Part shown: positions 1 through 64,000 of the stretch, piece after piece | Position numbering within the stretch: position 1 is the first letter of the stretch | Layout: each line of letters begins with the position of its first letter | Assembly: GCF_000979455.1 (NCBI RefSeq) | Contig: NZ_JJOY01000033.1 | Coordinates: 1 to 64,000, forward strand | Source of the DNA: Methanosarcina sp. 2.H.T.1A.6 | GTDB taxonomy: Archaea; Halobacteriota; Methanosarcinia; Methanosarcinales; Methanosarcinaceae | DNA: 64,000 nt | Direction: 5' to 3' | Translations under genes and position numbers: made by a program | The notes under the pieces: generated by a model | Told to the model about the DNA's origin: nothing | The model's database searches: none | The model's input: only the letters and a program-made list of their open reading frames with translations

Positions 1-179
1 GGTGGGGGACGAGGAGACATAGATGCACTAATATTTAGATTATTATTATAAAAACACATGCGAGAGTGATTCCCTAACGCTTAACCGATGACCAATGGAT
101 TTATATGAGATTTATATGAGAGTAAGGAATGATACCGGAGTAAGGAGTGATAAAATAAGGATGAAAGGAAATTGAATAT

Positions 180-1499
180 TTATTCCAGCATCCATTTCCA
201 TACAGAATTAATGATTATTGTTTTCTTTTCCCCGTCTTCGCCCGGGATCTCAAGGACTCCTTCATCGTCCATGGTAAGAATAAGTCCCTCTTTGAGCCCG
301 TATGCTTCCATTGCTGTCATAAGCCCGAGAACCTCCCTTTCTCTTACTGCCGGGCTTCCGAAGTAGACTGAGACCTGAACCGCAGCCTTAACAGCCTTTG
401 TATCTTTTTCGGTTATAAGGAAATCACATTCTCTCCTGTCACGGAAGTATGAGACTTGTTTTCCCTGCCTAAGCAGCTCAAGAAAAACAAGGTTTTCAAA
501 TCTTAATCCCAGGCTGTCCGGATAATTAGGGTATACCGTCTTGAAGAAACCTGTATCTCCGGCATAAACTTTACATGGGAAATCTTTTTCATTTTCATTT
601 CCGCTTTCTTTTCCGTTTTCAGATGAGTGATTAAACATAGGGGTTCGGTACAGCAAAAAAGCCTCTTCCAGATAGTCAAAGTAGTAGCGGATAATATCCT
701 CACTATCGATACCACTCACTTTTTTCAGGGTTTCGAGTGAGTACTCGGATGCCATGTTCGAGATAAGGAAAACTGCAAGTCTTTTTAGTCCTTCTGCATC
801 CTGAATATTATGCTTTTCAATAACCTCTGCCTGCAGAGTCTCCTCAAAATACTTTCGGGAAAGTGTGGAATTTCCATCTTTTATTACGCCGGGGAAGCCG
901 CCGTTTTCAAAATAATGCAGGAAAAGGCACAGCATTTCATCGCATCTGGAAGGGGTGAGAAAGTTCGGCTTTGGGATCCTGAGGCCTCTCAGAGTAAGGT
1001 ATTCTTTAAAGGAAAAGGGCAAAAGTGTGAGGACTCTTGTCCTGTCTGCAAAGCGTGACGAAACCTCCGGACTCATGATATTTGCGGAAGAAGATGTTAC
1101 AAAGACTCCTGCCCCTTCTTTGTTAAGCCTGTCAACCCAGCTTTCCCAGCCGGGGACATTGTGAACGTCATCAAGGAAATAGTAGATCTGCCCTTCATCA
1201 TTTTCATTCTCTTTTATGTAAACTTCAGCCGCAATTTTTTCAATTTCCTGAAAACTTTCAGGTTCTAATTCTTTAAACCTGCTGTCTTCAAAATTAATAT
1301 AAACTTTCACACCCTGCAGAAGGCTTGCGACCTGCTTCAGAAAAGACGTCTTGCCTACATGGAGTGGACCATAGATCAAATTGATCTCATGTCCATCCAG
1401 GTAGGGGGAAACTGGAATATTGCGCTTGACTATATCAGAGGAGCTTTGGAAAAAGGTTTTATGGTCAAGAACCAGGGGAAGAAGTTCAGGTCTTTGCAT
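180..1499 (-). CDS. AAA-type ATPase with C-terminal DUF4143 domain
   Basis: A 439-aa protein with a P-loop at about residues 44-52 (GPLHVGKTS) and an acidic Walker B-like stretch near residue 107 (YFLDD). The middle carries the TSSSANIMS...RVLTLLPFSFKEYL pattern typical of the archaeal AAA_14/DUF4143 family, and the C-terminus has the restriction-enzyme-like half (FENLVFLELLRQGK, then YFRDRRECDF) seen in DUF4143. These proteins are common orphan ATPases in methanogens; the cellular role is unknown. The ATG at 1499 has no strong ribosome site. The length is normal for the family and no frameshift is visible. It stands alone, with no partner on the same strand within 190 bases. Confidence 0.85.
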   Translation of the reverse strand: MQRPELLPLVLDHKTFFQSSSDIVKRNIPVSPYLDGHEINLIYGPLHVGKTSFLKQVASLLQGVKVYINFEDSRFKELEPESFQEIEKIAAEVYIKENENDEGQIYYFLDDVHNVPGWESWVDRLNKEGAGVFVTSSSANIMSPEVSSRFADRTRVLTLLPFSFKEYLTLRGLRIPKPNFLTPSRCDEMLCLFLHYFENGGFPGVIKDGNSTLSRKYFEETLQAEVIEKHNIQDAEGLKRLAVFLISNMASEYSLETLKKVSGIDSEDIIRYYFDYLEEAFLLYRTPMFNHSSENGKESGNENEKDFPCKVYAGDTGFFKTVYPNYPDSLGLRFENLVFLELLRQGKQVSYFRDRRECDFLITEKDTKAVKAAVQVSVYFGSPAVREREVLGLMTAMEAYGLKEGLILTMDDEGVLEIPGEDGEKKTIIINSVWKWMLE

Positions 1500-1696
1500 A
1501 TGATCAGGATAATTTGTAAGGTAAGACTATATAGTTTTTCTGGCACAGACCTTCTCCCTGAAAAAAATGAATACACACTGATTCTTAAAAAGAAGAAAAT
1601 ACTGTAGTATTTCTAATTGGACGGATGAAATCATGTGATTTTATTGTAAATATGCCAGAAAATGCGTTTTTGGCTTCAAACCGGTTTACTGAACTT

Positions 1697-1885
1697 TCAA
1701 TCCTTTTTAGGTTCATATATCGTTTTCTTTTTCCCACATCTTGTACACACAAAATACTTTTCTTTTACATTTGAAGCATAGATGTTCAAACCTCCACTTC
1801 TTTTCCATTTATGAAACCCTATAAAGCACAAAATACTCCTCTGTAGAGGTTTTCCGGAAACTCTGGATGGAGCCCTGTAAGCCAA
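1697..1885 (-). CDS. Small zinc-ribbon-like protein (DUF1660-like)
   Basis: A 62-aa protein with the pattern C-x3-G-x-H-x-W near residues 20-27 followed by C-x2-C-G near residues 48-52, which resembles the short DUF1660 zinc-binding proteins found in prophages and archaea. The start codon is TTG at 1885, supported by a perfect GGAGGT seven bases upstream. That site is the main reason to accept so short a gene. Metal binding is inferred from cysteine and histidine spacing; the function is unknown. It is a monocistronic unit at the edge of a long gene-poor stretch. Confidence 0.72.
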   Translation of the reverse strand: MAYRAPSRVSGKPLQRSILCFIGFHKWKRSGGLNIYASNVKEKYFVCTRCGKKKTIYEPKKD

Positions 1886-2399
1886 GTAATCAACCTCCTA
1901 TTAATGAATTTTTATTACTTGATACTTCAACCCTCTGTATTTGGAATACGTAGTATTCGAAAGTATTTGGTAGTATTTCAGGCTATCAGACAGCATTTGT
2001 AATGAATACAATATTGATTTAGGCAACTAAATCGAATTATAGAGGGAATTACATTATATTAGAAGGTTTGATGCACATCGAAGCCACATAATATTATTAT
2101 TGAAATGTTAATATTATATTAGGAGAATTGTATTTATAGATATATCAATAATATTATTTAGCTGTTAACTTCTACCTTTCCTCTTTCCTGCCCATTTTTC
2201 AAGCTACTCAAAACTATGAGAACCATGAATGCATTTTGATTTTTAGATCTGTGTCACCCGGAAGAGTCTGTGAAAACAAGAAATATTTACGTAATAATCC
2301 TTTGTTTTTGCTTTAATGTTTTCCTCATATTAAAAATAGTTGAGTTTATATAAATCGATCTGGAAAATTATTTATAACAATAAAAGCCAATCATAATTC

Positions 2400-2704
2400 G
2401 TATTTCTGCGCCGCAGAAATACGTGAAAAGTTCTTCGCTGCCATTACGATCATCACTCCACCCTGGCGTTATATGAGTGAATCGTTTCATAGATGAGCGA
2501 AGGACTGCAAGAAAAAAGGGCAATAGATGATTAGAAAGTGGTAGACTAAGGCTAAAAGCCTTATATTAGATGCGGTGGAAAGGCAAGACCGGTTTGATGA
2601 AGTCGTATCCAGATTGATGCCTCATCATGTATCGTATGATACGCCTCAACATTATGCGATACCCGGATACATACATCTTGACAGCTGTTTTTAGCCTTTC
2701 CACC
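2400..2704. ncRNA. Candidate structured RNA with nested hairpins
   Basis: No reading frame is credible here, but inverted repeats are stacked densely. 2400-2422 is a perfect palindrome with 11-bp arms. 2430-2439 (gttcttcgct) pairs with agcgaaggac around 2494-2503 with one G-U, and encloses cgat/atcg plus tcactc/gagtga arms. 2548-2562 is a small hairpin (aaggct/agcctt). 2574-2584 (ggtggaaaggc) pairs perfectly with 2694-2704. Inside that, gtatcc (2605-2610) pairs with ggatac (2665-2670), enclosing two further hairpins at 2615-2627 and 2629-2642. A TATA-like tttatata near 2345 would place a plus-strand start close to 2375. Transcription and strand are inferred. Confidence 0.5.
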
Positions 2705-2875
2705 ATTTCTACTGAATTCTGGACTGTTTTTCAGCTTAACAAAAAGAGGATATCGCCTTTTTTATTCCATGCATAAGCACTGTATGGATCAATTTCCAAT
2801 ACTTTTCTCTAAAATATAATGCTTCGCTATCTCTGTCACTTGTGCGGACCCATAACACATATTTACACTTTAGAT

Positions 2876-3076
2876 TCAACTTTCAACTTTTATTCGATTA
2901 ACTACATCCACATAAAATTCAGCATATCCACAATCTAAACAAACATGCACTTTAAATTCGCGTATGGGACCGGTAAAATAGCATTCGCTATCAGACTCAT
3001 AACCTATACGTTCTCCAATTATATGGCCTATATCGAGATTTTCGCTCCCGCATTTTGGACATTTTCCCTTTTTCAT
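2876..3076 (-). CDS. Small zinc-ribbon protein
   Basis: A 66-aa protein beginning MKKGKCPKCGSENLD and carrying a second pair, CLDCGYAEFYV, near residues 46-56, so a four-cysteine C-x2-C / C-x2-C zinc ribbon is likely. The second half resembles the C-terminal ribbon of small archaeal nucleic-acid-binding zinc-ribbon proteins. The family name cannot be fixed by eye. Upstream of the ATG lies a G-rich stretch (gtgggg) that could serve as a weak ribosome site. It is isolated, at the start of a 3.5-kb gene-free stretch. Confidence 0.68.
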   Translation of the reverse strand: MKKGKCPKCGSENLDIGHIIGERIGYESDSECYFTGPIREFKVHVCLDCGYAEFYVDVVNRIKVES

Positions 3077-3599
3077 TTTGCATTACCCCACGTCATCAAT
3101 GAGATCTGGTTTTGTAGAAATCCTCAAAAGTACTTTTTTACGAAAAAGTAAAAAATCTGATTGTAAAATTTTCCCTCATTTTTTGCCCCCACAAAAAAGA
3201 ATGAGCATTTCATATTCACATTGAATAATTATATCTGTCACAGAATAATTATATTTGTCTTAAAATAAATATATTCAATTTGTTGAGGTCCCATTCTATT
3301 AGCATCTCCATAAGAGTCTAAAAGCTGAAATGCAGCTTTTCTCAACCCTTTTTGTCATTGTTCATTTCTCAAGTCATCTTCTCGACCCTTGAAGAGCTGT
3401 TCTTTCCTTTAATGGTTCAGATAGGACAATAAAAGGTTCAAATGAATCTGCAGATTAAAAAAAGCAGAAATAAGATATAAATTGGACTTGAAAACCGCTT
3501 TTCAATTCACTCAAAAATACCAACCATGTAAAAGCTCACAATTACCTGCCGTTATATCAAAAAGAAAAAAAGTTTCTGTTCCGGCTTAGTAGAGATAAT
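3077..3599. other. Gene-free AT-rich stretch
   Basis: No open frame with credible composition or ribosome site was found on either strand. The stretch is AT-rich and leads into the repeated units that begin near 3600. No strong hairpin stands out. Confidence 0.5.
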
Positions 3600-3607
3600 C
3601 CTCTACA

Positions 3608-3655
3608 ATGACCATTTAAAATGTAGCCATTACGATCGTTTCAAAACATGGTCAT
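3608..3655. ncRNA. Hairpin of repeat unit 1 (tentative)
   Basis: atgaccat (3608-3615) pairs perfectly with atggtcat (3648-3655). The 3' arm is preceded by tttcaaaac, resembling the tttcaaaaa and cttgaaaag before the equivalent arms at 4581 and 5630. The spacer is 32 nt against 48-49 in the other two, so this is the weakest member of the set. Confidence 0.35.
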
Positions 3656-4522
3656 AATGGCCATTAATGGTTAATTGACATCTCCGGAAGAGATATACTT
3701 CATATGAGATCAATGGTAGACCCCAAATTTAGAAGAAACAAGGACGACAGAATCTAGGCATCCAGAACTTAATTTTTATGATTATAAAGTGGGCAAAAAA
3801 CCAACACATTATAATTCCCCCGTCTTTTAGTTTGTCTTTGTTTATCTTTCCGTTATACATTAGTCATCTGCAGTCAAAGTTATAAACCCCATATTAGCAG
3901 CAAAAACTCCACAGAGACTACATAAAGCTGAAAGTATTCCACACTTCCAAACTGAAAAAACCCTTATCAACCCCCAGATAGGTATTTATACTCACGGCAA
4001 TTATTTTTTTGAAACTATTCTTGATACTGATTTTCATTTGGAGAGGAGTATATTTAATTTTAATTGCCAGTGAATATAAAATAATAATGATAATAATAAG
4101 AATAACAACAACGAATTATATAAAAGTAGTGGAATAAATATTTCTAATCATTTAATAGTCTTCGAAAATCTGGGCAAACATACGGCTGAGACTGAAGGGT
4201 TTTTTCTATTCTTAATTTAGAAAATATAATTCGGCTAAGGAATGATTCAAATATAATATCAAGGGTTTTTGTTGCCAATAATGATTATTTGGGGAAATGG
4301 AACTATAGATCAATTCCCAAACTGAAAATTTGAAGTTATATTTTTATCATTCCTAAACATCAAAACTTCAGCTTTTTTTCTATAAAATCAGAATTTTTTA
4401 GAAAAGACAAAACACGGAAAATACGTAAATAAGGGTTCAAATCGCAGTAACTACTCAGATAATCACACTGGAAGCCCCGAAAAGGAACATGTAACTGCCA
4501 ACTCACAAAAAAGTAAGAACCA

Positions 4523-4589
4523 ATAGCCATCAATTCAAGATAAAATGAATCTAGAGAATTTATCCATTATATTTCAAAAAGATGGCTAT
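4523..4589. ncRNA. Covarying hairpin RNA, repeat unit 2
   Basis: atagccatc (4523-4531) pairs perfectly with gatggctat (4581-4589) across a 49-nt interior. The interior aligns with that of the element at 5575-5636 (both contain aaaatgaatc and then gaatt), while the stem bases differ and still pair. That pattern suggests selection on RNA structure. Strand is not determined. Confidence 0.5.
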
Positions 4590-5574
4590 CGAGGTTAGTT
4601 CTTCTCAAGCTATTTAGGCTAAGAAGAAGAAGAACTGGCTGAAGTTGGAACTAAATAAATTCATTATTATATATATATTGATTACTGGCATTATATTTCC
4701 CCCTCATTAATAGTGTATTTTTGTTCATCTTTACTATTCTTTAAAATGGATATCTGTACAACATCACTTAAAGGCCCTCTATCAACCCTCCAATTTATTT
4801 GACACTCACGGCAACCAGTTTACAAAATTAATTCAGTTAATGGATATTATATAATATAGATATATCCAAGTTTCAGTTGCGATGAGTATTATAAGATATA
4901 TCTTTAATTTATATAAATCAAGTAGAATAAATTTTACTTACTTCTTAGTCAAAGACGCAATATTTGCAAGTAATCCTTTGAAGATATTTAAGGAAAGGGA
5001 ATGTTTTGGTTTGGAGATAGTCAAGATAGTTCGGTTCATTAGTAAATGGGGAAGAGTTTTTTTAAGTGGAACTCATTCGAGCCATTCCACGGATCAGGAT
5101 TTGGAGATTTATCAATGTCTGTAACCCCCCATTTTTTAATTATGTTTACACTTTAACCTCTAATTATAGTCAAGGACCAAAATACCTTTACCAATCTCAA
5201 GTGAAAGATTAACGAAAAACACGGAAAGAAGGAAATTGGAGCACAATCATTCCGTGCTTTCCGGGTCTTCTGTGGACATAAAGTAAATGTAATTATTTAC
5301 GTTTGGGACATAAATACAGTAATTTTAAGAAGTAAATAATTTCATTGTCTCTTTATTGATTGTCAAAACAATTAGCACGACACCTTAGGATTTTCTTTAG
5401 TAAAACTACTAAATAGACTCTCCCAGGACCTACCAGAACAGAAAAGCTTCAAAAGAACGGGACTTAATGATTCAAGTCAGCCTTACAGGAATCTATTGAA
5501 TCTGTTATTTCTTAACTTTTGTAGATGCAGCTATTACTTAATAGAAAAATTACTTAATAGAAAATAAAGATAAC

Positions 5575-5636
5575 AGTCACCAGTTCAAAACAAAATGAAT
5601 CCGCGGAATTATTCATCATATCTTGAAAAGGTGACT
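5575..5636. ncRNA. Covarying hairpin RNA, repeat unit 3
   Basis: agtcacc (5575-5581) pairs with ggtgact (5630-5636) across 48 nt. Compared with 4523-4589, arm positions change on both sides so that pairing is kept. The interior also holds a small palindrome, tccgcgga, where the other copy has tctagaga; its outer three pairs also stay complementary. Confidence 0.5.
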
Positions 5637-5689
5637 ATTATTTCTCGCTACAATTCAAGTTACAAAACCTTCTTAATAAGTTGTCCTTT

Positions 5690-5937
5690 AGAAGTTGAAG
5701 TACTGATTGAAGTACTGGCAAAGGAAGTTTATGAAGAACTGATCGAACATATTGTTTCCTCCATTTGTTAGTATCTTTGTTATTCGTTTAGTTGTTTGAT
5801 TATCGTCTTTACCAGAAGTTGAAGTACTGATCGAAGTACTGGCAAAGGAAGTTTATGAAAAATTGATCGAACATATTGTTTCCTCCGTTTGTTAGTATCT
5901 TTGTTGTTCGTTTAGTTGTTTGGTTATCGTCTTTACC
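5690..5937. repeat. 124-bp tandem duplication
   Basis: Two adjacent 124-bp copies, 5690-5813 and 5814-5937, differ at six positions, and all six differences are transitions. In one plus-strand frame each copy reads EVEVLIEVLAKEVYE... to a stop, which could be the fossil C-terminus of a gene, but no start or upstream frame supports it. Confidence 0.85.
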
Positions 5938-6554
5938 TATTCTCCAGAGAATAAAATTTTTAACATTGTATGTACACAATCTCTTTACATTCTCTTCCAA
6001 GAGCCAATGTGTACCCATTGTTTGATGCTCACTAGCAATTGCTTTTCTAAGTTATTTTAGGAGTAAATCTTAATCTAAAGATTAACATGTCTAAATTTTA
6101 ATTGTTAGTGAGCATATAAGAATAGACCACGAATTATATAAAAAGGGGGGAATAATTCTTCCTTATCATTAAATAGTTCTCGAAAATCTGGAGAAACCCC
6201 TCTGGGACTAAATGGATCGACTTTTTTATTCAATTTATAATTTAATAGTCTCTTAATCTGATCGTAAAAGAAGGTTTTATTATCCTTTTTTCACTAACCA
6301 GATGGAAAAAAAGTTATTAAAAAAAAAGTAGGCTCTATTTTCAAAATAAATCCAATTTCAATCCTTAAAAACCCTTAATTTGTTGAAAAAAAACACTATT
6401 CCAGTCTAAACAAAAACTGTAAAACTGTCTTATTTTTATTCAAATTAACAGAATCTTTTCTAAAAGGAGAGGGTTTGATTCATTACAAGGATTAGTTTTT
6501 GGGTATTTCCTGATCTTATGCACCCCAATCATCCTGAAGAAGAGCCTTCCATAT

Positions 6555-7196
6555 TCAAATCCCTAACATTTCAATTAATTCTTTCGCCCAATTCAGCTTC
6601 TTTTTCTTTATCGGATTCACTAAGGGATCTTCAAAATCAAATCCAGCCAGCCTGATGCTTTTAGCCCCGAACTCCCTGGCTACAAAAACGCAGCGGTCCC
6701 CATCACTGAACCCACCAAAGCTGTAAACGTTATCCAAAGGCCGGGCCTGGGTAGTTGCAATAAAGCGCCTGAACCGCGGAACGTATTTTTCCAGCTTATC
6801 CATGTTATCCCCATGGGCATGGATAAGGACTATTGAGCCCCGTGTGCAGGCGAGAATCTCTTTTTCAATGTCAGCTTCGGAATTACCGTCAAGGTCGGTA
6901 CAGATGACTTCAGGCACGCGGCCCATATCCATAAGGACAGCGGCGGCTCCGTCGGCTGCAATTATCACAAAAGCAGAAAGGTCGATTTTCGAAAGCTCGT
7001 TTCTGAGTCCTGGAGCATTTCCGCAGACCAGGACAGGCTTTCCTGAAACCGTGTCTTTGAGTTCGAAAAGGCTGGCAGTGTTTTTCTCAGTCAGCTTTTG
7101 GGAAAGGAATCGGGCTGCCTCTTCATCACCTTTGCGGTCGAACCCGAAGTCTTCAAGAATTCGTTCGTAGATAGGCTCCCAGGCAGCAAAATCCAT
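6555..7196 (-). CDS. mptE: 6-hydroxymethyl-7,8-dihydropterin pyrophosphokinase, archaeal type (MptE)
   Basis: The archaeal DUF115-type enzyme that makes 6-hydroxymethyldihydropterin diphosphate for tetrahydromethanopterin, the C1 carrier of methanogenesis. It shows the family signature in order: CGNAPGL, ADGAAAVL, CTDLDGN, HAHGDN and GFSDGDRC, covering roughly residues 55-175. The aspartates of TDLDG and the HxHGDN loop are the expected diphosphate/metal site. The ATG at 7196 is chosen because GGAG lies eight bases upstream; a GTG three codons earlier would sit directly on that site. Length, about 213 aa, is normal. It lies just downstream of ileS on the same strand (about 80 bases), so co-transcription is possible. 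Confidence 0.9.
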   Translation of the reverse strand: MDFAAWEPIYERILEDFGFDRKGDEEAARFLSQKLTEKNTASLFELKDTVSGKPVLVCGNAPGLRNELSKIDLSAFVIIAADGAAAVLMDMGRVPEVICTDLDGNSEADIEKEILACTRGSIVLIHAHGDNMDKLEKYVPRFRRFIATTQARPLDNVYSFGGFSDGDRCVFVAREFGAKSIRLAGFDFEDPLVNPIKKKKLNWAKELIEMLGI

Positions 7197-7275
7197 CTTA
7201 ATCACTCCTTTCCTGTTTTTCGTTTCTGAACTTAGATTTTTTTATAGAGTTTTGTTCTTAAACTTAATTGCAGAG

Positions 7276-10200
7276 TTATTTCTTTGCAATTTCCATCTTC
7301 ATGGCAATGCCTTCGACATCCCAGTCCTTTACAAGGGCTCCGGAAACCTCAATACCGCTGCCTATGTCAAAGAAATCGGCTCTAACCTCTTCTGCAATCA
7401 GATCCTTCAGGGTTTCAACAAGCGTTAAGACCCTTTCGTCTTCGATCCGGACAGAGACACGGATGTTTTCGTCTACAACAAGATCGAGTTCCTTCCGCAT
7501 GTCCTGCAGCCTGCGGATGACTTCCCTTGAGTATCCTTCAGCTTCGAGTTCAGGAGTAAGGTTTGCATCCACATAAACAAGGCCTGCATCAGATTCAGCA
7601 CTGGCTGTACCTTCGGGCAGGGTTTCTTTGAAGTTTGCCATACCCGGGGTAACTGTTACAGTGGTCCCGTCGGCCAATGGGAGCTCGAATTCCCCGGTTT
7701 CGGCAAAGGCTTTCTTTAAAGCAACACCGTCGACTTTTTGCAGGGCAGGAATAACTTTTCCGGCATCTTTCTTGAAGACAGGCCCGATCTTACCCGGGTC
7801 AGGGATAACCTCAAGCCCGAGTTCGTCCCAGCTCTTGCCTACACCGGTAAGCACAATGGCTTTGGAATTGGTCTGGTCCATAAGGACTGAACGCAGCCTG
7901 TCAACTGCCTTTGCTGCATCCTCGCTTTCAGGGGAGACAACAATTCTGGAGATGGGCCACCTGAGTTTTCTTCCTGCCTTCTGGCGGGCGTTTGAGGCAG
8001 CCTCCACAATGGAGCGGGCAGTGCTCATGGCTGCTTCAAGCTCGGGGTCAAGATAGGCTTCGTTAACCTTCGGCCAGTCGCACATGTGCACGGATTCGTG
8101 AGCTTTCGGATCCACATTCCGGATCAGGTTCTGGTACATCTCCTCAGCCAGGTAGGGCATGAAGGGGGAGATCAGTTTTGTGATGGTTACATAGACTTCG
8201 TAAAGCACACAATAAGCTGCAAGCTTGTCCGGGTCGTCAGCTTCGGTCCAGGTCCTCGGGCGGATAAGCTGGATATACCAGCGCGAGAGGTCTTCCAGAG
8301 CAAACTCCAGAATCTCACGAACTGCTTTATGCAGCAGGTACCCGCTCATGGCTTCATCTACAGCTTTTACCACGGACTGGGCTCTTGAGAGAATCCACCT
8401 GTCTTCTTCCCGCAGGGCATCTTTTACAGAGTCCAGGCTGACCTGCATCGGGTCAAAGTTGTCAAGCGCCATATACGGAAGCGGGAACCTGAAAACGTTC
8501 CAGAGGATGTTAATTGAGCGGTGGACAGTTTCTATCTCCTCCAGGTTGAACTTCAGGTCATCCCAGGGTGCGCTTGAGGAAAGCACGTAGGCACGCAGGG
8601 TATCTGCCCCGAACCTGTCGATGATGTCCAGTGGGGAAATTACATTTCCAAGGCTCTTTGACATCTTCTTTCCGCCGGCATCAAGAGTAAAGCCGTGCAT
8701 GAGCACACTCTTATAAGGCGCCCGTCCAAAGCCGACCATGCTTGCTCCAAGCTGGGAATAGAACCAGCCTCGGGTCTGGTCATGCCCTTCGGTAATAAAG
8801 TCAGCAGGCCACCATTCATCAAACTGATCCTGCGTCTGCGGGAACTTCAGGGTTGCCCACGAAGCAACAGCCGAGTCGAACCAGACATCAAAAACGTCTT
8901 CAACACGCTTTTTGTCCCCACCGCACTCACAGGGAATGAGCACTTCATCCACGTAGGGGCGGTGCAGTTCGATTTCCCCTCCAGCGTTGCTGGACTTTTC
9001 AATGAGTTCTGCCTTTGTCCCTATGACTTCAAGCTTGCCGCATTGCCGGCATTTCCAGACCGGGATCGGAATTCCCCAGTAGCGCTGCCTGGAGACGCAC
9101 CAGTCCCTTGCGCCTTCCACCCAGGTCCTGAAGCGGGCCGAGCCTGCCCAGTCGGGGTACCAGTCGACTGCATCGATTTCCTCGAGCATTTTTTCCTTTA
9201 GATCGGTAATTTTGAGGAACCACTGTTCGGTCGCCAGGTAGATGATCGGGGTCTTGCAGCGCCAGCAGTGCCCGTAACGGTGGGTCACGGTCCCCTCTGC
9301 AAGGAGCCTGTCACGCTCCAGGAGGTCCTCGATGATAACAGCGTTTGCTTCCCTTATGTTCATGCCTGCATACTTGCCGGCTTCCCCGGTGTAGGAACCG
9401 TTCGGGCCTACGGGACAGAAAATCGGCAGGCCGTTTTTGACTCCGACGTTAAAGTCGTCCATCCCGTGCCCCGGGGCAATGTGCACACAGCCTGTGTTTT
9501 CTGCGGTTACGTATTCGGCCTCGTAGACATTGTGCTTGAATTCAGCCTGGCGCGGGATCAGGTCTGCAAGGGGGCTCTCGTATTCCAGGCCTGCAACGTC
9601 TTCCCCGAGCATGGTTTCAAGAATTTCGTAGTCCGTGTACCTGCCCTTCCGGAGCACGTTCTCAATAAGGGTTGTGGCTGCGATCAGGATTTCTTCCTTT
9701 CCGTCCTGGCGGACTGCCCTGAACTTCGCGTATTCGAAGGACGGATGGACTGCAACGGCGATGTTTGAGGGGATGGTCCAGGGGGTTGTGGTCCAGATTA
9801 CTATGAAGGTGTTTTCCTCTCCCCTTACCTTGAACTTGACATAGATGGACGGATCGGTCCGGTCCGCATATTCGACTTCGGAGTCGGCAATGGCGGTTTC
9901 GCAACGGGGACACCAGTTGACCACACGCTTGCCCACATCAAGCAGGTTCTTTTCCTCGGCCTGTTTGAGGGTCCACCAGGCTGCTTCGATGTACTCATCT
10001 TTCAGGGTCATGTAGGGGTCTTCCCACTGCAGCCAGACCCCGAGCTTCTCAAACTGCTCGGTCATTGCCTGCTTCTGGTTTATGGCAAACTCCTTACATT
10101 TCTCAATGAAATTCCCTACCCCGAAACTCTCAATGTCCTTCTTGGACTTGAAACCGAGTAAACCTTCGACCTTAACCTCAATAGGCAGACCGTGCATATC

Positions 10201-10455
10201 CCAGCCGGGGCGCTCCATGATATTGCGGTTGTTCATGGAATAATAGCGGAGAATAGAATCTTTAATGATCTTATTCCAGGCAGTCCCCAGGTGGATATGT
10301 CCTGTAGTGTACGGGGGGCCGTCAACAAAAAAAAGCCTTTTTCCGGTTTTACGGTGCTCCCGGGTTTTCCGGTAGGCATCGCTGTCTTCCCAGAACTGCG
10401 TTACTTTATTTTCAATTTGTTCTGCATTGTATTTGGCAGTGATTTCTTTTATCAT
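7276..10455 (-). CDS. ileS: Isoleucine--tRNA ligase
   Basis: Charges tRNA-Ile with isoleucine. The class I signatures are HIHLG near residue 55 in [11 protein letters not shown] and KMSKS in [11 protein letters not shown]. Between them is the editing domain, with [10 protein letters not shown] and the conserved [12 protein letters not shown]-like stretch written here as [15 protein letters not shown]. Cysteine pairs (CPRC, CWRC, CRQC, CEC) suggest zinc knuckles. Length, 1059 aa, is normal for the archaeal enzyme. The start is ATG at 10455, with GGGAG about ten bases upstream; an open frame continues 17 codons further but lacks a ribosome site. A leader of about 230 nt separates it from a palindromic promoter at 10681-10725. 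Confidence 0.96.
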
Positions 10456-10600
10456 ATGGGAGTCTCCCTGATGAAAAATAAACTGAAGTAAAAGTCGTCG
10501 ATTCAAGCCCTATCCTGCGGCTGACTGACAACTCTTGATAAATTGCTAATCAGTAAGTGGTGACAATACTAATACTGACAAACCGCTGCTGGCACTGATA

Positions 10601-10635
10601 ACCAGTAAGCGCTGATTTCAGGGTAAATTACTGGT
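10601..10635 (-). promoter_or_regulatory. Leader hairpin upstream of ileS
   Basis: accagtaa (10601-10608) pairs perfectly with ttactggt (10628-10635), enclosing a smaller ctga/tcag stem. It lies in the inferred 5' leader of the ileS transcript, about 150 nt before the start. Further copies of cagtaag and ctgac-type motifs surround it. Whether it controls ileS is inference. Confidence 0.45.
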
Positions 10636-10680
10636 CAGCATACTATAACAAACCTCTGACCGGTAAGGTACCGAATCTAC

Positions 10681-10725
10681 AGTAAAGTATATAATGTCCT
10701 TTACCAACCGCTTATATACTTTACT
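10681..10725 (-). promoter_or_regulatory. ileS promoter with 13-bp palindrome
   Basis: agtaaagtatata (10681-10693) is repeated in inverted form at 10713-10725 with a 19-bp spacer and no mismatch. Read on the minus strand, the 10713-10725 arm contains the TATA box agtatataag, and the other arm falls about 20-30 bases downstream, where transcription should start. A dimeric repressor bound here would block TBP and start site together; that is inferred from position only. Confidence 0.6.
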
Positions 10726-10739
10726 TCAGACAAATATCT

Positions 10740-11332
10740 TACGTACAAAATATCCTTACCCGGGAAAGCAAATCTACACCTTTCCGACGGATAAAAGGAT
10801 TCACTGCACGCCAATCAGTTTATTCAGTAATTACTGTACTTAATTTAAGCTTTATTGTAACAGCAGAAAAGACAGTCCATTGTTTTCTATTCATATACTT
10901 ATTCACAGTACTTACCACGATATTTTATCACGATATTTTATCACGATATTTTTACAGAACTATCCGGGTTAGAAAGTAGAGAATAAAAACTCAAAATCTA
11001 CAGCAGGATTCCGGTTTTCCGGAAGAAAGAGTTTGAAACAGAAAAAATTGGGATAAAATAGTAGAGGCTTCTTTCCCCTCCTCAAAAGCTTGAATGTAAA
11101 AGTGAACTACTCCTCTCTGCTGCTTCACATCGAGGAAGGAAACTTCCCGCCTTAAAGTTAAAACTTAGCCGTAGAGGAACTGAAAAGACTTCAGCTACCT
11201 CTACTACTGAGTTTAATTCGTATAGTATAAGCAAATTTTGAAGTGTATTATTTTACTGCGCCTGTTGCAATACCATTTTACGATATTGTTTTTAAATATC
11301 ATTTTACGATATTGTTTTACTTTGACATCTTC
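10740..11332. ncRNA. Intergenic region with RNA-like hairpins at 11040-11230
   Basis: No gene was found. Around 10917-10955 cacgatatttt is repeated three times in tandem. From 11102 hairpins cluster: gtgaa/ttcac (11102-11106, 11124-11128), ggaag-gaaa-cttcc with a GAAA tetraloop (11134-11147), and gtagagg/cctctac (11171-11177, 11198-11204) enclosing ctgaa/ttcag. Near 11269-11315 cattttacgatattgtttt occurs twice. The region could be the 3' end of the minus-strand gene starting at 11542 or a separate small RNA. RNase P RNA was considered and not supported. Confidence 0.35.
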
Positions 11333-11542
11333 TTACCTTTGCTTCAGGGTTCTCCACATTGCAGCAATTTTATCGATATCGATATGGGTATAGCCTTCTT
11401 CTTTTATAGTCCATTTAAGGCTAAGGACCCCATCTTTGCATTCGGCAGCAACTCCTCTATATGTAGTGTTCCCTCCAATGTCAATTTCTACTTCTTTACC
11501 CAGATAATATTTCTCGATGAACTCCTGCTTCATTATTTTCAA
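11333..11542 (-). CDS. Small conserved protein, possible Sm/SH3-like barrel
   Basis: A 69-aa basic-acidic protein. The core, GKEVEIDIGGNTTYRGVAAE followed by CKDGVLSLKW and YTHIDIDKIAAMW, alternates hydrophobic residues like a small five-strand barrel, and the G-x2-YRG pattern is reminiscent of Sm-like RNA-binding folds. That likeness is weak and no family is claimed. The start may be the first ATG or the one three codons later (11533). It is flanked by non-coding DNA on both sides. The pattern of charges and strands supports a real protein; the function is unknown. Confidence 0.7.
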   Translation of the reverse strand: MKIMKQEFIEKYYLGKEVEIDIGGNTTYRGVAAECKDGVLSLKWTIKEEGYTHIDIDKIAAMWRTLKQR

Positions 11543-11663
11543 CTCCCAAACTTTGATTTCCGAATTAGATCCGGAAAGAATATTCGCAGAATATAGTTAG
11601 TTTCAGGAAGTATATTATTATTAAAAAAGCAGAGTTTCTAAACACAGGTTCTTTGTCCTGACA

Positions 11664-11748
11664 TAAAAAAGAGGTCGGCTGTTAAAATGCTGACCTGAAT
11701 ATCCAGAAAACTCAGGGAGACCGACTCTAAAGTCGGTTCAAAACCCTG
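11664..11748 (-). terminator. Double-hairpin terminator for the membrane protein gene
   Basis: On the minus strand, after the stop at 11786, comes a hairpin at 11713-11748 (caggg/ccctg enclosing accgact/agtcggt), then a second at 11672-11696 (aggtcggc with gctgacct, one G-U), followed directly by a run of seven T residues (minus strand, 11664-11670). Confidence 0.6.
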
Positions 11749-11785
11749 AATTTTCTTATATTTAACTCAAACATCAAAATTCAAC

Positions 11786-12874
11786 TCAAAAATTAACCTC
11801 AGCTTCGCTCAAACCCTTTTCAGGCTCCTGGACAGGAGCATCAAAAAAGGGAATTTCTGCACCGACAAACCAGGTTTCAAGGAAACTCAAGAGATGGTAC
11901 TTCATGAAAACGGCAAGGGGTACGTTAAGGAAAAGAAGGGCTCCAAAGATCAATGCCAGCTCTATAAGTACAAAGGGAATAAGGAGTATCCAGACAAGGA
12001 AATCCGATACAAGGGCTGAAAAAAGGAAGTACAGAATCCCATCGGTAATAAGGAAAATCAGCCCTAAAAACAGCATAGTAATCCCGAAAAGAAGAATTGC
12101 AAAAATAGCTATTCCTATGCTGAGTAAGAATCTGACAAACCAGTAAACAATAACTTCCTTCCAGCTTTTCCTGAAGTTTGCAAAGACAAGCCCGAAAGCT
12201 GAAAGAATCCCGGTGTTCCGGTAAATTGAAAGAGGAATTGCAAGGCTTAAAAAGGAATTTATTACCACCCCGATCAGAGCCAATATCAGGAGCACAACAA
12301 TAAACCAGAAAATCCCGCCTATAAGAACAGGCACGGAAACGTCAGAAGGCTCCTCAAGGATGGTGGGAATAAGAGGTAGAAAAGCTATTGCAAAAAACAC
12401 GAGAAAAACCAGCCCGAGAGCCAGACGCACCAGCAGGAGGTAGAACCCCTTTCCCATAAACTCCCCTAAATAAGCCCAGAACTTAACCTCGTTTTTTACC
12501 AGTGACTCCACAAAAACAAACTCCATGATGCTGGAGATGTAGGATATGAGTAGAGCCAGGAGCAGAAGAAAGACTATTACTGCAATAATAACTCCCGCTG
12601 GTTCCGGAAAGTACATATGGTAAGGGTCAATTCCATTCATCCCGGAAGGAAATCCGGGGATCTGACCCGGTTCGACATAAGGTAAATTGTTTCCGAAATC
12701 TTCGGAGTCCATCCGGTAATTGGTACCCGAGCCTCCATAGTTAGAGGCTGCACCACCCAGTAAAAAGATAATGACTGCGAGTTTTATCCATTTCCAGAAA
12801 TCAAAAGGTTCAAAGAGAGCTTTTTTTGCCCTTAAAAAAGCCCTGTCTACCGCATCTATTGCATACAAGCTCAT
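11786..12874 (-). CDS. Multi-spanning membrane protein (DUF7544-like)
   Basis: A 362-aa integral membrane protein. It begins with MSLYAIDAVDRAF..AKKALFEPFDFWKWIKLA, a pattern shared by archaeal membrane proteins of the DUF7544 type, followed by a glycine/asparagine-rich outside loop (residues 45-85) and about six to seven hydrophobic segments. The function is unknown. A TATA-like cttatatattat lies about 25-30 bases before the ATG, so the message may be leaderless; no ribosome site precedes the start. A double hairpin follows the stop. Confidence 0.8.
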   Translation of the reverse strand: MSLYAIDAVDRAFLRAKKALFEPFDFWKWIKLAVIIFLLGGAASNYGGSGTNYRMDSEDFGNNLPYVEPGQIPGFPSGMNGIDPYHMYFPEPAGVIIAVIVFLLLLALLISYISSIMEFVFVESLVKNEVKFWAYLGEFMGKGFYLLLVRLALGLVFLVFFAIAFLPLIPTILEEPSDVSVPVLIGGIFWFIVVLLILALIGVVINSFLSLAIPLSIYRNTGILSAFGLVFANFRKSWKEVIVYWFVRFLLSIGIAIFAILLFGITMLFLGLIFLITDGILYFLFSALVSDFLVWILLIPFVLIELALIFGALLFLNVPLAVFMKYHLLSFLETWFVGAEIPFFDAPVQEPEKGLSEAEVNF

Positions 12875-13011
12875 AAATATAGGATTTTGCTCAGATAATA
12901 TATAAGTATCCCGAAAATAAGAATTGAAGCATTATAAGGACTGAGATTTCCTGGATTAACTTCGAACCTCAATTAACTTCGAACCTTAATAGACTTCTAT
13001 CTGCCTTGAAA

Positions 13012-13464
13012 TCAGATCTTTTTTATCATTGAGATATGCTCTATGCCAGCTTCAAGGAAAGTATCTCCAAAAGCAACAAACCCAAACTTTTCGTAAAAAC
13101 TTACTGCATGGGTCTGTGCATGAATATTAACCTCTGCTGCTCCAAGTTCAATAGCTTGTTCCAGAAGTTTATCTACAACGAGTTTGCCTACATGTTTTCC
13201 CCTGCATTCTTTCAGGACGGAAATCCTGCCTATAAGCCACATTTCCCTCTCTTTTAAAAGTCTGCCTGTAGCCACGGGTCTTGAATTTGCATACACAATA
13301 ACATGATGGGACCTTAAGTCTGCTTCGTCAAATTCCTCGTCCTCGGGTATGTTTTGTTCTTTTATGAAGACCTCTCTGCGGACATCAAAGGCGTCTTCCA
13401 GAGCTTCAGAGTTTTTTGCATTAATCCATTCGATTCTGAATAAAGGTTCATGTTTCTTTTCCAT
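13012..13464 (-). CDS. GNAT-family N-acetyltransferase
   Basis: A 150-aa acetyltransferase. It starts with the ElaA/YjcF-like pattern DVRREVFIKEQNIPEDEEFD, then HHVIVYANSRPVATGRL, and the acetyl-CoA loop region IGRISVLKECRGKHVGKLVVDKLL (R-G-K-H-V-G in place of the usual Q/R-x2-G-x-G/A), ending with FYEKFGFVAFGDTFLEAGIEHI. The substrate cannot be read from the sequence; relatives acetylate small amines or proteins. GAGG lies a few bases before the ATG at 13464. It is monocistronic. Confidence 0.88.
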   Translation of the reverse strand: MEKKHEPLFRIEWINAKNSEALEDAFDVRREVFIKEQNIPEDEEFDEADLRSHHVIVYANSRPVATGRLLKEREMWLIGRISVLKECRGKHVGKLVVDKLLEQAIELGAAEVNIHAQTHAVSFYEKFGFVAFGDTFLEAGIEHISMIKKI

Positions 13465-13710
13465 CCGGGGCCTCTTTGTTCAATTTCGGTTGTTTCTTTT
13501 CCTGCAGGAAAAAGTCCAGATTATAAATATTTTTTGGCGCACAATGAAAGGATTCTGGTAGGATTTTGGTAGAATTCTGGTATGCCGTGAAAAGAAAATC
13601 TTAAAACACAGAGTGAAAAAACATATCAGGAATAAGATTCAGCTGAAGAAAAGACTGTACAGAAGAACACTTATAGCAAAATTGAAGATGCCAGGTAAAG
13701 GAATAATTAA

Positions 13711-13804
13711 CGGGCCCGCCGCGATTCGAACACGAGTCAATGGGTATCTTCGTAATAATATTACTTCGAAGCCCATTAGGATATCCTGGCTACCCTACGA
13801 GCCC
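13711..13804 (-). tRNA. tRNA-Arg(UCG) with a 20-nt intron
   Basis: Read on the minus strand from 13804, the acceptor stem GGGCTCG pairs with CGGGCCC, followed by discriminator G at 13711; CCA is not encoded. The D arm has A20, an arginine identity base, and the T loop is TTCGAAT. The anticodon stem ATGGG/CCCAT contains 27 extra-long loop bases. They fold as a 3-nt bulge ATA, a 4-bp helix CTTC/GAAG, a 3-nt bulge GAA and a stem GTAA/TTAC, a textbook 3-4-3 bulge-helix-bulge. Cutting after GA and AT removes 20 nt between positions 37 and 38 and leaves the loop CTTCGAA with anticodon UCG. A TATA-like element lies about 30 bases upstream. Confidence 0.88.
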
Positions 13805-14357
13805 ATGGTGCAAGTGTAGTGATAGTAACTACCCATATTAAAGGTTTCTCTCAGAATTAAGAAAAGAGGACAGAAAAAGAGAGCAAATTCAAAAGTTTCC
13901 TCAGATGAAAATGTTTGTCAAGTGATACAGTGCAAATAAAATGTAACACATTGAATGAAAAAGGAAATTTATGGCTCAATGTCAGGTCGAAATTAATAGA
14001 AACTTTACTGAAATAAAAGAAACACATAGCAAACATAACTTTTATATTACAAAAGTTCTTTTAATATGTAGAAGTAATTTTCGACTTCATACTATTATAC
14101 ACAATTGAAATATAGAAACCAAACATGACCTTATCATAATCAATAAAATTAAATAGAAAGTTCTTTTATTTCAAGCTATTAAGGAATAGTGAATATGTGT
14201 TTTAAGTTAGAAAACTACTAAGATTATTTGAATATTTTCTAAAGATTATTTGAATATTTTCTATAACTTACAATACATTGTACAACTAATTCAATGTCAC
14301 CTGATAGTGCGGGAAGTAAAAGGGGCAAAGTACACAAGAGAATGAGGGTTTACAAAA
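13805..14357. other. Intergenic, AT-rich, with a short direct repeat
   Basis: No gene seen. agattatttgaatattttct is repeated back to back at 14221-14262. The region holds the promoters of the tRNA (minus) and of the KaiC-like gene (plus). Confidence 0.5.
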
Positions 14358-15080
14358 ATGGAGAGGGTTTCAACAGGCATAGAGGAGCTGGACAGGAAAT
14401 TGATCGGGGGCTATCCTGTGAACAAAGCAACCCTGATTACAGGAGTGGCAGGGAGTGGAAAAACTATCTTTGGAATCCATTTCATTCACAGGAACTGCGT
14501 TGAAGGAAGAAAATGCCTGATGATCGCAACTGAAGAAACTCCTGAAGATATCCTCTACCAGGCAGAAATACTGGGGCATGATATTAAGCCTTACTATGAG
14601 AGCGGGCAACTTAGCATAGAAAACATATTTGAGAGCCGTTCAGAAAGCATAGGGCAGACAAGGTACGGTTTTAAACCTGAAAGCCTTGATATTGAACTTC
14701 CGAACCTTATAGAATTAATACGCGACGGAACAGAATGCCTTGTCATAGACAATCTGGGCACTTTTGCCCTGAGAGTTTCCCAAAAAAGGCTCAGGGACCA
14801 GTTTGACGGACTGAACTATCTCGTGAGAAAAAAAGGCTGCACTACTCTTTTAATCATGGACGAGTCAGCACACAATTTAACTCACCAGCTTGCCGAATAC
14901 TCGGTCTACGGTTCTATTCGCCTGCTGGTAAAAGAGAACGCATATCTCGGAAAAATGGAGCGCTATCTGTGCATACCCAAGATGCGCAGTACTCCTATTT
15001 CTCCCGATATGTCAATCTTTGAAATCACATCTAAAGGGATCAAGATTCATGAACCAAAGGGAGGAAGCCTTGTTGAATGA
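14358..15080 (+). CDS. KaiC-like RecA-family ATPase, single domain
   Basis: A 240-aa single KaiC domain. It opens with the hallmark VSTGIEELDRKLIGGYP, then Walker A GVAGSGKT near residue 30, and the paired glutamates in ATEETPEDIL (residues 56-65). LVIDNLG near residue 135 is Walker B. Archaeal single-domain KaiC-like proteins act in signalling, and in some archaea are linked to motility; here the neighbour is a response regulator whose start overlaps this stop, so a shared pathway is likely. No clock partner (KaiA or KaiB) is present. The ATG at 14358 follows a GAGGGT about nine bases upstream. Confidence 0.88.
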   Translation: MERVSTGIEELDRKLIGGYPVNKATLITGVAGSGKTIFGIHFIHRNCVEGRKCLMIATEETPEDILYQAEILGHDIKPYYESGQLSIENIFESRSESIGQTRYGFKPESLDIELPNLIELIRDGTECLVIDNLGTFALRVSQKRLRDQFDGLNYLVRKKGCTTLLIMDESAHNLTHQLAEYSVYGSIRLLVKENAYLGKMERYLCIPKMRSTPISPDMSIFEITSKGIKIHEPKGGSLVE

Positions 15081-15927
15081 GAAAAACAAACCAAAAGTCC
15101 TGATTGTAGATGACATGAAGGAAAATATAGAACTGATGGAAGCCTACCTTGCAGTTGAACCTTATGAAGTTATCTCTGCCTATGGCGGAAATGAAGCACT
15201 TCAGAAAGTTAAGGACGAAAAACCGGATATTGTGCTTCTGGATGTTATGATGCCTGAGATCAACGGCTATGAGGTCTGCAAAATTCTCAAGGAAAATCCC
15301 GAAACCCAGTTCATTCCTGTCCTGATGCTTACAGCCCTTTCGGAACTTGAAGACCGGATCAGAGGGATTGAGGTCGGAGCTGATGATTTCCTTACAAAAC
15401 CTATAAACAGGCTTGAACTCAAGACCCGAGTAAAATCTCTGCTAAGAGTCAAGTGCCTTCACGATAGATTGGTTGCCGACCGCGACAGTCTCGAAATAAA
15501 AAACAGGGTACAGAGTATCCTTACATCCGTAATTCCGACCCTTCTCCAGTCTGTCTCAAATGAGGAAAAAAAGGTTATAATAAATCAGATGACAGGCATG
15601 GTCGAAAAGACACTTTTTGATCTGTACCATTTTGAAGACAGAGAAATGGACCTGGCTTACGCAGGGAATGTCTGCGCCGAGATAATGAACCAGATGGGTG
15701 GAACCTTTTCATCGACCATGGGTGAAAATGAAAACCTCTGGGTAGTCAGGGGAACAAAATGCCCCTGGAAAGGAGAAGAAGCCCGCAAAAACCCCATCCT
15801 TTGCACACTGACCAGGAAGATTTTTTCAAACATAACTTTGAAAGTAGATTCGGCCTGCAGTCTCGAGGCTCTAAAAACCATCGGAAATAGGAATGATTGC
15901 TGTGAATTTATCATAAGAGCAGCATAA
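15049..15927 (+). CDS. Response regulator with methanogen output domain
   Basis: A CheY-like receiver (VLIVDDMKENIELM; phospho-acceptor D in VLLDVMMPEINGYE; T in LMLTAL; K in FLTKPINRLEL) occupies about residues 15-135. After a linker, the C-terminus from about residue 165 resembles methanogen output domain 1 (MetOD1): WVVRGTKCPW, NPILCTLTRKIF, and C-x-FII at the end, with conserved cysteines. It probably receives a phosphoryl group from a histidine kinase not in this window. The start is uncertain: ATG at 15049 overlaps the KaiC-like gene by 32 bases; a TTG at about 15073 follows GGGAGG and would also couple translation. The output domain assignment is from memory of its motif pattern. Confidence 0.85.
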   Translation: MNQREEALLNEKNKPKVLIVDDMKENIELMEAYLAVEPYEVISAYGGNEALQKVKDEKPDIVLLDVMMPEINGYEVCKILKENPETQFIPVLMLTALSELEDRIRGIEVGADDFLTKPINRLELKTRVKSLLRVKCLHDRLVADRDSLEIKNRVQSILTSVIPTLLQSVSNEEKKVIINQMTGMVEKTLFDLYHFEDREMDLAYAGNVCAEIMNQMGGTFSSTMGENENLWVVRGTKCPWKGEEARKNPILCTLTRKIFSNITLKVDSACSLEALKTIGNRNDCCEFIIRAA

Positions 15928-15969
15928 CCTTTTTTCACATTTTTACCCAGTTTAATTGGTCCTCCTGGG

Positions 15970-16043
15970 GACAGCGTACTGTTGCACTTGCAGTGCAACT
16001 TCCCAAAAAGCTCCGATTTCCTGAGATCCCAAGGCGCAATTCG
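15970..16043 (-). repeat. Short dispersed repeat with 8-bp hairpin, copy A
   Basis: Contains gttgcact-tgc-agtgcaac, a perfect hairpin, and on the minus strand reads aattgcgccttgggatct followed by caggaaatcggag. The same series occurs at 19095-19156 on the plus strand with only a few changes, and its 5' part again at 19211-19240. The matching short ORF translation (MHCKCNST...) is a by-product of the repeat. Confidence 0.7.
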
Positions 16044-16052
16044 AGTAGCTGA

Positions 16053-16775
16053 TCATTTGAGGGGTGGTTTCATGCCTGAGATTACTCTAATTCCCTGCGG
16101 AGTAACGTCAAACAGGGAATACTTGACTGGAACTGGAGTATTTCTCATTTTTTCAATGTAGAGATACTGCTTCGTTTTTCCAGAACTGAAATTTTCCTGT
16201 GTTATGAGTCTCATCAACCCGAAAACCATGTAACCTGTAAGCTTGTGAGTCAGCTCGTAAGAGTCCTCATCCATTACAAAAAGGCCTGTACATCCGTTTT
16301 TCAGGAGAATAATGCAGATCGAACTGAACTCATCTGCAAACTCCCTTATCTCGTGATGAATAGCCATTACTCCGATGTTGTCAATGACCACAACATCAAC
16401 TTCCGAAGACATGGAGCTCAGATATTCGATTATATCCGTATCCACGGCACAGAGCCCTTTTCCGAATTTTGAAACGCTTTTGAGCTTGTTAATCTTGTCT
16501 TCGAATATATTCCTGATACTGAGCTGGCCGTTCTCAAGGAAAGGCTCCAGATTAAGATTGAGGCCGCGGGCCTGAGTGAGTATATCTTCAGTAAGTTCTC
16601 TGGTAAGAATAAGTATGCATTTTTTGCCTTCCTGGCAACTCCTGTGAAGGAAATGAATTCCGAGGATGGTTTTTCCCGAACCCGGAGGGCCCGTGACCAG
16701 AATACTCTTTCCTTTAGGATACCCCCCATCCATCAGCAAATCAAGCCCTTCTACTCCGGTAGACAAATTCTCCAT
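16053..16775 (-). CDS. KaiC-like RecA-family ATPase, second copy
   Basis: A 240-aa single KaiC domain: NLSTGVEGLDLLMDGGYPKG, Walker A GPPGSGKT, LTRELTEDIL in the place of the glutamate pair (here R-E rather than E-E), and VVVIDNIGVM as Walker B. It is a paralogue of the protein at 14358-15080, facing it from the opposite strand across the response-regulator gene. Loss of the first catalytic glutamate, if the alignment is right, could lower ATP hydrolysis. The ATG at 16775 begins the conserved domain; GGAG lies about 13 bases before it. An upstream ATG at 16802 would add nine residues not found in the paralogue. Confidence 0.86.
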   Translation of the reverse strand: MENLSTGVEGLDLLMDGGYPKGKSILVTGPPGSGKTILGIHFLHRSCQEGKKCILILTRELTEDILTQARGLNLNLEPFLENGQLSIRNIFEDKINKLKSVSKFGKGLCAVDTDIIEYLSSMSSEVDVVVIDNIGVMAIHHEIREFADEFSSICIILLKNGCTGLFVMDEDSYELTHKLTGYMVFGLMRLITQENFSSGKTKQYLYIEKMRNTPVPVKYSLFDVTPQGIRVISGMKPPLK

Positions 16776-17017
16776 ACTATCACATACTCTCCATATTATC
16801 ACATATTTAAGCGCGATAAGTTTCTATTAAATGCGAATAGTTTCTCATTAATTATAATAAGTTAATCTATCACTTACTATAAAAAGTAAGTTTCAATTTT
16901 ATTATATTCTGTTTCAACCAATATATTTATTCCTGAAAAAAAGTAAAAAGTTATCCGAAAAGCAGGTATCTGTAAAGATTGCAGGAACAGGTAGTTACAG
17001 AAACAAATAGAGTTACA

Positions 17018-17103
17018 GAAACATGGAATTAGAGGAACATGGAATTAGAGGAACATGGAATTAGAGGAACATGGAATTAGAGGAACATGGAATTAGAGGA
17101 ACG
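17018..17103. repeat. 16-bp tandem repeat, five copies
   Basis: gaacatggaattagag repeats about five times in the non-coding stretch 16776-17150 between the second KaiC-like gene and the RCK gene. The rest of that stretch is AT-rich and shows no gene. Confidence 0.85.
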
Positions 17104-17150
17104 GATAGAATAGGAACTGAAAGTACAGGAATAGATAAAAAAGAGACTTT

Positions 17151-17894
17151 TTAGTCAAGATATTTCTCCTTAAACTCCGAGATCTGCTTGCTGCTTCCTA
17201 CAAATGCAACTATGTCTCCTGCCCGGAGTACCGTCTGTTTATTAATAGTAACAGTAACAAGGCCTCCACGCTCAATGCCTATTACAGTGCACCCGATCTT
17301 TTTTTCGAGGTCCAGGTCTTCTATTGATTTTCTGTCAAAAAAAGAGCCTTTCTCAATATGGTACTTTTCAATTTCTATGCCCTCGTAAAGCATTATATCT
17401 TCATCGATCCTGCAGACTTTTCCAATACAATTTGCGCTCATTTTGGCCAGCATCTGTCCTGCAACTATGGAAAGAGACCCGACATAGTCCGCTCCTGCCT
17501 TATAGATCTTATCGATTGATTTTACGGAGTTCGCTCTTGCCACAATTGTAGCTTCGGGGTTGAGTCCCCTGGAAATAAGGGTTGCGAAAATAACATTGGT
17601 ATCATCATTCAGGGCTACAAACACAAAAGATGCAGTTTTTACTCCGGCTGCGATCAGGACCTCCTCATCCGCCCCGTTGCCCACAAGATGTTCAAACTCC
17701 ACATTCTCAAAAACTTTTTCATTGGAGTCCACAACTACAAAACGGAACAGTCCTCCGGAGAGTTCACTCACAATGCTCTTTCCAACGTCTCCATATCCGA
17801 GTACTACCAGATGCCCTTTTGACTCCACTATTAATCCCTCATCTATTGAATTTATGATGCCTATTAAAGCTGCATACTTCAGGCTGGCAATCAA
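17151..17894 (-). CDS. Cytosolic RCK (TrkA-N/TrkA-C) protein, channel partner
   Basis: A 247-aa regulator with a Rossmann-type TrkA-N domain (HLVVLGYGDVGKSIVSEL, residues 28-45; acidic VVVDSNEK after strand two) and a C-terminal TrkA-C half ending in RAGDIVAFVGSSKQI. It has no membrane segment. The gene overlaps the stop of the channel gene by four bases (ATGA), so the two are translated together. Many potassium channels need eight RCK units in a gating ring; this could supply half of it, by analogy with tandem-RCK channels. Ligand, nucleotide or divalent ion, is unknown. Confidence 0.86.
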   Translation of the reverse strand: MIASLKYAALIGIINSIDEGLIVESKGHLVVLGYGDVGKSIVSELSGGLFRFVVVDSNEKVFENVEFEHLVGNGADEEVLIAAGVKTASFVFVALNDDTNVIFATLISRGLNPEATIVARANSVKSIDKIYKAGADYVGSLSIVAGQMLAKMSANCIGKVCRIDEDIMLYEGIEIEKYHIEKGSFFDRKSIEDLDLEKKIGCTVIGIERGGLVTVTINKQTVLRAGDIVAFVGSSKQISEFKEKYLD

Positions 17895-18934
17895 TGAGTA
17901 AGTTTCTTCAGTTTTGAGAGCTCCTCAGGCGTTCCCACAGCCAGCAGGACAGAATTGCCCCGGATGATATCGTCTTCTTTAAGGTTAAAAGAGAGGGCCC
18001 CGCTTTTCCAGATTCCAACGATTCTTGCATCAGTCAGCCGCTGGCTGGAAACTTCTTTAAGGGTCTTGCCTATAAGAGGGCTCTTGAGGTAGATCGGGAA
18101 TTCCGTAACGTGTACTCCTTTGAAAATTTCAGTTGTCCCGGTCACCCTGCTTACAAGCCTGTCCATTGCTTTTCTTCCGATAAACTGCCCGAATATCGAT
18201 TTAGGAGAAACAACCGTGTCTGCACCTGCGTATTTCAGGTATTTTGAATTGGACCTATCCTCAACGATGGCAATAATATTGAGGTGCTGGAACTCCCGAG
18301 CGGTTAGCACGATGTTTGCATTTCTTTCATCGGACTTGTTGGCGATAAGGATCCTGGCTTTTTCAATACCTGCATTCGTAAGTGCCTGCCTGTCACTTGG
18401 AGTCCCGAAAATGCAGGGGATATCCCTGTAAACAAGTTCTTTGATTATTTCTTCCTCATCCTCAATTATTATGAACGTTATCTCCTGCTCTTCCAATTCA
18501 TCAATAAGGGTTTCTACCAGCTGGTTGTACCCACAGATGATGATATGCCCTTTCATGCTGGAAGGAACTTTCCTGGGCATCCTGAACTTGATCACCCTGT
18601 CCATCCAGGGAGCGATAACATAAGTTGCAAGAAAACCTGAAATCAGAATAATTCCCATGACCTGTACGACTATGGAAAAGATTCTTCCCGAAAGCGAGGC
18701 GAAGACCACATCGCCGTATCCCACCGTTGCAATGGTAGTTGTAGCCCAGTAGATAGCTGTGATAGCGTTTGCATTTTCGGGCTGGTTCTCAAGAATCATA
18801 AGATATTTGAAAAGCAGAATATAGATGGAAAGCAGGAGCAAAGCTGCAAGTTTGTATGCCAGCTTGGGCCTTTTGCGCATGATTTTTCGAAATTTTGATC
18901 TGCGACTCGTCTTTTTTCTACCCGAATAAAACAT
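17891..18934 (-). CDS. 2TM potassium channel with C-terminal RCK domain
   Basis: A 347-aa channel. Two membrane helices (about residues 27-47 and 87-108) flank the pore helix and selectivity filter TVGYGD at residues 70-75. The cytosolic part holds TrkA-N (HIIICGYNQLVETLIDEL; acidic pair in IIIEDEEE) and TrkA-C from about residue 265. The layout matches MthK-type calcium- or ligand-gated channels, with a very basic N-terminus. The downstream overlapping gene encodes another RCK protein without a pore, so the channel may use a mixed gating ring. Confidence 0.9.
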   Translation of the reverse strand: MFYSGRKKTSRRSKFRKIMRKRPKLAYKLAALLLLSIYILLFKYLMILENQPENANAITAIYWATTTIATVGYGDVVFASLSGRIFSIVVQVMGIILISGFLATYVIAPWMDRVIKFRMPRKVPSSMKGHIIICGYNQLVETLIDELEEQEITFIIIEDEEEIIKELVYRDIPCIFGTPSDRQALTNAGIEKARILIANKSDERNANIVLTAREFQHLNIIAIVEDRSNSKYLKYAGADTVVSPKSIFGQFIGRKAMDRLVSRVTGTTEIFKGVHVTEFPIYLKSPLIGKTLKEVSSQRLTDARIVGIWKSGALSFNLKEDDIIRGNSVLLAVGTPEELSKLKKLTH

Positions 18935-19051
18935 TTTTAGCGCCCTGCCTTAGTTCTTCTGCTGAACTAGGTCAAAATACCTTATAATCTTTATTAATAT
19001 CTCTATGTGTTCATAGAATTTAGCTTGAAGGTTCCTTGAGAACTTATTCTC

Positions 19052-19320
19052 GCCCGAGTTTCGCTTCCCGAGTTTCGCTTCCCGAGTTTCGCTTCGGGAT
19101 CACAGGAAATCGGAGATTTTCTGGGAGTTGCACTGTAAGTGCAACAGCACGAGGTCCTTTTCGCTGCGCTCAAGAGGACTAAGCTACAAAATTACAGGCT
19201 GTATTTCTCTAATTGCGCCTCGGGATCACAGTAAATTGAAGATTTACGCAGTCCTTTTCGGCAGAGTTGCGGCTCTGCAGTACGCAGTCCTTTTCGCTGC
19301 GCTCAAGAGGACTAATTTTT
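19052..19320. repeat. Repeat cluster including hairpin element copies B and C
   Basis: Starts with three copies of cccgagtttcgctt (19053-19094). Copy B of the element at 15970 follows (19095-19156) with hairpin gttgcact-gta-agtgcaac. Its 5' half recurs at 19211-19240. The phrase tccttttcgctgcgctcaag plus aggacta occurs twice (about 19156 and 19290) and can fold on itself. No gene is credible in 18935-19907. Confidence 0.75.
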
Positions 19321-19408
19321 ATGGGTTTTAGCGGTTATTTTTGGTCAAGAGGACTAAAGGAGATTAAATAAAAAATTTTAACCCATAAAACATCATTATA
19401 TGTATTAA

Positions 19409-19790
19409 GTCGTTCTTTTCACGCTCGAAGCAAGAGAGCAGTATTTCAAAGAAAAAAAGAGAAGTAGGCCCAAAAGTAAAAACAGTGTCCGAAAAAGGAA
19501 TCATCATCGACTTTTTTTGAAAGTTTTCCCTTCAAACTGGCGGAGGTGCTTATGTTTACCTGTAAATTAAAGAGCTGCTTCCTGTGTCAAGGAAAGTATT
19601 CTTTCAGCCAGGGGGTATTTCTCAATGTATTTTTTCTCTAATTGCGGTGTCGTTTTGTCGGGCGTTTTTTATCTGGCTGACGGGTGGGCAAGATCCCTTG
19701 CCGCGCAGGGAGAGAAAAACAAAAGATCCAATCTGAGTCTGGATATTCTGAATAATAGCAACTGATTAATCAGGGACAACCAGAATTATC
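19409..19790 (+). repeat. Dispersed element of about 380 bp, copy 1
   Basis: Shares ordered blocks with 42085-42535: cacgctcga.gca.gagagc, ctggcggagg.gct, tttaccttgt-aattaaa, aaggaaagt, gtcgtttt/g-tcgg-cg, ttttttatctggctgacgg, gcagggagagaaaa and, at the end, aatcagggac. Orientation is the same. No open frame is kept in common, so a mobile-element remnant or structured RNA family is more likely than a gene. Confidence 0.7.
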
Positions 19791-19907
19791 AGGGACCACC
19801 AGAATTAAAAAAAGCCAAAAAACGGGAAGAAATTTTAACTTCCCGGCTTTCCAGCAGATTTCCGAATTGATGGAATTAATTTCGATGCTGTTCTCTGTTT
19901 TAGCTGT

Positions 19908-21746
19908 TCAGATCCACTGGCCTATGAAAGGCCCGAATATCATGAAGAGGAATGATAACAGGATCAACATCGAAAGACTTGCTGTGATCGAATTTGAGAC
20001 CCTTTCCGAGACTTCTTCGTTCCGTGTAAACCTGTATACGAGAGAGTAGCTATAGTCTCTGAATACATGCCCACCATCAAGAGGCACCGCAGGCAGGCAG
20101 TTGAACAGGCCTACGTAAAAGTTCAGCCAGCCAATCCAGAGCAGGGAATTTGCAATCCAGAAAATTCCGATTCCCAGGGGCTCTGCCCAGCCAACCGGAT
20201 GGTAGAACTGAGCGATTGTGCCTGAAAAGCCGCGGAATCCCTCACCTGCAAATCCGTATATCGGAAGCCCGAAAAGGATAATCCAGCCTACTGGTTCGTC
20301 CAGAAGGGAGGGGATCTGCTTTAGCGCTTCGAGATAGAATTTTGCCTGGGGCATCCAGATGGAAATCCCGAGCATCTGGCATTCCAGGTTTCCTTCATTC
20401 CCGTACATCACTCCAAGGAAGCCACTTTCACCATTCGAGGGGTGAGGAGCCAGCTGGACCTCAAAGATGGCTGTGCCGTTTTCGGTAAGGGTACCAGTAT
20501 AATTTGCAGAGGGCAGCGTCTCTACCTCTACAGTCTGGTTTGCCCTTGTACCTTCCATAAAGTCAACGAAACTTGCAATGCTTCGCATTCTTGTATCGTT
20601 AATCCGAAGCATTGTCATTCCGGTCTCGATTCCCGCAGCCTCTGCAGGACTTCCTTCTACAATCCCTCCTATAGGCACTCCACTGAAACATTTCTCCGGA
20701 GAAGAAGGAACTTTTAATTCATAGACTGAAACGACACTGTCTTTTGCGGCATGGATGCGCAAAGAGTCTCCGGGTTCAACTGTCTCGAGGTAAGAGAGAA
20801 GGTCCATACCTGTAGTTATGTTTGTGTCATTAACCTGCGTGATTACCATGTCTTTCTGAAGCCCTGCAAGCTGAGCTGGAGAATTTTCGTTTACGCCTAC
20901 GATCATTGCATCACTGAGAGGAGCAATTGCCCCCAGCACAGGCCCGAAAAAGAGCAGTAGAGCTACAAAAGCAACGCAGAAATTAGCCATAACTCCGGCA
21001 GCAAGGATACGAGCTCTCTGGTTTCTTGTGGCAATTACTTCTGGTGCAGGATTTGTTTCTTTGTGCCGGGAAACATCTATTTCCCCGTTTTGTTCCTCTT
21101 TTAGCTTTTGTTCTTCTTTTAGCTTTTGTTCTTCTTTTTCTCTCTGCTCCCACTCTTTGATTTCCTCAATCGTCGCCGTTAGCGGAAGCTCTTTTTTTAC
21201 TTCCTCTTTCTTGCCAAAGAGCTGTTCATCATCAGGTTCTGCAAACCCCCCTATCGGGACAAGGGCAAACAGGATTCCCATGGATTTGACTCTGATCCCT
21301 TCAACCCTGCACAGAATTGCATGGGAAAACTCGTGCACTACAAGAGTAACTACGAGGGCAATCACTCCCCAGGTAAAGGGAATAAACTCATTTACACCCG
21401 GAATCAGCAGGATATTCCTGGGGGCATTGTACTTTCCCGGCTCCGGAACTGTATTGTTCAGAAACGAGGTATAAAGCGCAAGGTCCGAAATAGCAATGAC
21501 CAGGAACATGGCAATCATGCCTGCAAACATCATCAGGATTCCAATGTTTGCGAAAACCCTCCAGTAACGTCTCGGGCGGGCAAGAATATCCAGTAGTTTA
21601 AGACCCTTTGTTGTCCTGATCATGAGGATCGGAAGAGGCCCGAAAGTGCTTATGTTATACTTCTCCAGAATACCCTTTCTATCAAGAAAGGAAATAAGGA
21701 ACCAGTACATTAAAAAAATACCAAGTGCAATGCTTGTGCCACTCAA
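19908..21746 (-). CDS. Site-2-type membrane metalloprotease with two PDZ-like regions
   Basis: A 612-aa M50 protease that cuts proteins within the membrane. The zinc motif HEFSH is at residues 138-142 in a membrane helix, and the third ligand region LPAVPLDGGH lies near residue 573. Between them are a charged loop with a repeated EEQKLK segment (about residues 205-222) and two PDZ-like regions (NENSPAQLAGLQKDMVI and EGSPAEAAGIETGMTML). The substrate is unknown; anti-sigma-like targets of bacteria do not apply in archaea. The ATG at 21746 begins directly with a membrane helix. A 15-bp tandem array lies upstream. Confidence 0.93.
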   Translation of the reverse strand: MSGTSIALGIFLMYWFLISFLDRKGILEKYNISTFGPLPILMIRTTKGLKLLDILARPRRYWRVFANIGILMMFAGMIAMFLVIAISDLALYTSFLNNTVPEPGKYNAPRNILLIPGVNEFIPFTWGVIALVVTLVVHEFSHAILCRVEGIRVKSMGILFALVPIGGFAEPDDEQLFGKKEEVKKELPLTATIEEIKEWEQREKEEQKLKEEQKLKEEQNGEIDVSRHKETNPAPEVIATRNQRARILAAGVMANFCVAFVALLLFFGPVLGAIAPLSDAMIVGVNENSPAQLAGLQKDMVITQVNDTNITTGMDLLSYLETVEPGDSLRIHAAKDSVVSVYELKVPSSPEKCFSGVPIGGIVEGSPAEAAGIETGMTMLRINDTRMRSIASFVDFMEGTRANQTVEVETLPSANYTGTLTENGTAIFEVQLAPHPSNGESGFLGVMYGNEGNLECQMLGISIWMPQAKFYLEALKQIPSLLDEPVGWIILFGLPIYGFAGEGFRGFSGTIAQFYHPVGWAEPLGIGIFWIANSLLWIGWLNFYVGLFNCLPAVPLDGGHVFRDYSYSLVYRFTRNEEVSERVSNSITASLSMLILLSFLFMIFGPFIGQWI

Positions 21747-22355
21747 GGAAATTCTCCAAAATAATTAAGCTGAACCATTTATAAGCTTTGAATTGTGAAT
21801 GTTAATCGTTTAATATTGACTATTACCTGTCGATCGACTAACTATTGATAGATTAACTGTTGATAAATTAACTGTTGATAAATTAACTGTTGATAAATTA
21901 ACTGTTGATAAATTAACTGTTGATAAATTAACTGTATATAGAACATACCTTCAATAAAGAAGTTCGCGCCAGCAACCTTTGGATGCAGTATATAAACCCC
22001 AAGCTATCTCATTTTAAGCAATAGTCAGGGGAAATGCATACATTCAATTAATTAATGCTGTTAAACCCGGTTGTCTATCTTATTATAAAAACGTTTTAGT
22101 TCGTCTTTACATATCATGAGATCCAATTTCTTAATAACACTTTTTTTGAAAATGCCTGTCTCGAAAAATGCACAAAATAATACATCCTAATTATATAAGA
22201 ACCCATATGGAATTACAGCTTTCGGTTTGCCGGAAAGGTAATTTTAAAGGCTATTTTTATGGTCAAAGGCAATAGATAATAATTGCACAAATAATAATAT
22301 TCAGTATATCCAGTATATTTGTGGTTATAATAACTTTGTATGAGGTGCCTGTTAC
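21747..22355. repeat. Intergenic with 15-bp tandem repeat (21840-21934)
   Basis: aactgttgataaatt repeats five times exactly, with a degenerate sixth copy at the 5' side, close upstream of the protease start. The remainder is AT-rich and contains the cutA promoter region; no gene seen. Confidence 0.85.
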
Positions 22356-22661
22356 ATGCTTGGGATCGTATACATCACTGCCGGAGATATGACGAATGCA
22401 GCAGAAATCGCAAGAGAGCTGGTTTCAAGGAGGCTTGCAGCCTGCGTAAACATGTTTCCTGTATCTTCAATCTACAGATGGAACGAAAATATAGAGGAGC
22501 AGAACGAGATAGCCCTGCTTGTTAAAACTGACTCGTCACGCCTTGATGAAATTATCAAAGTCGTGAAAATTCTTCATACGTACGACCTGCCTGCCATCGA
22601 ATTCTGGGAAATTGAAGGAGAACAGGAGTACCTCGACTGGGTCCGTGTAAACAGTTCGTGA
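22356..22661 (+). CDS. cutA: CutA1-type divalent-cation tolerance protein
   Basis: A 101-aa member of the trimeric CutA1 family. It shows the typical order: VYITAGDMTNAAEIARELV, RRLAACVNMFPVSSIYRWN, E-x-ALLVKT, and ILHTYDLPAIEFWEIEGEQEYLDWV. Length and motifs are complete. The family was named for copper tolerance in bacteria, but the molecular role is still unclear. GAGGTG lies eight bases before the ATG. It is monocistronic, followed by tRNA-Leu. Confidence 0.94.
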   Translation: MLGIVYITAGDMTNAAEIARELVSRRLAACVNMFPVSSIYRWNENIEEQNEIALLVKTDSSRLDEIIKVVKILHTYDLPAIEFWEIEGEQEYLDWVRVNSS

Positions 22662-22835
22662 GGGAAACCTGAAGGTCTCAAAACTTGAAGCCTGAAGCCG
22701 GAAAATCTGAAACAGGAAATGAGATGAAAATATCTGCAAAACATCCCCCAGACTCAAAAATTAGCAGGATTAGCCCATTTACAGGATTAGCTTTATATGT
22801 TAGTTGTAACTTTACCTATTTGGATTCCGAAAAGA

Positions 22836-22918
22836 GCGGGAGTAACCAAGCGGTCAACGGTGGCAGACTCAAGATCTGTTCGTGCAGACGTTCAGGGGTT
22901 CGAATCCCTTCTCCCGCA
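22836..22918 (+). tRNA. tRNA-Leu(CAA)
   Basis: The acceptor stem GCGGGAG pairs with CTCCCGC, discriminator A, and CCA appears encoded directly after (22919-22921). The anticodon stem GCAGA/TCTGT encloses CTCAAGA with anticodon CAA. The long variable arm (about 14 nt) and T loop TTCGAAT fit a class II leucine tRNA. A TATA-like ctttatatg lies at 22791-22799. Confidence 0.93.
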
Positions 22919-22921
22919 CCA

Positions 22922-23553
22922 AACTCATTATGATTTTCTCATTTTCTATAAGTTCCCATTTTCTATTAAGTTCTCATTTTCTATTAAGTTCTCATTTTCT
23001 ATTAAGTTCTCATTTTCTATTAAGTTCTATTTTGCTTAATTTCTCTAATCCGATCTCATTGGTCATCGGTTAAGGAATTTTCTTGCCCGAAAGCTATCGA
23101 TTTTGCACCAGAAGCCTGCCTTAAGTTTTGGCCTATTTACATGAAATCGATACCCTATTCCAGCCCATAAATTGATACAATTTTGGAAAACTGTTGAGGA
23201 AGTGGAGACCATTTATCAAGATTCTTCACTTAACCGAAAACGCATGAATCCTATTTACATTTCGTCTGAGTTGCGGCAAGAAGCCAGGCCAAAGGTAAGG
23301 GGTTTGGGGCCTATTTTCACAGGATTTCTTGTATTCGAATCATACCTCTTACATCCGCTTTTTTGGTTCTTCACTGTTTCTAGTGGATAATTTACACAAT
23401 TTCCAAAATATAGAAGGAACATACATAAATTTAGAAACATTTATTGGTATAAATCACATTCAAAGAAGAAGCCAGCCTCGGCATTCCAATCCAGGAAAAA
23501 AAGGATAAAAATGAATTTCAATGGGTAAAAAAACATTCAACGGGTAAAGACAT
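22922..23553. repeat. Intergenic with 18-bp tandem repeat (22936-23024)
   Basis: ttctcattttctattaag repeats five times directly after tRNA-Leu. From 23040 to 23553 no gene is credible. On the minus strand around 23260-23380 a translated stretch RYDSNTRNPVKIGPKPLTFG resembles the spurious tails seen next to tRNA or integrase ends, so a decayed attachment region is possible but not shown. Confidence 0.7.
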
Positions 23554-26307
23554 ATGAATAATAACCAGACCCCGGAGCAGCAAGCCAGAGATGCCATCGA
23601 TAGAAAATTATATGATTCTGGCTGGGTAGTGCAGGAAAAGAGCAGGATCGACTGGAGTGCCTCCAGGGGCATTGCAGTTAAGGAATATCTGACCGATGTG
23701 GGGCCGGCTGATTATGTACTCTTTGTTGACAAAAGGCCCGTTGGAATCATTGAAGCGAAAAGGGACGAAGAAGGCCATAGGTTAACCGTTGTTGAGGAAC
23801 AATCAGCCGAGTATGCTGCAAGCAAGCTAAAGTACCTGAACAATGACCCGCTTCCTTTTGTATACGAGAGCACAGGGGCACTTACACGCTTCACAGACTT
23901 CCGTGACCCGAAGCCAAGGTCAAAACCTGTTTTTTCTTTTCTGCGGCCTGAGACTTTTGAGGAATGGCTCAGAAAGAAGCCTTTGAGGGAAAGGTTACTT
24001 GAGATACCTGAATTGCCAACCGAAAGGTTACGGGGCTGCCAGATAACAGCGATTTCAAATCTTGAAAAATCCTTTAAGGACAACCGTCCGAGGGCTCTGG
24101 TCCAGATGGCAACCGGTTCCGGAAAGACCTATACTGCCATAACCTTCATCTACAGATTACTAAAATTTGCAGATGCCAGAAAAGTGCTTTTCCTTGTTGA
24201 TACCAGGAACCTTGGCGAACAGGCAGAGCAGGAATTCATGGCTTATGTGCCCAATGATGATAACCGTAAATTTACCGAGCTGTACAATGTTCAGCGCTTA
24301 CGTTCCAGTTATATCTCCTCGGACAGCCAGGTGTGCATTTCCACAATCCAGCGGCTTTACTCTATTCTGAAGGGCGAGGAGCTGGACGAAAAAATAGAGG
24401 AAGAAAACCCTGCCGAGAGAGGCTGGCAGCCAAAGGAACCGCTTCCTGTAGTTTATAATGAGAAGATTCCCATTGAAGAGTTTGATTTTGTAGTCATAGA
24501 TGAGTGCCACCGCTCCATTTACAACCTGTGGCAGCAGGTGCTGGACTATTTCGATGCTTTTTTGATAGGCCTGACAGCAACACCTGATAAACGCACCTTC
24601 GGGTTTTTCAATGAGAATGTGGTGAGCGAGTACAGCCATGAGGAAGCTGTTGCAGACGGCGTGAATGTCGGTTATGATGTGTACACCATCGAGACCGAAA
24701 TCAGCAAAAACGGGGCAAAGATAGCTGCGCGGGAGTTTGTGGACAAGCGGGAGAAACTTACCCGCAAAAAACGCTGGGAACAGCTGGACGAAGATTTCAC
24801 CTATACTTCCAAAAAGCTGGACAGGGACGTGGTCAATCCCAGCCAGATCCGAAATGTGATACGGACATTTAAGGAAAAGCTGCCTGAGATCTTCCCTGGC
24901 AGAGAGGAAGTTCCAAAAACCCTGATCTTTGCCAAGAACGACAGCCATGCCGATGATATTATCAATATACTGCGGGAAGAATTCAACGAAGGGAATGCCT
25001 TTTGCAAAAAAGTGACCTACAAAGCGGAAGAAGACCCAAAGTCGGTGCTGGCAGATTTCCGCAATGCATACAATCCCAGAATAGCAGTTACAGTGGACAT
25101 GATTGCCACGGGTACGGATGTTAAGCCGCTGGAATGCCTGCTGTTCATGCGGGATGTTAAGAGCCTGAATTATTTTGAGCAGATGAAGGGCCGGGGTACA
25201 CGCACCCTGGGCTTCGATGACCTGCAAAAGGTGACAAAATCGGCTGTTTCGGCCAAGACACATTTTGTAATTGTGGATGCCGTGGGGGTCACAAAGACCC
25301 TGAAAACTGACAGCCGGCCTCTGGAACGCAAGAGGAATACGTCACTGAAAGACCTGCTGGCAGCAGTAACTTTTGGCGCTCAGGACGAAGACCTGTATGT
25401 TTCCCTGGCTAATCGGCTTGCAAGGCTGAACAGGCAGATAAATGAGGACGAAAGAGCTACTTTTGCCGAGAAAGCGAATGGAAAAACTATCAATCAGACT
25501 GTGAAGGACCTGCTCAGTGCATATAACCCTGATATCATTGATTCAGGAGCTTCTGAGATTAAACAACGCCAGCCGGAAATTCAGGAAGCCGATGCAAAGA
25601 AAAAGGCACAGGAGAAACTGATTGATGTTGCCAGGTCCACTTTTTCCGGCGAGCTGAACGAATACATTGAAAATGTCCGCAGAGTCCATGAGCAGATAAT
25701 TGATACCTTGAACCCCGACACCCTTCTAAGAGCCGAGTGGGACAAAGACGCTGTTATACAGGCTGATGAGCTGGTCAATGATTTTAAGGCATATATGGAA
25801 GCTAACAAAGACGAGATCACAGCCCTGAGAATTTTCTACAACCAGCCCTACCAGCGCAGGGAAGTCACCTTTACGATGATAAAAGAAGTGCTGGACAAAC
25901 TGAAACTGGAAAAGCCCTATTTTGCTCCTTTCAGAATATGGCAGGCTTATGAGCAGCTGGAAAGGGTAAACGGAAATTCCCCGAAAAACGAACTCACAGC
26001 CCTTGTCTCCCTTATCCGCAGGATAACCGAAACCGACCCTGTGCTGACCTCCTATGACCAGACCGTAAACCGGAACTTCCAGAACTGGGTATTCAAAAAA
26101 CAGGCGGGAACCCTGAAATTCAATGATGACCAGATGAACTGGCTCCGCATGATAAAGGATTACGTTGCCACGAGCTTCCATCTGGAAATAGACGACCTTG
26201 ATTACACTCCTTTTGATGCTCTGGGCGGGCGCGGCAGAATGTACCAGCTTTTCGGGGATGATATGAATATGGTGATTAGTGAATTGAATGAGGCTCTTGC
26301 GGCGTGA
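23554..26307 (+). CDS. hsdR: Type I restriction endonuclease subunit R
   Basis: A 917-aa ATP-dependent motor and nuclease of a type I restriction system. The N-terminal nuclease region has YVLFVDKRPVGIIEAKRDE (PD-(D/E)XK core near residues 54-72). The helicase follows: Walker A QMATGSGKT near 190, DECH box VVIDECHRS near 312, then LTATP, and later motif VI region FEQMKGRGTRTLG near 545. The C-terminus is a helical EcoEI-type extension. The gene is intact. It is separated from hsdS by 3.2 kb containing unrelated genes, so it has its own promoter. Confidence 0.95.
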   Translation: MNNNQTPEQQARDAIDRKLYDSGWVVQEKSRIDWSASRGIAVKEYLTDVGPADYVLFVDKRPVGIIEAKRDEEGHRLTVVEEQSAEYAASKLKYLNNDPLPFVYESTGALTRFTDFRDPKPRSKPVFSFLRPETFEEWLRKKPLRERLLEIPELPTERLRGCQITAISNLEKSFKDNRPRALVQMATGSGKTYTAITFIYRLLKFADARKVLFLVDTRNLGEQAEQEFMAYVPNDDNRKFTELYNVQRLRSSYISSDSQVCISTIQRLYSILKGEELDEKIEEENPAERGWQPKEPLPVVYNEKIPIEEFDFVVIDECHRSIYNLWQQVLDYFDAFLIGLTATPDKRTFGFFNENVVSEYSHEEAVADGVNVGYDVYTIETEISKNGAKIAAREFVDKREKLTRKKRWEQLDEDFTYTSKKLDRDVVNPSQIRNVIRTFKEKLPEIFPGREEVPKTLIFAKNDSHADDIINILREEFNEGNAFCKKVTYKAEEDPKSVLADFRNAYNPRIAVTVDMIATGTDVKPLECLLFMRDVKSLNYFEQMKGRGTRTLGFDDLQKVTKSAVSAKTHFVIVDAVGVTKTLKTDSRPLERKRNTSLKDLLAAVTFGAQDEDLYVSLANRLARLNRQINEDERATFAEKANGKTINQTVKDLLSAYNPDIIDSGASEIKQRQPEIQEADAKKKAQEKLIDVARSTFSGELNEYIENVRRVHEQIIDTLNPDTLLRAEWDKDAVIQADELVNDFKAYMEANKDEITALRIFYNQPYQRREVTFTMIKEVLDKLKLEKPYFAPFRIWQAYEQLERVNGNSPKNELTALVSLIRRITETDPVLTSYDQTVNRNFQNWVFKKQAGTLKFNDDQMNWLRMIKDYVATSFHLEIDDLDYTPFDALGGRGRMYQLFGDDMNMVISELNEALAA

Positions 26308-26696
26308 AGATAAGAGAATGAGTAGGATGGAGGAAAAGTTCGGAGAAAACTGTGGGGAAAATGTGGGGAAACTGTGGGGAAACTGTGGGGAAAAGTGGGG
26401 TGAAAGGTTGGGAGATAAGTTGGGAGATAAGTTGGGAGATAAGTTGGGTGAAAACTGTGGGGAAAAGTTGGATGAAAACTAGCATCCTGAGGAAGTTCAT
26501 AGACGTTCTTTTGCTCACCGTTTTCAGTTACTGGTGGACACGACCTCAAGTACGTAAGGAATGTATATTATTAATGAATTGTTATTATTAATGGGGCGGT
26601 TTATGATGGGCAGGCGGAGAGCATGGAACGCTTCTCTGTACTTTTGGAAGAGATAAATAAGACGGTAAGTGAATAATATATTGGGAGTTGAGGTGT
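26308..26696 (+). repeat. G-run array (26353-26464) with quadruplex potential
   Basis: ggggaaaatgt/ggggaaactgt-type units give five GGGG runs spaced about 11 bases at 26353-26400, followed by gttgggagataa units giving four GGG runs. The minus-strand translation is the low-complexity PTYLPTYL pattern and is not a gene. No gene was found in 26308-26696. Confidence 0.8.
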
Positions 26697-27068
26697 ATGG
26701 GAATAGTTGAAGAAACGGAAGTTCCAAGGCACATGACTTTTGTGCCGGCAAACGAAATAAAAGGATCTAAGATCCTCACCGTTAAAGATGAAGAACTCGG
26801 AAAGATTAAAGAAGTCATGATTGACTCTGAACGGGGAAGAATCGCATACGTAGTATTTGCTTGTGATTGTTTTCTTGGTATGAAGTGTAAATTCTTTGCC
26901 ATTCCCTGGGGAGCTCTTCAAGCAAGTCGAGGAGATTATATCCTTAAAGTTGAGAAGGAAGCATTCAAAACGGCAGAAGGCCTGGATAAAGATGTGTGGA
27001 CTTTAAATCATAACGATCTGGCTAAAGTGTATGAACAGTATAATCTTCATCCTTACTGGGAAATTTAA
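26697..27068 (+). CDS. PRC-barrel domain protein
   Basis: A 123-aa protein with a single PRC-barrel: FVPANEIKGSKILTVKDEELGKIKEVMIDSERGRIAYVVF, then FAIPWGALQ and YILKVEKEAFKTAEGLD. PRC-barrels occur in RNA-processing (RimM), photosynthetic and archaeal stress or division proteins; the specific role here is unknown. The ATG at 26697 is preferred over a start three codons earlier because GAGGTG lies four to five bases upstream of it. It lies between hsdR and a decayed gene, on the same strand. Confidence 0.88.
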   Translation: MGIVEETEVPRHMTFVPANEIKGSKILTVKDEELGKIKEVMIDSERGRIAYVVFACDCFLGMKCKFFAIPWGALQASRGDYILKVEKEAFKTAEGLDKDVWTLNHNDLAKVYEQYNLHPYWEI

Positions 27069-27090
27069 AAGCTCATTTTCGGGTGATGAT

Positions 27091-27199
27091 ATGAAAATTG
27101 TTGTTTCCGACCCGATTTTCTTACCGAAGAATACAGGAAAGACTTGAGGTTCCCGGAAACCTTACTATTTTTGAGAATATGCCCTTTTCCATTGAATAA
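27091..27199 (+). pseudogene. Decayed N-terminal fragment of a 2-hydroxyacid dehydrogenase
   Basis: ATG at 27091 with GGTGAT just before it begins MKIVVSDPIFL. One base missing near 27120 moves the frame to TEEYRK, and a further change continues as LEVPGNLTIFENMPFSIE. Joined, this reads like the first 35 residues of a D-isomer-specific 2-hydroxyacid dehydrogenase (MKIVVSDPIFLTEEY...). The rest is absent. The reconstruction is by eye. Confidence 0.45.
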
Positions 27200-27400
27200 T
27201 TTATTTCAGCCAAATAAGACGTCGTTTAAAGAATGTAAAAAATAGTGAAGCATTTAATGTACAGCCTGATCGAAAGAGTACATTACTGATGATTTACAGG
27301 CAGCCCTGGCAAAAAAAGAACTGCATATATTACTCTGGGTTATACAACCGCCAGTAATTTATACGATAACTTACATATTATATATTGTTCACAAGGAACT

Positions 27401-27668
27401 AAGCTGTAAAATGAAGCAAATTCAGGACAGAGTAAAACCTGACCCGCAATGAACTTCATTGACGTACAAGCTTAAAATGAAGCAAATTCAGGACGGCTTG
27501 AAAACCGATCTCGAAATCTACTTCATTGACGCGTAAGCTTAAAATGAAGCAAATTCAGGACAGTCTGAAATCTGATCCCGTAATAAACTTCATTGACGCG
27601 TAAGCTGTAAAATGAGGCAAATTCAGGACAGATTAAAACCTGATCCAGAAATCTACTTCATTGTTGCA
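27401..27668. repeat. Four tandem 67-bp repeats, each a potential hairpin
   Basis: Units at 27401-27467, 27468-27534, 27535-27601 and 27602-27668. Each has conserved ends (aatgaagcaaattcagga ... cttcattg) and a variable middle. aatgaag pairs with cttcatt in each unit; in the fourth, aatgagg keeps pairing through a G-U. The middle often has tcagg/cctga. A perfect 67-bp period without spacers of foreign origin argues against CRISPR. The rest of 27200-27894 shows no gene; aaaagaacagaaatactggt is duplicated near 27808 and 27833. Confidence 0.85.
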
Positions 27669-27894
27669 GACAAAACCTTGTGAACCCTTAATCCACCCTT
27701 TTAATCAAAGTTAAAGCGGTATATACCTCATTTATCTTCCTTTACTACTTTTCTTAACTTTTCGTTTCAGATGTTTGACAAACGACATCATGAAACTGTT
27801 TTGAGGCAAAAAGAACAGAAATACTGGTTACTAAAAGAACAGAAATACTGGTTACTGATAGACTGACTTATTCATCCAGTATAACATCTTCATA

Positions 27895-29325
27895 TTATAC
27901 GAAATGGTAACCTCCATCACTATGTCTTACTACAATTGCACTTCGATTGTCGTTCAGTATAAGATTCTGGTTATTAATCGAAACGTAAACATTCATAGGA
28001 GTTCCATAAGTACGTTCAAATGAAGTTCTGACGAATATGTGGTTAGTTAAATTCATCTGTGGGACGTCTTGAGATTTTCTGGAATAGTGCTGATAGGTTC
28101 CATTTCTTAGAAATGCTATTTTTTCAATCTCGTGGGTGTTAATTAGTTCCTCTCCGGCATCATCAACAACAAGAAGACTGTATGTATGTGAGTCCCTATT
28201 TTTTACTGGAAGCGTTGTTATGTTTCTTTCAGGTTTGACTTCCAATGCATAGACAATTTTGGTCCAGCTTATTTCATCGGGAGAGTAGGGAGAAGGTTTC
28301 ATCACGTTCTCCGGATCTGCCTTATTGAAAAATTCAAATACACTTCTGTTTACCCAGCTGCAAAATAACGGAGTCCCTTCACTATAAAATTCAGAAGGAT
28401 CTTCAGAATAAGGCGGTATGCCAAACACCGTTGAGTAATTGAAGCGTTCGGCAACTTTTAAAGCTTCAATATTTTTTTCGAAAGAGGCTGAGGAAATAGG
28501 AGTTTCGTTATACATCAGTAAAAATGATTCATTGTACAGCGAATTAACCTGAAAAACCACAGATCCGTTTATAGTTTGTCCGGGAGACAGAGTTGTATTT
28601 TCGATTTTATTTTCTTCTTTGAGGCTTGAAAGCACCTCCAGATGTGATCTCTCATAAAAACCGTAAGGGTCCAGATTTGTAGTATTAAATGTACGATTTC
28701 CATCACGTACATGAAGTTCGTTTAATTTGAAATCGAGGTCATTTGAACCGTTATTCTTTATTGAAAGGTCATATGCCGCGTAATACCTTTCATTGAGATT
28801 ATATCCGAGCTTGATTTCTGCGGGATCACTTGAACCACGGTATTCTTTAACTCTGTATATGCAAAGCTTACCATCTTCCTCTTTTACTTTTAATCGAATG
28901 TCGTTGGGAGTTATTAATACCGTATTTTTATCATCTGCAAGCTGTAAATCCAGGGAATTGTCGGGCATAAAAACACGGATAGTATTATTGTCATTGGTTT
29001 TAATGATCTGCGCATCACTTACCCAGTCAATTTCCAGATCATTCTTGAGGTATTTGCTGAGATTTTTACTTTCGTTACCCGGGACATTATCCCAGCTAAA
29101 CAGGTATTTTAATACATTTTCCGAATTATCATGCATATAAATGCTTGAAAAGGACTTTACTTCGATTTCAGGGATATTTTCCTCTTCGGAGGACAGGGTT
29201 GTTGATGATAGGTTTTCTGAATCTTGATATGCTGACTCATTTGATTGAGTAGCATTGTTTTCTTCAACGCATCCACTAAAAATAATAAAGATTGTCAGAA
29301 TCAAAATTAACGTTCTCAATCCCAA
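27895..29325 (-). CDS. Predicted lipoprotein of unknown function
   Basis: A 476-aa protein with a signal peptide and lipobox (IFIIFSGC, cysteine at about residue 19), followed by a Ser/Asn/Glu-rich linker. The mature part has many N-x-S/T sites and beta-rich stretches (about residues 60-470), with no recognisable catalytic motif. It is likely anchored on the outer face of the membrane. It runs opposite to the restriction genes that flank it and breaks their operon. I do not recognise a family. Confidence 0.8.
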   Translation of the reverse strand: MGLRTLILILTIFIIFSGCVEENNATQSNESAYQDSENLSSTTLSSEEENIPEIEVKSFSSIYMHDNSENVLKYLFSWDNVPGNESKNLSKYLKNDLEIDWVSDAQIIKTNDNNTIRVFMPDNSLDLQLADDKNTVLITPNDIRLKVKEEDGKLCIYRVKEYRGSSDPAEIKLGYNLNERYYAAYDLSIKNNGSNDLDFKLNELHVRDGNRTFNTTNLDPYGFYERSHLEVLSSLKEENKIENTTLSPGQTINGSVVFQVNSLYNESFLLMYNETPISSASFEKNIEALKVAERFNYSTVFGIPPYSEDPSEFYSEGTPLFCSWVNRSVFEFFNKADPENVMKPSPYSPDEISWTKIVYALEVKPERNITTLPVKNRDSHTYSLLVVDDAGEELINTHEIEKIAFLRNGTYQHYSRKSQDVPQMNLTNHIFVRTSFERTYGTPMNVYVSINNQNLILNDNRSAIVVRHSDGGYHFV

Positions 29326-29512
29326 TCATCCCCGGTTGACTTCAATGTTACAGTATTTTCGAGACTCTTTTTCTTCGTTTGTGACTCTAATACAGGCATA
29401 TATGCCTTTATACGGTTTAAATTTCTTCTTAAATTGCTGAAAGACACAAGTAGACAATTATTTAATCAACTGACATCTTAAAAGTACTCCAAAATCAAAA
29501 AATGGTGCTATT

Positions 29513-30979
29513 GTGAAAGAAAAAGTTGGATGGATCAAAGGTATCCTAAGTGATTTTGGAGAAATTGTTTCTGGTGGTACACCAAAAACAAAAGTTGCAG
29601 AGTATTGGGGTGAAGATATTTCTTGGATAACTCCAGCCGATTTATCAGGATATTCAGAAAAGTACATCCACAAAGGGAGAAAAAGTATCACTCATCTTGG
29701 TTTAAAAAACTCTTCTGCCAAACTAATGCCTAAAGGAAGTGTATTGTTTTCTTCAAGAGCGCCTATTGGTTATGTAACAATTGCTGGAAATGAATTGTGC
29801 ACAAACCAAGGATTTAAAAGTCTTGTTCCAAAAGAAGTTGTAAATAGCGATTTTCTATATTACTACTTCAAATCCATAAAGCAGCTTGCTGAAAAAAGAG
29901 CAAGCGGCACTACTTTTAAAGAATTATCGAGCAAGGCTTTTGCTGACTTGCCATTATGCCTACCTCCTCTCCCCGAACAACGCGCCATAGTCTCCAAAAT
30001 CGAGCAACTTTTCAGCGAACTGGACAACGGCATTGCCAATCTCAAACTGGCACAGGAACAGCTCAAGGTTTACAGGCAGGCGGTGCTGAAGAAAGCTTTT
30101 GAAGGAGAGCTTACGAAAAAATGGCGGAAGCAGCAGAAGGATTTACCGAATACACAAAATTTGATGGAGCAAATTCGAAGGGAATGGGAAGAAGCTACGA
30201 AAGTTTCTGGAAAAAAGATGAAAGCAGTAAAAAATCTCACAGAAGCGGAATTGGAAGAATTATCCCTACTACCTGAGGGGTGGGGGTGGGTGAAATTAGG
30301 TCAAGTAGTGTGGTCAGTTAAAGATGGACCTCACTACAGCCCTAAATATGAAGAAAAAGGAGTTCCATTCATTTCTGGCGGGAATGTTAGACCTTCAGGC
30401 ATTGATTTTTCCAATGCAAAGTATATTTCAAAGGAACTTCATGAAGAATTATCTAAAAGATGCAAACCCGAGTTAAATGATATCTTGTATACTAAAGGAG
30501 GAACAACCGGTATTGCAAGAGTTAATACTTATGATTTTGATTTTAATGTTTGGGTTCATGTAGCCGTTCTTAAAACTATAAAATCTATCTATCCTTTTTA
30601 CTTACAACATGTGCTGAATTCCTCTCACTGTTATCGACAATCCCAAAAATATACCCATGGAGTAGGCAATCAAGATTTGGGATTAACAAGGATGATATTA
30701 ATTACTTTACCAATTTGTTCCCTTGCCGAACAACAAGCCATCGTTCAGGAAATCGAAACCCGCCTTTCAGTCTGCGATAAGATAGAGCTGGATATCGAAG
30801 AAAATCTGGAAAAAGCCGAAGCACTGCGGCAGAGTATTTTGAAAAAAGCGTTTGAGGGGAAGTTGCTTAATGAAAGGGAGCTGGCAGAGGTTCGAGGGGC
30901 AGAGGATTGGGAGCCGGCTGAGGTTTTGCTGGAAAGAATAAGAAAGGAAAGAGCGAAAACGAAAACGGGGGGCGATTAA
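29513..30979 (+). CDS. hsdS: Type I restriction-modification specificity subunit S
   Basis: A 488-aa DNA-recognition subunit with two target-recognition domains. The first opens near residue 4 (GWIKGILSDFGEIVSGGTPKTK) and ends in LPPLPEQRAIVSKIEQLF, and the second opens near 256 (GWGWVKLGQVVWSV). Helical conserved regions LKLAQEQLKVYRQAVLKKAFEGEL and AEALRQSILKKAFEGKLL are parallel copies that set the spacing of the bipartite target. The start is GTG at 29513; no better start is in frame. It forms a tight operon with the next two genes. Confidence 0.93.
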   Translation: MKEKVGWIKGILSDFGEIVSGGTPKTKVAEYWGEDISWITPADLSGYSEKYIHKGRKSITHLGLKNSSAKLMPKGSVLFSSRAPIGYVTIAGNELCTNQGFKSLVPKEVVNSDFLYYYFKSIKQLAEKRASGTTFKELSSKAFADLPLCLPPLPEQRAIVSKIEQLFSELDNGIANLKLAQEQLKVYRQAVLKKAFEGELTKKWRKQQKDLPNTQNLMEQIRREWEEATKVSGKKMKAVKNLTEAELEELSLLPEGWGWVKLGQVVWSVKDGPHYSPKYEEKGVPFISGGNVRPSGIDFSNAKYISKELHEELSKRCKPELNDILYTKGGTTGIARVNTYDFDFNVWVHVAVLKTIKSIYPFYLQHVLNSSHCYRQSQKYTHGVGNQDLGLTRMILITLPICSLAEQQAIVQEIETRLSVCDKIELDIEENLEKAEALRQSILKKAFEGKLLNERELAEVRGAEDWEPAEVLLERIRKERAKTKTGGD

Positions 30980-32830
30980 ATGGACATTGTACCAGAGAAA
31001 CAGAACATTGACAGTGTGTTCTCAAATACTACATACTACATAGATTTTTACCAGCGTGAGTACAAATGGACAAAGGAGCCTGTAGAACGGCTGCTGGAGG
31101 ATATTTTCTACAAATTCAGTCAGGAGTATGAAAACAATAAGTCGCTTGATCCAACAAAGGAAATGATTTCGTCTAAATATCCATGGTATTATTTGAATAC
31201 CTATGTTACTAACACTATCGAGGGAAAAGTGTATGTTGTAGACGGACAACAGAGGCTTACTACTCTTACTTTAATTCTCATTAAGCTTTTCCACTTATCC
31301 AATAAGTTTGAATCTAAAACTGAGAAGTGGCTCGAAAGTAAAATAGCAGGTTACTCAGGTATGGAGTACTCTTTTTGGATGAATCATGAAAAACATAAAC
31401 AAGTTCTTAAAGATCTGTTTGAATCGGCAGATGATATAAAAGAAATTAATGTGTCTACCGGTATTACAGCAGTGAACATGCGTGATAACTACCAGATAAT
31501 CAGCAAGTGTTTAGATGAACAATTATCTGAAAAACACAAATTTGAAACTTTTTCGATGTATTTCCTTTATAGGCTTGTATTAATCAATCTATCCGTTGAA
31601 CAAACCAATGTCCCAATGATATTTGAGGTAATTAATGATAGAGGTATCAGGCTGAAACCCTACGAAATACTAAAAGGGAAGCTTTTAGGACAGATAGACA
31701 AGTTTGAACTGGATATGAAAGACTACAACAGTCTGTGGGAAAAACAAGTTCAGGCAATTAATAACTTCAAAGAAGATGAGATCGATACATTTTTTAGATA
31801 TTTTTTAAAAGCCAAATTTGCCAATACACAAGCTGAAGGAAAACGTTTTGATGGAGACTACCATCGGGAAATGTTCACCAATGAAATAAATGAATATTTA
31901 AAACTCAAACACAATCCATCAGAAGTCAAACATTTTCTTGAGCAGACTTTCACTTATTATACCCAGCTTTATTTGAAGATATGGAAAGCTTATTCCCACT
32001 ATAACAGCTCATATGAATATGTTTTTTTCAATAAACTGAATGAGATGGATGGGCAGTTCTTACTTATCCTTTCCTCCTGCAAGTTGAACGATACTCAAAA
32101 GGAAGAAAAAATAGCAACTATAGCTTATGAGCTTGACCGTTTTTTCTCTCTACTTCAACTTCAAAACGCTTATGAGAGTAATACATTCAACCAAACCCTA
32201 TACAAAATATCAAGTGAGATAAGAGATAAACCTCTTGATATTATCAGGAACGTTTTTGACAAGTATTTGCTTCAAGAACTATCAACTAGAAGAAGTTCAG
32301 AAGCCACACAACCTGTTCAATACGCTTTTTTCAAAAATACAGGAACTTCTCTCAATATGCGTTTTAAGAGATATTTCTTTGCTCGTATAGACAAATTCCT
32401 TGCAAATAATATGAATTTGAGTACAAAACATCCTATTGAAAATCTGGTCACAAAAACTGGTCCAAAAAATGGTTTCCATATAGAACATATCCTTGCAAGA
32501 AACGAAGAAAATCTTGAACTTTTCCACAATGACGAAGATATATTTGAACAAGAAAGAAACAGATTGGGTGGAATTCTCTTAATGAAGGGGAGAGACAATA
32601 TCTCAAGCAACAATGAATCCTATCCAAATAAGTTAAGGTCATATGATAATACACTTTATTGGAATGAAACATTGAGAGAAGATTTCTATAAATCAAAACT
32701 AGATGTAGAGGAATTGAAGAAAAAGTATAGCCTCACTGAGCTTGTTCCAATAAACGATAAATTTGGTCCGGACGAGCTTGAAAATAGGCAAAAACTTCTT
32801 TTTGAAATAACAAAAATCATCTGGAATTAA
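30980..32830 (+). CDS. DUF262/DUF1524 protein (GmrSD-like nuclease)
   Basis: A 616-aa protein whose N-terminal DUF262 part carries YQREYKWTKEPVERLLEDI (residues 24-42) and VVDGQQRLTTLTLI (near 82-95), the nucleotide-using half of GmrSD-type enzymes. The C-terminus holds the HNH-type DUF1524 signature: HIEHILARNEENL, then NRLGGILLMKGRDN and NNESYPNKLRSY (residues 498-555). GmrSD proteins are type IV restriction enzymes against modified phage DNA. Its ATG follows the hsdS stop without a gap, and hsdM starts one base after its stop, so it is produced with the methylase complex. Activity is inferred from family. Confidence 0.9.
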   Translation: MDIVPEKQNIDSVFSNTTYYIDFYQREYKWTKEPVERLLEDIFYKFSQEYENNKSLDPTKEMISSKYPWYYLNTYVTNTIEGKVYVVDGQQRLTTLTLILIKLFHLSNKFESKTEKWLESKIAGYSGMEYSFWMNHEKHKQVLKDLFESADDIKEINVSTGITAVNMRDNYQIISKCLDEQLSEKHKFETFSMYFLYRLVLINLSVEQTNVPMIFEVINDRGIRLKPYEILKGKLLGQIDKFELDMKDYNSLWEKQVQAINNFKEDEIDTFFRYFLKAKFANTQAEGKRFDGDYHREMFTNEINEYLKLKHNPSEVKHFLEQTFTYYTQLYLKIWKAYSHYNSSYEYVFFNKLNEMDGQFLLILSSCKLNDTQKEEKIATIAYELDRFFSLLQLQNAYESNTFNQTLYKISSEIRDKPLDIIRNVFDKYLLQELSTRRSSEATQPVQYAFFKNTGTSLNMRFKRYFFARIDKFLANNMNLSTKHPIENLVTKTGPKNGFHIEHILARNEENLELFHNDEDIFEQERNRLGGILLMKGRDNISSNNESYPNKLRSYDNTLYWNETLREDFYKSKLDVEELKKKYSLTELVPINDKFGPDELENRQKLLFEITKIIWN

Positions 32831-32831
32831 T

Positions 32832-34334
32832 ATGTCTGAAAACACCTCATCCATCGTTTCCAAAGTCTGGAGCTTCTGCAACGTCCTGAGGGACGGGGGC
32901 GTGAGCTATGGCGATTATCTGGAACAGTTGACCTATCTCATATTCCTGAAAATGGCTGAAGAGTACCGGAAGCCGCCGTACAACAGGGATATTGGCATCC
33001 CGGAGGAATATACCTGGGATAATTTGAAACAGCAGCGTGGAGCAGAACTCGATATTCACTACAAGAAGCTGTTAGAAGAGCTTGGGAAAAAGCCGGGGAT
33101 GCTCGGACAGATCTTCCTCAAAGCCCAGAATAAGGTCAGCGACCCTGCCATGCTGTACAAGGTCATTGATATGATCGACAAGGAAAGCTGGGTCATGATG
33201 GGTGTGGATACGAAAGGAGAGATCTACGAAGGGCTCCTGCAGAAGAATGCAGAAGATACAAAAAGCGGAGCCGGCCAGTACTTCACCCCCAGGCCGCTCA
33301 TCAGGGCAATGGTCCGGTGCCTCCAGCCCGGACCCATGAAGACAATCGGCGATCCCTGCTGCGGCACAGGCGGGTTCTTTTTAGCAGCTTACGACTTCCT
33401 TACCTCAAACCACCGGCTGGACCGGGAGCAGAGTCGTTTCCTGAAAAACAAAACCTTTGGCGGGAACGAAATCGTCGCAGGGACAAGGCGGCTTGCCCTG
33501 ATGAACATGTTCCTGCACAACATCGGGGAAATCGACGGGGAGCCCATGATCTCCAATTCCGATGCTCTCATAGCTGATCCTGGTTACCGTTACGATTACA
33601 TCCTCACAAACCCGCCTTTTGGAAAAAAGAGCAGCATGACCTTCACCAACGAAGAAGGGGAGCAGGAAAAAGAAGACCTCACTTACAACCGGCAGGACTT
33701 CTGGACAACCACAAGCAACAAGCAGCTAAACTTTGTGCAGCACATCCATACCATCCTCAAAACCGGCGGGCAGGCAGCAGTGGTATTGCCCGACAATGTC
33801 CTGTTTGAAGGCGGAGCCGGAGAGACCATCCGTAAAAAACTTCTTGAAACCACCGACCTGCACACAATCCTGCGCCTGCCGACAGGCATCTTCTATGCAA
33901 ATGGCGTAAAGGCAAACGTGCTTTTCTTTGAAGCAAAATCTGCTGCGAAAGAGCCCTGGACAAAAGAAGTGTGGATCTACGATTACCGCACAAATGTACA
34001 CCACACATTAAAGAAAAATCCACTGAAGTTTTCAGATCTGGAAGATTTCATCAAATGCTACAACCCCGAAAACCGCCACAGCCGCAAAGAGACCTGGAGT
34101 GAGGAAGCTCCCGAAGGCAGGTTCAGAAAATTCAGCTATGATGAAATTGTAGCAAGGGATAAAACGAATCTGGACATCTTCTGGCTCAAAGACAAAAGCC
34201 TCGCTGATCTGGACAACCTTCCGGACCCCGATATTCTTGCAAATGAGATTATAGAGAATATGGAGGCTTCGCTGGCAAGTTTCAAGGAAATTATGCTCAC
34301 AATTAATGGAAACGGTGAAAGTGAAAAGAATTAA
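32832..34334 (+). CDS. hsdM: Type I restriction-modification DNA methyltransferase subunit M
   Basis: A 500-aa N6-adenine methyltransferase. It has the HsdM N-terminal helical domain (residues 8-125), the AdoMet motif GDPCCGTGGFF near residue 173, and the catalytic NPPFG near 257. With HsdS it protects host DNA; with HsdR it forms the restriction complex. Gene order here, R-(3.2 kb)-S-DUF262-M, is unusual: M commonly precedes S. The sequence is more GC-rich than hsdS and the DUF262 gene in the same operon, which may show a mosaic origin. Confidence 0.95.
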   Translation: MSENTSSIVSKVWSFCNVLRDGGVSYGDYLEQLTYLIFLKMAEEYRKPPYNRDIGIPEEYTWDNLKQQRGAELDIHYKKLLEELGKKPGMLGQIFLKAQNKVSDPAMLYKVIDMIDKESWVMMGVDTKGEIYEGLLQKNAEDTKSGAGQYFTPRPLIRAMVRCLQPGPMKTIGDPCCGTGGFFLAAYDFLTSNHRLDREQSRFLKNKTFGGNEIVAGTRRLALMNMFLHNIGEIDGEPMISNSDALIADPGYRYDYILTNPPFGKKSSMTFTNEEGEQEKEDLTYNRQDFWTTTSNKQLNFVQHIHTILKTGGQAAVVLPDNVLFEGGAGETIRKKLLETTDLHTILRLPTGIFYANGVKANVLFFEAKSAAKEPWTKEVWIYDYRTNVHHTLKKNPLKFSDLEDFIKCYNPENRHSRKETWSEEAPEGRFRKFSYDEIVARDKTNLDIFWLKDKSLADLDNLPDPDILANEIIENMEASLASFKEIMLTINGNGESEKN

Positions 34335-34453
34335 AAAAGAAATTCCACATATGTCTGAAGATTAAAGAATATTCTTGATATTCTTTTTATCAGTTCTTGA
34401 TATTCTTTTTATAATCGCCAAATCCAAAAATTCAGGTTTTTCAATAAAATGTT

Positions 34454-34471
34454 GTGGTGGATATCCACCAC
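34454..34471. terminator. 18-bp perfect palindrome between convergent genes
   Basis: gtggtggatatccaccac, followed by a second half-copy atatccaccac, lies between the stops of hsdM and the facing beta-propeller gene. It could end transcripts from both sides. No T-run follows, so the role is uncertain. Confidence 0.4.
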
Positions 34472-34510
34472 TTATATATCCACCACTTACTTTACTGTAA
34501 GATTTTCAGG

Positions 34511-35500
34511 TCAGGCTGCAAGGTCGCATAAGTAGATATCATTGCCAGCCGTACTATCAACATAGTTCTTGTCCATTCCCCACACAAGAGTGTTATTGTA
34601 TACTTCCGGTGTCGTATAAACTTCTTCAGGATACTCATATACCAGTGTGCTTTGTCCCGTAGATATGTTATATACATATACTCCAGGCTTGCCTTCATAA
34701 TCATCAACACATTTATTGTATACAATTTTATCATTTTGTATGGCAATGTGTGTCCCTGTACTGGCGCCGTATTCATTTCCATCTGGATCGGTGTCAAGTT
34801 GATGTGTGACGTCCAGGGTTTTCTTTGTTGAGGTATTATACATCGCAATATATCCCTGATGATTATATACATCAGACCAGATGACGTTAGTACCCCATAT
34901 ATGCGGTATGTTCGGGTCTCCATATGAATTGACAGTTATTCTTTCCGTCGTATTGATGTCATACATTCTGATAGTTATATCCACTTCCGGATCTTCTGAA
35001 TATGAGTAATACACCACTTTTGTGTCATATATGTCGGGATTACTACCGTTTCCTATTTTTGTCTGTGTGGATGTAGATATGTCCCTCAGATATACACTAT
35101 CATTTTCACTCCAGACGATTCTGTTGCCGTAAATAGCAGGTTTGCTATATTGGTCTACGTTCTTCGTGATGTAACTTTTTGTGGCTGTTGGTATATCGTA
35201 CACAGCAAGCCTTGGTGTTCCACTGCTTTCATCATGCCACACTAACTTGTTGTCGTAAATATCCGGACTGGAGGCCCCAGAAGAGCTAAACGTGGTGTCT
35301 GTTCTGTTGGTCAGGTCGTATAGATGAATAACAACCCCATTTGTCCATACTACCCTGTTACCATAAACAGCAGGATCGTATCCGGTGCCAATTTTCGTAA
35401 CTTGAGCCTCTGAAGCTGCGGCTGAGATTAAAATCAAAATAACAAAAATCAGGAATGCTGAAGCTAAAGCTATTGAACATAGCTTTCCCTTATTTTTCAT
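34511..35500 (-). CDS. Secreted beta-propeller surface protein
   Basis: A 329-aa protein with a signal peptide (LCSIALASAFLIFVILILIS, residues 7-26). The rest is built of six to seven repeats of about 40-45 residues. Each carries a variant of P-x-I-Y-G-N-R-I-V-W followed by V-Y-L-R-D-I-S-T-x-T, as in TolB/YncE-like propellers of Methanosarcina surface proteins. It is probably exposed outside the cell and many N-x-S/T sites suit glycosylation. The ligand is unknown. No C-terminal anchor is visible, so it may be released or held by others. Confidence 0.85.
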   Translation of the reverse strand: MKNKGKLCSIALASAFLIFVILILISAAASEAQVTKIGTGYDPAVYGNRVVWTNGVVIHLYDLTNRTDTTFSSSGASSPDIYDNKLVWHDESSGTPRLAVYDIPTATKSYITKNVDQYSKPAIYGNRIVWSENDSVYLRDISTSTQTKIGNGSNPDIYDTKVVYYSYSEDPEVDITIRMYDINTTERITVNSYGDPNIPHIWGTNVIWSDVYNHQGYIAMYNTSTKKTLDVTHQLDTDPDGNEYGASTGTHIAIQNDKIVYNKCVDDYEGKPGVYVYNISTGQSTLVYEYPEEVYTTPEVYNNTLVWGMDKNYVDSTAGNDIYLCDLAA

Positions 35501-36052
35501 TTATTTTCCCCCAGGTAGCTTTATTTTTCAAAGTTAATGTAAAGTTTATAGTTCGGATATTTTTCAGATTCTGTAATAGGTTCTGTAATAATATCTGAAT
35601 CATCTATTACTGAAGTCACATTAATCCAAACCTGGACTATTTGCCCAACTAATTATGTGATAAATTAATAGAGACTAGGTAATTATATAATTTTACGAAT
35701 AAAATATTTTCTAACCTTTGTTACATATCGATTTTTGTTATGAACTAAAATTACAGACTTCAATTCGATATCAAAAATTGCTTTAAGACCGGAGCTATTT
35801 TCACAAACAAGCCCGTTGATTTAAGTACAAGATAATTCTGTGTTGCCCGGGTTATTTCGTAACATACCCTAACTCAAAACCGGACAAAACAGAGGTTCAT
35901 CGAACCTTCCTTTTTTTTGTAGGCTCATTATCTGATTCCCCATATGGGGTAAAAAGGTCAGAAACCGTTTTTCCCGGAGAAAAGCTAACCGCAAGCTAAT
36001 AAAATGGAGAAGATGAGAATCTGCCCTCAATAAAAAATTTGAGTTAAAACCT
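35501..36052 (+). terminator. Intergenic with an orphan terminator at 35893-35918
   Basis: aggttc-atc-gaacct (35893-35907) is followed by cc and a run of eight T residues at 35911-35918, a plus-strand terminator-like structure. Neither neighbouring gene reads toward it on the plus strand. A TATA-like aattatataatt at about 35689 could start a small RNA of about 200 nt ending here. ccccatatgggg at 35938-35949 is a further palindrome. No protein gene seen. Confidence 0.4.
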
Positions 36053-37084
36053 TCATTCAAAGATCCGCACGTCCACGACCACATGCAGGACGCCCGGAGA
36101 ATATTTCTTAATCCTCCGGATTGCCAGGACCTCAACTTTTTTCCCCAGGCATCCGGCAGCTTTTTTTATCCTTTCTTCAGGCCTGGTTCTGGCGAGGTTT
36201 TCAGGTACCGTTTCATGGTAATGCAGGATCCCTCCGCTTTTTTTCAAAGCTTTCATAGCCGGTTCCAGATAGTGGTGTGTTGTTCCCACATAACCCATAA
36301 TCACCCTGTCCGCCTCCCCTTCGGGAGCGGCATGTGAGCAGTCTCCCGGAACCGGGGTAATAATGTCCTCCACATGGTTCAGCCTGACATTTTCCTTAAG
36401 GTAGGCAAAGGACTCCGGGTTAATTTCTATCGAGATGATTTTTTCCGGCCGCGCATGGACAGCCATGGGAATTGAAAAGTAGCCTATCCCTGCGAACATG
36501 TCCACAACAATTTCCCCGCTTCCGAGTTTGCTCATCCTTTTCCTTTCTTCAAGGTTGCCTTTGGAGTACATCACTTTCGTTACATCCTGCTTGAAGAGGC
36601 ATCCGTGTTCTTTGTGGATAGTTTCGGTGGAGGTTCCGAGGAGAAGTTCCCTTTTTGGCTGGCGGAACTGCCCTTCGATTCCGAAATCTCTGACAACGCT
36701 CCTGCACTTTGGATACATGGAAAGCAGGGCTTCAGCTATCCTTATTTTTTTGCTTTCGAGGCTTTCAGGGATACTGACGATAATGATGTCTCCTAAAATA
36801 TGCCAGCCTGATGGAACGCATGCAAGTTCGGCTTCGGTAAGGGAATCTTTAAGATATTCTTTCAGGGACCCGGTTTTTTCCAGAAATTCGGGATTTTCCT
36901 GTTCAATTACTGGAAAATCTCCTATTTTTTCTCCTGCAGCCTCAGTGACAGGGATTTCAAGGAAAGTGCCTTCTTCGGTCTGGAGCTTTCGGATTTTTCG
37001 GGTATCGTCAAAGAGATCCGCAATTATAACTTCCAGCCGGGCTTCTTCACCCTTTTCGAGTGGAACACGGATAGTTCTGTACAT
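36053..37084 (-). CDS. taw2: tRNA-Phe wybutosine aminocarboxypropyltransferase (Taw2/TYW2 type)
   Basis: A 343-aa Trm5/TYW2-family Rossmann enzyme. The AdoMet loop is VVDMFAGIGYFSIPMA (near residue 193), followed by the acidic IISIEINPESFAYLKENVRLN. The decisive segment is DRVIMGYVGTTHHYLEPA then GGILHYHE. True Trm5 m1G37 methylases have a N-L-P-x2-A/S motif there, while TYW2-type enzymes have G-Y-x-x-T-x-x-Y. So it probably transfers the aminocarboxypropyl group of AdoMet to 4-demethylwyosine at position 37. Length is normal. No strong ribosome site precedes the ATG at 37084. Confidence 0.85.
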   Translation of the reverse strand: MYRTIRVPLEKGEEARLEVIIADLFDDTRKIRKLQTEEGTFLEIPVTEAAGEKIGDFPVIEQENPEFLEKTGSLKEYLKDSLTEAELACVPSGWHILGDIIIVSIPESLESKKIRIAEALLSMYPKCRSVVRDFGIEGQFRQPKRELLLGTSTETIHKEHGCLFKQDVTKVMYSKGNLEERKRMSKLGSGEIVVDMFAGIGYFSIPMAVHARPEKIISIEINPESFAYLKENVRLNHVEDIITPVPGDCSHAAPEGEADRVIMGYVGTTHHYLEPAMKALKKSGGILHYHETVPENLARTRPEERIKKAAGCLGKKVEVLAIRRIKKYSPGVLHVVVDVRIFE

Positions 37085-37265
37085 TGGAATTGAAGGATAT
37101 CCGGCATGGGATTAATGTTTTTTGTTCATGAATCTAATTCTGTAGATAATATATTTCTGATGATTTATATAATTATGATGCCATAGATGTTAGGATGAAT
37201 TCCAGAATATTTTTTTCAGCAGCTTAATATAAATGCCATTTATATTATTGGGTTAAAAATGTGGT

Positions 37266-38858
37266 GTGATTAAATTGACGAAGTCAGGAAAAGCGTCCGG
37301 AAGCAGCTTATTGCGTGGGATTGTTGGTTTAATATTTGTTTTAATAGTTATTGCTGGAATAAACGCGGGAATGAAAGACGTTCCGCTTGCTGAAGAGCCC
37401 CAACAGCCCGCACAGCAGGCAGGAGAAACAGACCTTGAGGCCCAGGTTCGGGCTGAAGGAACAGCGTCAGGTCAGGACAGCGGGCTTGCAGAAAATAACC
37501 CTGAGGATACGAATCTTGCAGATAATAATCTTGCAGACAATAGTCCTGAGGACAATAATCTTGCAGACAATAATCCTGAGGACAATAACCCTGCTAACGG
37601 TGGAAACCCGGCAGATGAAAACTTAACAGTTCATTTTCTTGACGTCGGCCAGGGAGATTCAATTCTCCTGGAATATAATGGAAAAGCTATGCTGGTAGAC
37701 GCAGGGGAACGAAACCAGGGGTCAGGAGTTTCGGCATACCTTCGCGAGCATGATATCTCCGGCATTGATTATGTTGTTGCAACCCATCCTCACGCGGACC
37801 ATATAGGCGGCATGGATGAGGTACTCAACAGCTTCCAGGTTGAACATTTCATTGACAGCGGCTTTCCGCATACCTCAAAAACCTATGAGAATATGCTGAC
37901 CAGTATTGATGAGAAAAATATTCCTTTTGAGGTAGCTAAAAAAGGAGAAGAAATCGAATTTGACCCTGCTGTTGATGTGGAAGTTCTGAACCCCGGACCT
38001 GAATACTCCGATGAGCTGAACGAAAACTCCGTGGTCCTTAAAGTAAGCTACGGGGAAGTTTCATTCCTGCTTATGGGCGATGCAGGGCTTGAAACTGAAG
38101 AAAATCTCATGAAAGCCGGGTATGCCCTGGATTCTGATATTCTCAAAGTCGGGCACCATGCCAGCCGGTCAGGCAGCGGAGGAGCCTTTATTTCAGCTGT
38201 AAGCCCCGAAATAAGCGTGATCGAAGTTGGAGCAAGCAATGACTATGGGCATCCCCATCCTGAAATTCTTGAAAGGTTACAGAAGGTTTCCAGGGTCTAC
38301 AGGACCGATCTCTATGGCTCAATTACAGTGACAACAGATGGCTCTGCTTATACAGTCACTACTCAGAAAACCGGGTCTGGAGAAGGAGTGGTCAAAACAG
38401 GGTCTGCTGAAAGTGGAGCTGAAAGTTCTTCGACTTCGATGATAACTAAAGAAAACGAACCGAAAGACTCTGAAGCCGAAGAAAACGAAGCAGAAGAAGC
38501 CGAAACCGAAGCCAAAGAAGTTGAAGTCGAAGCGAGTGTGACCTCCGGCTCTGCAGAATCAACTGTCTATGTTAGCGACCTGAGCCTGAAAGATGAATGG
38601 GTAAAGATTACAAACAGAGGGTCCTCTCCTGTTTCATTGACAGGCTGGAAAATCGAGGATGACGGCAGTAAGCACACTTACACCTTTCCTTCCTGTACAC
38701 TGGATTCCCAGACTACTGCAACTCTATATACAGGAGAGGGCGCAGATACAGCTACCGAACTATACTGGGGGTCAGGCAGCCCTATCTGGAACAACGATGG
38801 TGATACGGCATACCTCTTTGATGACAGCGGAAATATGGTCGCTTCGCTGGAGGGGTGA
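37266..38858 (+). CDS. Membrane-anchored ComEC-like metallo-beta-lactamase hydrolase with lamin-tail domain
   Basis: A 530-aa protein. An N-terminal membrane helix (about residues 17-34) is followed by a repetitive Asn/Asp-rich linker (LADNNPEDNN-type, residues 80-118). Next is a metallo-beta-lactamase fold: VHFLDVGQGDSILLEYNGKAM..DAG, then the metal motif THPHADHIGG (near 173-182), LLMGDAG, and VGHHASRSG. It resembles the hydrolase part of the DNA-uptake protein ComEC. After an acidic Glu/Ala linker comes a lamin-tail-type domain (DEWVKITNRG, LTGWKIEDDG; about 440-530). It likely acts outside the membrane. The start is GTG at 37266. The next gene overlaps its end region and encodes the usual DUF3006 partner. 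Confidence 0.9.
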   Translation: MIKLTKSGKASGSSLLRGIVGLIFVLIVIAGINAGMKDVPLAEEPQQPAQQAGETDLEAQVRAEGTASGQDSGLAENNPEDTNLADNNLADNSPEDNNLADNNPEDNNPANGGNPADENLTVHFLDVGQGDSILLEYNGKAMLVDAGERNQGSGVSAYLREHDISGIDYVVATHPHADHIGGMDEVLNSFQVEHFIDSGFPHTSKTYENMLTSIDEKNIPFEVAKKGEEIEFDPAVDVEVLNPGPEYSDELNENSVVLKVSYGEVSFLLMGDAGLETEENLMKAGYALDSDILKVGHHASRSGSGGAFISAVSPEISVIEVGASNDYGHPHPEILERLQKVSRVYRTDLYGSITVTTDGSAYTVTTQKTGSGEGVVKTGSAESGAESSSTSMITKENEPKDSEAEENEAEEAETEAKEVEVEASVTSGSAESTVYVSDLSLKDEWVKITNRGSSPVSLTGWKIEDDGSKHTYTFPSCTLDSQTTATLYTGEGADTATELYWGSGSPIWNNDGDTAYLFDDSGNMVASLEG

Positions 38859-38860
38859 AG

Positions 38861-39103
38861 ATGGAAAGCTTCAAAGTTACACTTGACAGAATAGAGGGCA
38901 GTACTGCAGTACTGCTTTTAAGGGATAATGAGTCAATAAAAATTGACTTCCCTCTTTTTTTACTTCCACCGGAGAGCAAAGAGGGTGATATACTGACTCT
39001 CAGCATTGTCAAAGACTCTCAAGAGACAGAAGCCGCTAAAGAAAGAGTGTCAACTTTACTTGATAAACTTAAAAATAAAAATAAAAATAAAGAGACAGAC
39101 TGA
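38861..39103 (+). CDS. DUF3006-family small protein
   Basis: An 80-aa protein: FKVTLDRIEGSTAVLLL, then IDFPLFLLPPESKEGDILTLSI, the standard DUF3006 pattern. These proteins regularly sit beside secreted ComEC-like hydrolases, as here, but their role is unknown. The ATG at 38861 is chosen since GGAGGGG lies just before it, within the end of the upstream gene; a GTG two codons earlier overlaps that gene's stop. The Lys/Asn-rich tail (KNKNKNK) comes from a simple repeat in the DNA. Confidence 0.85.
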   Translation: MESFKVTLDRIEGSTAVLLLRDNESIKIDFPLFLLPPESKEGDILTLSIVKDSQETEAAKERVSTLLDKLKNKNKNKETD

Positions 39104-39382
39104 ATGAAACTATTTTATCGGTCTCCTTCTTACAGATTTGAGAGAGCTCGCACATTTCTTTAACAGGCTGGAGAAAAAACATATCATCTCCTGTGCCTGT
39201 TAAATGTGTCCCTGGCCGTGGGGGGCCGGGCGGCCTTTCCCTCGTCCCGGGAACATCTCCGTAGTGGATTTCTTTCAGGTAAACTGCATACCCGGTCTGT
39301 TTTTCTCTTCCCCTTCCGGAATTCGCATCATTTGTTAACATTATTATTTTTTCGCCTGGCAAATCTCTTTATACAAGATAAG

Positions 39383-39410
39383 ATAACATATGTTATATAA
39401 CAAATGTTAT
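39383..39410 (+). promoter_or_regulatory. Double palindromic operator of the TetR gene
   Basis: ataacatatgttat (39383-39396) is a perfect palindrome and is followed without gap by ataacaaatgttat (39397-39410), which differs by one base. TATA-like tttatac lies at about 39369, so the sites cover the expected transcription start. Two adjacent 14-bp sites fit autoregulation by the TetR product of 39426. Confidence 0.7.
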
Positions 39411-39425
39411 TCAAAGGGGATCTGT

Positions 39426-40004
39426 ATGCCGCCCAAAACAAAATTTGACAAAGAAGCCATTGTAGAAGCCGCTTTTGCAATCGCAAAAGAAGAAGGCTTT
39501 GCCGGCATCACCGCGCGCAGCGTGGCGAAACGTCTTCGTAGTTCGGTTGCGCCGATCTATCTCAATTTCGCAACAATTGATGATTTGATTAAAGCTGTGG
39601 TCGAGCGTGTTTTTGCCCTTTCGGATGAACTGCTGGCAAAACAAAAAGGACCGGACCTTTTTGAAAACATCGGGAAAGCCAGTTTAGTGTTTGCACGGGA
39701 GTACCCCGTCTTTTTTCGTGAACTGGTAATGCAGAAAAATCCATACGTGGCTTCGTATGAAACCTTTCAGGACTCCATGATTGAAGCACTGGCTGAAGAT
39801 GAAACCATGCGTGGTTTGACGTACGATGAACGCAAGCGCCTGCTTTTAAAAATGAGGATATTTCAAACGGGGCTTTCGGTCATGGTCGCCAACGATCATC
39901 TGCCGTCCTGGCTTGACGAACAGGCTGCTGAAGCGCTGCTTCTGGAAATGGGGGAGGATCTCCTGCGTATACAGCAAATAAAACAAAAGGAGACAGAGCA
40001 ATGA
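39426..40004 (+). CDS. TetR-family transcriptional regulator
   Basis: A 192-aa repressor. The helix-turn-helix lies at residues 8-50 (FDKEAIVEAAFAIAKEEGFAGITARSVAKRLRSSVAPIYLNF), followed by a helical ligand-binding half. The start at 39426 follows GGGGAT six bases upstream; an earlier in-frame ATG at 39390 lies inside the operator and adds residues unlike TetR. The stop overlaps the next gene by four bases (ATGA). Base composition is richer in GC than neighbours, and the pair looks bacterial in origin, possibly from a Firmicute; that is inference. Confidence 0.9.
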   Translation: MPPKTKFDKEAIVEAAFAIAKEEGFAGITARSVAKRLRSSVAPIYLNFATIDDLIKAVVERVFALSDELLAKQKGPDLFENIGKASLVFAREYPVFFRELVMQKNPYVASYETFQDSMIEALAEDETMRGLTYDERKRLLLKMRIFQTGLSVMVANDHLPSWLDEQAAEALLLEMGEDLLRIQQIKQKETEQ

Positions 40005-41491
40005 AGAAAATAATTATTATAGGTGGAGGTATCGCCGGCTTGAGCGCCGGCATCTTTGCCCAAAAAAATGGCTTTGAAAGCGTAATCCTCGAGAAAAATC
40101 ACAATTTAGGCGGGGAATGCACTGGCTGGGACCGGCAGGGCTATCACATCGACGGATGCATCCACTGGCTGATTGGAACAAAAGCAGGAACACCGATTCA
40201 TGACCTCTGGGTCACCGTTGGCGCTCTCGGTGGGGTTGAAATTTACCATCCCGAGAGTTTTTTAGTTTTTGAACACGACGGCGTTACCGTACATTTTTAT
40301 CGCGACCTTGACCGGCTCAGGTCCAGCTGGCTGGAACTATCCCCGGAAGATAAAGCCGCTATTGAAGATTTTTGTCAGGTGATAAGGCGGCTGCAATCAT
40401 ATGAAACGCCCGTTGAAAAACCTGAGGACTTGATGACGCTTATGGAAAGAATCCGGTTGATGATCTCGTTAAAAGATGCGGGAACTGTTATGCAAAAATA
40501 CGGCAAGGTCAGCTTAAAGGACTACTCCAATACCTTTAAGCACCCGGCGCTGCAGGCTGCTCTTGCTTCATTTTTACCGGAAGGTTATAGTGCCTCATTC
40601 ATTTTCTTTGCGCTTGCGGCCTTTACCAGAGGCCAGGCCTCCATCCCCTATGGTGGCTCTAAGGCGCTGGCAACGCGCATGGTTGAACGTTACCTCTTCC
40701 TGGGTGGAGCCATCGAAGCTCCGTGTGAAGCCGTTGAGCTGACCATAGCCCACAACAAAGTCAATCGCGTCATCTGTCACAACGGCAAAACCTTTGAAGC
40801 CGATTATGTCATTGCAGCATGCGATGCGCACGTACTTTATGAGCGGTTACTGAAAGGCGAGTACCCGGATCGAGCCTTCCAAAAACGATATAGTAACCCA
40901 ACAGATTATCCGCTGGCCTCACAAATTCTGGTGGCTTTAGGCTATGAAGGCACAATCGGCACCCTTCCGCGGAGCCTGTCCTTTCCGGCGGTCCCATTTG
41001 AGATCCATCAATCACCTATCAATCGTTTAACAATGACGCACTACCGGCATGAGCCGGCATTTGCTCCAGAAGGCCACACCCTGATCACCTGCAGCATCAA
41101 CCAATTCCATGAGGATTACGAAGCCTGGGATACACTTGCCCGGGATCCCGAGGCCTATCAGCAGGAAAAAGAGAAGATAGGCAAAGCGGTTCTACGAGCA
41201 ATTGAAGCACGTTTTCCTCGGATGAAAGGAAAACTCAAAGTGCTTGACGTCGCCACGCCAAAAACATACGAACGGTATTGCAACGCCTACCGGGGCGCTT
41301 TCATGCCGTTTTTACCGACCATTCGCGGAAAAATGATGGCTCATACAGGGCGAATCAAAGGCCTGGACAATCTCTTTTTAACCGGCCAATGGTTACAGCC
41401 GCCAGGGGGACTGCCCGTGGCAGTGATTACCGGAAAAGACACAATCATGCGGCTTTGTAAACAGGAAAAAAAGCCGTTTGTAAGCTGTTAA
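40001..41491 (+). CDS. FAD-dependent oxidoreductase, phytoene-desaturase-like
   Basis: A 496-aa flavoprotein. It opens with the dinucleotide-binding motif IIIGGGIAGLSAGIFAQKNG (residues 4-23) and the GGECTGW loop used by carotenoid desaturase and isomerase relatives (residues 36-42). The C-terminal FAD-contact stretch is LFLTGQWLQPPGGLPVAVITGK. The substrate is unknown; a lipid or polyene is plausible. Translational overlap with the TetR gene suggests that its substrate or product is sensed by that regulator. Codon use (many GCC, CGC, GGC) differs from surrounding genes, supporting recent transfer of both genes together. Confidence 0.87.
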   Translation: MKKIIIIGGGIAGLSAGIFAQKNGFESVILEKNHNLGGECTGWDRQGYHIDGCIHWLIGTKAGTPIHDLWVTVGALGGVEIYHPESFLVFEHDGVTVHFYRDLDRLRSSWLELSPEDKAAIEDFCQVIRRLQSYETPVEKPEDLMTLMERIRLMISLKDAGTVMQKYGKVSLKDYSNTFKHPALQAALASFLPEGYSASFIFFALAAFTRGQASIPYGGSKALATRMVERYLFLGGAIEAPCEAVELTIAHNKVNRVICHNGKTFEADYVIAACDAHVLYERLLKGEYPDRAFQKRYSNPTDYPLASQILVALGYEGTIGTLPRSLSFPAVPFEIHQSPINRLTMTHYRHEPAFAPEGHTLITCSINQFHEDYEAWDTLARDPEAYQQEKEKIGKAVLRAIEARFPRMKGKLKVLDVATPKTYERYCNAYRGAFMPFLPTIRGKMMAHTGRIKGLDNLFLTGQWLQPPGGLPVAVITGKDTIMRLCKQEKKPFVSC

Positions 41492-42084
41492 ACAGCCTGG
41501 AAAAATTGACCTTGCTGTCTTTACCCGGAATTATGGGCACAGCAGACCGCACGAGTACGAGGTTTCCATCACCCGTCCCGCCAAAGAAGACCCGATTGGT
41601 CGACAAGCAGCTTTCCGGTCTTTCAGAAGGCAACGGAAGTTCTTCCACGCTGCTGGAGTGCCAGAAAAGTGCTCCGATTATAGTAACTTGCATGATTTTC
41701 TTTTGGGGTTGGGACGCTGGAGGTGGATTATTTCCATCATTTGCTTATAGTGATACAGTCTCGTTTTTAATTGGAGGTATGTTTTGGTATGTTATTTCAT
41801 GTGGGATAGTTTTTTGTGGGATGGTCTCATAGAATCTGAATCTTTTGGTAAAAACAGAAAGAGATAAGAGAAAACCATAATAATTAATCTTATTATAATA
41901 TTCGCAATCTTAGTAACAATATTCGTAGGTTTAGTGTTAATAACGCTGAATGTTTAATTTGAAGTTTCGGATCTGATTATTCTATTTTGAGCTTGTAGGG
42001 CTTGTAAAGAGGGGCTTCCGGTCGGGGGGGTTATAAGTGGTTTTGAATGAATTTTGACCCTTACAACAATATTCACTATCCGGT
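41492..42084. other. Intergenic tail of the transferred segment
   Basis: The first 200 bases keep the GC-richer composition of the oxidoreductase gene and then fall to AT-rich host DNA near 41690. Small frames here, including a hydrophobic 46-residue stretch starting near 41692, have no ribosome site or family match. Nothing is annotated as coding. Confidence 0.4.
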
Positions 42085-42535
42085 GTCGCTCTTGCCACGC
42101 TCGACGCAGGAGAGCGGCTTTCAAAGGAAAAAGAAAAGACAGAAGCAAGGCCAAAAAGTGAATAAGCAAAGCTAAAAAGTGAAAAAGCCAAATACCCTGT
42201 CAGGATATGAATAGAATTAAAACTCTCTGAAAAACACTTATTTTCAAGTTTCTTCTTTAGTCTGATTGTCTCTTTTTTCGCAGGGCCGCCAGACAAGCTG
42301 GCGGAGGCGCTGATTTTTACCTTGTGAATTAAAAATCGGTTTTCGGGTTTAAGGAAAGTGTTATCTCAGCCCGTGGACGTTTCTTTAGCTTATTGTCCCT
42401 CACTAATGAGATGTCGTTTGTTGGTCGCTTTTTATCTGGCTGACGGCAGGCTCAGGCCCAGTGCGGTGCAGGGAGAGAAAACTGAGATATTCTCTATCCA
42501 GATCCCCGAAGAGGTATGCCAATAATCAGGGACCG
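42085..42535 (+). repeat. Dispersed element of about 450 bp, copy 2
   Basis: Second copy of the element at 19409-19790, same orientation, with the ordered blocks described there (cacgctcgacgcaggagagc, ctggcggaggcgct, ttatctggctgacgg, gcagggagagaaaa, aatcagggac). This copy has an extra stretch of about 70 bases in the first half. The rest of 42536-42938 shows no gene. Confidence 0.7.
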
Positions 42536-42938
42536 GCTATTTATGAGAAATTGAAAAATCCAGATAATTACCTCAAATAAGGCAACAAAAGGTTTACTGT
42601 TAAATTTTAGCCTTTACAGGACTTTACAGTAAACTCCTCATTGAAGGCTTTAACAATTGAGAGGCGGAGGAATTTTGCAGTTGAAAGGATTTCTTCGATT
42701 TGCTGTAGATCATTGATGAATTTCTGGCTTCCCATTGTTTTCACCTTGAAGAGATTATTTGCTGAGGAATGCTCTAAACCGATAAAAGGCGTTTTAAACA
42801 GGGTATTTTTAATTGATAAGAAGGCTATAAATTGATAGTTTTTTATTTTTATTCAAATAATCACATACAAAATGATCTGAGATTGAATGAAACGGTTTTT
42901 ATAGTTAACAGCTCTTAAATCTAAATTGGAGCAGTAAA

Positions 42939-43037
42939 ATGAACGCAAAACAACTTATCTATGCAATTATATCCATTGTTATCGTTTTATTGATCGCAAT
43001 CGGCATGTTCCTGTATTTGCCCAACCCCTTCATGTGA
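42939..43037 (+). CDS. 32-aa single-span membrane peptide
   Basis: A short frame with ATG at 42939 and GGAG about nine bases upstream; a TATA-like tttttatag lies near 42897. The product has Lys near the N-terminus and then a continuous hydrophobic helix (LIYAIISIVIVLLIAIGMFL, residues 6-25) ending in LPNPFM. It is too short for a family call. It faces the end of the tail-sheath gene, 60 bases away; a link, for instance a small membrane-acting peptide, is only a guess. Confidence 0.55.
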   Translation: MNAKQLIYAIISIVIVLLIAIGMFLYLPNPFM

Positions 43038-43097
43038 GCTGCTTTTTGAGGAAGAAAAAGCTTTCTCAACTCACATTTACTCTATCTCTTATCATTT

Positions 43098-44459
43098 TCA
43101 TTCCGGATCTTTTCTAGTTTGCTGCCGAATCCTGAGAATTATGAATTCTGAGGGTTTCACCGGTGCAAAACCTACAAGAATGTTGATAAATCCCTGATTG
43201 AGATCATTTTGAGTGGTTGTTTCCCGATCGCATTTTACGAAATAGGTTTCCCGGGGAGTTTCTCCGGCAAACGCACCCTGTGTGAACAGGTTGTGCATGA
43301 ATTCCGCTATGTTCAGGCGCAGTTGTGCCCACAGAGGCTCAGAGTTTGGTTCTAAGGCAGCCCACTTTGTGCCCCTTAAGAGACTCTCTTCAATGTATAA
43401 TGCGAGGCGGCGGACCGGAATATATTTCCACTCACTGGCATTGGTATCTGCTCCATCAAGGGTGCGGGCTCCCCAGATCACACTACCTCTGGCAGGAAAT
43501 GTCCGCAGGCAATTTATCCCATACCTGTTAAGCTCTCCATTTTCGGCATCTGTAAGGGTGCAGCTTAATCCACGGACCCCCATGAGGACCGCATCCATGC
43601 CTGCAGGAGCCTTCCATACACCCCGTTCTTTATCAGTACGGGCAAAAATTCCCGCAGCGGCACCGGAGGGTGCGAATTCTTCGACCTGGTTATTTTTTAA
43701 GGGATTTGCCATTTTTATGCGCGGGAAAAAAAGGGCTGCATTCTTTTTACCGGACGCCTGGGATGATACCTGCATTGACATTTGCAGTTTGTCCCGTAAA
43801 AAAGCCGTTATTGATCCGGGATCTCTGGCTTCCGCAGGAGGATCTATCAACAGCAGGGCCCTGCGTTTTTCACAATAACTGGCTGCCTTCGCAAGTGTGT
43901 CCGGAGCCAGGTCTCTGCCGAAATCCAGAGGAGGTAAACAAAGAAGGTTGAAAAGATCGGCTTTTTCAAGTGCATAGATCCCTTTCCCGGTTTCCGGGCT
44001 GGCTGGCATGAGGTCTTCGTCACGAATATCGCAGTCGCTACTACTGTAGCTACTATTATCAGAGCCGCTGCTCCCTGGAATTTCAGATCCGGAGCCAGTT
44101 TTGGAGGTCCTGTCCAAGTAAAGTTTGGAGGTCCTGCCCGAGTGAAATTTGGAGGTCCTGTCCGGGTAAAGGATAGAAGTCTTCTCAGGCGAAGTTCCCT
44201 TAACACGCACTATAACAGCGTCTCCGCCGCCATTGAGGAAATACTGATGTACGGCAAAACTCATGGTGCTCTTTTCCCAGAGTCCCCCGAAAATCAGGTC
44301 AAATTCTCCGGAGTTATGCACCGGAACAGGCTCATCTACCGGTCCTTTCAGGGCTCTTCCCACAAAAGCAGTAATTGAGGTGCTTATTCCCTTTATCGGA
44401 CGGGCACACTCGGGAACCTCTTCAACATATACCCCTGGCTGCTTGATCGCAAATGGCAT
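43098..44459 (-). CDS. Phage-type contractile tail sheath protein
   Basis: A 453-aa sheath subunit. It begins MPFAIKQPGVYVEEVPE and has TAFVGRALKGP, the standard N-terminal pattern of sheath proteins. The C-terminal domain carries VIWGARTLDG, the handle region VRRLALYIEESLLRGTKWAALEPN, and NQGFINILVGFAPVKPSEFI. Near residues 95-145 is an insertion rich in Ser/Arg/Thr with three 27-bp DNA repeats (RTSKLYLD-type). AGGAG lies seven bases before the ATG at 44459. It follows the spike gene by 26 bases. No tube, baseplate-wedge or tape-measure gene is in the window. Confidence 0.93.
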   Translation of the reverse strand: MPFAIKQPGVYVEEVPECARPIKGISTSITAFVGRALKGPVDEPVPVHNSGEFDLIFGGLWEKSTMSFAVHQYFLNGGGDAVIVRVKGTSPEKTSILYPDRTSKFHSGRTSKLYLDRTSKTGSGSEIPGSSGSDNSSYSSSDCDIRDEDLMPASPETGKGIYALEKADLFNLLCLPPLDFGRDLAPDTLAKAASYCEKRRALLLIDPPAEARDPGSITAFLRDKLQMSMQVSSQASGKKNAALFFPRIKMANPLKNNQVEEFAPSGAAAGIFARTDKERGVWKAPAGMDAVLMGVRGLSCTLTDAENGELNRYGINCLRTFPARGSVIWGARTLDGADTNASEWKYIPVRRLALYIEESLLRGTKWAALEPNSEPLWAQLRLNIAEFMHNLFTQGAFAGETPRETYFVKCDRETTTQNDLNQGFINILVGFAPVKPSEFIILRIRQQTRKDPE

Positions 44460-44485
44460 TATATATCTCCTGTTAAAAACCGAAA

Positions 44486-45106
44486 TCAAACTAAATTAAG
44501 CACCCTGCCGTTAACGGAAATATTCTTTCCTTCCAGCGAGATGCTTCCTCCCTGCCCGTTGCTGAGTTCTATTCCTTCGGAACCGATCACTATTCTTACA
44601 CCATCCGAAGTTTCCAGAATAATTTCCCCTTTTTCTGGAGTATCATTCAGCGTAATTGCAGCCCTGGATGTCTTGAAGACCTTCTTCTCAGGCTGGAGTT
44701 CCGGAATTTCCCCATTTTCCCAGAAACAGCCGCTCCAGATAGGATGATCAGGATTTCCTTCCTCAAACTCAACCCAGACATTTGAGCCTGCGGGCGGAAG
44801 GGCAAATAGCCCGACATCCATTCCTGCATAAGGCACAGAGGGCATTGCCCAGCCAGTATCTACTCCTGCCAGTGCAGGGACCAGAACCCTTAGTCTGCCC
44901 CTCCCCTGCGGGTCAGTATTTTCCACAACTTTACCCCGGTATTTCCCGAAATAACTTCCGGATGCAGGAGACGTTGTACTGGTTGTAACCGCAGGATTTC
45001 CTGTTGTAACGCCGCACTTCAGTTCAGGCACGTCCGATGAAAAAGGTTTTTGTGCTTTTTTTCCGACTGCTGCAGGAAATACCTTCGAAACAATAAAAGC
45101 AATCAT
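44486..45106 (-). CDS. gpV/VgrG-like baseplate spike protein
   Basis: A protein of about 206 aa. The OB-fold spike base is clear: YFGKYRGKVVENTDPQGRGRLRVLVPAL, then AMPSVPYAG, FALPPAGSNVWVEFEEGNPDHPIWSG. The C-terminus has the repeating beta-helix needle pattern (GVRIVIGSEGIELSNGQGGSISLEGK). In contractile injection systems this protein forms the membrane-piercing tip. ATG at 45106 is preferred; a TTG at 45145 is possible, and neither has a convincing ribosome site. A hydrophobic start (MIAFIVSKVFPAAV) is unusual for the family. The next gene downstream is the sheath. Confidence 0.88.
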   Translation of the reverse strand: MIAFIVSKVFPAAVGKKAQKPFSSDVPELKCGVTTGNPAVTTSTTSPASGSYFGKYRGKVVENTDPQGRGRLRVLVPALAGVDTGWAMPSVPYAGMDVGLFALPPAGSNVWVEFEEGNPDHPIWSGCFWENGEIPELQPEKKVFKTSRAAITLNDTPEKGEIILETSDGVRIVIGSEGIELSNGQGGSISLEGKNISVNGRVLNLV

Positions 45107-45357
45107 AACTACTTCTTGTATTTCTAAGTTTAACAACGTTTTCAAAGTGTATACTGTTTGATTTCACCTCGTCAGTCCTGTATAGTTATCCAGCCCCATG
45201 ATTTTGTCGATTTTAATCTACTCTTCGATTTTAATCTACTCTTTGATTTTAATCTACTCTTTGATTTTAATCTACTCTTCGATTTTAATCTACTCTTCGA
45301 TTTTAATCTACTCTTCGATTTTAATCTACTCTTCAATTTTAATTTGCACTACATTTT
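45107..45357. repeat. 18-bp tandem repeat (45209-45352) inside the sheath operon
   Basis: gattttaatctactcttc repeats seven times with c/t variation at the last base, plus one degenerate copy, between the VWA gene stop and the spike gene start. It separates the operon into two halves and could hold a promoter or message-processing site. Confidence 0.88.
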
Positions 45358-46989
45358 TTACTCAGCTTCCCGATTCTCACATTTAATCAGTTTCACTCTG
45401 CCGCCCGTACCCTCCGAATCCTGTTCCATCTCCACAATATATGTGTAATCCGAGATTTCCGAAAGCCCTCCTGCCCCGCCGCCTCCAATAATCAGTGTGT
45501 AGACCTTTGCGTTATACTTCTTCTTTGCCTCTTCCCAGCGAGCCAGAACCAGCTCGTCAGAGATTTCGGATCTGCCGTCGGTGATAAAAAGCAGGTCTGC
45601 ACCCTGAAAATCCTTTTCCTTAAGGGATTTAAGGCCTGAAGCAAGCGCGGTATTGAAATCCGTCCCGCCGCCAAATGTGTACAGCAGGAAGTTCAGGAAT
45701 TTCTCGGACATCCTTTTCTTGCTGCTGAGCTCTATTTCCAGGTGCTGGCTGGTGGAAGCAAAAAGAATAACCTTCATATCCCGCTGCTGGGAGAGCATCA
45801 GCTTTGCCATGGCAAGCACTGCAGACTTGGCAAGGGTCTGTGGGGTCCCGTGCATGGAACCGGAGGTATCGACGAGCACAATCATAGGCCCTCTGGGCTT
45901 TATGCGGGGAGGACCTGTATAGTGTTTGCCAAGCAGCTGGTAGCTCAGGAGTTTTCCTTCAAGCATATCAGCATAGAATTTCCGCTTCAGAGCCGGGTTA
46001 AGGAGTTTTGCGGCTTCCATTGGCAGGAGGTTATTTATCGAGTCTGAAAACCGCACAGTCTGGATCCTGTTTTTTCCAAAAGGAGAGTAGCGTATGCGGT
46101 CAGCGGGGGGGTCAAATTCCCGCCTGCCGATAAAATTCACGATTCTTCTGAGGTCAGGGTTTTTTTCAAAAAAAGCCGAATAATTTTTCAGCATCTTAAG
46201 CTGGACATAAAAAGGCTCTTTTTTAAGCTCTTTTACGGAATAACTCCAGTTCCTGCCAGGGAAGAGAAGGGCAAGAGTATCAAAAAGGTCCAGGTTTTCT
46301 TCCATTTCAGAGATAAATTCCTGCATCCTGCAGTACAGCCCTTCCAGCATCCCGTCAAGAAAACTCTGGCAGCAGTCTTTCTGCATGAAACTGAGGACGG
46401 ATTCATAAATGTCGGATTTTCCGGAAACCGGGGAAGGGAGCTGAGAATTCCGGACTGACAAATCCTCTGAATTCCTGCTTTCCCAGAGAAGGAGGGTTTG
46501 TTTAAGGATTTTTTCAAATTCCCTGAGAATGGCTTCTGTTTCGGCATCAAACCCCTTAAATAATCCTGTTTTCGAACCTCCGTCCCGGGCCGCTGAAAAG
46601 CGTTCCATAAGGTCGTAGATTAGAGGAAGAAGAAGCTTCAGGCAGGCAATTCCTGCTCCTCTGCTCCGTTTTGCAATCTTTTGAAGCCCGGGCCACGGCC
46701 TTGAGTTTCTCAGGGTAAGAAAAATAGGGTAAAATGCCCCGAAAAGTCCTATGAACCTTTCAGCATCTTTTATTTCATACGGCTGCTCGAAGAGGATTTC
46801 AAGGGCGATCACTTCGGCGATTTTCTCGCGTAGAGAACGGGGAATCGTGCGGGGGTAAGCAACAGTGCTTCTCAGCTCTCCTTCAAGCAGGGAAGCTGTC
46901 TGTTTCCGGACAGAAAGAGCCTCGTGCCAGAGCCAGTTTCTGGAAAAAAACGAGTAAGATTCGGGAGAGGCTTTATCCAGATTACTCAA
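45358..46989 (-). CDS. VWA-domain protein, ViaA/CoxE-like
   Basis: A 543-aa protein. A helical N-terminal part (residues 1-350) is followed by a von Willebrand A domain with the metal-ion site DTSGSMHG near residue 370, a conserved T in FGGGTDF and D in LLFITDGRSEIS. It ends with LIIGGGGAGGLSEISDYTYIVE. Such proteins work with MoxR-type ATPases; the MoxR gene lies 38 bases upstream on the same strand. The pair resembles RavA-ViaA of enteric bacteria in layout. Here it probably assembles, activates or disassembles something encoded downstream, by position the sheath and spike. Confidence 0.9.
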   Translation of the reverse strand: MSNLDKASPESYSFFSRNWLWHEALSVRKQTASLLEGELRSTVAYPRTIPRSLREKIAEVIALEILFEQPYEIKDAERFIGLFGAFYPIFLTLRNSRPWPGLQKIAKRSRGAGIACLKLLLPLIYDLMERFSAARDGGSKTGLFKGFDAETEAILREFEKILKQTLLLWESRNSEDLSVRNSQLPSPVSGKSDIYESVLSFMQKDCCQSFLDGMLEGLYCRMQEFISEMEENLDLFDTLALLFPGRNWSYSVKELKKEPFYVQLKMLKNYSAFFEKNPDLRRIVNFIGRREFDPPADRIRYSPFGKNRIQTVRFSDSINNLLPMEAAKLLNPALKRKFYADMLEGKLLSYQLLGKHYTGPPRIKPRGPMIVLVDTSGSMHGTPQTLAKSAVLAMAKLMLSQQRDMKVILFASTSQHLEIELSSKKRMSEKFLNFLLYTFGGGTDFNTALASGLKSLKEKDFQGADLLFITDGRSEISDELVLARWEEAKKKYNAKVYTLIIGGGGAGGLSEISDYTYIVEMEQDSEGTGGRVKLIKCENREAE

Positions 46990-47027
46990 AAAACCGGCTG
47001 AATCTTCCGTATCAACACCTCATTTGC

Positions 47028-48602
47028 TCATCTAAGCTTGAATCTGGACCCGAGCCCTTTCATAAAACCGCTGGCATTGCTGCCTGAATCAGGGACCTGG
47101 ACTTTTGCTTCCAATTTTGCGGCGTGGGGGTCGGAATATCCTGATTTTGCAGACCTGAACTCTCCGGACCTGAACTCTCCGGACCTGAATTCTCCGGACC
47201 TGAATTCTTTATTCTGCAAGCCCAGCAGCTCTGCGATTTCGCCTATCAGGACTTCAGTTCCGGACAGCTGTGCACTTCCGGTGTCATGCAGGAGCAAGGC
47301 TTCGTTTCGGTCCGAAATTGAAAGCCAGATATTTGCATCCATCAGGTTTCCGAGCAGCTCCTTTTCTTCTTCAAGCCGTTGTTTTACTCTGTTTACTCTG
47401 GCAGCCAGGGTTTCGAATTCCTTTTCAAAAACCTCTCTCTGAATTTGAGACAGGGTGTTTTTCTTTCCCGCACTCTCATGGAGATAATCAATTTCCCTTA
47501 CCAGGTTATCATAAGGATAAATCCTCGAATTTCCTTCCTGCCTTAGAGTATAGCTGTGGTTCGGGCAGGCTGTATGGTGGACCTCCAGGTTCTCCCTAAG
47601 CTGAAATTCCTCCCCGCAGCTGTCGCAGATAACTCCAACGGAAAGTTCGTTTTTCAGGGCAATATTAAGAGCTGTTTTCAGGTCTTCAGCATCAAGGCGA
47701 AGTTTTTCCGTATTTGTTCCGCCGGAAACAACGAGTTTAAAGACCGTTTTCCTGATGGTTTCTCGCTCTTCGGGCAGGTTCCAGAGCATGTGCTGGAGCA
47801 AAAGTGCCATTGTCCTGTCAACAGCCGGACACCCGCTGCTGCAGGCTGCAACTTTCAGGACCTGGACAATTCTTTTCCAGCGCCGGTCCGAAATTTCAAT
47901 TTCCTGCAGCCGGAGGTTTCTCCGGAGTTCCGTGATTATTACTTCAACATCAGGATCAACAGGCAGGGAGTTTGCGCTTTTGCGGAGCTTCTCGATTTCC
48001 GAAACCGGAAGGCTTGCAGTGGGCTTGAAATCTTCAGGTTCCCTGAAAAGAAGGCTTTTGAAGTTTTCATCGTCCTGGATATATGAGAGCCTGTACCTGA
48101 ACAGGAAACGGTCATAAAGAGCTTCCAGGCTTTCATCCTCTTCCGGAAGTTCGTTTGAAGCCCCGAAGACTGAGAGGAGCGGTACATCCACAATTTCTCT
48201 TCCGTTATGGTATTTTCTTTCGTTCAGAATTGTCAGGAGGCTGTTGAGGATAGCGCTGCTTGCCTTAAAAATCTCATCCAGCAAGGCAATATGAGCGGTC
48301 GGGAGGCAGCCTTCGATATTTCTCCTGAACTCGTCTTCTTCAAGGGCTTTTAAGGAAAGCGGCCCGAAGAGCTCTTCAGGAGTTGAAAAGCTTGTTAAAA
48401 GGTAATTATAGAAGTTTCCGCCTTCAATTATCTGGCAGATGCTCCTGGCAAGCTGGGTCTTGGCTGTACCGGGCGGTCCCAGAAAGAGCAGATTTTCGCC
48501 TGAAAGGACGGCGAGAAGAGAGCCGTTGATCTCAGCTTCGCGTTCTTTAAAATAGTCTGTAAATTCGGATTTTATCTCGAGAAGAGTTTCTTTCAGGTTC
48601 AA
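47028..48602 (-). CDS. MoxR-family AAA+ ATPase, RavA-like
   Basis: A 524-aa AAA+ protein. Walker A is LGPPGTAKTQ (near residue 57), Walker B HIALLDEIFKASSAILNSLL (near 107), and sensor 1 FGASNELPE (near 150). The C-terminal half carries a cysteine/histidine cluster (CDSCGEEF...HHTACPNH, about residues 328-352) that could bind zinc and is not general in MoxR proteins, and a coiled coil. Near residue 470 FRSGE repeats three times, from a tandem DNA repeat. It is the first gene of the four-gene minus-strand unit MoxR-VWA-spike-sheath. Confidence 0.9.
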   Translation of the reverse strand: MNLKETLLEIKSEFTDYFKEREAEINGSLLAVLSGENLLFLGPPGTAKTQLARSICQIIEGGNFYNYLLTSFSTPEELFGPLSLKALEEDEFRRNIEGCLPTAHIALLDEIFKASSAILNSLLTILNERKYHNGREIVDVPLLSVFGASNELPEEDESLEALYDRFLFRYRLSYIQDDENFKSLLFREPEDFKPTASLPVSEIEKLRKSANSLPVDPDVEVIITELRRNLRLQEIEISDRRWKRIVQVLKVAACSSGCPAVDRTMALLLQHMLWNLPEERETIRKTVFKLVVSGGTNTEKLRLDAEDLKTALNIALKNELSVGVICDSCGEEFQLRENLEVHHTACPNHSYTLRQEGNSRIYPYDNLVREIDYLHESAGKKNTLSQIQREVFEKEFETLAARVNRVKQRLEEEKELLGNLMDANIWLSISDRNEALLLHDTGSAQLSGTEVLIGEIAELLGLQNKEFRSGEFRSGEFRSGEFRSAKSGYSDPHAAKLEAKVQVPDSGSNASGFMKGLGSRFKLR

Positions 48603-48903
48603 GCCTCCCGGTTTTGTAATAGTTATGAGATAGTTCCGGGATAAAAGAGTTTTCGAGGGCTGTTTTCGAGGGCTGTTTTCTGTCTGTTTTTGGTCTGTTT
48701 TCTAGTTTTTAGCTTGATTCTATTTTAAATCTTGCAATTCTGTTAAAAGAAAAAGAACTGAAGAATCTGCCTTTCGCAGATTACCAGTGAAAAAAACAAT
48801 AAAAATATGAGTCCGTTTCAAAAAATAAGCATTTTCACAGAATTACTATGTTGGATTTTCAGAGTGAAACAGGCTTAAATAAAAAAAATATAATTAGGTC
48901 CTT
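48603..48903. promoter_or_regulatory. Divergent promoter region, MoxR operon and trkH
   Basis: Short non-coding stretch between divergent genes. An A-rich aaatataatta just before 48904 is a TATA-like element for trkH. ggctgttttcgag-type short repeats lie at about 48650-48710. No gene seen. Confidence 0.4.
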
Positions 48904-50415
48904 ATGTATGAGCTTGTCTCTCCGGTAAACCCCCTTGCTGTCCTGAGGTACACGGGACATCTTCTGCTGGTCTTTTCAGCAGTCCTGCTTGTCCCTATGC
49001 TTGCAGCATTTGTTCTCGGGGAAACAGCTGCAGCTGTTATTTATGGAAGCAGTGCCCTTATAACTGCGGGAACTGGTGTTATACTCCAGAAAGTGCTTCC
49101 GGATTTTGAACTTGAAATAAAAGAAGCCTTGATCCTTGCAGCTATTACTTTTCCACTTTGCTCTTTAGTTAGTGCAGTGCCAATGGCGCTTTTCACCGGA
49201 ATGCCTTTTCTGGATGCTTTTTTCGAGTGTGTGTCGGGTCTGACAACAACAGGCTTGAGCCTTGCCCCTCTTTCTCCTACAAGGCTCTTTTTCTTTACCC
49301 GCTCCTGGCTGCAGTGGATAGGAGGAATAGGCATAATCGTGCTCGTGCTTGGAATCCTTATCCGACCGGGGACTACGGCATTCAGGCTTTATAGAGTGAA
49401 CTTCGGGGAAAGCCGGGTCCGCCCCAGTGTAATTGCAACTGCCAGGACCCTTGGCACGGTTTATTTTGTCCTGACCCTGCTCTCACTGACACTCCTGCTC
49501 CTCAGCGGATTGCCTTTTTATGAAGCTGTCTGCCATGCCCTGAGTTCGATCTCTACAGGCGGATTTTCAACGCAGACTGCAAGCATCGGAGAATATGAGG
49601 GTTTTTTGATCCCGTTTTTGATAACAGTTTCCTGTATAATGGGCTCAATCAGCTTCTCACTTTATCCGGAAGTCCTGAAGGATCCGGGGGCACTTATAAG
49701 AGACCCGCAGGTAAGGTACTTGCTCGGGCTTTCCGTGCTGGGGACAGTTCTTTTTGCTTTAACACTTTCTGGAGGAACAGGAGGGATTGAACTGCTGCAT
49801 ACGTTGCCTGATGCTGCTTTTCAGGTAGTCTCAGCCCTTACCGGAACCGGTTTTTCCACTATAGACATGGCTCCCCTTTCAGATGCTTCAAAAGGTTTTC
49901 TCAGTGCAATTATGTGTATAGGAGGCAGCATAGGCTCAACCACAGGTGGGATCAAGCTTTTCCGGTTAATTGTAATCGTGCAGCTCATAAGACTGGTTTT
50001 CTACCGCTTTTTTCTCCCCAGGGAAGCAATTACCCCTCTCAAGGTAAAGTCACAAGTAGTCGATTCCGACGAAGTCTACCACATCATGACCTATGTGCTG
50101 CTTTATTCAGCCGTGCTTGTGTTCTCAGCTTTCATTTTCATGCTTTACGGCATAAACTCAGCAGATGCTATTTTCGAGACTTCAAGTGCTCTGGCTACGG
50201 CAGGGCTTTCAACAGGCGTGACAGCTCCCGGCATGCCGTCCCTCCTGAAGCTTGTGCTTTGTGCTGATATGCTGCTTGGGAGAGTAGAGATAATTCCGCT
50301 CTTCATCCTGCTCCTGCCCGGGACATGGCTTGAGAGAAGGAGTAAAACCGAAGAAAAAAGAGTAAAACCGAAGAAAAAAGAGTCCAAGAAGATACAGCCT
50401 GATAGAAATTTATAA
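48904..50415 (+). CDS. trkH: TrkH-type potassium uptake membrane subunit
   Basis: A 503-aa membrane protein with four pore-loop segments: GLTTTGLSLAPLSP, SSISTGGFSTQ, ALTGTGFSTID and SALATAGLSTG. These are the degenerate selectivity-filter repeats of the TrkH/KtrB family. Between them are eight or more membrane helices. The C-terminus is highly basic (KPKKKESKK, from a short tandem repeat). It imports potassium together with a TrkA ring; the trkA gene follows on the same strand 135 bases later. Confidence 0.94.
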   Translation: MYELVSPVNPLAVLRYTGHLLLVFSAVLLVPMLAAFVLGETAAAVIYGSSALITAGTGVILQKVLPDFELEIKEALILAAITFPLCSLVSAVPMALFTGMPFLDAFFECVSGLTTTGLSLAPLSPTRLFFFTRSWLQWIGGIGIIVLVLGILIRPGTTAFRLYRVNFGESRVRPSVIATARTLGTVYFVLTLLSLTLLLLSGLPFYEAVCHALSSISTGGFSTQTASIGEYEGFLIPFLITVSCIMGSISFSLYPEVLKDPGALIRDPQVRYLLGLSVLGTVLFALTLSGGTGGIELLHTLPDAAFQVVSALTGTGFSTIDMAPLSDASKGFLSAIMCIGGSIGSTTGGIKLFRLIVIVQLIRLVFYRFFLPREAITPLKVKSQVVDSDEVYHIMTYVLLYSAVLVFSAFIFMLYGINSADAIFETSSALATAGLSTGVTAPGMPSLLKLVLCADMLLGRVEIIPLFILLLPGTWLERRSKTEEKRVKPKKKESKKIQPDRNL

Positions 50416-50550
50416 GATAGAGGGTGTCGAAAGTGTAGGAGGGAGTAGTAGAGAGTAGCAGAGGGAATAAAAATTAAAAGATTAAGAATAATCACAAAGG
50501 CTACGAAAAAGAAAAAAGCCATAATAAAGGAAAGTAAAGGAAATAAAAAA

Positions 50551-51201
50551 ATGAGAGTAATCATTATTGGAGCGAGTTCCCTGGGGATGCACCTGACCCG
50601 CACGTTGATCCAGCAGGGAAATGAGGTTGTCCTTATAGAAAAGGACGAGGAAATTGCCAGGGAGCTTGCTGAAGAACTTGACTGCACCGTGATCAATGCC
50701 GAGGGCACCCACCCGGACATCCTTGAAAAAGCAGGAATGGATTCAACGGATGCAGTTGTAGCCTGCACCAACCATGACCAGGACAATATTCTGATAGGTC
50801 TGATTGCACAGGAAGCAGGAGTTAAAAGGGTCATTGTCAAGACCGACGATACAAAGTTTATGGAAATTGCAAAAAAGCTGGGGATTAGCTCTGCGATTAA
50901 CCCGCCTCATATCTCCTCAACCATTATTTCTGATACCCTGCGCGGAATTGATACAATCGAGCTTAGCAACCTTATCCGGGCTGACGTCCGCGTAATCAGC
51001 TTCATTACAGGGGAACAGCATGCCGGCAAAAAGATTTCTGAAATTCAGTTTCCAGAAAATACCGACTGTATCGGGCTTTACAGGAAAACTGACTTTATCC
51101 TTGCACGAGAAAACCCGAAGCTTGAAGAAGGGGACGAGCTTCTCATAATCACACGTTCGGGGAATATAGACAGCATTTACGAGAAACTTCGAGAAACATA
51201 A
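50551..51201 (+). CDS. trkA: TrkA-type potassium uptake regulator
   Basis: A 216-aa protein with one RCK unit: TrkA-N (VIIIGASSLGMHLTRTL, then acidic VLIEKDEEIAREL) and TrkA-C ending in EEGDELLIITRSGNI. It binds NAD(H) or ATP/ADP and gates TrkH. Bacterial TrkA has two such units; the single-unit form is usual for KtrA-like and many archaeal proteins. Co-expression with trkH is likely. It is a different type from the RCK protein at 17151-17894. Confidence 0.93.
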   Translation: MRVIIIGASSLGMHLTRTLIQQGNEVVLIEKDEEIARELAEELDCTVINAEGTHPDILEKAGMDSTDAVVACTNHDQDNILIGLIAQEAGVKRVIVKTDDTKFMEIAKKLGISSAINPPHISSTIISDTLRGIDTIELSNLIRADVRVISFITGEQHAGKKISEIQFPENTDCIGLYRKTDFILARENPKLEEGDELLIITRSGNIDSIYEKLRET

Positions 51202-51704
51202 GCCTGCAAATATGCTTGCAAATAAACCTTCAATTACTTCTTTCCTGGATTTTCCACCCGTCGGAGTTTTTCTGATTGCTTTCTTGATTTCGGGCAGAAA
51301 GGGAAACAAATGAAAACATGACCTGGAAATGACAATAAGACCTGAAGACAATTAGTAATTTTTTTGTATCTAAAGGCATATTGAATTTTTAATTAACTTT
51401 GTTCCTTTTTCTTCTTTTTTTTATTTCCATTGATTGATAAACCAATTCAGGTATGTTCGGTTTTGTAATAATCCCAAAATTAAGTCATGTCTGAGTTTAT
51501 TGCCTGCAGTTTGAAAATGTGAAGGAATGTTTATATAGTAAAATGTATTAGTTGAATTATCAACTGTTGAGATATCAATTATACGATTTTGTATAATTGA
51601 AAATTCAACATATTTCATGATAATTCATTACAATTCTAAAAATTATAGGTCAGTTTTTCGGGTCAGGATCCGGCAGATTCCGGTAAAAAGGGACGATAAA
51701 AAAA
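51202..51704 (+). promoter_or_regulatory. marR upstream region with two dyads (51550-51599)
   Basis: A TATA-like tttatata lies near 51530. Just after it come agttga-atta-tcaact (51550-51565) and caattata-N8-tataattg (51576-51599). Their place at and after the expected start suggests operator sites for the downstream MarR protein. No protein gene is convincing in this stretch; a 65-residue minus frame at 51421-51618 lacks a ribosome site. Confidence 0.45.
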
Positions 51705-52172
51705 ATGGACGAGACTAGATTGAGTAAGATCATTCTCCTGTCAATGGAAAGAGAGGCTCTTGATAACCTGGTTTTTGAGCAGACTTTTCAGAAAAAAATT
51801 GCAGGTAAGTTCAGGGAACTGAGCAAGAACCAGCCAATGGTGATTAAAATTATAGGAATAGAAGGAGAAATTATGCCTTCTACGCTTGGAAAATACACAG
51901 GGATGGAGAAGAGCAGCCTGACGAGGATGGTTGATGACCTGGAAAAGAAAGGGATTGTGTACAGGAAAACCGATCCTGATGACAGGAGAAAGGTGCTTGT
52001 TTCCCTTACTGAAAAGGGACTTGATTATTATAATTGCTTAAAACAGATTACCAGCGAAATGGCTGATGAAATCCTTCAGTTTGTTGACGATAAGGATGTT
52101 GAGGATTATTTGCACAGCCTTGAAACTATGGTAAAGCTCCTGCGGAAAATAGATGCAAATAGGACTGCCTGA
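51705..52172 (+). CDS. MarR-family transcriptional regulator
   Basis: A 155-aa winged-helix regulator. The recognition part is LGKYTGMEKSSLTRMVDDLEKKG (about residues 63-85), and the wing is VYRKTDPDDRRKVLVSLTEKG with the DDRR motif of MarR proteins. Flanking helices form the dimer. The ligand is unknown. Two palindromes upstream may be its own operators. It is followed after 140 bases by a TrmB-type gene, a separate unit with its own ribosome site. Confidence 0.92.
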   Translation: MDETRLSKIILLSMEREALDNLVFEQTFQKKIAGKFRELSKNQPMVIKIIGIEGEIMPSTLGKYTGMEKSSLTRMVDDLEKKGIVYRKTDPDDRRKVLVSLTEKGLDYYNCLKQITSEMADEILQFVDDKDVEDYLHSLETMVKLLRKIDANRTA

Positions 52173-52311
52173 ATAAGGTGGCTGCAATTTGGTTATGGGG
52201 AATTTTAGTTATATGAAATTCTTGAGGGACTGAACGAGGAAATGGAACTGTTAGATAATGAAAACTTAAGATAGATCATATCTCAGCGCGTGAAAGATGG
52301 AGGAAACCTGA

Positions 52312-52671
52312 ATGCCTCTTAAGCTTATTGAGAACCTTCAGAAACTGGGTTTTACCGGCAACGAAGCCAAGGTTTATGCATCCCTTGTATGCCTGAAGCA
52401 GGCAAAAGCGAGTGATATTGCCGAAAATGCGGGAGTTCCGAGGCCTAAAATATATGGAACCCTCAGAGGGATGGAGAAAAAAGGCTACGTCAGGATAATT
52501 GAAGGCGAACCAACCCTTTTTTGCTGCGTCCAGCCAGAAGAGCTCATTTTAAGGATGAGGGCAGATTTTATGCTTTCTTTAAGTGAAACCGCCAGTGAAC
52601 TGAGTTCCCTGACTCCCGGAAGCAATAACTTTACTTCAGAAAGGTTCTATGAAAAAAGGATCAGGGTCTGA
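52312..52671 (+). CDS. TrmB-like HTH protein, DNA-binding domain only
   Basis: A 119-aa protein holding the TrmB-type winged helix: LQKLGFTGNEAKVYASLVCLKQAKASDIAENAGVPRPKIYGTLRGMEKKGYV (residues 8-60), then a short helical tail. Full-length TrmB proteins have a C-terminal sugar-binding domain that is missing here. Either it is a short regulator or a truncated one; the good ribosome site GGAGGAAACCTGA before the ATG favours a working gene. It precedes the AI-2E-type permease by 190 bases. Confidence 0.88.
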   Translation: MPLKLIENLQKLGFTGNEAKVYASLVCLKQAKASDIAENAGVPRPKIYGTLRGMEKKGYVRIIEGEPTLFCCVQPEELILRMRADFMLSLSETASELSSLTPGSNNFTSERFYEKRIRV

Positions 52672-52859
52672 AGAAAAAAGGAGAAAACTTTTTGGTCCTC
52701 AATCAACGCAGAAATACGTTTCAATTTTTTATATTTATCAAGTTCTTATTTTTGACTTCAACAGACTGAAATGAACTATTATTTATACTTATAGGGAACT
52801 ATCTGGACAAAAACTTTATATTGATAATAACCAGATAAGATTTTCAAAGGTAGAAGTGC

Positions 52860-53912
52860 ATGCCCCTCAGTACTAACCGTAACATCTGGCAGTTTCTGGC
52901 ATTAACAACCATACTTTTCATATTGTTTTTTGCGATACTCTTCTATTTTGAGGACATTTTCATAGTCCTTATTGCAGGTGCAATCCTGATCTTGATTGCA
53001 GAAAAAGTGATAAAGGTATTCAACAGGTGCATGGACCGGTTTCCGAACTGCAATCGAAAAGTGGTGGGTTTATTCCTTCTCACCGGTGCAGGGCTTGCTG
53101 TCCTCTTCCTTGTGGGTAGCCAGGTACAGGGCCTTGGAGTCCTGATAGGGGATTTCAGTAACATACAGCAGGACTACGCAAGCGGAGCTTCTGCCCTTTT
53201 TGCCGAACATGAATCCGAACTTTCAAAGCTTGCGGATTCCGGCGTTATTAAACCCCAGGACCTGCAAAAAATAGGAAACACCATCTTTTCCGGAATTGCA
53301 GATACGGTTTCGAAGGTATCTTATTATTTTTTTACCGGAGTATTGATAATCCCCCTCATGTTTGGTGTATATTTCAAGCACCATAACAAAATAGGAAATT
53401 ACATTCAGGCTTACGCTCCTCCTGAACATGCAGACGGGATCATCAGGGCCTTAAAAAGTATAGGCCGTGAGCTTGAGGATTTCTTCAGTGCGAAAATGAT
53501 TGAGTCTGCTATTGTAGGTCTTATTTGCTGTATAGGATTTTATCTGGCAGGCCTTGAAGGGTGGCTTTTCCTTGGCATTCTGGCAGGCTTTCTAAATATC
53601 ATTCCTTATATCGGCCCTCTTCTAGGGGCAATCCCTCCGGTTATTGTAGGTTACATTGATAGTCCTATGACAGCTCTCTTCGCAGTGATAACGGTTATTA
53701 TTGCCCAGCTTATTGACAACCTTTACCTCATTCCATTCATGATTTCGGAAAAAGTGAATATTAACCCGCTCTTAAGTGTGGTTCTAACTCTTGCCGCCTC
53801 CAAGTTGTTAGGCCCTCTCGGCATGGTACTCGCAATCCCGATATACATCATCTACAAAATAATTATCAAAGAGTCCTATAGAGAACTGGTCAATATATGT
53901 CACGAAGATTAA
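52860..53912 (+). CDS. AI-2E/PerM-family transporter
   Basis: A 350-aa membrane protein with two N-terminal helices (about 10-50), a third near 65-85, a soluble middle part (about 90-200), and a cluster of C-terminal helices with the family pattern GFLNIIPYIGPLLGAIPPVIVG (near residue 245) and GPLGMVLAIPIYIIYKI at the end. Relatives export AI-2 or act as sodium/proton antiporters; the substrate here is not known. A TATA-like element lies in the 190 bases upstream. Confidence 0.9.
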   Translation: MPLSTNRNIWQFLALTTILFILFFAILFYFEDIFIVLIAGAILILIAEKVIKVFNRCMDRFPNCNRKVVGLFLLTGAGLAVLFLVGSQVQGLGVLIGDFSNIQQDYASGASALFAEHESELSKLADSGVIKPQDLQKIGNTIFSGIADTVSKVSYYFFTGVLIIPLMFGVYFKHHNKIGNYIQAYAPPEHADGIIRALKSIGRELEDFFSAKMIESAIVGLICCIGFYLAGLEGWLFLGILAGFLNIIPYIGPLLGAIPPVIVGYIDSPMTALFAVITVIIAQLIDNLYLIPFMISEKVNINPLLSVVLTLAASKLLGPLGMVLAIPIYIIYKIIIKESYRELVNICHED

Positions 53913-53962
53913 TGCTCTTATATCATGAAGATTAATGCTTTTTTATGACTCCAGGGATCAAC

Positions 53963-53983
53963 AGCCCTTATGAAATAAGGGCT
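53963..53983 (+). terminator. Hairpin after the AI-2E-type permease gene
   Basis: agccctta-tgaaa-taagggct, a perfect 8-bp stem 50 bases after the stop. No T-run follows directly, so termination is a guess. A 20-base duplication (tcatgaagattaatgctttt-like) lies between stop and hairpin. Confidence 0.4.
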
Positions 53984-54135
53984 TGTTGAATACATTATCA
54001 GATATGCAGAGATATTTTTTTAAATATTCTCGAACAGCGAAAGGCTTAAAAATATATCAAGAGTATTTAAAAAGAGTTATTTGACTGTTGGAGCATTTAC
54101 TTTTGGAGCATTACAACTTTGAAGGAGCCTGAAAT

Positions 54136-54900
54136 ATGATTGAGGTAAAGGGTCTTTCTAAATCTTACGGACAGACAAAAGCAGTAGATGACGTGGACCT
54201 TTCTATCGAGAAAGGTGAACTTTTTGGTCTCCTGGGCCCAAACGGCTCCGGAAAAACAACTATAATCAAAATGCTTACAGGGCAGATAAAGCCAACCTCC
54301 GGTACTCTTAAGGTACACGGGATAAATGTGCTCGAAGATCCCCTGCGGGTCAGGGAACTTGTAGGCATTATTCCGGAACAGGAGACTCCCCCAAGTTTCC
54401 TGACTGCGGAAGAGTACCTGCACTTCGTTGCAAAGGTAAGAAAAATGGAACACTATGAGAAAGTCTGCGATAAATGGTTTGAGTTCTTCGATTTTGAGGA
54501 CCAGAAAACCTCACTATGCAAAGACCTTTCAAGAGGTACAAGGCAGAAACTCATGTTTGCCCAGGCTTTTCTGCATGAACCTGAACTTGCCATTATCGAT
54601 GAGCCACTTATTAATCTTGATCCTGTGATGCAGAGGAAAGTCAAGGATTTCTTACGGGGTTACGTAGAGGATGGGGGGACAATTTTCATTTCCACGCACA
54701 TCCTTGAAATCGCAAAAGAGATTTGCACAAATATCGGAATTATTTACAGAGGAAAACTAATCCATACAGGCCGCTTTGACGACCCTGAGCTTCAAGGCAA
54801 AAATTTTGAAGATTTCTTCCTGGAACTCGTCAGCAGGTGGAAAGGCGTTTCAAAAGAGATTTTGAAAGAACCTCCTAAAGGGATTTCGGCACTGGTCTGA
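54136..54900 (+). CDS. ABC transporter ATP-binding protein
   Basis: A 254-aa ATPase: Walker A GPNGSGKT (near residue 35), a Q-loop in GIIPEQETPP, a signature in place of LSGGQ reading DLSRGTRQKL (near 133), Walker B LAIIDEPLINLDP (near 153) and switch histidine in ISTHILE. The altered signature S-R-G-T is common in ABC-2 type exporters. It forms a pair with the membrane protein at 55190. The 290-base gap between them holds repeats, so the unit may have an internal promoter. Confidence 0.93.
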   Translation: MIEVKGLSKSYGQTKAVDDVDLSIEKGELFGLLGPNGSGKTTIIKMLTGQIKPTSGTLKVHGINVLEDPLRVRELVGIIPEQETPPSFLTAEEYLHFVAKVRKMEHYEKVCDKWFEFFDFEDQKTSLCKDLSRGTRQKLMFAQAFLHEPELAIIDEPLINLDPVMQRKVKDFLRGYVEDGGTIFISTHILEIAKEICTNIGIIYRGKLIHTGRFDDPELQGKNFEDFFLELVSRWKGVSKEILKEPPKGISALV

Positions 54901-55189
54901 GGGCACCTTGCAAACTATTTGGAGGTCCTACTCACACCATTTTTGAGGTCCTACTCACTCCATACTACTCACTCCATACTAAGGTCTTTCATGTGCATAT
55001 CTGCAATTGCTCTGGATATGTGAAATCAGGATGTGTGAGAGGACAGTCTTTTCTGTGCGCAAAAACAGGTGTGGAAAAAGCAAGCATAAAAAAGTAAGTG
55101 TGAAAAATAGCAAGCATAAAAAAGTAAGTGTGAAAAATAGCAAGCATGAAGAATTGTGAGTACCAAAAACAACAAGATGCAGGGATTTT
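54901..55189. repeat. Short repeats between ABC genes
   Basis: gaggtcctactcac occurs twice and ctactcactccata twice near 54920-54980. A 30-bp unit starting caagcataaaaaagtaagtg occurs at 55081-55110 and 55111-55140, with a partial third copy. Confidence 0.8.
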
Positions 55190-56605
55190 ATGTTTGACAT
55201 CTTCAAAAGTATGATTAAAGAAGAGTGGCGAATGCACTCAAGTCTCTTCGGGCACAGCGGTTTTGCCCTCTTTCCAGTCTTTATTTTTCTGTTTACATTT
55301 TTTGTAAGCCTGGTCCTGCCTGTGTTCAGGGATATCGTCACCGACGTCCAGATAGCCCTTGGGATGCATTACTTATTCCTGCTTGTGGGAGCTATGGCAG
55401 GTGCTTTCGGGCTTATGGGCCGCGAATTAATGAACCGCCGCTTCGGGCAGGCAAGCCTGATTGCATATTCTTCGAGAGTGCTTCCTGTTTCTGAAAGGTT
55501 TATCTTTGCCAATTTCCTGGGAAAAGATATCGTATATTATTTTATCTTTTACATCCTGCCCTTCGTCACAGGCTTTGCCCTTGCTGCAGAATTTGTCTCT
55601 GCGGGCAATTTCGGTGCTCTTTCAACCCTTATGACTCTTCTTCTGACCCTTTCCCTTTCCTTTATGATCGGGATTTCTGCAATATTCTTCCTGTCTACTG
55701 TTTATGCACACTCAGGAAAGATCTCGCTTTTCTGCCTGTTTGCTGCTTCTTTTCTCCTGCTCCATATCTCAGGAAACCTTAACCAGGGAACCCTTTATGA
55801 CCTTCCAAGCTTTTCCTTTTTCCTTGTTCAGTCCGAAAACCAGCTTCTGCTCTCCGGTGTTCTGATCCTTGTTCCTTCAGCTCTGTCGCTTATTTTCCTG
55901 AAAATCGACTTTCCACAGGCTCAAAAGAGCTTTTCCAATTCCTTTTCAAAGCTCTGCAGGTATCTGGGTTCATACAGATACGCAGCCTTTGTTGCAAAAG
56001 ATTCCATTGACCTTAAAAGAAGTGAAGGAGGGCTCGGAAAAATAATATTCTCTTTCGTGCTGCCTCTTCTACTTGTCTGGACACTGCTGTCAGCTCTCGG
56101 AAAGGTTATACCGGCTTTGAGCACACTTACGCTTTTTGCCCTGGTGCTCGGCGTGCTATCATCTTCAATGTACAACTGGCTTACCGAGTACGATATTTTT
56201 GCTTCCTATGCCTTTCTCCCCCTGAAAGCCTCTGACATGATAAAGAGCAAACTGAACAGCTACCTTATCCTTAACCTGATTCCCCTGACAATTCTTACAA
56301 TGCTCGCCCTTAAAAAAGATCCTTCTTCCCTGGTCCCGTCCCTATTGCTCTTCCTTACGATCTCATTTTATATGGTTTCTGTACTCATTTACCTGACAGG
56401 GCTTTCCCCCTCTATTAACCTCTACAACGGAAAGACCTTTGCCATTTATACGCTTTCAGTCATGCCGCTCCTGATGCTTAATATAATCCTGTCCATGTTT
56501 GGTTCGTACTATGCGCTTGTGGATCTGTTGCTGGTTCCTTTTGCACTGTACCTTCTCGGGAAAGGTTTCAGGAAATGGGATCGCAACGAGTGCCGGTGTT
56601 TTTAA
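55190..56605 (+). CDS. ABC-type membrane protein (permease)
   Basis: A 471-aa membrane protein with about twelve hydrophobic segments. There is no ATP-binding motif. It starts with a short cytosolic part (FDIFKSMIKEEWRMHSSLF), a pattern like ABC-2 type permeases. By position it is the channel for the ATPase at 54136-54900. The direction and substrate are unknown. AGGGA lies about five bases before the ATG. Confidence 0.85.
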   Translation: MFDIFKSMIKEEWRMHSSLFGHSGFALFPVFIFLFTFFVSLVLPVFRDIVTDVQIALGMHYLFLLVGAMAGAFGLMGRELMNRRFGQASLIAYSSRVLPVSERFIFANFLGKDIVYYFIFYILPFVTGFALAAEFVSAGNFGALSTLMTLLLTLSLSFMIGISAIFFLSTVYAHSGKISLFCLFAASFLLLHISGNLNQGTLYDLPSFSFFLVQSENQLLLSGVLILVPSALSLIFLKIDFPQAQKSFSNSFSKLCRYLGSYRYAAFVAKDSIDLKRSEGGLGKIIFSFVLPLLLVWTLLSALGKVIPALSTLTLFALVLGVLSSSMYNWLTEYDIFASYAFLPLKASDMIKSKLNSYLILNLIPLTILTMLALKKDPSSLVPSLLLFLTISFYMVSVLIYLTGLSPSINLYNGKTFAIYTLSVMPLLMLNIILSMFGSYYALVDLLLVPFALYLLGKGFRKWDRNECRCF

Positions 56606-56892
56606 GGGAAAGCAGTTATAGTATTGGGATTTGATCAGTGATTTCTAATATTGGGATTAATCGATCAAAAAGACTGAAATCAAGAGTTTACCCGGATAGA
56701 TGTCTTTTTAACCCTTGATTGGAAATATATAGTTGGGGAGAGGTTACGAACCAATTTTTCACCATTAGAGTTCCAACTTTGAAGAGCTCAGGGTTTTGCT
56801 CGCTCAGATGTATCTGGAATTGGATAATATAATTTGTTGGGGGAGAAAAGACTACGATTCCGTTTCTCTTAACTTTACTGGCATTTTTAAGA
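56606..56892. other. Intergenic, no feature
   Basis: AT-rich, no gene or strong hairpin. A TATA-like ggataatataattt near 56822 may serve the potassium channel gene. Confidence 0.4.
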
Positions 56893-57267
56893 GTGCTAAG
56901 AAAGATGCTTGAGGACGAGAAGTTCCGATCCCTCCTGTATATCGCGGCGCTGACACTTGTAATAGGTACTTTTTTCTACCATTCTGTTGAGGGCTGGAGC
57001 TGGCTTGATTCTCTCTATTTTTCGGTTATCACCCTGACGACTGTGGGGTATGGAGATTTTACCCCCGAAACCAACTACGGGAAGATTTTTACAATTATTT
57101 ATATTTTTATAGGGTTGGGGATACTGATTGGTTTTGTCACTCCTATTGGAGAATACATAGTGGATAGAAGACTGGAAAGGGTACAAAAGAAAGAGCAGGA
57201 AAAAGAAACATCTGAAAATGAGTTTGATTTCTCTGGCGTGGTTGGAAAGTTGAGGGGAAAAAGATAA
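56893..57267 (+). CDS. Minimal 2TM potassium channel
   Basis: A 124-aa channel subunit. Helix one is at about residues 13-30, the pore helix and filter TLTTVGYGDFTP at 47-58, and helix two at about 66-85, followed by a charged C-terminal coil (VDRRLERVQKKEQEKE). There is no RCK or cyclic-nucleotide domain, so it is KcsA-like. The start is GTG at 56893, with the ATG at 56905 as alternative. It is the second potassium channel of the window. Confidence 0.9.
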   Translation: MLRKMLEDEKFRSLLYIAALTLVIGTFFYHSVEGWSWLDSLYFSVITLTTVGYGDFTPETNYGKIFTIIYIFIGLGILIGFVTPIGEYIVDRRLERVQKKEQEKETSENEFDFSGVVGKLRGKR

Positions 57268-57412
57268 GGTTTATTCTTTTCCAAACTCCTTACATCAGAT
57301 TGATTAAATATATCATTTATAATATGTATTGTTGCATCATTGGATGGGTGCATCATTGCATAGTTGGGTATTGGGCATATATGCAATAATATTTTAAAAT
57401 TAAACAACTGGG

Positions 57413-58297
57413 GTGAGGATTATTAAAAGATTCAGTTTTTTTGTCACTGTAGTGCTTATTGCAGCAATGTTATTTGCTTCCGGCTGTTCTCAAAATGTAC
57501 CTGAAGAAGATACAATGAATGAAACAGAAGGCGGAGTAACCGAAGGGGTAACTGAAGGAGTAACCGAAGGAGTAACCGAAGGAACAACTGAAGGAACAAC
57601 TGAAGGAACAACTGAAGGAACAACTGAAGGGGTAACGGAAGGAGCAATGGAAACAGAAGGGGAAAGTGGATACAACCCTGTCATAAATCCTGATGATTTT
57701 ATTGAGGTTATAGACAATCCTTATTTTCCGTTGACTCCGGGCACAACTTTTGTCTATGAAGGTGAGTCTGAAGACGAAACGATAAGAGATGAGGTTTTTG
57801 TAACCAATGAAAACAGGCTGGTAATGGGAGTAAATACAATTGTTGTCCGGGACCGGGTGTTTGAAGATGGGGAATTGACCGAAGAGACTTTTGACTGGTA
57901 CGCTCAGGACAGGGATGGGAATGTCTGGTACTTCGGGGAGGATTCCAGAGAATATGATGAAGGTGAGGTGGTAAGTACCGAAGGTTCCTGGGAAGCTGGC
58001 GTTGACGGAGCCAAACCTGGAATTCTAATGGAAGGAAAACCTCAGGTCGGCGATGCTTATCGGCAGGAGTACCTGGCTGGTGAAGCAGAAGATATGGCTG
58101 AAGTTATCGCTCTGAACGAATCGGTTTCCGTTGCTTACGGTTCTTTTAAGGATTGCCTGAAAACAAAAGAATGGACCCCTCTTGAGCCTGGCATCGAGGA
58201 AAACAAATATTATGCTGCCGGAACAGGTCCGGTTCTGGAGATGACAGTAAAAGGCGGATCGGAAAAATTGGAACTTGTAGATATTATCACTGAATGA
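57413..58297 (+). CDS. Predicted lipoprotein with threonine/glutamate repeat linker
   Basis: A 294-aa protein. The signal peptide ends in a lipobox (LFASGC, cysteine at about 25). Residues about 40-78 are repeats of VTEG or TTEG coded by 12-bp DNA repeats, a flexible spacer whose length could vary between strains without frameshift. The remaining part (about 90-294) is a beta-rich domain: DNPYFPLTPGTTFVYEGE, later DRVFEDGELTEETFDWYAQD and NVWYFGEDSREYDEG, resembling bacterial and archaeal proteins of unknown function. It probably stands on the outer membrane face. The start is GTG at 57413 with GGGGTG overlapping it. Confidence 0.82.
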   Translation: MRIIKRFSFFVTVVLIAAMLFASGCSQNVPEEDTMNETEGGVTEGVTEGVTEGVTEGTTEGTTEGTTEGTTEGVTEGAMETEGESGYNPVINPDDFIEVIDNPYFPLTPGTTFVYEGESEDETIRDEVFVTNENRLVMGVNTIVVRDRVFEDGELTEETFDWYAQDRDGNVWYFGEDSREYDEGEVVSTEGSWEAGVDGAKPGILMEGKPQVGDAYRQEYLAGEAEDMAEVIALNESVSVAYGSFKDCLKTKEWTPLEPGIEENKYYAAGTGPVLEMTVKGGSEKLELVDIITE

Positions 58298-58316
58298 ACG
58301 GGATAACGGAAGTTCT

Positions 58317-58397
58317 GAACGGGTTTGCAGAAATCAAGTCCGAATGAGTAATAATTCAAGAAAACTTATAAGATTCATTACAAAACCCGTTCGGACT
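58317..58397. ncRNA. Interleaved inverted repeats (possible pseudoknot)
   Basis: gaacgggttt (58317-58326) pairs with aaacccgttc (58383-58392). agtccgaa (58337-58344) pairs with ttcggact (58390-58397). The two pairings cross, and the 3' arms share three bases, so the RNA could form an H-type pseudoknot or switch between two stems. It lies downstream of the lipoprotein gene. Confidence 0.45.
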
Positions 58398-58462
58398 CCT
58401 TATAAAACCGTTTTTATAGTTTCGGACTTAAATCAAATTGCGTGCGGCCACCCCACCCTAAA

Positions 58463-58505
58463 CAGGCTGTCCGACAATTACCTTAGGTAATTGTCGGACA
58501 GCCTG
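58463..58505. terminator. 20-bp perfect hairpin between convergent genes
   Basis: caggctgtccgacaattacc and its exact complement flank a 3-nt loop (tta). It sits between the lipoprotein gene (plus) and the THEP1-type gene (minus). No T-run is adjacent. It may end transcripts from both sides; an inserted palindromic element is the other option. The rest of 58298-58638 shows no gene. Confidence 0.6.
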
Positions 58506-58638
58506 TAAAGGTCAGGGTATTCGTGACCCTCTGCGCTCCCATAGTAATAAAACCCAATTATTCATTTTTTAGACATCTATGAGGGGTAATTAACCGGCAA
58601 CCCTGGTGTTAAATATTGACCGGAAAATGCTGATTCCT

Positions 58639-59154
58639 TTATCTCAGCCTGGCAGCGATTTTTTCAGGCAGTTCATCCCGGTTCCCCTCATCAACCGTCA
58701 AAACCTCGAATTCTTTCCTTATCCTCTGAGCCAGCAGGTGACTGCTTGACCTGTGCAGCACTGCCAGAACCGGTTTATCGGATTCCAGGACTGCTTCAAC
58801 TGCCGAAATGAAAGCCCCGGATTTGAGCTCCATAGGCCCTACTTCATCGATAACTATCAGGTTACAACCAAGGGCATTCCTGAGAGCATTTGTTCCGATC
58901 TTTTCAAGGTCTTCGAGGTTGACGTGATATTTCCCAACTCTCGGGCCGCTGCCTTTGACGCTGCTCAGAATGCCGGTTTCCCCGGTTGCAAGGTCTCGAA
59001 TTGAAAAGCCTTCCCTTGTGCCTTCCTTTCGGATTTCGGTTGTCTGGATGCCGCCTATTTTGAAGCCCGGCTGATCGGCAAGTTTTTCGGCAGCTTTTGC
59101 CACAACTGTTGATTTCCCAACACCGGGACTGCCGGTTACTGCAATTCTCAACAT
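58639..59154 (-). CDS. THEP1-type nucleoside-triphosphatase
   Basis: A 171-aa P-loop NTPase of the DUF265/THEP1 family: Walker A GSPGVGKST (residues 8-16), GGIQTTEIRKEGTREGFSI, then Walker B VIDEVGPMEL (near 100), and VLAVLHRSS. The family hydrolyses ATP and GTP slowly in vitro and also includes nucleotide-kinase-like members; the cellular role is unknown. Length is standard. The ATG at 59154 has no clear ribosome site. Confidence 0.92.
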   Translation of the reverse strand: MLRIAVTGSPGVGKSTVVAKAAEKLADQPGFKIGGIQTTEIRKEGTREGFSIRDLATGETGILSSVKGSGPRVGKYHVNLEDLEKIGTNALRNALGCNLIVIDEVGPMELKSGAFISAVEAVLESDKPVLAVLHRSSSHLLAQRIRKEFEVLTVDEGNRDELPEKIAARLR

Positions 59155-59337
59155 TGTTTTTTCTTCCCCTTTCTTATTCCATTTCCCGATAAAAATAGAC
59201 CTTGATTTTATTTATATCAGCCAGCAATGAGGTCTTACGTTGATTATAAGAACATTGCAGAATATACTGGAATATACATCAGAAACTTCTATTATGCTAA
59301 TATGCTAACTTTAGTAGATATATAAGGGGTTGAAATT

Positions 59338-59493
59338 ATGACTACGGATCATGAAATTCTTGCCAGACTGCAGGAGATCGAGAAGAGAATGGATAAGATG
59401 GAAGCCACACTGGAAAGCATTAACAGTATCCTTAAAAAGGTGGAGCAAAATACTTATTTTGGGTGTTATGTCGAGGGAGAAAAGCTGGAGTAA
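59338..59493 (+). CDS. 51-aa coiled-coil protein
   Basis: ATG at 59338 follows GGGG at eight bases and a TATA-like tagatatataagg at 59316. The product reads TTDHEILARLQEIEKRMDKM, then EATLESINSILKKVEQNTYF, with heptad spacing of I/L/M/V over residues 7-36, so a short coiled coil is likely, followed by GCYVEGEKLE. The alternative frame at 59351-59539 is Arg/Trp-rich and is rejected. The function is unknown; it could be an oligomerising adaptor. Confidence 0.68.
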   Translation: MTTDHEILARLQEIEKRMDKMEATLESINSILKKVEQNTYFGCYVEGEKLE

Positions 59494-59773
59494 ATCCGAA
59501 AGTAAAATAAGATTAACAAACAAAGTTATCCAGGTTTAAGCTGAAAAACAAATCCTGCAACCTGCAACCTTTCGTATTCAGCTCAAATATTATTCTTGAG
59601 AAAGCCGGCCACTGTCGGCGGCCGGTGAGAGTCACGGTACCCACTGAACAATCCTGTAGACAATCTCCGGGCTCTTTTACTGAAACTTCAGAATCGGAAG
59701 ATATGGCAGGGTTTCAGATTGTTCTGGAGGACAATTCAGGTGATTCCGGTTGAGTTCATGCAGATCATTCAGC
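59494..59773. other. Short intergenic stretch with GC-rich dyad
   Basis: ccggcc-actgtcggc-ggccgg near 59608 is a GC-rich inverted repeat. A riboswitch was considered and not supported. No gene seen. Confidence 0.35.
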
Positions 59774-60871
59774 TTACGGTTTTCCCGTAAATTTTCTATA
59801 TTTTTTTATGGTCACTGCAATTTCCCTGTATTTTTCTTTCTCAAGCCGCTTCAGGCCGATTTCGGATTTTTTCGACTGGAATATGAGTTCATCGGTTAAC
59901 CTGTGATAGCTGTCCAGCCTCTCCTCCGGAATAAGCCCGTCTTTTACTGCCTGCAGGACAGCACAGCCAGGCTCATCAAGGTGAGTGCAGTCTTTGAACC
60001 GGCAGCTGTGGGCTGCATGGACAATATCGGGAAATGCTTTTTCAAGACCGTCAGAAGAGTCTCCAAGCTGGATTTCCCTGATCCCCGGGTTATCTATAAC
60101 AATTGCGCCGTTGGGAAGCAGGAATAGCTGGCGGACTGTGGTTGTGTGCCTTCCTTTCTCATCGTCTTTTCGGATATCCGCGGTTTTCTGGATAGCTTCA
60201 TCGAAAAAAGCATTGATAAGCGTGGATTTTCCAACGCCGGAGGAACCTATAAGTGCCACTGTTTCCCCGGGGTTGAGATAAGGACTGAGTGCATCAAGCC
60301 CGTCTTTTGAAAGGGCACTTAAAGGAATAACCGGAACGTCCCCTGCAATAGACTGTATTTTTTCTGTTATCAGGACAGGGTCATCCGCAAGGTCGATTTT
60401 GTTCAGCAAAATTACCGGGCTTGCCCCGGAGGAATACACAACGGTAAGATACCTTTCAAGCCTTCGAAGGTTAAGGTCTTTTCCCACTGAAGTTACAATA
60501 AAGATAGTATCAAGATTTGCAGCAAGCACCTGCTCCCCGTTCCCATCCCCCGGAGCCCCTCTTGACAGGCAGGTCCTTCTGGGGAGGATATTCACAATTA
60601 TGCGTGAGCCCAGTTCCGGCTGGTCCAGTAAAACTACAAAATCCCCTACTACCGGTTGTTTGCCAATTCGCAGGAGTGCCCCGGAAATTCCTGCCTGTAC
60701 GACAGCACCTGGAATCAGAATTTCACAGACCGTTTTATGCCGGGATACGACTCTTCCGGCAATGTATGGACCTTTGTAGGCAGAAAATGCTGATTCAAGC
60801 TCTTCATTCCAGCCGGGAACACGATTCATGGAATTATGACCCGTACTTTCCGTTTCATGTCGGTCATTCAT
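59774..60871 (-). CDS. rsgA: RsgA/YjeQ-family circularly permuted GTPase
   Basis: A 365-aa protein. An OB-like N-terminal part (about 30-100) is followed by GTPase motifs in permuted order: NKIDL (G4), [10 protein letters not shown] (G5), GSSGVGKST (G1), [11 protein letters not shown] (G2) and DNPGIRE (G3). A zinc knuckle C-x4-C-x-H-x5-C ([14 protein letters not shown]) and a helical tail complete it. In bacteria RsgA matures the 30S ribosomal subunit; in Methanosarcina it is presumably a bacterial acquisition. The start may be 60871 or the ATG at 60829 (MNRVPGW). Confidence 0.93.
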
Positions 60872-60951
60872 CGAATAGAACTATCAATTTTACACGGATA
60901 AAACTATTGATTTTTATAAAGCGGTCCGGGAAAAAAGTTAACAAAAGGGAA

Positions 60952-61449
60952 TTATTCCCGGTTGTGAATGATCTCATAACTGACCTTTCCTCTGTTGATG
61001 CACTCCCTGACAAGCTTTTCTCTCGGAGAAAGAGCACAGGTTTTTCCTGATTTGACCTCAACAAAGACCACCTTATTCATTTCTCCTTCGGAAAGGCCGT
61101 CAAAGATAATGAAGTCCACAGGAGTGCCGAGGAATCTCGCGTCCTTGGGGTTGTATTCGAATTCAGGGAAATAAGGGATCAGATGTTCCGTGACCTTGCC
61201 GCGGATTACGGCTTCACTTTTCTTTACGGCATCCTGGCGGATTTTTGTCTCCTCGTCAAGTTTCCAGGTCCTGAAGAGAGTATCAGCTTTTTCGGAGACC
61301 TGACGTTCCATCTCCCGGGTCTGCCAGGCTTCATACAGGTCTCTTGCACGGGATTCTACCCTGCCTTTCAATTTGATGTATTTAACGAGAAGGTAAACTA
61401 TAAGGAGGGCAAGAAAAAGGATAAGAGTTGAAATCATCCAGTCATCCAC
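60952..61449 (-). CDS. Membrane-anchored Holliday-junction-resolvase-related protein
   Basis: A 165-aa protein with an N-terminal membrane helix (ISTLILFLALLIVYLLVKYI, residues 6-25), a charged coiled stretch to about residue 75, and a PD-(D/E)XK nuclease-like core: FPEFEYNPKDARFLGTPVDFIIFDG followed by VVFVEVKSGKTCALSPREKLVRE. The D (in PVDF) and E-x-K (EVKSGK) agree with the family of predicted endonucleases related to resolvases (PF10107 type). Membrane location is unusual for DNA work, so nuclease activity is unproven. Confidence 0.82.
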   Translation of the reverse strand: MDDWMISTLILFLALLIVYLLVKYIKLKGRVESRARDLYEAWQTREMERQVSEKADTLFRTWKLDEETKIRQDAVKKSEAVIRGKVTEHLIPYFPEFEYNPKDARFLGTPVDFIIFDGLSEGEMNKVVFVEVKSGKTCALSPREKLVRECINRGKVSYEIIHNRE

Positions 61450-61730
61450 AGCTATTTCTCCTGAAAGGGTGTGGGGGTTTCAATAGAGTAAATAAAGTGA
61501 GGAGTAAATTTTTAAAAATAAATTTCAGACTCTATAAATGGCTATAAATATTTAAAAGTTCCAGCCGAATTTCGTTTCCACTAAATTAGTACCTTAAAGA
61601 TTCCTGTGACTACCTTAAAAAGTCCTGCGACTACCTTAAAGAGTCCTGTTCCTGAAAATAACTTAATTCTGGCAAAAATATCAGCAGTATCTATTAAGTA
61701 CAATACAGGGAATATAAAATAGGGGATACA
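61450..61730. repeat. 21-bp repeats upstream of the ATPase-MscS unit
   Basis: ctaccttaaagagtcctgtg-type units repeat three times at about 61590-61649. TATA-like attaagtacaatacag follows near 61695. No gene seen. Confidence 0.6.
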
Positions 61731-62777
61731 GTGGGGACTCAGCACAGCGGCTCTGAAGAAAACGGTTTCGTCGAGGTTCTCGGACTGCGGGACGAAATCG
61801 GAGAAATACAGGCGTCAATTGCTGATTATGAGATCGGGAAAAAACTGAATATAGCCATAGTAGCCGGGACTCTTGCAGGAAAGACTACTCTGCTTGGTGA
61901 AATAGAGAAGATAAATTTAAGCAGGGCTACAGGAATCACTTTTTCCGAAATTGTCCGGGACAGAAAGGAGATTTCCCTTCCGGATGACGCTAAAAGAATA
62001 GCGCTCTTTGACAACTGCCACTATCTGTACATGAGAAAACCCGGCGGTTTTGACATATTTTATGAGTTTCTGGACATGATAAGCTCTCAGGAAAGGCTAT
62101 TCATCACTACCTGGAACCTTTATTCCTGGAGATACTTAAACGAAGCCTTCGGGCTCGAAAGGTATTTTCCGGTACAGATCTTCATCCCTGCCTTCGAGAA
62201 AGAAAATCTCAGGCTCTTTATCTTCAAAAGGTATGGAAAAGCGGAGATCAGATTTTATAACGGTAAAGAGTCCGAAGAAGAGCCTCTCATATACATTGTA
62301 AAATATCCGCTTGAGTTTTCCTCGCTTGGCAGGAAAATCCTCCTCACGATCCCGAAAATAAACACCCCTTACCTTAAGAGCCGCCTCCTGAATAAGAAAG
62401 AAACACAAACTGCTGAAGACCGGGTATTTGAAAAGATCTACCAGGAATCAAAAGGCAACCCCGGCATTGCATGGAAGATCTGGGAGCTTGGGCTTGATTA
62501 TCCCCGGATACAGCCTGAAGATGTAGGGCAGTTTTCATTTGATATAGAGCTTGAATACGAAGAAGCCTTTGTTTTAAGCCTGATCCTTTCATACCAGGCT
62601 CTGGAAAAAGCCGAAATTGCCGAAATGATAGGTTCTGCATTCAGAACGGATGAAATTATCTTCAGGCTTCTAAATCAGGAACTAATTTTTAAAGATGAAG
62701 TCGGTTCCTTCCGTGTCAGGCCTGAAGCCCTGCACAGCGTCGTTGCTTATATGGAAAAACTGAGGCTGGTGTGGTAA
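61731..62777 (+). CDS. P-loop ATPase coupled to an MscS channel gene
   Basis: A 348-aa STAND/AAA-like ATPase. Walker A reads VAGTLAGKTT (residues 45-54), Walker B RIALFDNCHYL (near 87-97), and sensor-like LFITTWNLYSW near 123. The second half is helical (NPGIAWKIWELG, then YQALEKAEIAEMIG), like the winged-helix tail of archaeal ATPases. Its stop is directly followed by the ATG of the mechanosensitive channel gene, so the two proteins are made together. A control role for the channel is inferred from this coupling only. The start is GTG at 61731 with GGGG about five bases upstream. Confidence 0.8.
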   Translation: MGTQHSGSEENGFVEVLGLRDEIGEIQASIADYEIGKKLNIAIVAGTLAGKTTLLGEIEKINLSRATGITFSEIVRDRKEISLPDDAKRIALFDNCHYLYMRKPGGFDIFYEFLDMISSQERLFITTWNLYSWRYLNEAFGLERYFPVQIFIPAFEKENLRLFIFKRYGKAEIRFYNGKESEEEPLIYIVKYPLEFSSLGRKILLTIPKINTPYLKSRLLNKKETQTAEDRVFEKIYQESKGNPGIAWKIWELGLDYPRIQPEDVGQFSFDIELEYEEAFVLSLILSYQALEKAEIAEMIGSAFRTDEIIFRLLNQELIFKDEVGSFRVRPEALHSVVAYMEKLRLVW

Positions 62778-63653
62778 ATGGCAAATGGAGACACAAGTGC
62801 GCAGCAATTTCTGGAAACCATCAGGTCTATAGATACTCAAACCCTCATAACTATGTTCCTGATTCTTTCCATTGCCTATGTGCTCGGCAGGGTTATTACC
62901 ATACTTTTATCAAAGCTTTCGGAAAAAATGAACCAAAGTGGAAGGGTAAAAGTAAAACTGATTATCCCTGTGGTAAAGTTTGTAATCTATATTGTGGCGT
63001 TTTATTATATTTTTAGGCAAATATTCATAATTTTCGGGCCGGAACTGTTCCTCCTTACAGGGCTTCTGGGTGCAGCCATCGGTTTTGGAGTTAAAGACCT
63101 TTTTGCAGACTTTGTCGGAGGAATTGTAATTACATTTGAAAAACCGTACCAGATAGGGGATAAAATCGCCCTTGGAAATTATTATGGTGAAGTCACTGAT
63201 ATAGGGCTAAGGGCAACGAAATTGGTCACCCCGGATGATAATACTGTCACGGCTCCGAATAGCCTGATATTCAATGAAAGTGTTGCCAGTGGAAATTATG
63301 GGGCTTCGGAAATGATGGTTGTAATAGACCTGTATATTGCAGGAGAGTCAGATGTAGAGCCTGCAATGAGGATCTTACGGGAAGCAGTTGTAAGCTCCAA
63401 ATATGTTTACATCTCAAAAAAAAGACCTGTTACCCTGCTGCACAAAGCTCTTCCGTTTTATACCAGGTTAAGGGCTAAAGCATATGTAAATGATCTAAGA
63501 GATGAATTCAAGTTTGAATCCGATGTACACACAAGAACCTGGATAGAATTCCAGAAGAATGGTATCAGGCCTCCACAACTCCATATCCTCAACATTCCTC
63601 CAATAGAGGAAAACATTGACTCAAATGCTACGACCCGGAGAAATTCCAGTTAA
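62778..63653 (+). CDS. MscS-family mechanosensitive channel
   Basis: A 291-aa channel. Three membrane helices lie at about 18-40, 57-77 and 82-110. The pore helix and following loop carry LLGAAIGFGVKDLFADFVGGIVITFEKPYQIGD, the most conserved part of MscS. The beta domain reads GEVTDIGLRATKLVTPDDNTVTAPNS. It opens under membrane tension to release solutes. The C-terminus is short. The ATG directly follows the stop of the ATPase gene. Confidence 0.94.
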   Translation: MANGDTSAQQFLETIRSIDTQTLITMFLILSIAYVLGRVITILLSKLSEKMNQSGRVKVKLIIPVVKFVIYIVAFYYIFRQIFIIFGPELFLLTGLLGAAIGFGVKDLFADFVGGIVITFEKPYQIGDKIALGNYYGEVTDIGLRATKLVTPDDNTVTAPNSLIFNESVASGNYGASEMMVVIDLYIAGESDVEPAMRILREAVVSSKYVYISKKRPVTLLHKALPFYTRLRAKAYVNDLRDEFKFESDVHTRTWIEFQKNGIRPPQLHILNIPPIEENIDSNATTRRNSS

Positions 63654-64000
63654 ATACAGTAGCTCGGAAAGGTTCCGAATTCAATACGGATTTTCGGAGG
63701 AATCTCGAGCTTTGAGCCCATTTTATGCAGTTCTTTATTTTATGTAGTTCTTCAAACCTTTAGCCCGGCAACATGAAGTTCTGTTTCCTTTTCCTCTGAT
63801 TGGCTAATGAATTGAAATGTGCAGGAACCAGAAAAAATCTGACGAAAAATCCTGGCAGTCTCCTATTAATCTTTTGATATTATCCAGAACGTTGGAAATG
63901 GTATTTCCGGATTATTTTCCCCTACCACACAGGGCTGCAACCGGCCTTCTGCCAGGTAATAAAAGAACTGAAGAAATAATCCTGCATGTCCGATAAATAC
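63654..64000. other. Window end, no feature
   Basis: No gene or strong structure; ttttatg(c/t)agttctt is repeated twice near 63722 and 63738. Confidence 0.4.

Follow-up and report, generated by a model that had tools for sequence, protein, structure and literature searches.

The 5-kb gap at positions 1500-6554 of the 64,000-nt stretch of Methanosarcina sp. 2.H.T.1A.6 analysed here (NZ_JJOY01000033.1, forward strand; referred to as the window in the rest of the text) is seemingly empty and carries two hairpins, A and B, whose interiors are alike and whose stems differ. Do these hairpins belong to an RNA and, if so, on which strand and in what transcript?

Two related hairpins in a 5-kb gap

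The original prediction rested on the positions of the two stems, their 48-49-nt spacing, a shared interior and stems that differ yet still pair, all of which the sequence bears out. Hairpin A has the arms atagccatc (4523-4531) and gatggctat (4581-4589), 49 nt apart, and hairpin B the arms agtcacc (5575-5581) and ggtgact (5630-5636), 48 nt apart; the interior aaaatgaatc..gaatt is common to both, and both arm pairs were verified (Table 1). They are the two longest of the 41 inverted repeats in the gap. Folded as RNA, hairpin A scored z = -4.0 (plus strand) and z = -5.8 (minus strand); the corresponding values for hairpin B were -4.3 and -7.9. None of 200 shuffled sequences folded as well in any of the four tests (either hairpin, either strand), and the hairpins are genuine, well above shuffled folding. 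The MFE was lower on the minus strand for both (-25.3 vs -15.0 for A, -31.1 vs -18.4 for B). The single Rfam match in the whole window was a tRNA (22836-22918), with none at the hairpins at the gathering threshold, and a permissive search of 3400-6400 returned only matches far below gathering scores.

Table 1. Positions in the window of the hairpins, predicted ORFs and conserved blocks.
Feature	Positions	Strand	Description
Hairpin A	4523-4589	minus (probable RNA strand)	9-bp outer stem plus inner stems, about 67 nt
Hairpin B	5570-5641	minus (probable RNA strand)	same family as A, about 72 nt
Predicted tiny ORF, unit A	4614-4691	minus	25 aa (MPVINIYIIMNLFSSNFSQFFFFLA), ribosome site gggggaaatataatg
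Predicted tiny ORF, unit B, nearest the hairpin	5688-5750	minus	20 aa (MFDQFFINFLCQYFNQYFNF), ribosome site GGAGGAAACAATATG
Predicted tiny ORF, unit B, tandem duplicate	5809-5874	minus	21 aa (MFDQFFINFLCQYFDQYFNFW)
Two 124-bp tandem copies	5690-5813, 5814-5937		95% identical, each with most or all of one tiny ORF
Block P, copy 1	3991-4216		inverted pair of the type ACTCAyGGCAATTA...TAATTGCCAGwGAGTATA, then plus-strand TATA at 4117
Block P, copy 2	4805-4950		TATA at 4910; right of the unit A ORF
Block P, copy 3	6033-6234		TATA at 6135; right of the unit B ORFs, adjoins the mptE-like gene
Different conserved hairpin	3626-3661		stem GCCATTACGA/TCATAATGGC, one C-A mismatch in the window; relatives keep this stem
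Predicted tiny ORF of the third unit	3729-3809	minus	26 aa (MCWFFAHFIIIKIKFWMPRFCRPCFF), ribosome site gggggaattataatg
MptE-like gene (Pfam PF01973)	6555-7205	minus	synteny anchor

A weaker third copy had been proposed at 3608-3655, with the stem atgaccat/atggtcat. We rejected it as a member of the family: that stem is not kept in relatives, which mostly keep GCCATTAyGA/TCrTAATGGC instead (window 3626-3635/3652-3661), and covariance model R2 (see below), run with filters off, gave 15.1 bits and E = 0.0011 for 181 nt, which by our own scaling becomes roughly 0.4 at the size of the window, a chance-level score. Comparison with the relatives indicates a different, separately conserved hairpin. 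It sits 67 nt past the stop of a predicted tiny ORF with a weaker, GGGGG-kind ribosome site, a single case.

Elsewhere in the gap, a perfect 12-bp inverted repeat (2399-2423) and a GC-richer block (about 2550-2720) with the complementary arms GGTGGAAAGGC...GCCTTTCCACC lie in a stretch that is 80-88% conserved in relatives and has no Rfam match; they may represent another structured RNA.

Distribution and synteny of the hairpin family

BLAST searches against 30 genomes of the genus, with each hairpin and its flanks as query, were positive in 15/30 and 13/30 genomes for the two hairpins, their own genome included. Covariance model R2 was made of 20 sequences and 22 pairs, an earlier model with only 5 pairs (R1) having been set aside. 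R2 recovered A and B in the window with E-values of 2e-18 and 5e-16, both sequences being part of its training set, and had matches in 27 of the 30 genus genomes at E ≤ 0.1, MITE copies included. Homologues with preserved pairing exist in Methanosarcina, so that on this half the original prediction withstands the refutation it had set itself. At E ≤ 1e-4 and with stricter filters, matches came from 22 of 111 genomes of the taxonomic family, all of them Methanosarcina; among these genomes, which span 14 genera, the hairpin appears to be limited to this one.

The strongest matches come in groups of two to five copies, all on one strand and at a single site. An mptE-like gene adjoins the hairpin cluster in the window and in 17 of 20 fetched stretches; ileS is present in 14 and the AAA ATPase of the window in 11 of the 20. 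The following comparisons used 18 regions, namely the 17 fetched stretches and the window, three stretches with no usable mptE match being excluded. Both hairpins as well as a second repeated block, P, are present in all 18, with 48 copies of P. In some genomes (four loci), the mptE-like gene is present two or three times and every copy is accompanied by P and hairpin units, as if gene and array had been duplicated together. Methanosarcina carries two to several copies of the unit beside mptE-like genes, and elsewhere the unit also occurs singly.

Predicted tiny ORFs on the minus strand

The hairpins had been placed in a stretch with no protein gene, a view contradicted by three predicted tiny minus-strand ORFs with ribosome sites that adjoin A and B, and by a fourth that adjoins the hairpin at 3626-3661. 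On the minus strand, about 24 nt separate the stop of the unit A ORF from hairpin A farther 3'; having the weaker GGGGG site, this ORF is outside strict GGAGG scans. In unit B, the stop of the ORF nearest the hairpin lies about 48 nt 5' of hairpin B. Being 20-70 codons long, such predicted genes would be overlooked by an ORF scan set for ordinary sizes.

When 43 hairpin-to-P intervals were aligned in minus orientation, GGAGGtAAATATAATG was recurrent. GGAGG-led ORFs of 14-90 aa numbered 71 on the minus strand of the 18 regions (a few other genes, such as 1697-1885, included) and 2 on the plus strand. A hairpin was found 5-85 nt past the stop of a strict GGAGG-ORF in 23 of 36 cases on the minus strand and in 0 of 36 on the plus strand; the other 13 hairpins, that of unit A in the window among them (GGGGG only), have no adjacent strict SD-ORF. 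The stop-to-hairpin spacing was 21-62 nt in 27 of the 57 ORFs with a hairpin beyond them, many of the others being upstream tandem copies. At five loci, some hairpins lie 35-53 nt from P, with no space for an ORF.

The ORFs carry a coding signature. Among 51 distinct ORFs, Gly, Cys and Trp together reached 36.6% in frame compared to 11.0% and 13.1% in the other frames, and Phe, Tyr and Trp 26.6% compared to 6.6% and 12.0%. In a set of 13 aromatic ORFs (e.g. MGYFTLYYSRVVFYYECTKLYIGACWW), summed pN was 0.392, a value inflated because pairs from two loci were out of register in the ungapped alignment, and summed pS was 0.668. The encoded peptides of about 20-70 aa are Gly/Cys/Trp-rich or aromatic (e.g. 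MWFGNCGWGGCGGWGGCGGWGGCGLWDWW), and six representatives gave no Pfam or NCBIfam match at E 0.1. In a longer class of tiny proteins (61-73 aa, four loci), a Gly/Cys-rich stretch is followed by a shared motif around CITAVRACK. The tiny peptides are of unusual composition and vary fast next to control parts that do not change; metal-binding, defence or signalling peptides are known to behave in this way.

Two other features of the gap lie on the minus strand: a 62-aa ORF with CxxC motifs (1697-1885), in a stretch conserved in many relatives and without a Pfam match, and a small zinc-ribbon protein (2876-3076; PF09855, Zn_ribbon_13).

Maintenance of stem pairing and probable RNA strand

Tree and strand tests were carried out on the 36 locus hairpins that had an nhmmer E < 1e-5 and covered 55 or more model positions; hairpins with weaker matches were excluded. 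Watson-Crick pairs filled 76.1% of the stem cells, compared to 57.6% (sd 3.7) when substitutions were permuted within stem columns along the tree, and the observed fraction was reached in 0 of 500 trials. A MAFFT-based count on 20 sequences gave 84.4% standard pairs as against 33-42% when slid. These comparisons support the view that selection, or some process, maintains stem pairing.

Covariation was tested with our own R-scape-like script, which allows for phylogeny, not with R-scape itself. No pair reached E < 0.05 among the 36 locus copies (best stem pair, E = 16.7), and again no significant pair was obtained with MITEs added (64 copies). Pairs with two-sided change exceeded shuffles only at 24/500. 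The compensatory changes from C-G to T-A are genuine at two stem pairs but mark a few old events, and paired substitutions largely track the split between subfamilies. The proposal that paired substitutions reveal selection for RNA structure thus stands as far as the pairing is kept, but it finds no significant covariation behind it, the substitutions largely follow the subfamily split, and the strand is probably the opposite one.

For the strand, the MFE was lower on minus in 27 of the 36 hairpins (means of -23.0 and -18.5; P = 1.4e-4, paired Wilcoxon test, relatedness ignored). Read on the plus strand, the stem cells comprised 79 A.C and 41 G.T, and events on the tree led to A.C 42.3 times and to G.T 23.8 times (binomial P = 0.036). 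Since A.C on plus is G.U on minus, which is tolerated in a transcribed RNA, the excess of A.C favours minus. This moderate evidence points to minus as the probable strand of the hairpin RNA. Beyond the hairpin, T reached 39-69% at positions 4-14 on minus (32% in the region), and the tract on plus was, if anything, sharper, with T at 81-83% (positions 9-10) compared to 69% or less on minus. Such tracts on either side weigh against the minus-strand reading, and the hairpin may be a terminator on plus.

A candidate minus-strand unit

We consider it probable that A and B are conserved 3'-UTR stem-loops of predicted tiny minus-strand protein genes. Sequence comparison establishes the elements on which this reading draws: the family and its synteny, the order of the parts, the strand bias of the ORFs, the kept pairing, the better folding on minus and the coding signature. 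The unit would comprise, in this order, the promoter-like block P (one arm of its inverted pair), a 5' leader, a GGAGG-type ribosome site and one or more tandem ORFs of 20-70 aa; some 20-60 nt farther on, the hairpin would end the unit. The unit would be transcribed and translated, and the hairpin would end or protect the small mRNA, as a terminator-like element or as a 3'-end stabiliser.

Block P and the plus strand

In block P, an inverted pair comes first and a TATA box on the plus strand next; the sequence near the expected start is conserved too. BLAST found the block in 24 of the 30 genus genomes, and the TATA of the last copy lies 412-510 nt from the mptE stop in 16 of the 18 regions. 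For the predicted minus-strand gene we found no TATA box, and the clear TATA of P faces the opposite way. An alternative would be a plus-strand non-coding RNA that starts from this TATA and of which the hairpin is a part or the end. In tandem arrays P does lie upstream of each hairpin, its TATA and start region are conserved, 8 of 23 P-to-H pairs have a TATA-to-hairpin distance of 431-459, and the T-rich tract follows the hairpin on plus. We nevertheless regard such an RNA as unlikely, as the plus strand folds worse, the mismatch bias favours minus and RNAalifold gave no conserved structure for the P transcript. Moreover, the hairpin of scattered single units usually precedes P by 266-457 nt on the plus strand (an order found in seven stretches, twice in one of them), so that a plus-strand transcript from P cannot include the hairpin there.

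Relationship of the hairpins to a dispersed MITE

Dispersed relatives of the hairpin form a MITE of about 196 bp with perfect 14-bp ends (GTAACTATTCAGCC / GGCTGAATAGTTAC), present in 24 of the 30 genomes at E ≤ 1e-4. Its 8-bp target duplications agree at 8/8 positions in 15 of 28 copies and at 7/8 or better in 20 of 28. Elements of 1600-1606 bp with the same ends encode an IS66-family transposase (PF03050, E 7e-66) and have little in common with the MITE beyond these ends. These elements, which also have 8-bp target duplications, were seen at three loci, with many copies in one genome. The MITE profile matched hairpin A (E 3.7e-10, model positions 57-181 of 196); for hairpin B, no match was reported at E ≤ 1.

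The core homology, the shared ends, the target duplications and the profile match on hairpin A would fit a mobile-element relic or by-product, a MITE core kept palindromic by DNA-level processes and devoid of any RNA role, since a palindrome copied or corrected as DNA could also hold its arms complementary. We consider this improbable. One branch with 100/99 support separates the 36 locus hairpins from 28 MITE cores, the locus side being deeper and the MITEs attaching next to the hairpin A clade (86/73); the tree has 90 columns and no outgroup, and either set may descend from the other. With the two sets on either side of one supported branch, the locus hairpins do not represent a series of recent MITE insertions. 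In addition, the MITE end GGCTSARTAGTTAY has 0 matches in the window at up to 1 mismatch, the hairpins of conserved loci follow ORFs at an almost constant position, and upkeep at the DNA level predicts no strand bias. Comparison of the copies indicates that the hairpin is homologous to the MITE core and that the MITEs are a single lineage, to which the locus hairpins do not belong. MITE ends beside locus hairpins were looked for as well: allowing at most 4 mismatches within 80 nt on the 5' side (minus), 5 of 36 hairpins had a match compared to about 2% of random windows, a signal discarded as weak.

A type I toxin-antitoxin-like pair, in which P RNA would control a small peptide mRNA bearing the hairpin, would suit the tiny peptides, their tandem copies and the divergent promoter-like block but is very improbable, given that the two RNAs would diverge within a unit and not overlap, that the duplex energies of P RNA with the 5' region of its own ORF resemble those of shuffled sequences (mean z -0.06 over 51 units, below -2 in 3) and that many of the peptides, being rich in Gly, Cys and Trp, are not hydrophobic membrane helices.

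Significance and comparison with known systems

If A and B are indeed the 3' stem-loops of tiny minus-strand genes, a seemingly empty 5-kb gap in a well-studied methanogen genus harbours an overlooked gene family, in which promoter-like block, ribosome site, peptide and 3' structure are all conserved. More tentatively, and with some doubt on our part, one may picture a large, fast-evolving class of tandem tiny genes that share a divergent promoter block and a 3' hairpin and are concentrated beside mptE-like genes, the hairpin having at some time come to lie between IS66-type ends and, as a MITE, dispersed across the genus. A MITE core would then be traceable to a resident gene element or share its origin with one.

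Setting aside one paper that names Methanosarcina, IS66 and MITE (PMC2246112), a literature search returned nothing on the locus, the peptides or the MITE. The small-protein genes and dual-function sRNAs of Methanosarcina mazei (PMC11456600) resemble the predicted genes as short intergenic ORFs of the same genus; main-text passages of that paper make no mention of this locus or of Gly/Cys/Trp-rich tandem peptides. The IS66-type Methanosarcina MITE shares the homologous hairpin core, but the copies in the window differ in having no recognisable 14-bp ends or target duplications, and they make up a group of their own with greater diversity. For termination in archaea, passages of a study on Haloferax volcanii (PMC7237163) describe a process that rests mainly on T runs, to which hairpins add in some cases only. 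The hairpins studied here resemble the intrinsic-terminator-like or stabilising 3' stem-loops of prokaryotes in that a stem-loop comes soon after a stop and T-rich sequence follows within about 4-14 nt, and they differ from them in their long AT-rich stem with internal loops and in being T-rich on both strands.

Follow-up and report, generated by a model that had tools for sequence, protein, structure and literature searches.

The 64,000-nucleotide stretch of Methanosarcina sp. 2.H.T.1A.6 DNA analysed here (the window) carries a gene for a spike and a gene for a minimised contractile sheath, both lying downstream of a MoxR-VWA pair of RavA/ViaA type. These four genes are not one machine. The best explanation, which we consider probable, is that spike and sheath form an autonomous two-gene cassette, left over from a bacterial-type eCIS and kept by selection, that the upstream pair is unrelated to it, and, more tentatively, that the sheath self-assembles without a tube and has a role other than injection. 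The locus is real and odd; it is not a new MoxR-driven injection system, and its wider interest lies in a class of tubeless mini-sheaths.

Identification of the four genes and their products

The features of the locus are the following:

43098..44459, minus strand: contractile sheath, minimised (453 aa), with the N- and C-terminal arms retained and the insert domain missing
44486..45106, minus strand: gpV/VgrG-tip-like spike (206 aa), with an OB domain and a beta-helix and without a hub/GPD domain
45207..45343, no strand: 18-bp tandem repeat array of 7.6 copies, between the VWA and spike genes
45358..46989, minus strand: ViaA-like VWA protein with the MIDAS DTSGS; start codon uncertain
47028..48602, minus strand: RavA-like MoxR AAA+ ATPase with the Walker A motif GPPGTAKT and a CxxC...HH...H motif; start codon uncertain
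43045..45375, minus strand: cassette segment (sheath plus spike), missing from sibling genomes

The original prediction of a MoxR ATPase, a VWA protein, a gpV-type spike and a contractile sheath on one strand was confirmed for all four genes, on the minus strand and at these coordinates, and the profile matches of the four proteins are far beyond chance. The sheath matched PF04984 (E=1.8e-8), PF17482 (6.6e-8) and the PHROG tail sheath (1.2e-54), and the spike matched PF04717 (3.7e-21). The Phage_sheath_1 domain by which an eCIS sheath is recognised was found in the 43098..44459 protein, and the gpV component of the eCIS spike complex is present; no GPD domain was identified in the spike protein or beside its gene. 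The true start of the sheath gene is likely the ATG at 44459, which has AGGAGA upstream, and that of the spike gene is likely the ATG at 45106.

The VWA protein matched PF13519 (4.7e-11) and MoxR matched bpMoxR (2.7e-56). Both resemble the E. coli RavA-ViaA pair, whose models they matched at 6e-67 (RavA) and 7e-36 (ViaA), and a RavA-type MoxR gene adjoining that of a ViaA-type VWA protein with MIDAS is what defines such a pair. However, the two proteins fall below the NCBIfam equivalog cut-offs (226.9 of 681 and 124.4 of 500 bits), and the pair here differs from that of E. coli in a C-terminal part with the CxxC...HH...H motif. The Cys/His cluster had been pointed out as an addition to this MoxR; it is indeed there, but it is general to MoxR orthologues and nothing special to the locus. 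Only CxxC...HH...H is common to these orthologues; the third Cys of the cluster is retained in the closest siblings, and elsewhere that position is mostly H or Y. With respect to the ternary MoxR-vWA-beta-propeller system, the bpMoxR domain is present and no propeller domain was found among the neighbouring proteins scanned.

PADLOC assigned no defence family to the sheath, the spike or the VWA protein and gave weak matches only for MoxR, and Rfam gave no match at the locus. Besides the 18-bp array at 45207-45343, short repeats were also seen inside the MoxR and sheath genes. A tiny membrane-protein-like ORF (MNAKQLIYAIISIVIVLLIAIGMFLYLPNPFM; 42939-43037, plus strand) is convergent with the cassette, and a similar sequence occurs at the empty site of the sibling genome G094. 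Farther away, at 37266-39103 (plus strand), a metallo-beta-lactamase protein with a lamin tail domain adjoins a DUF3006 protein.

Search for partner genes in the whole genome

The window belongs to a 4.07-Mb draft genome (the source genome), which is 99.9% complete and in which genome-wide searches found one sheath and one gpV. The four-gene block has no gene for a tube, a baseplate or a ruler next to it. The first proposal, of an orphan or reduced module, was borne out for sheath and spike, which are both orphaned and reduced. It had also been proposed that the set might be completed by genes elsewhere, and that the genome be searched for tube, gp25 and baseplate J homologues. This search was run and none was found. 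Gp25 was absent from the source genome, and a gp19-type inner tube, Baseplate_J and CIS_tube were absent from both the source genome and Methanosarcina sp. KYL-1 (G096, locus L102), the only other carrier of the four-gene block; these are draft assemblies, and the tube searches were based on Pfam, which a tube diverged beyond Pfam would escape. The full loci of G046, G084 and G008, used as positive controls for tube, Baseplate_J and CIS_tube, were all detected. Completion by genes elsewhere was thus not upheld.

Two identities were rejected. That of a prophage or phage tail failed on the lack of accompanying tail genes, for which HMMs were run within the window and the tube and baseplate families were searched genome-wide. 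That of an eCIS failed because gp19 tube, gp25 and Baseplate_J are missing genome-wide and a Pvc16-type cap and a Cdc48-like AAA are missing from the window (HMMs from relatives). Searches of phages and plasmids with sheath or spike gave no cassette-like match, the plasmid matches not having been gone through singly. Against viral contigs, the sheath found phage-like sheaths and eCIS-like fragments and the VWA protein found no relatives.

Distribution of the MoxR-VWA pair and of the cassette

The MoxR-VWA pair was found in 17 further Methanosarcinaceae genomes, none of which has the cassette beside it; 12 of them gave no sheath match, and in five (G007, G008, G009, G084 and G094) a sheath locus lies elsewhere. 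In three sibling species (G082, G075 and G094), the alignment with the window covers the VWA gene and the downstream flank but not the sheath-spike segment, which is cleanly missing; in G094, 39 bp replace window positions 43045-45375. No relics of sheath or spike were detected in the 19 relative regions searched. VWA and MoxR are kept across the genus independently of the cassette, which is carried by only two Methanosarcina species. In KYL-1 it occupies the same place, directly after the VWA gene. As KYL-1 and the source genome are far apart on the MoxR-VWA tree, there were either two gains of the cassette or one gain and several losses. Its base composition resembles that of its neighbours and gives no sign of very recent arrival.

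These data bear on the reading in which the four genes make one machine and the MoxR-VWA chaperone pair assembles or remodels a sheath-spike particle, as was originally suggested. Adjacency on the same strand and in the same order in two species speaks for it, MoxR and VWA being about 77-79% identical between them, and so does a precedent from Acidianus two-tailed virus (PMC3893208), an archaeal virus in whose tail formation the RavA-subfamily MoxR p618 is believed to act with p892 (PMC3893208; PMC7159879). The gene distribution nevertheless disfavours this chaperone model here: the pair stands without sheath and spike in the 17 relatives, the cassette is a clean presence/absence segment, and neither MoxR nor VWA was found near the 79 non-Methanosarcina sheath loci. 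Moreover, the gap between the VWA and spike genes (about 250 nt here and 436 nt in KYL-1) has no significant conservation. We consider one machine quite unlikely, and the pair most likely serves another client. The adjacency, which persists in two species only, leaves room for an acquired link between pair and cassette. A conserved leader upstream of the spike gene is not claimed, as its alignment score was reached by 23 of 500 shuffles. A literature search for MoxR together with contractile injection and sheath returned no paper. A second ViaA-like VWA paralogue (G000:C33:53285-54868) is encoded in the same genome, and it is also widespread across the genus.

Origin of the cassette and closest known systems

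A sheath homologue is present in 21 of the 112 genomes of the family, and most of these loci are eCIS with tube, spike, gp25, Baseplate_J and CIS_tube. Relatives do have full sets of tail genes, although these lie at different sites and their sheaths are of another lineage. In a quick tree of 97 sheaths, with some long branches flagged, the window and KYL-1 sheaths form one clade (support 100), which is nested among the bacterial-type eCIS sheaths and does not belong to the Methanosarcinaceae eCIS clade. Apart from KYL-1, the best matches of the spike are bacterial-type spikes (46%, 43% and 40% identity), the Methanosarcinaceae eCIS spikes reaching 29-35%. Since the sheath tree and the spike identities agree, both genes probably derive from one bacterial-type eCIS. 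Systems of this kind (sheath-tube-T4_baseplate-Pvc16-AAA order; for example L104-L108, L164 and L033) share with the cassette the sheath core, the gpV spike and the phylogenetic origin, whereas the cassette is without tube, baseplate, cap and AAA and its sheath has lost the insert domain. The Methanosarcinaceae eCIS (for example L037 and L040) have homologous sheath and spike and the same host family but, unlike the cassette, they are complete loci at other sites and their sheath belongs to a separate clade. L033 (7856-19862) lies in the genome of a related methanosarcinal archaeon and includes three eCIS_core proteins, which are possible cargo.

The AlphaFold models are of moderate confidence (pLDDT 68.5 for the sheath and 67.2 for the spike, of which residues about 50-206 are mostly well formed). 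The leading Foldseek matches include Streptomyces CIS and H. borinquense sheaths for the sheath model and CIS/VgrG/pyocin spikes for the spike model; as the top sheath matches have a modest TM-score to the query (0.40-0.51), these comparisons confirm the family only. The best solved relatives in structure and sequence are the CIS sheaths of Streptomyces coelicolor (8bky, 9gtp and 8bl4) and Halogeometricum borinquense (9ezm), both of which, unlike the cassette, belong to full sheath-tube machines.

Selection on sheath and spike

Between the source genome and KYL-1, dN/dS and dS were 0.15 and 1.4, respectively, for the sheath, 0.32 and 1.1 for the spike, 0.09 and 1.7 for VWA, and 0.10 and 1.4 for MoxR, the dS of the two cassette genes being near that of the flanking genes; a dS near 1.4 is close to saturation and the ratios are consequently rough. 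The differences concentrate in third codon positions. Sheath and spike have both kept intact frames, and the comparison of the two species shows purifying selection on each; under neutral drift, intact frames would not be expected at such divergence. The unbroken frames are also not those of prophage debris, the other origin that had been considered for the sheath gene.

The selection data weigh as well on the possibility that sheath and spike are a vestige: the final two genes remaining from an eCIS that decayed, with no more than residual selection acting on them. The long branch of the sheath, the lack of the cassette in all close siblings and the broken frame of a related lone sheath in G056 would fit such a remnant. 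Nevertheless, frames kept intact with dN/dS of 0.15-0.32 at dS above 1, the retention of exactly one sheath and one adjacent spike at the same site in two distant species, and the retention of solo sheaths in several Reyranella-type genomes, with dN/dS of about 0.25-0.29 between close pairs, make a vestige rather unlikely. Alternatively, a different contractile particle, be it a phage, a satellite or an eCIS whose genes lie elsewhere or arrive by infection, might use the two proteins in trans as spare parts; both are structural, and the sheath has conserved N- and C-terminal arms. This we regard as very improbable: tail genes of the tested families are absent from the source genome (tube, Baseplate_J, CIS_tube and gp25) and from KYL-1 (tube, Baseplate_J and CIS_tube), and no phage sheath among the matches listed exceeds about 33% identity, these matches also being partial.

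Possible role of a tubeless sheath

In the autonomous cassette that we favour, the sheath would self-assemble into a tubeless polysheath-like polymer, which the trimeric spike could possibly tip or nucleate. Such a polymer would have a task in the cell other than injection, either as a scaffold or by obstructing incoming contractile tails. Polymerisation of the mini-sheath by itself, with the spike perhaps as its nucleus or tip, and an action other than injection are the least certain part of the explanation, and we put them forward tentatively, as something rather doubtful. The proposal is made by analogy with the phage sheath gp053 of FV3, which forms tubes or polysheaths without other viral proteins (PMC6357053). 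The gp053 polysheath is a recombinant product and not a natural stand-alone gene.

A selected sheath without detectable tube would mean that the sheath is useful in its own right, and the cassette would offer a natural system of minimal size in which to study sheath assembly. It suggests that parts of contractile injection machines can persist alone, perhaps with another job. It is also a caution that a sheath-plus-spike locus need not be an injection system, nor be joined to a neighbouring chaperone pair. To our knowledge, a contractile sheath has so far been understood only as the outer component of a sheath-tube machine, and a literature search of partial coverage found no paper on stand-alone sheaths.

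Tubeless sheaths in other genomes

Among the best 80 sheath loci from 84,980 genomes, a tube adjoins the sheath in 76; the other four are those of KYL-1, Rhodospirillales URHD0017, Reyranella soli and an acidobacterial MAG, and no gp19 tube was found anywhere in the last three genomes. Solo mini-sheaths of Reyranella type were found in five genomes (L178:10016-11140, L155:6495-7712, L281, L282 and L283), with 46-86% identity, at differing sites and with no spike or tube nearby. In addition, two genomes of another methanosarcinal genus (G040 and G056) carry a sheath gene, although gpV, tube, Baseplate_J and CIS_tube are all absent genome-wide. This lone sheath is intact in G040 and a pseudogene in G056, from which it follows that some solo sheaths decay.

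All solo sheath lineages have lost the insert domain, and the solo mini-sheaths sit on long branches. Of 172 alignment columns, each conserved in at least 93% of 75 tube-bearing sheaths, nine solo sheaths retain 118-134 (69-78%) and the tube-bearing sheaths at least 89.5% (mean 98%), in a comparison that, like the others between solo and tube-bearing columns, was made after the data had been seen. D373 is conserved in all tube-bearing rows and replaced in all four solo lineages, while the divergent Reyranella-type member G492 retains it. These losses in the aligned residues would fit the relaxation of a common constraint, tube binding for example. Solo mini-sheaths, with or without spike, may make up a functional class that recurs in archaea and bacteria, has evolved on several occasions from contractile injection systems through the loss of tube and insert domain, and acts without injection; we hold this generalization possible but do not favour it.

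By eye, the lone sheaths of G040 (L034:9580-10794) and G056 (L035:9383-10141) lie beside coenzyme F430 biosynthesis-like genes, and the short solo sheath of the acidobacterial MAG (L181:4618-5799), near a contig end, has genes for a sensor kinase and an NtrC-like regulator upstream of it.
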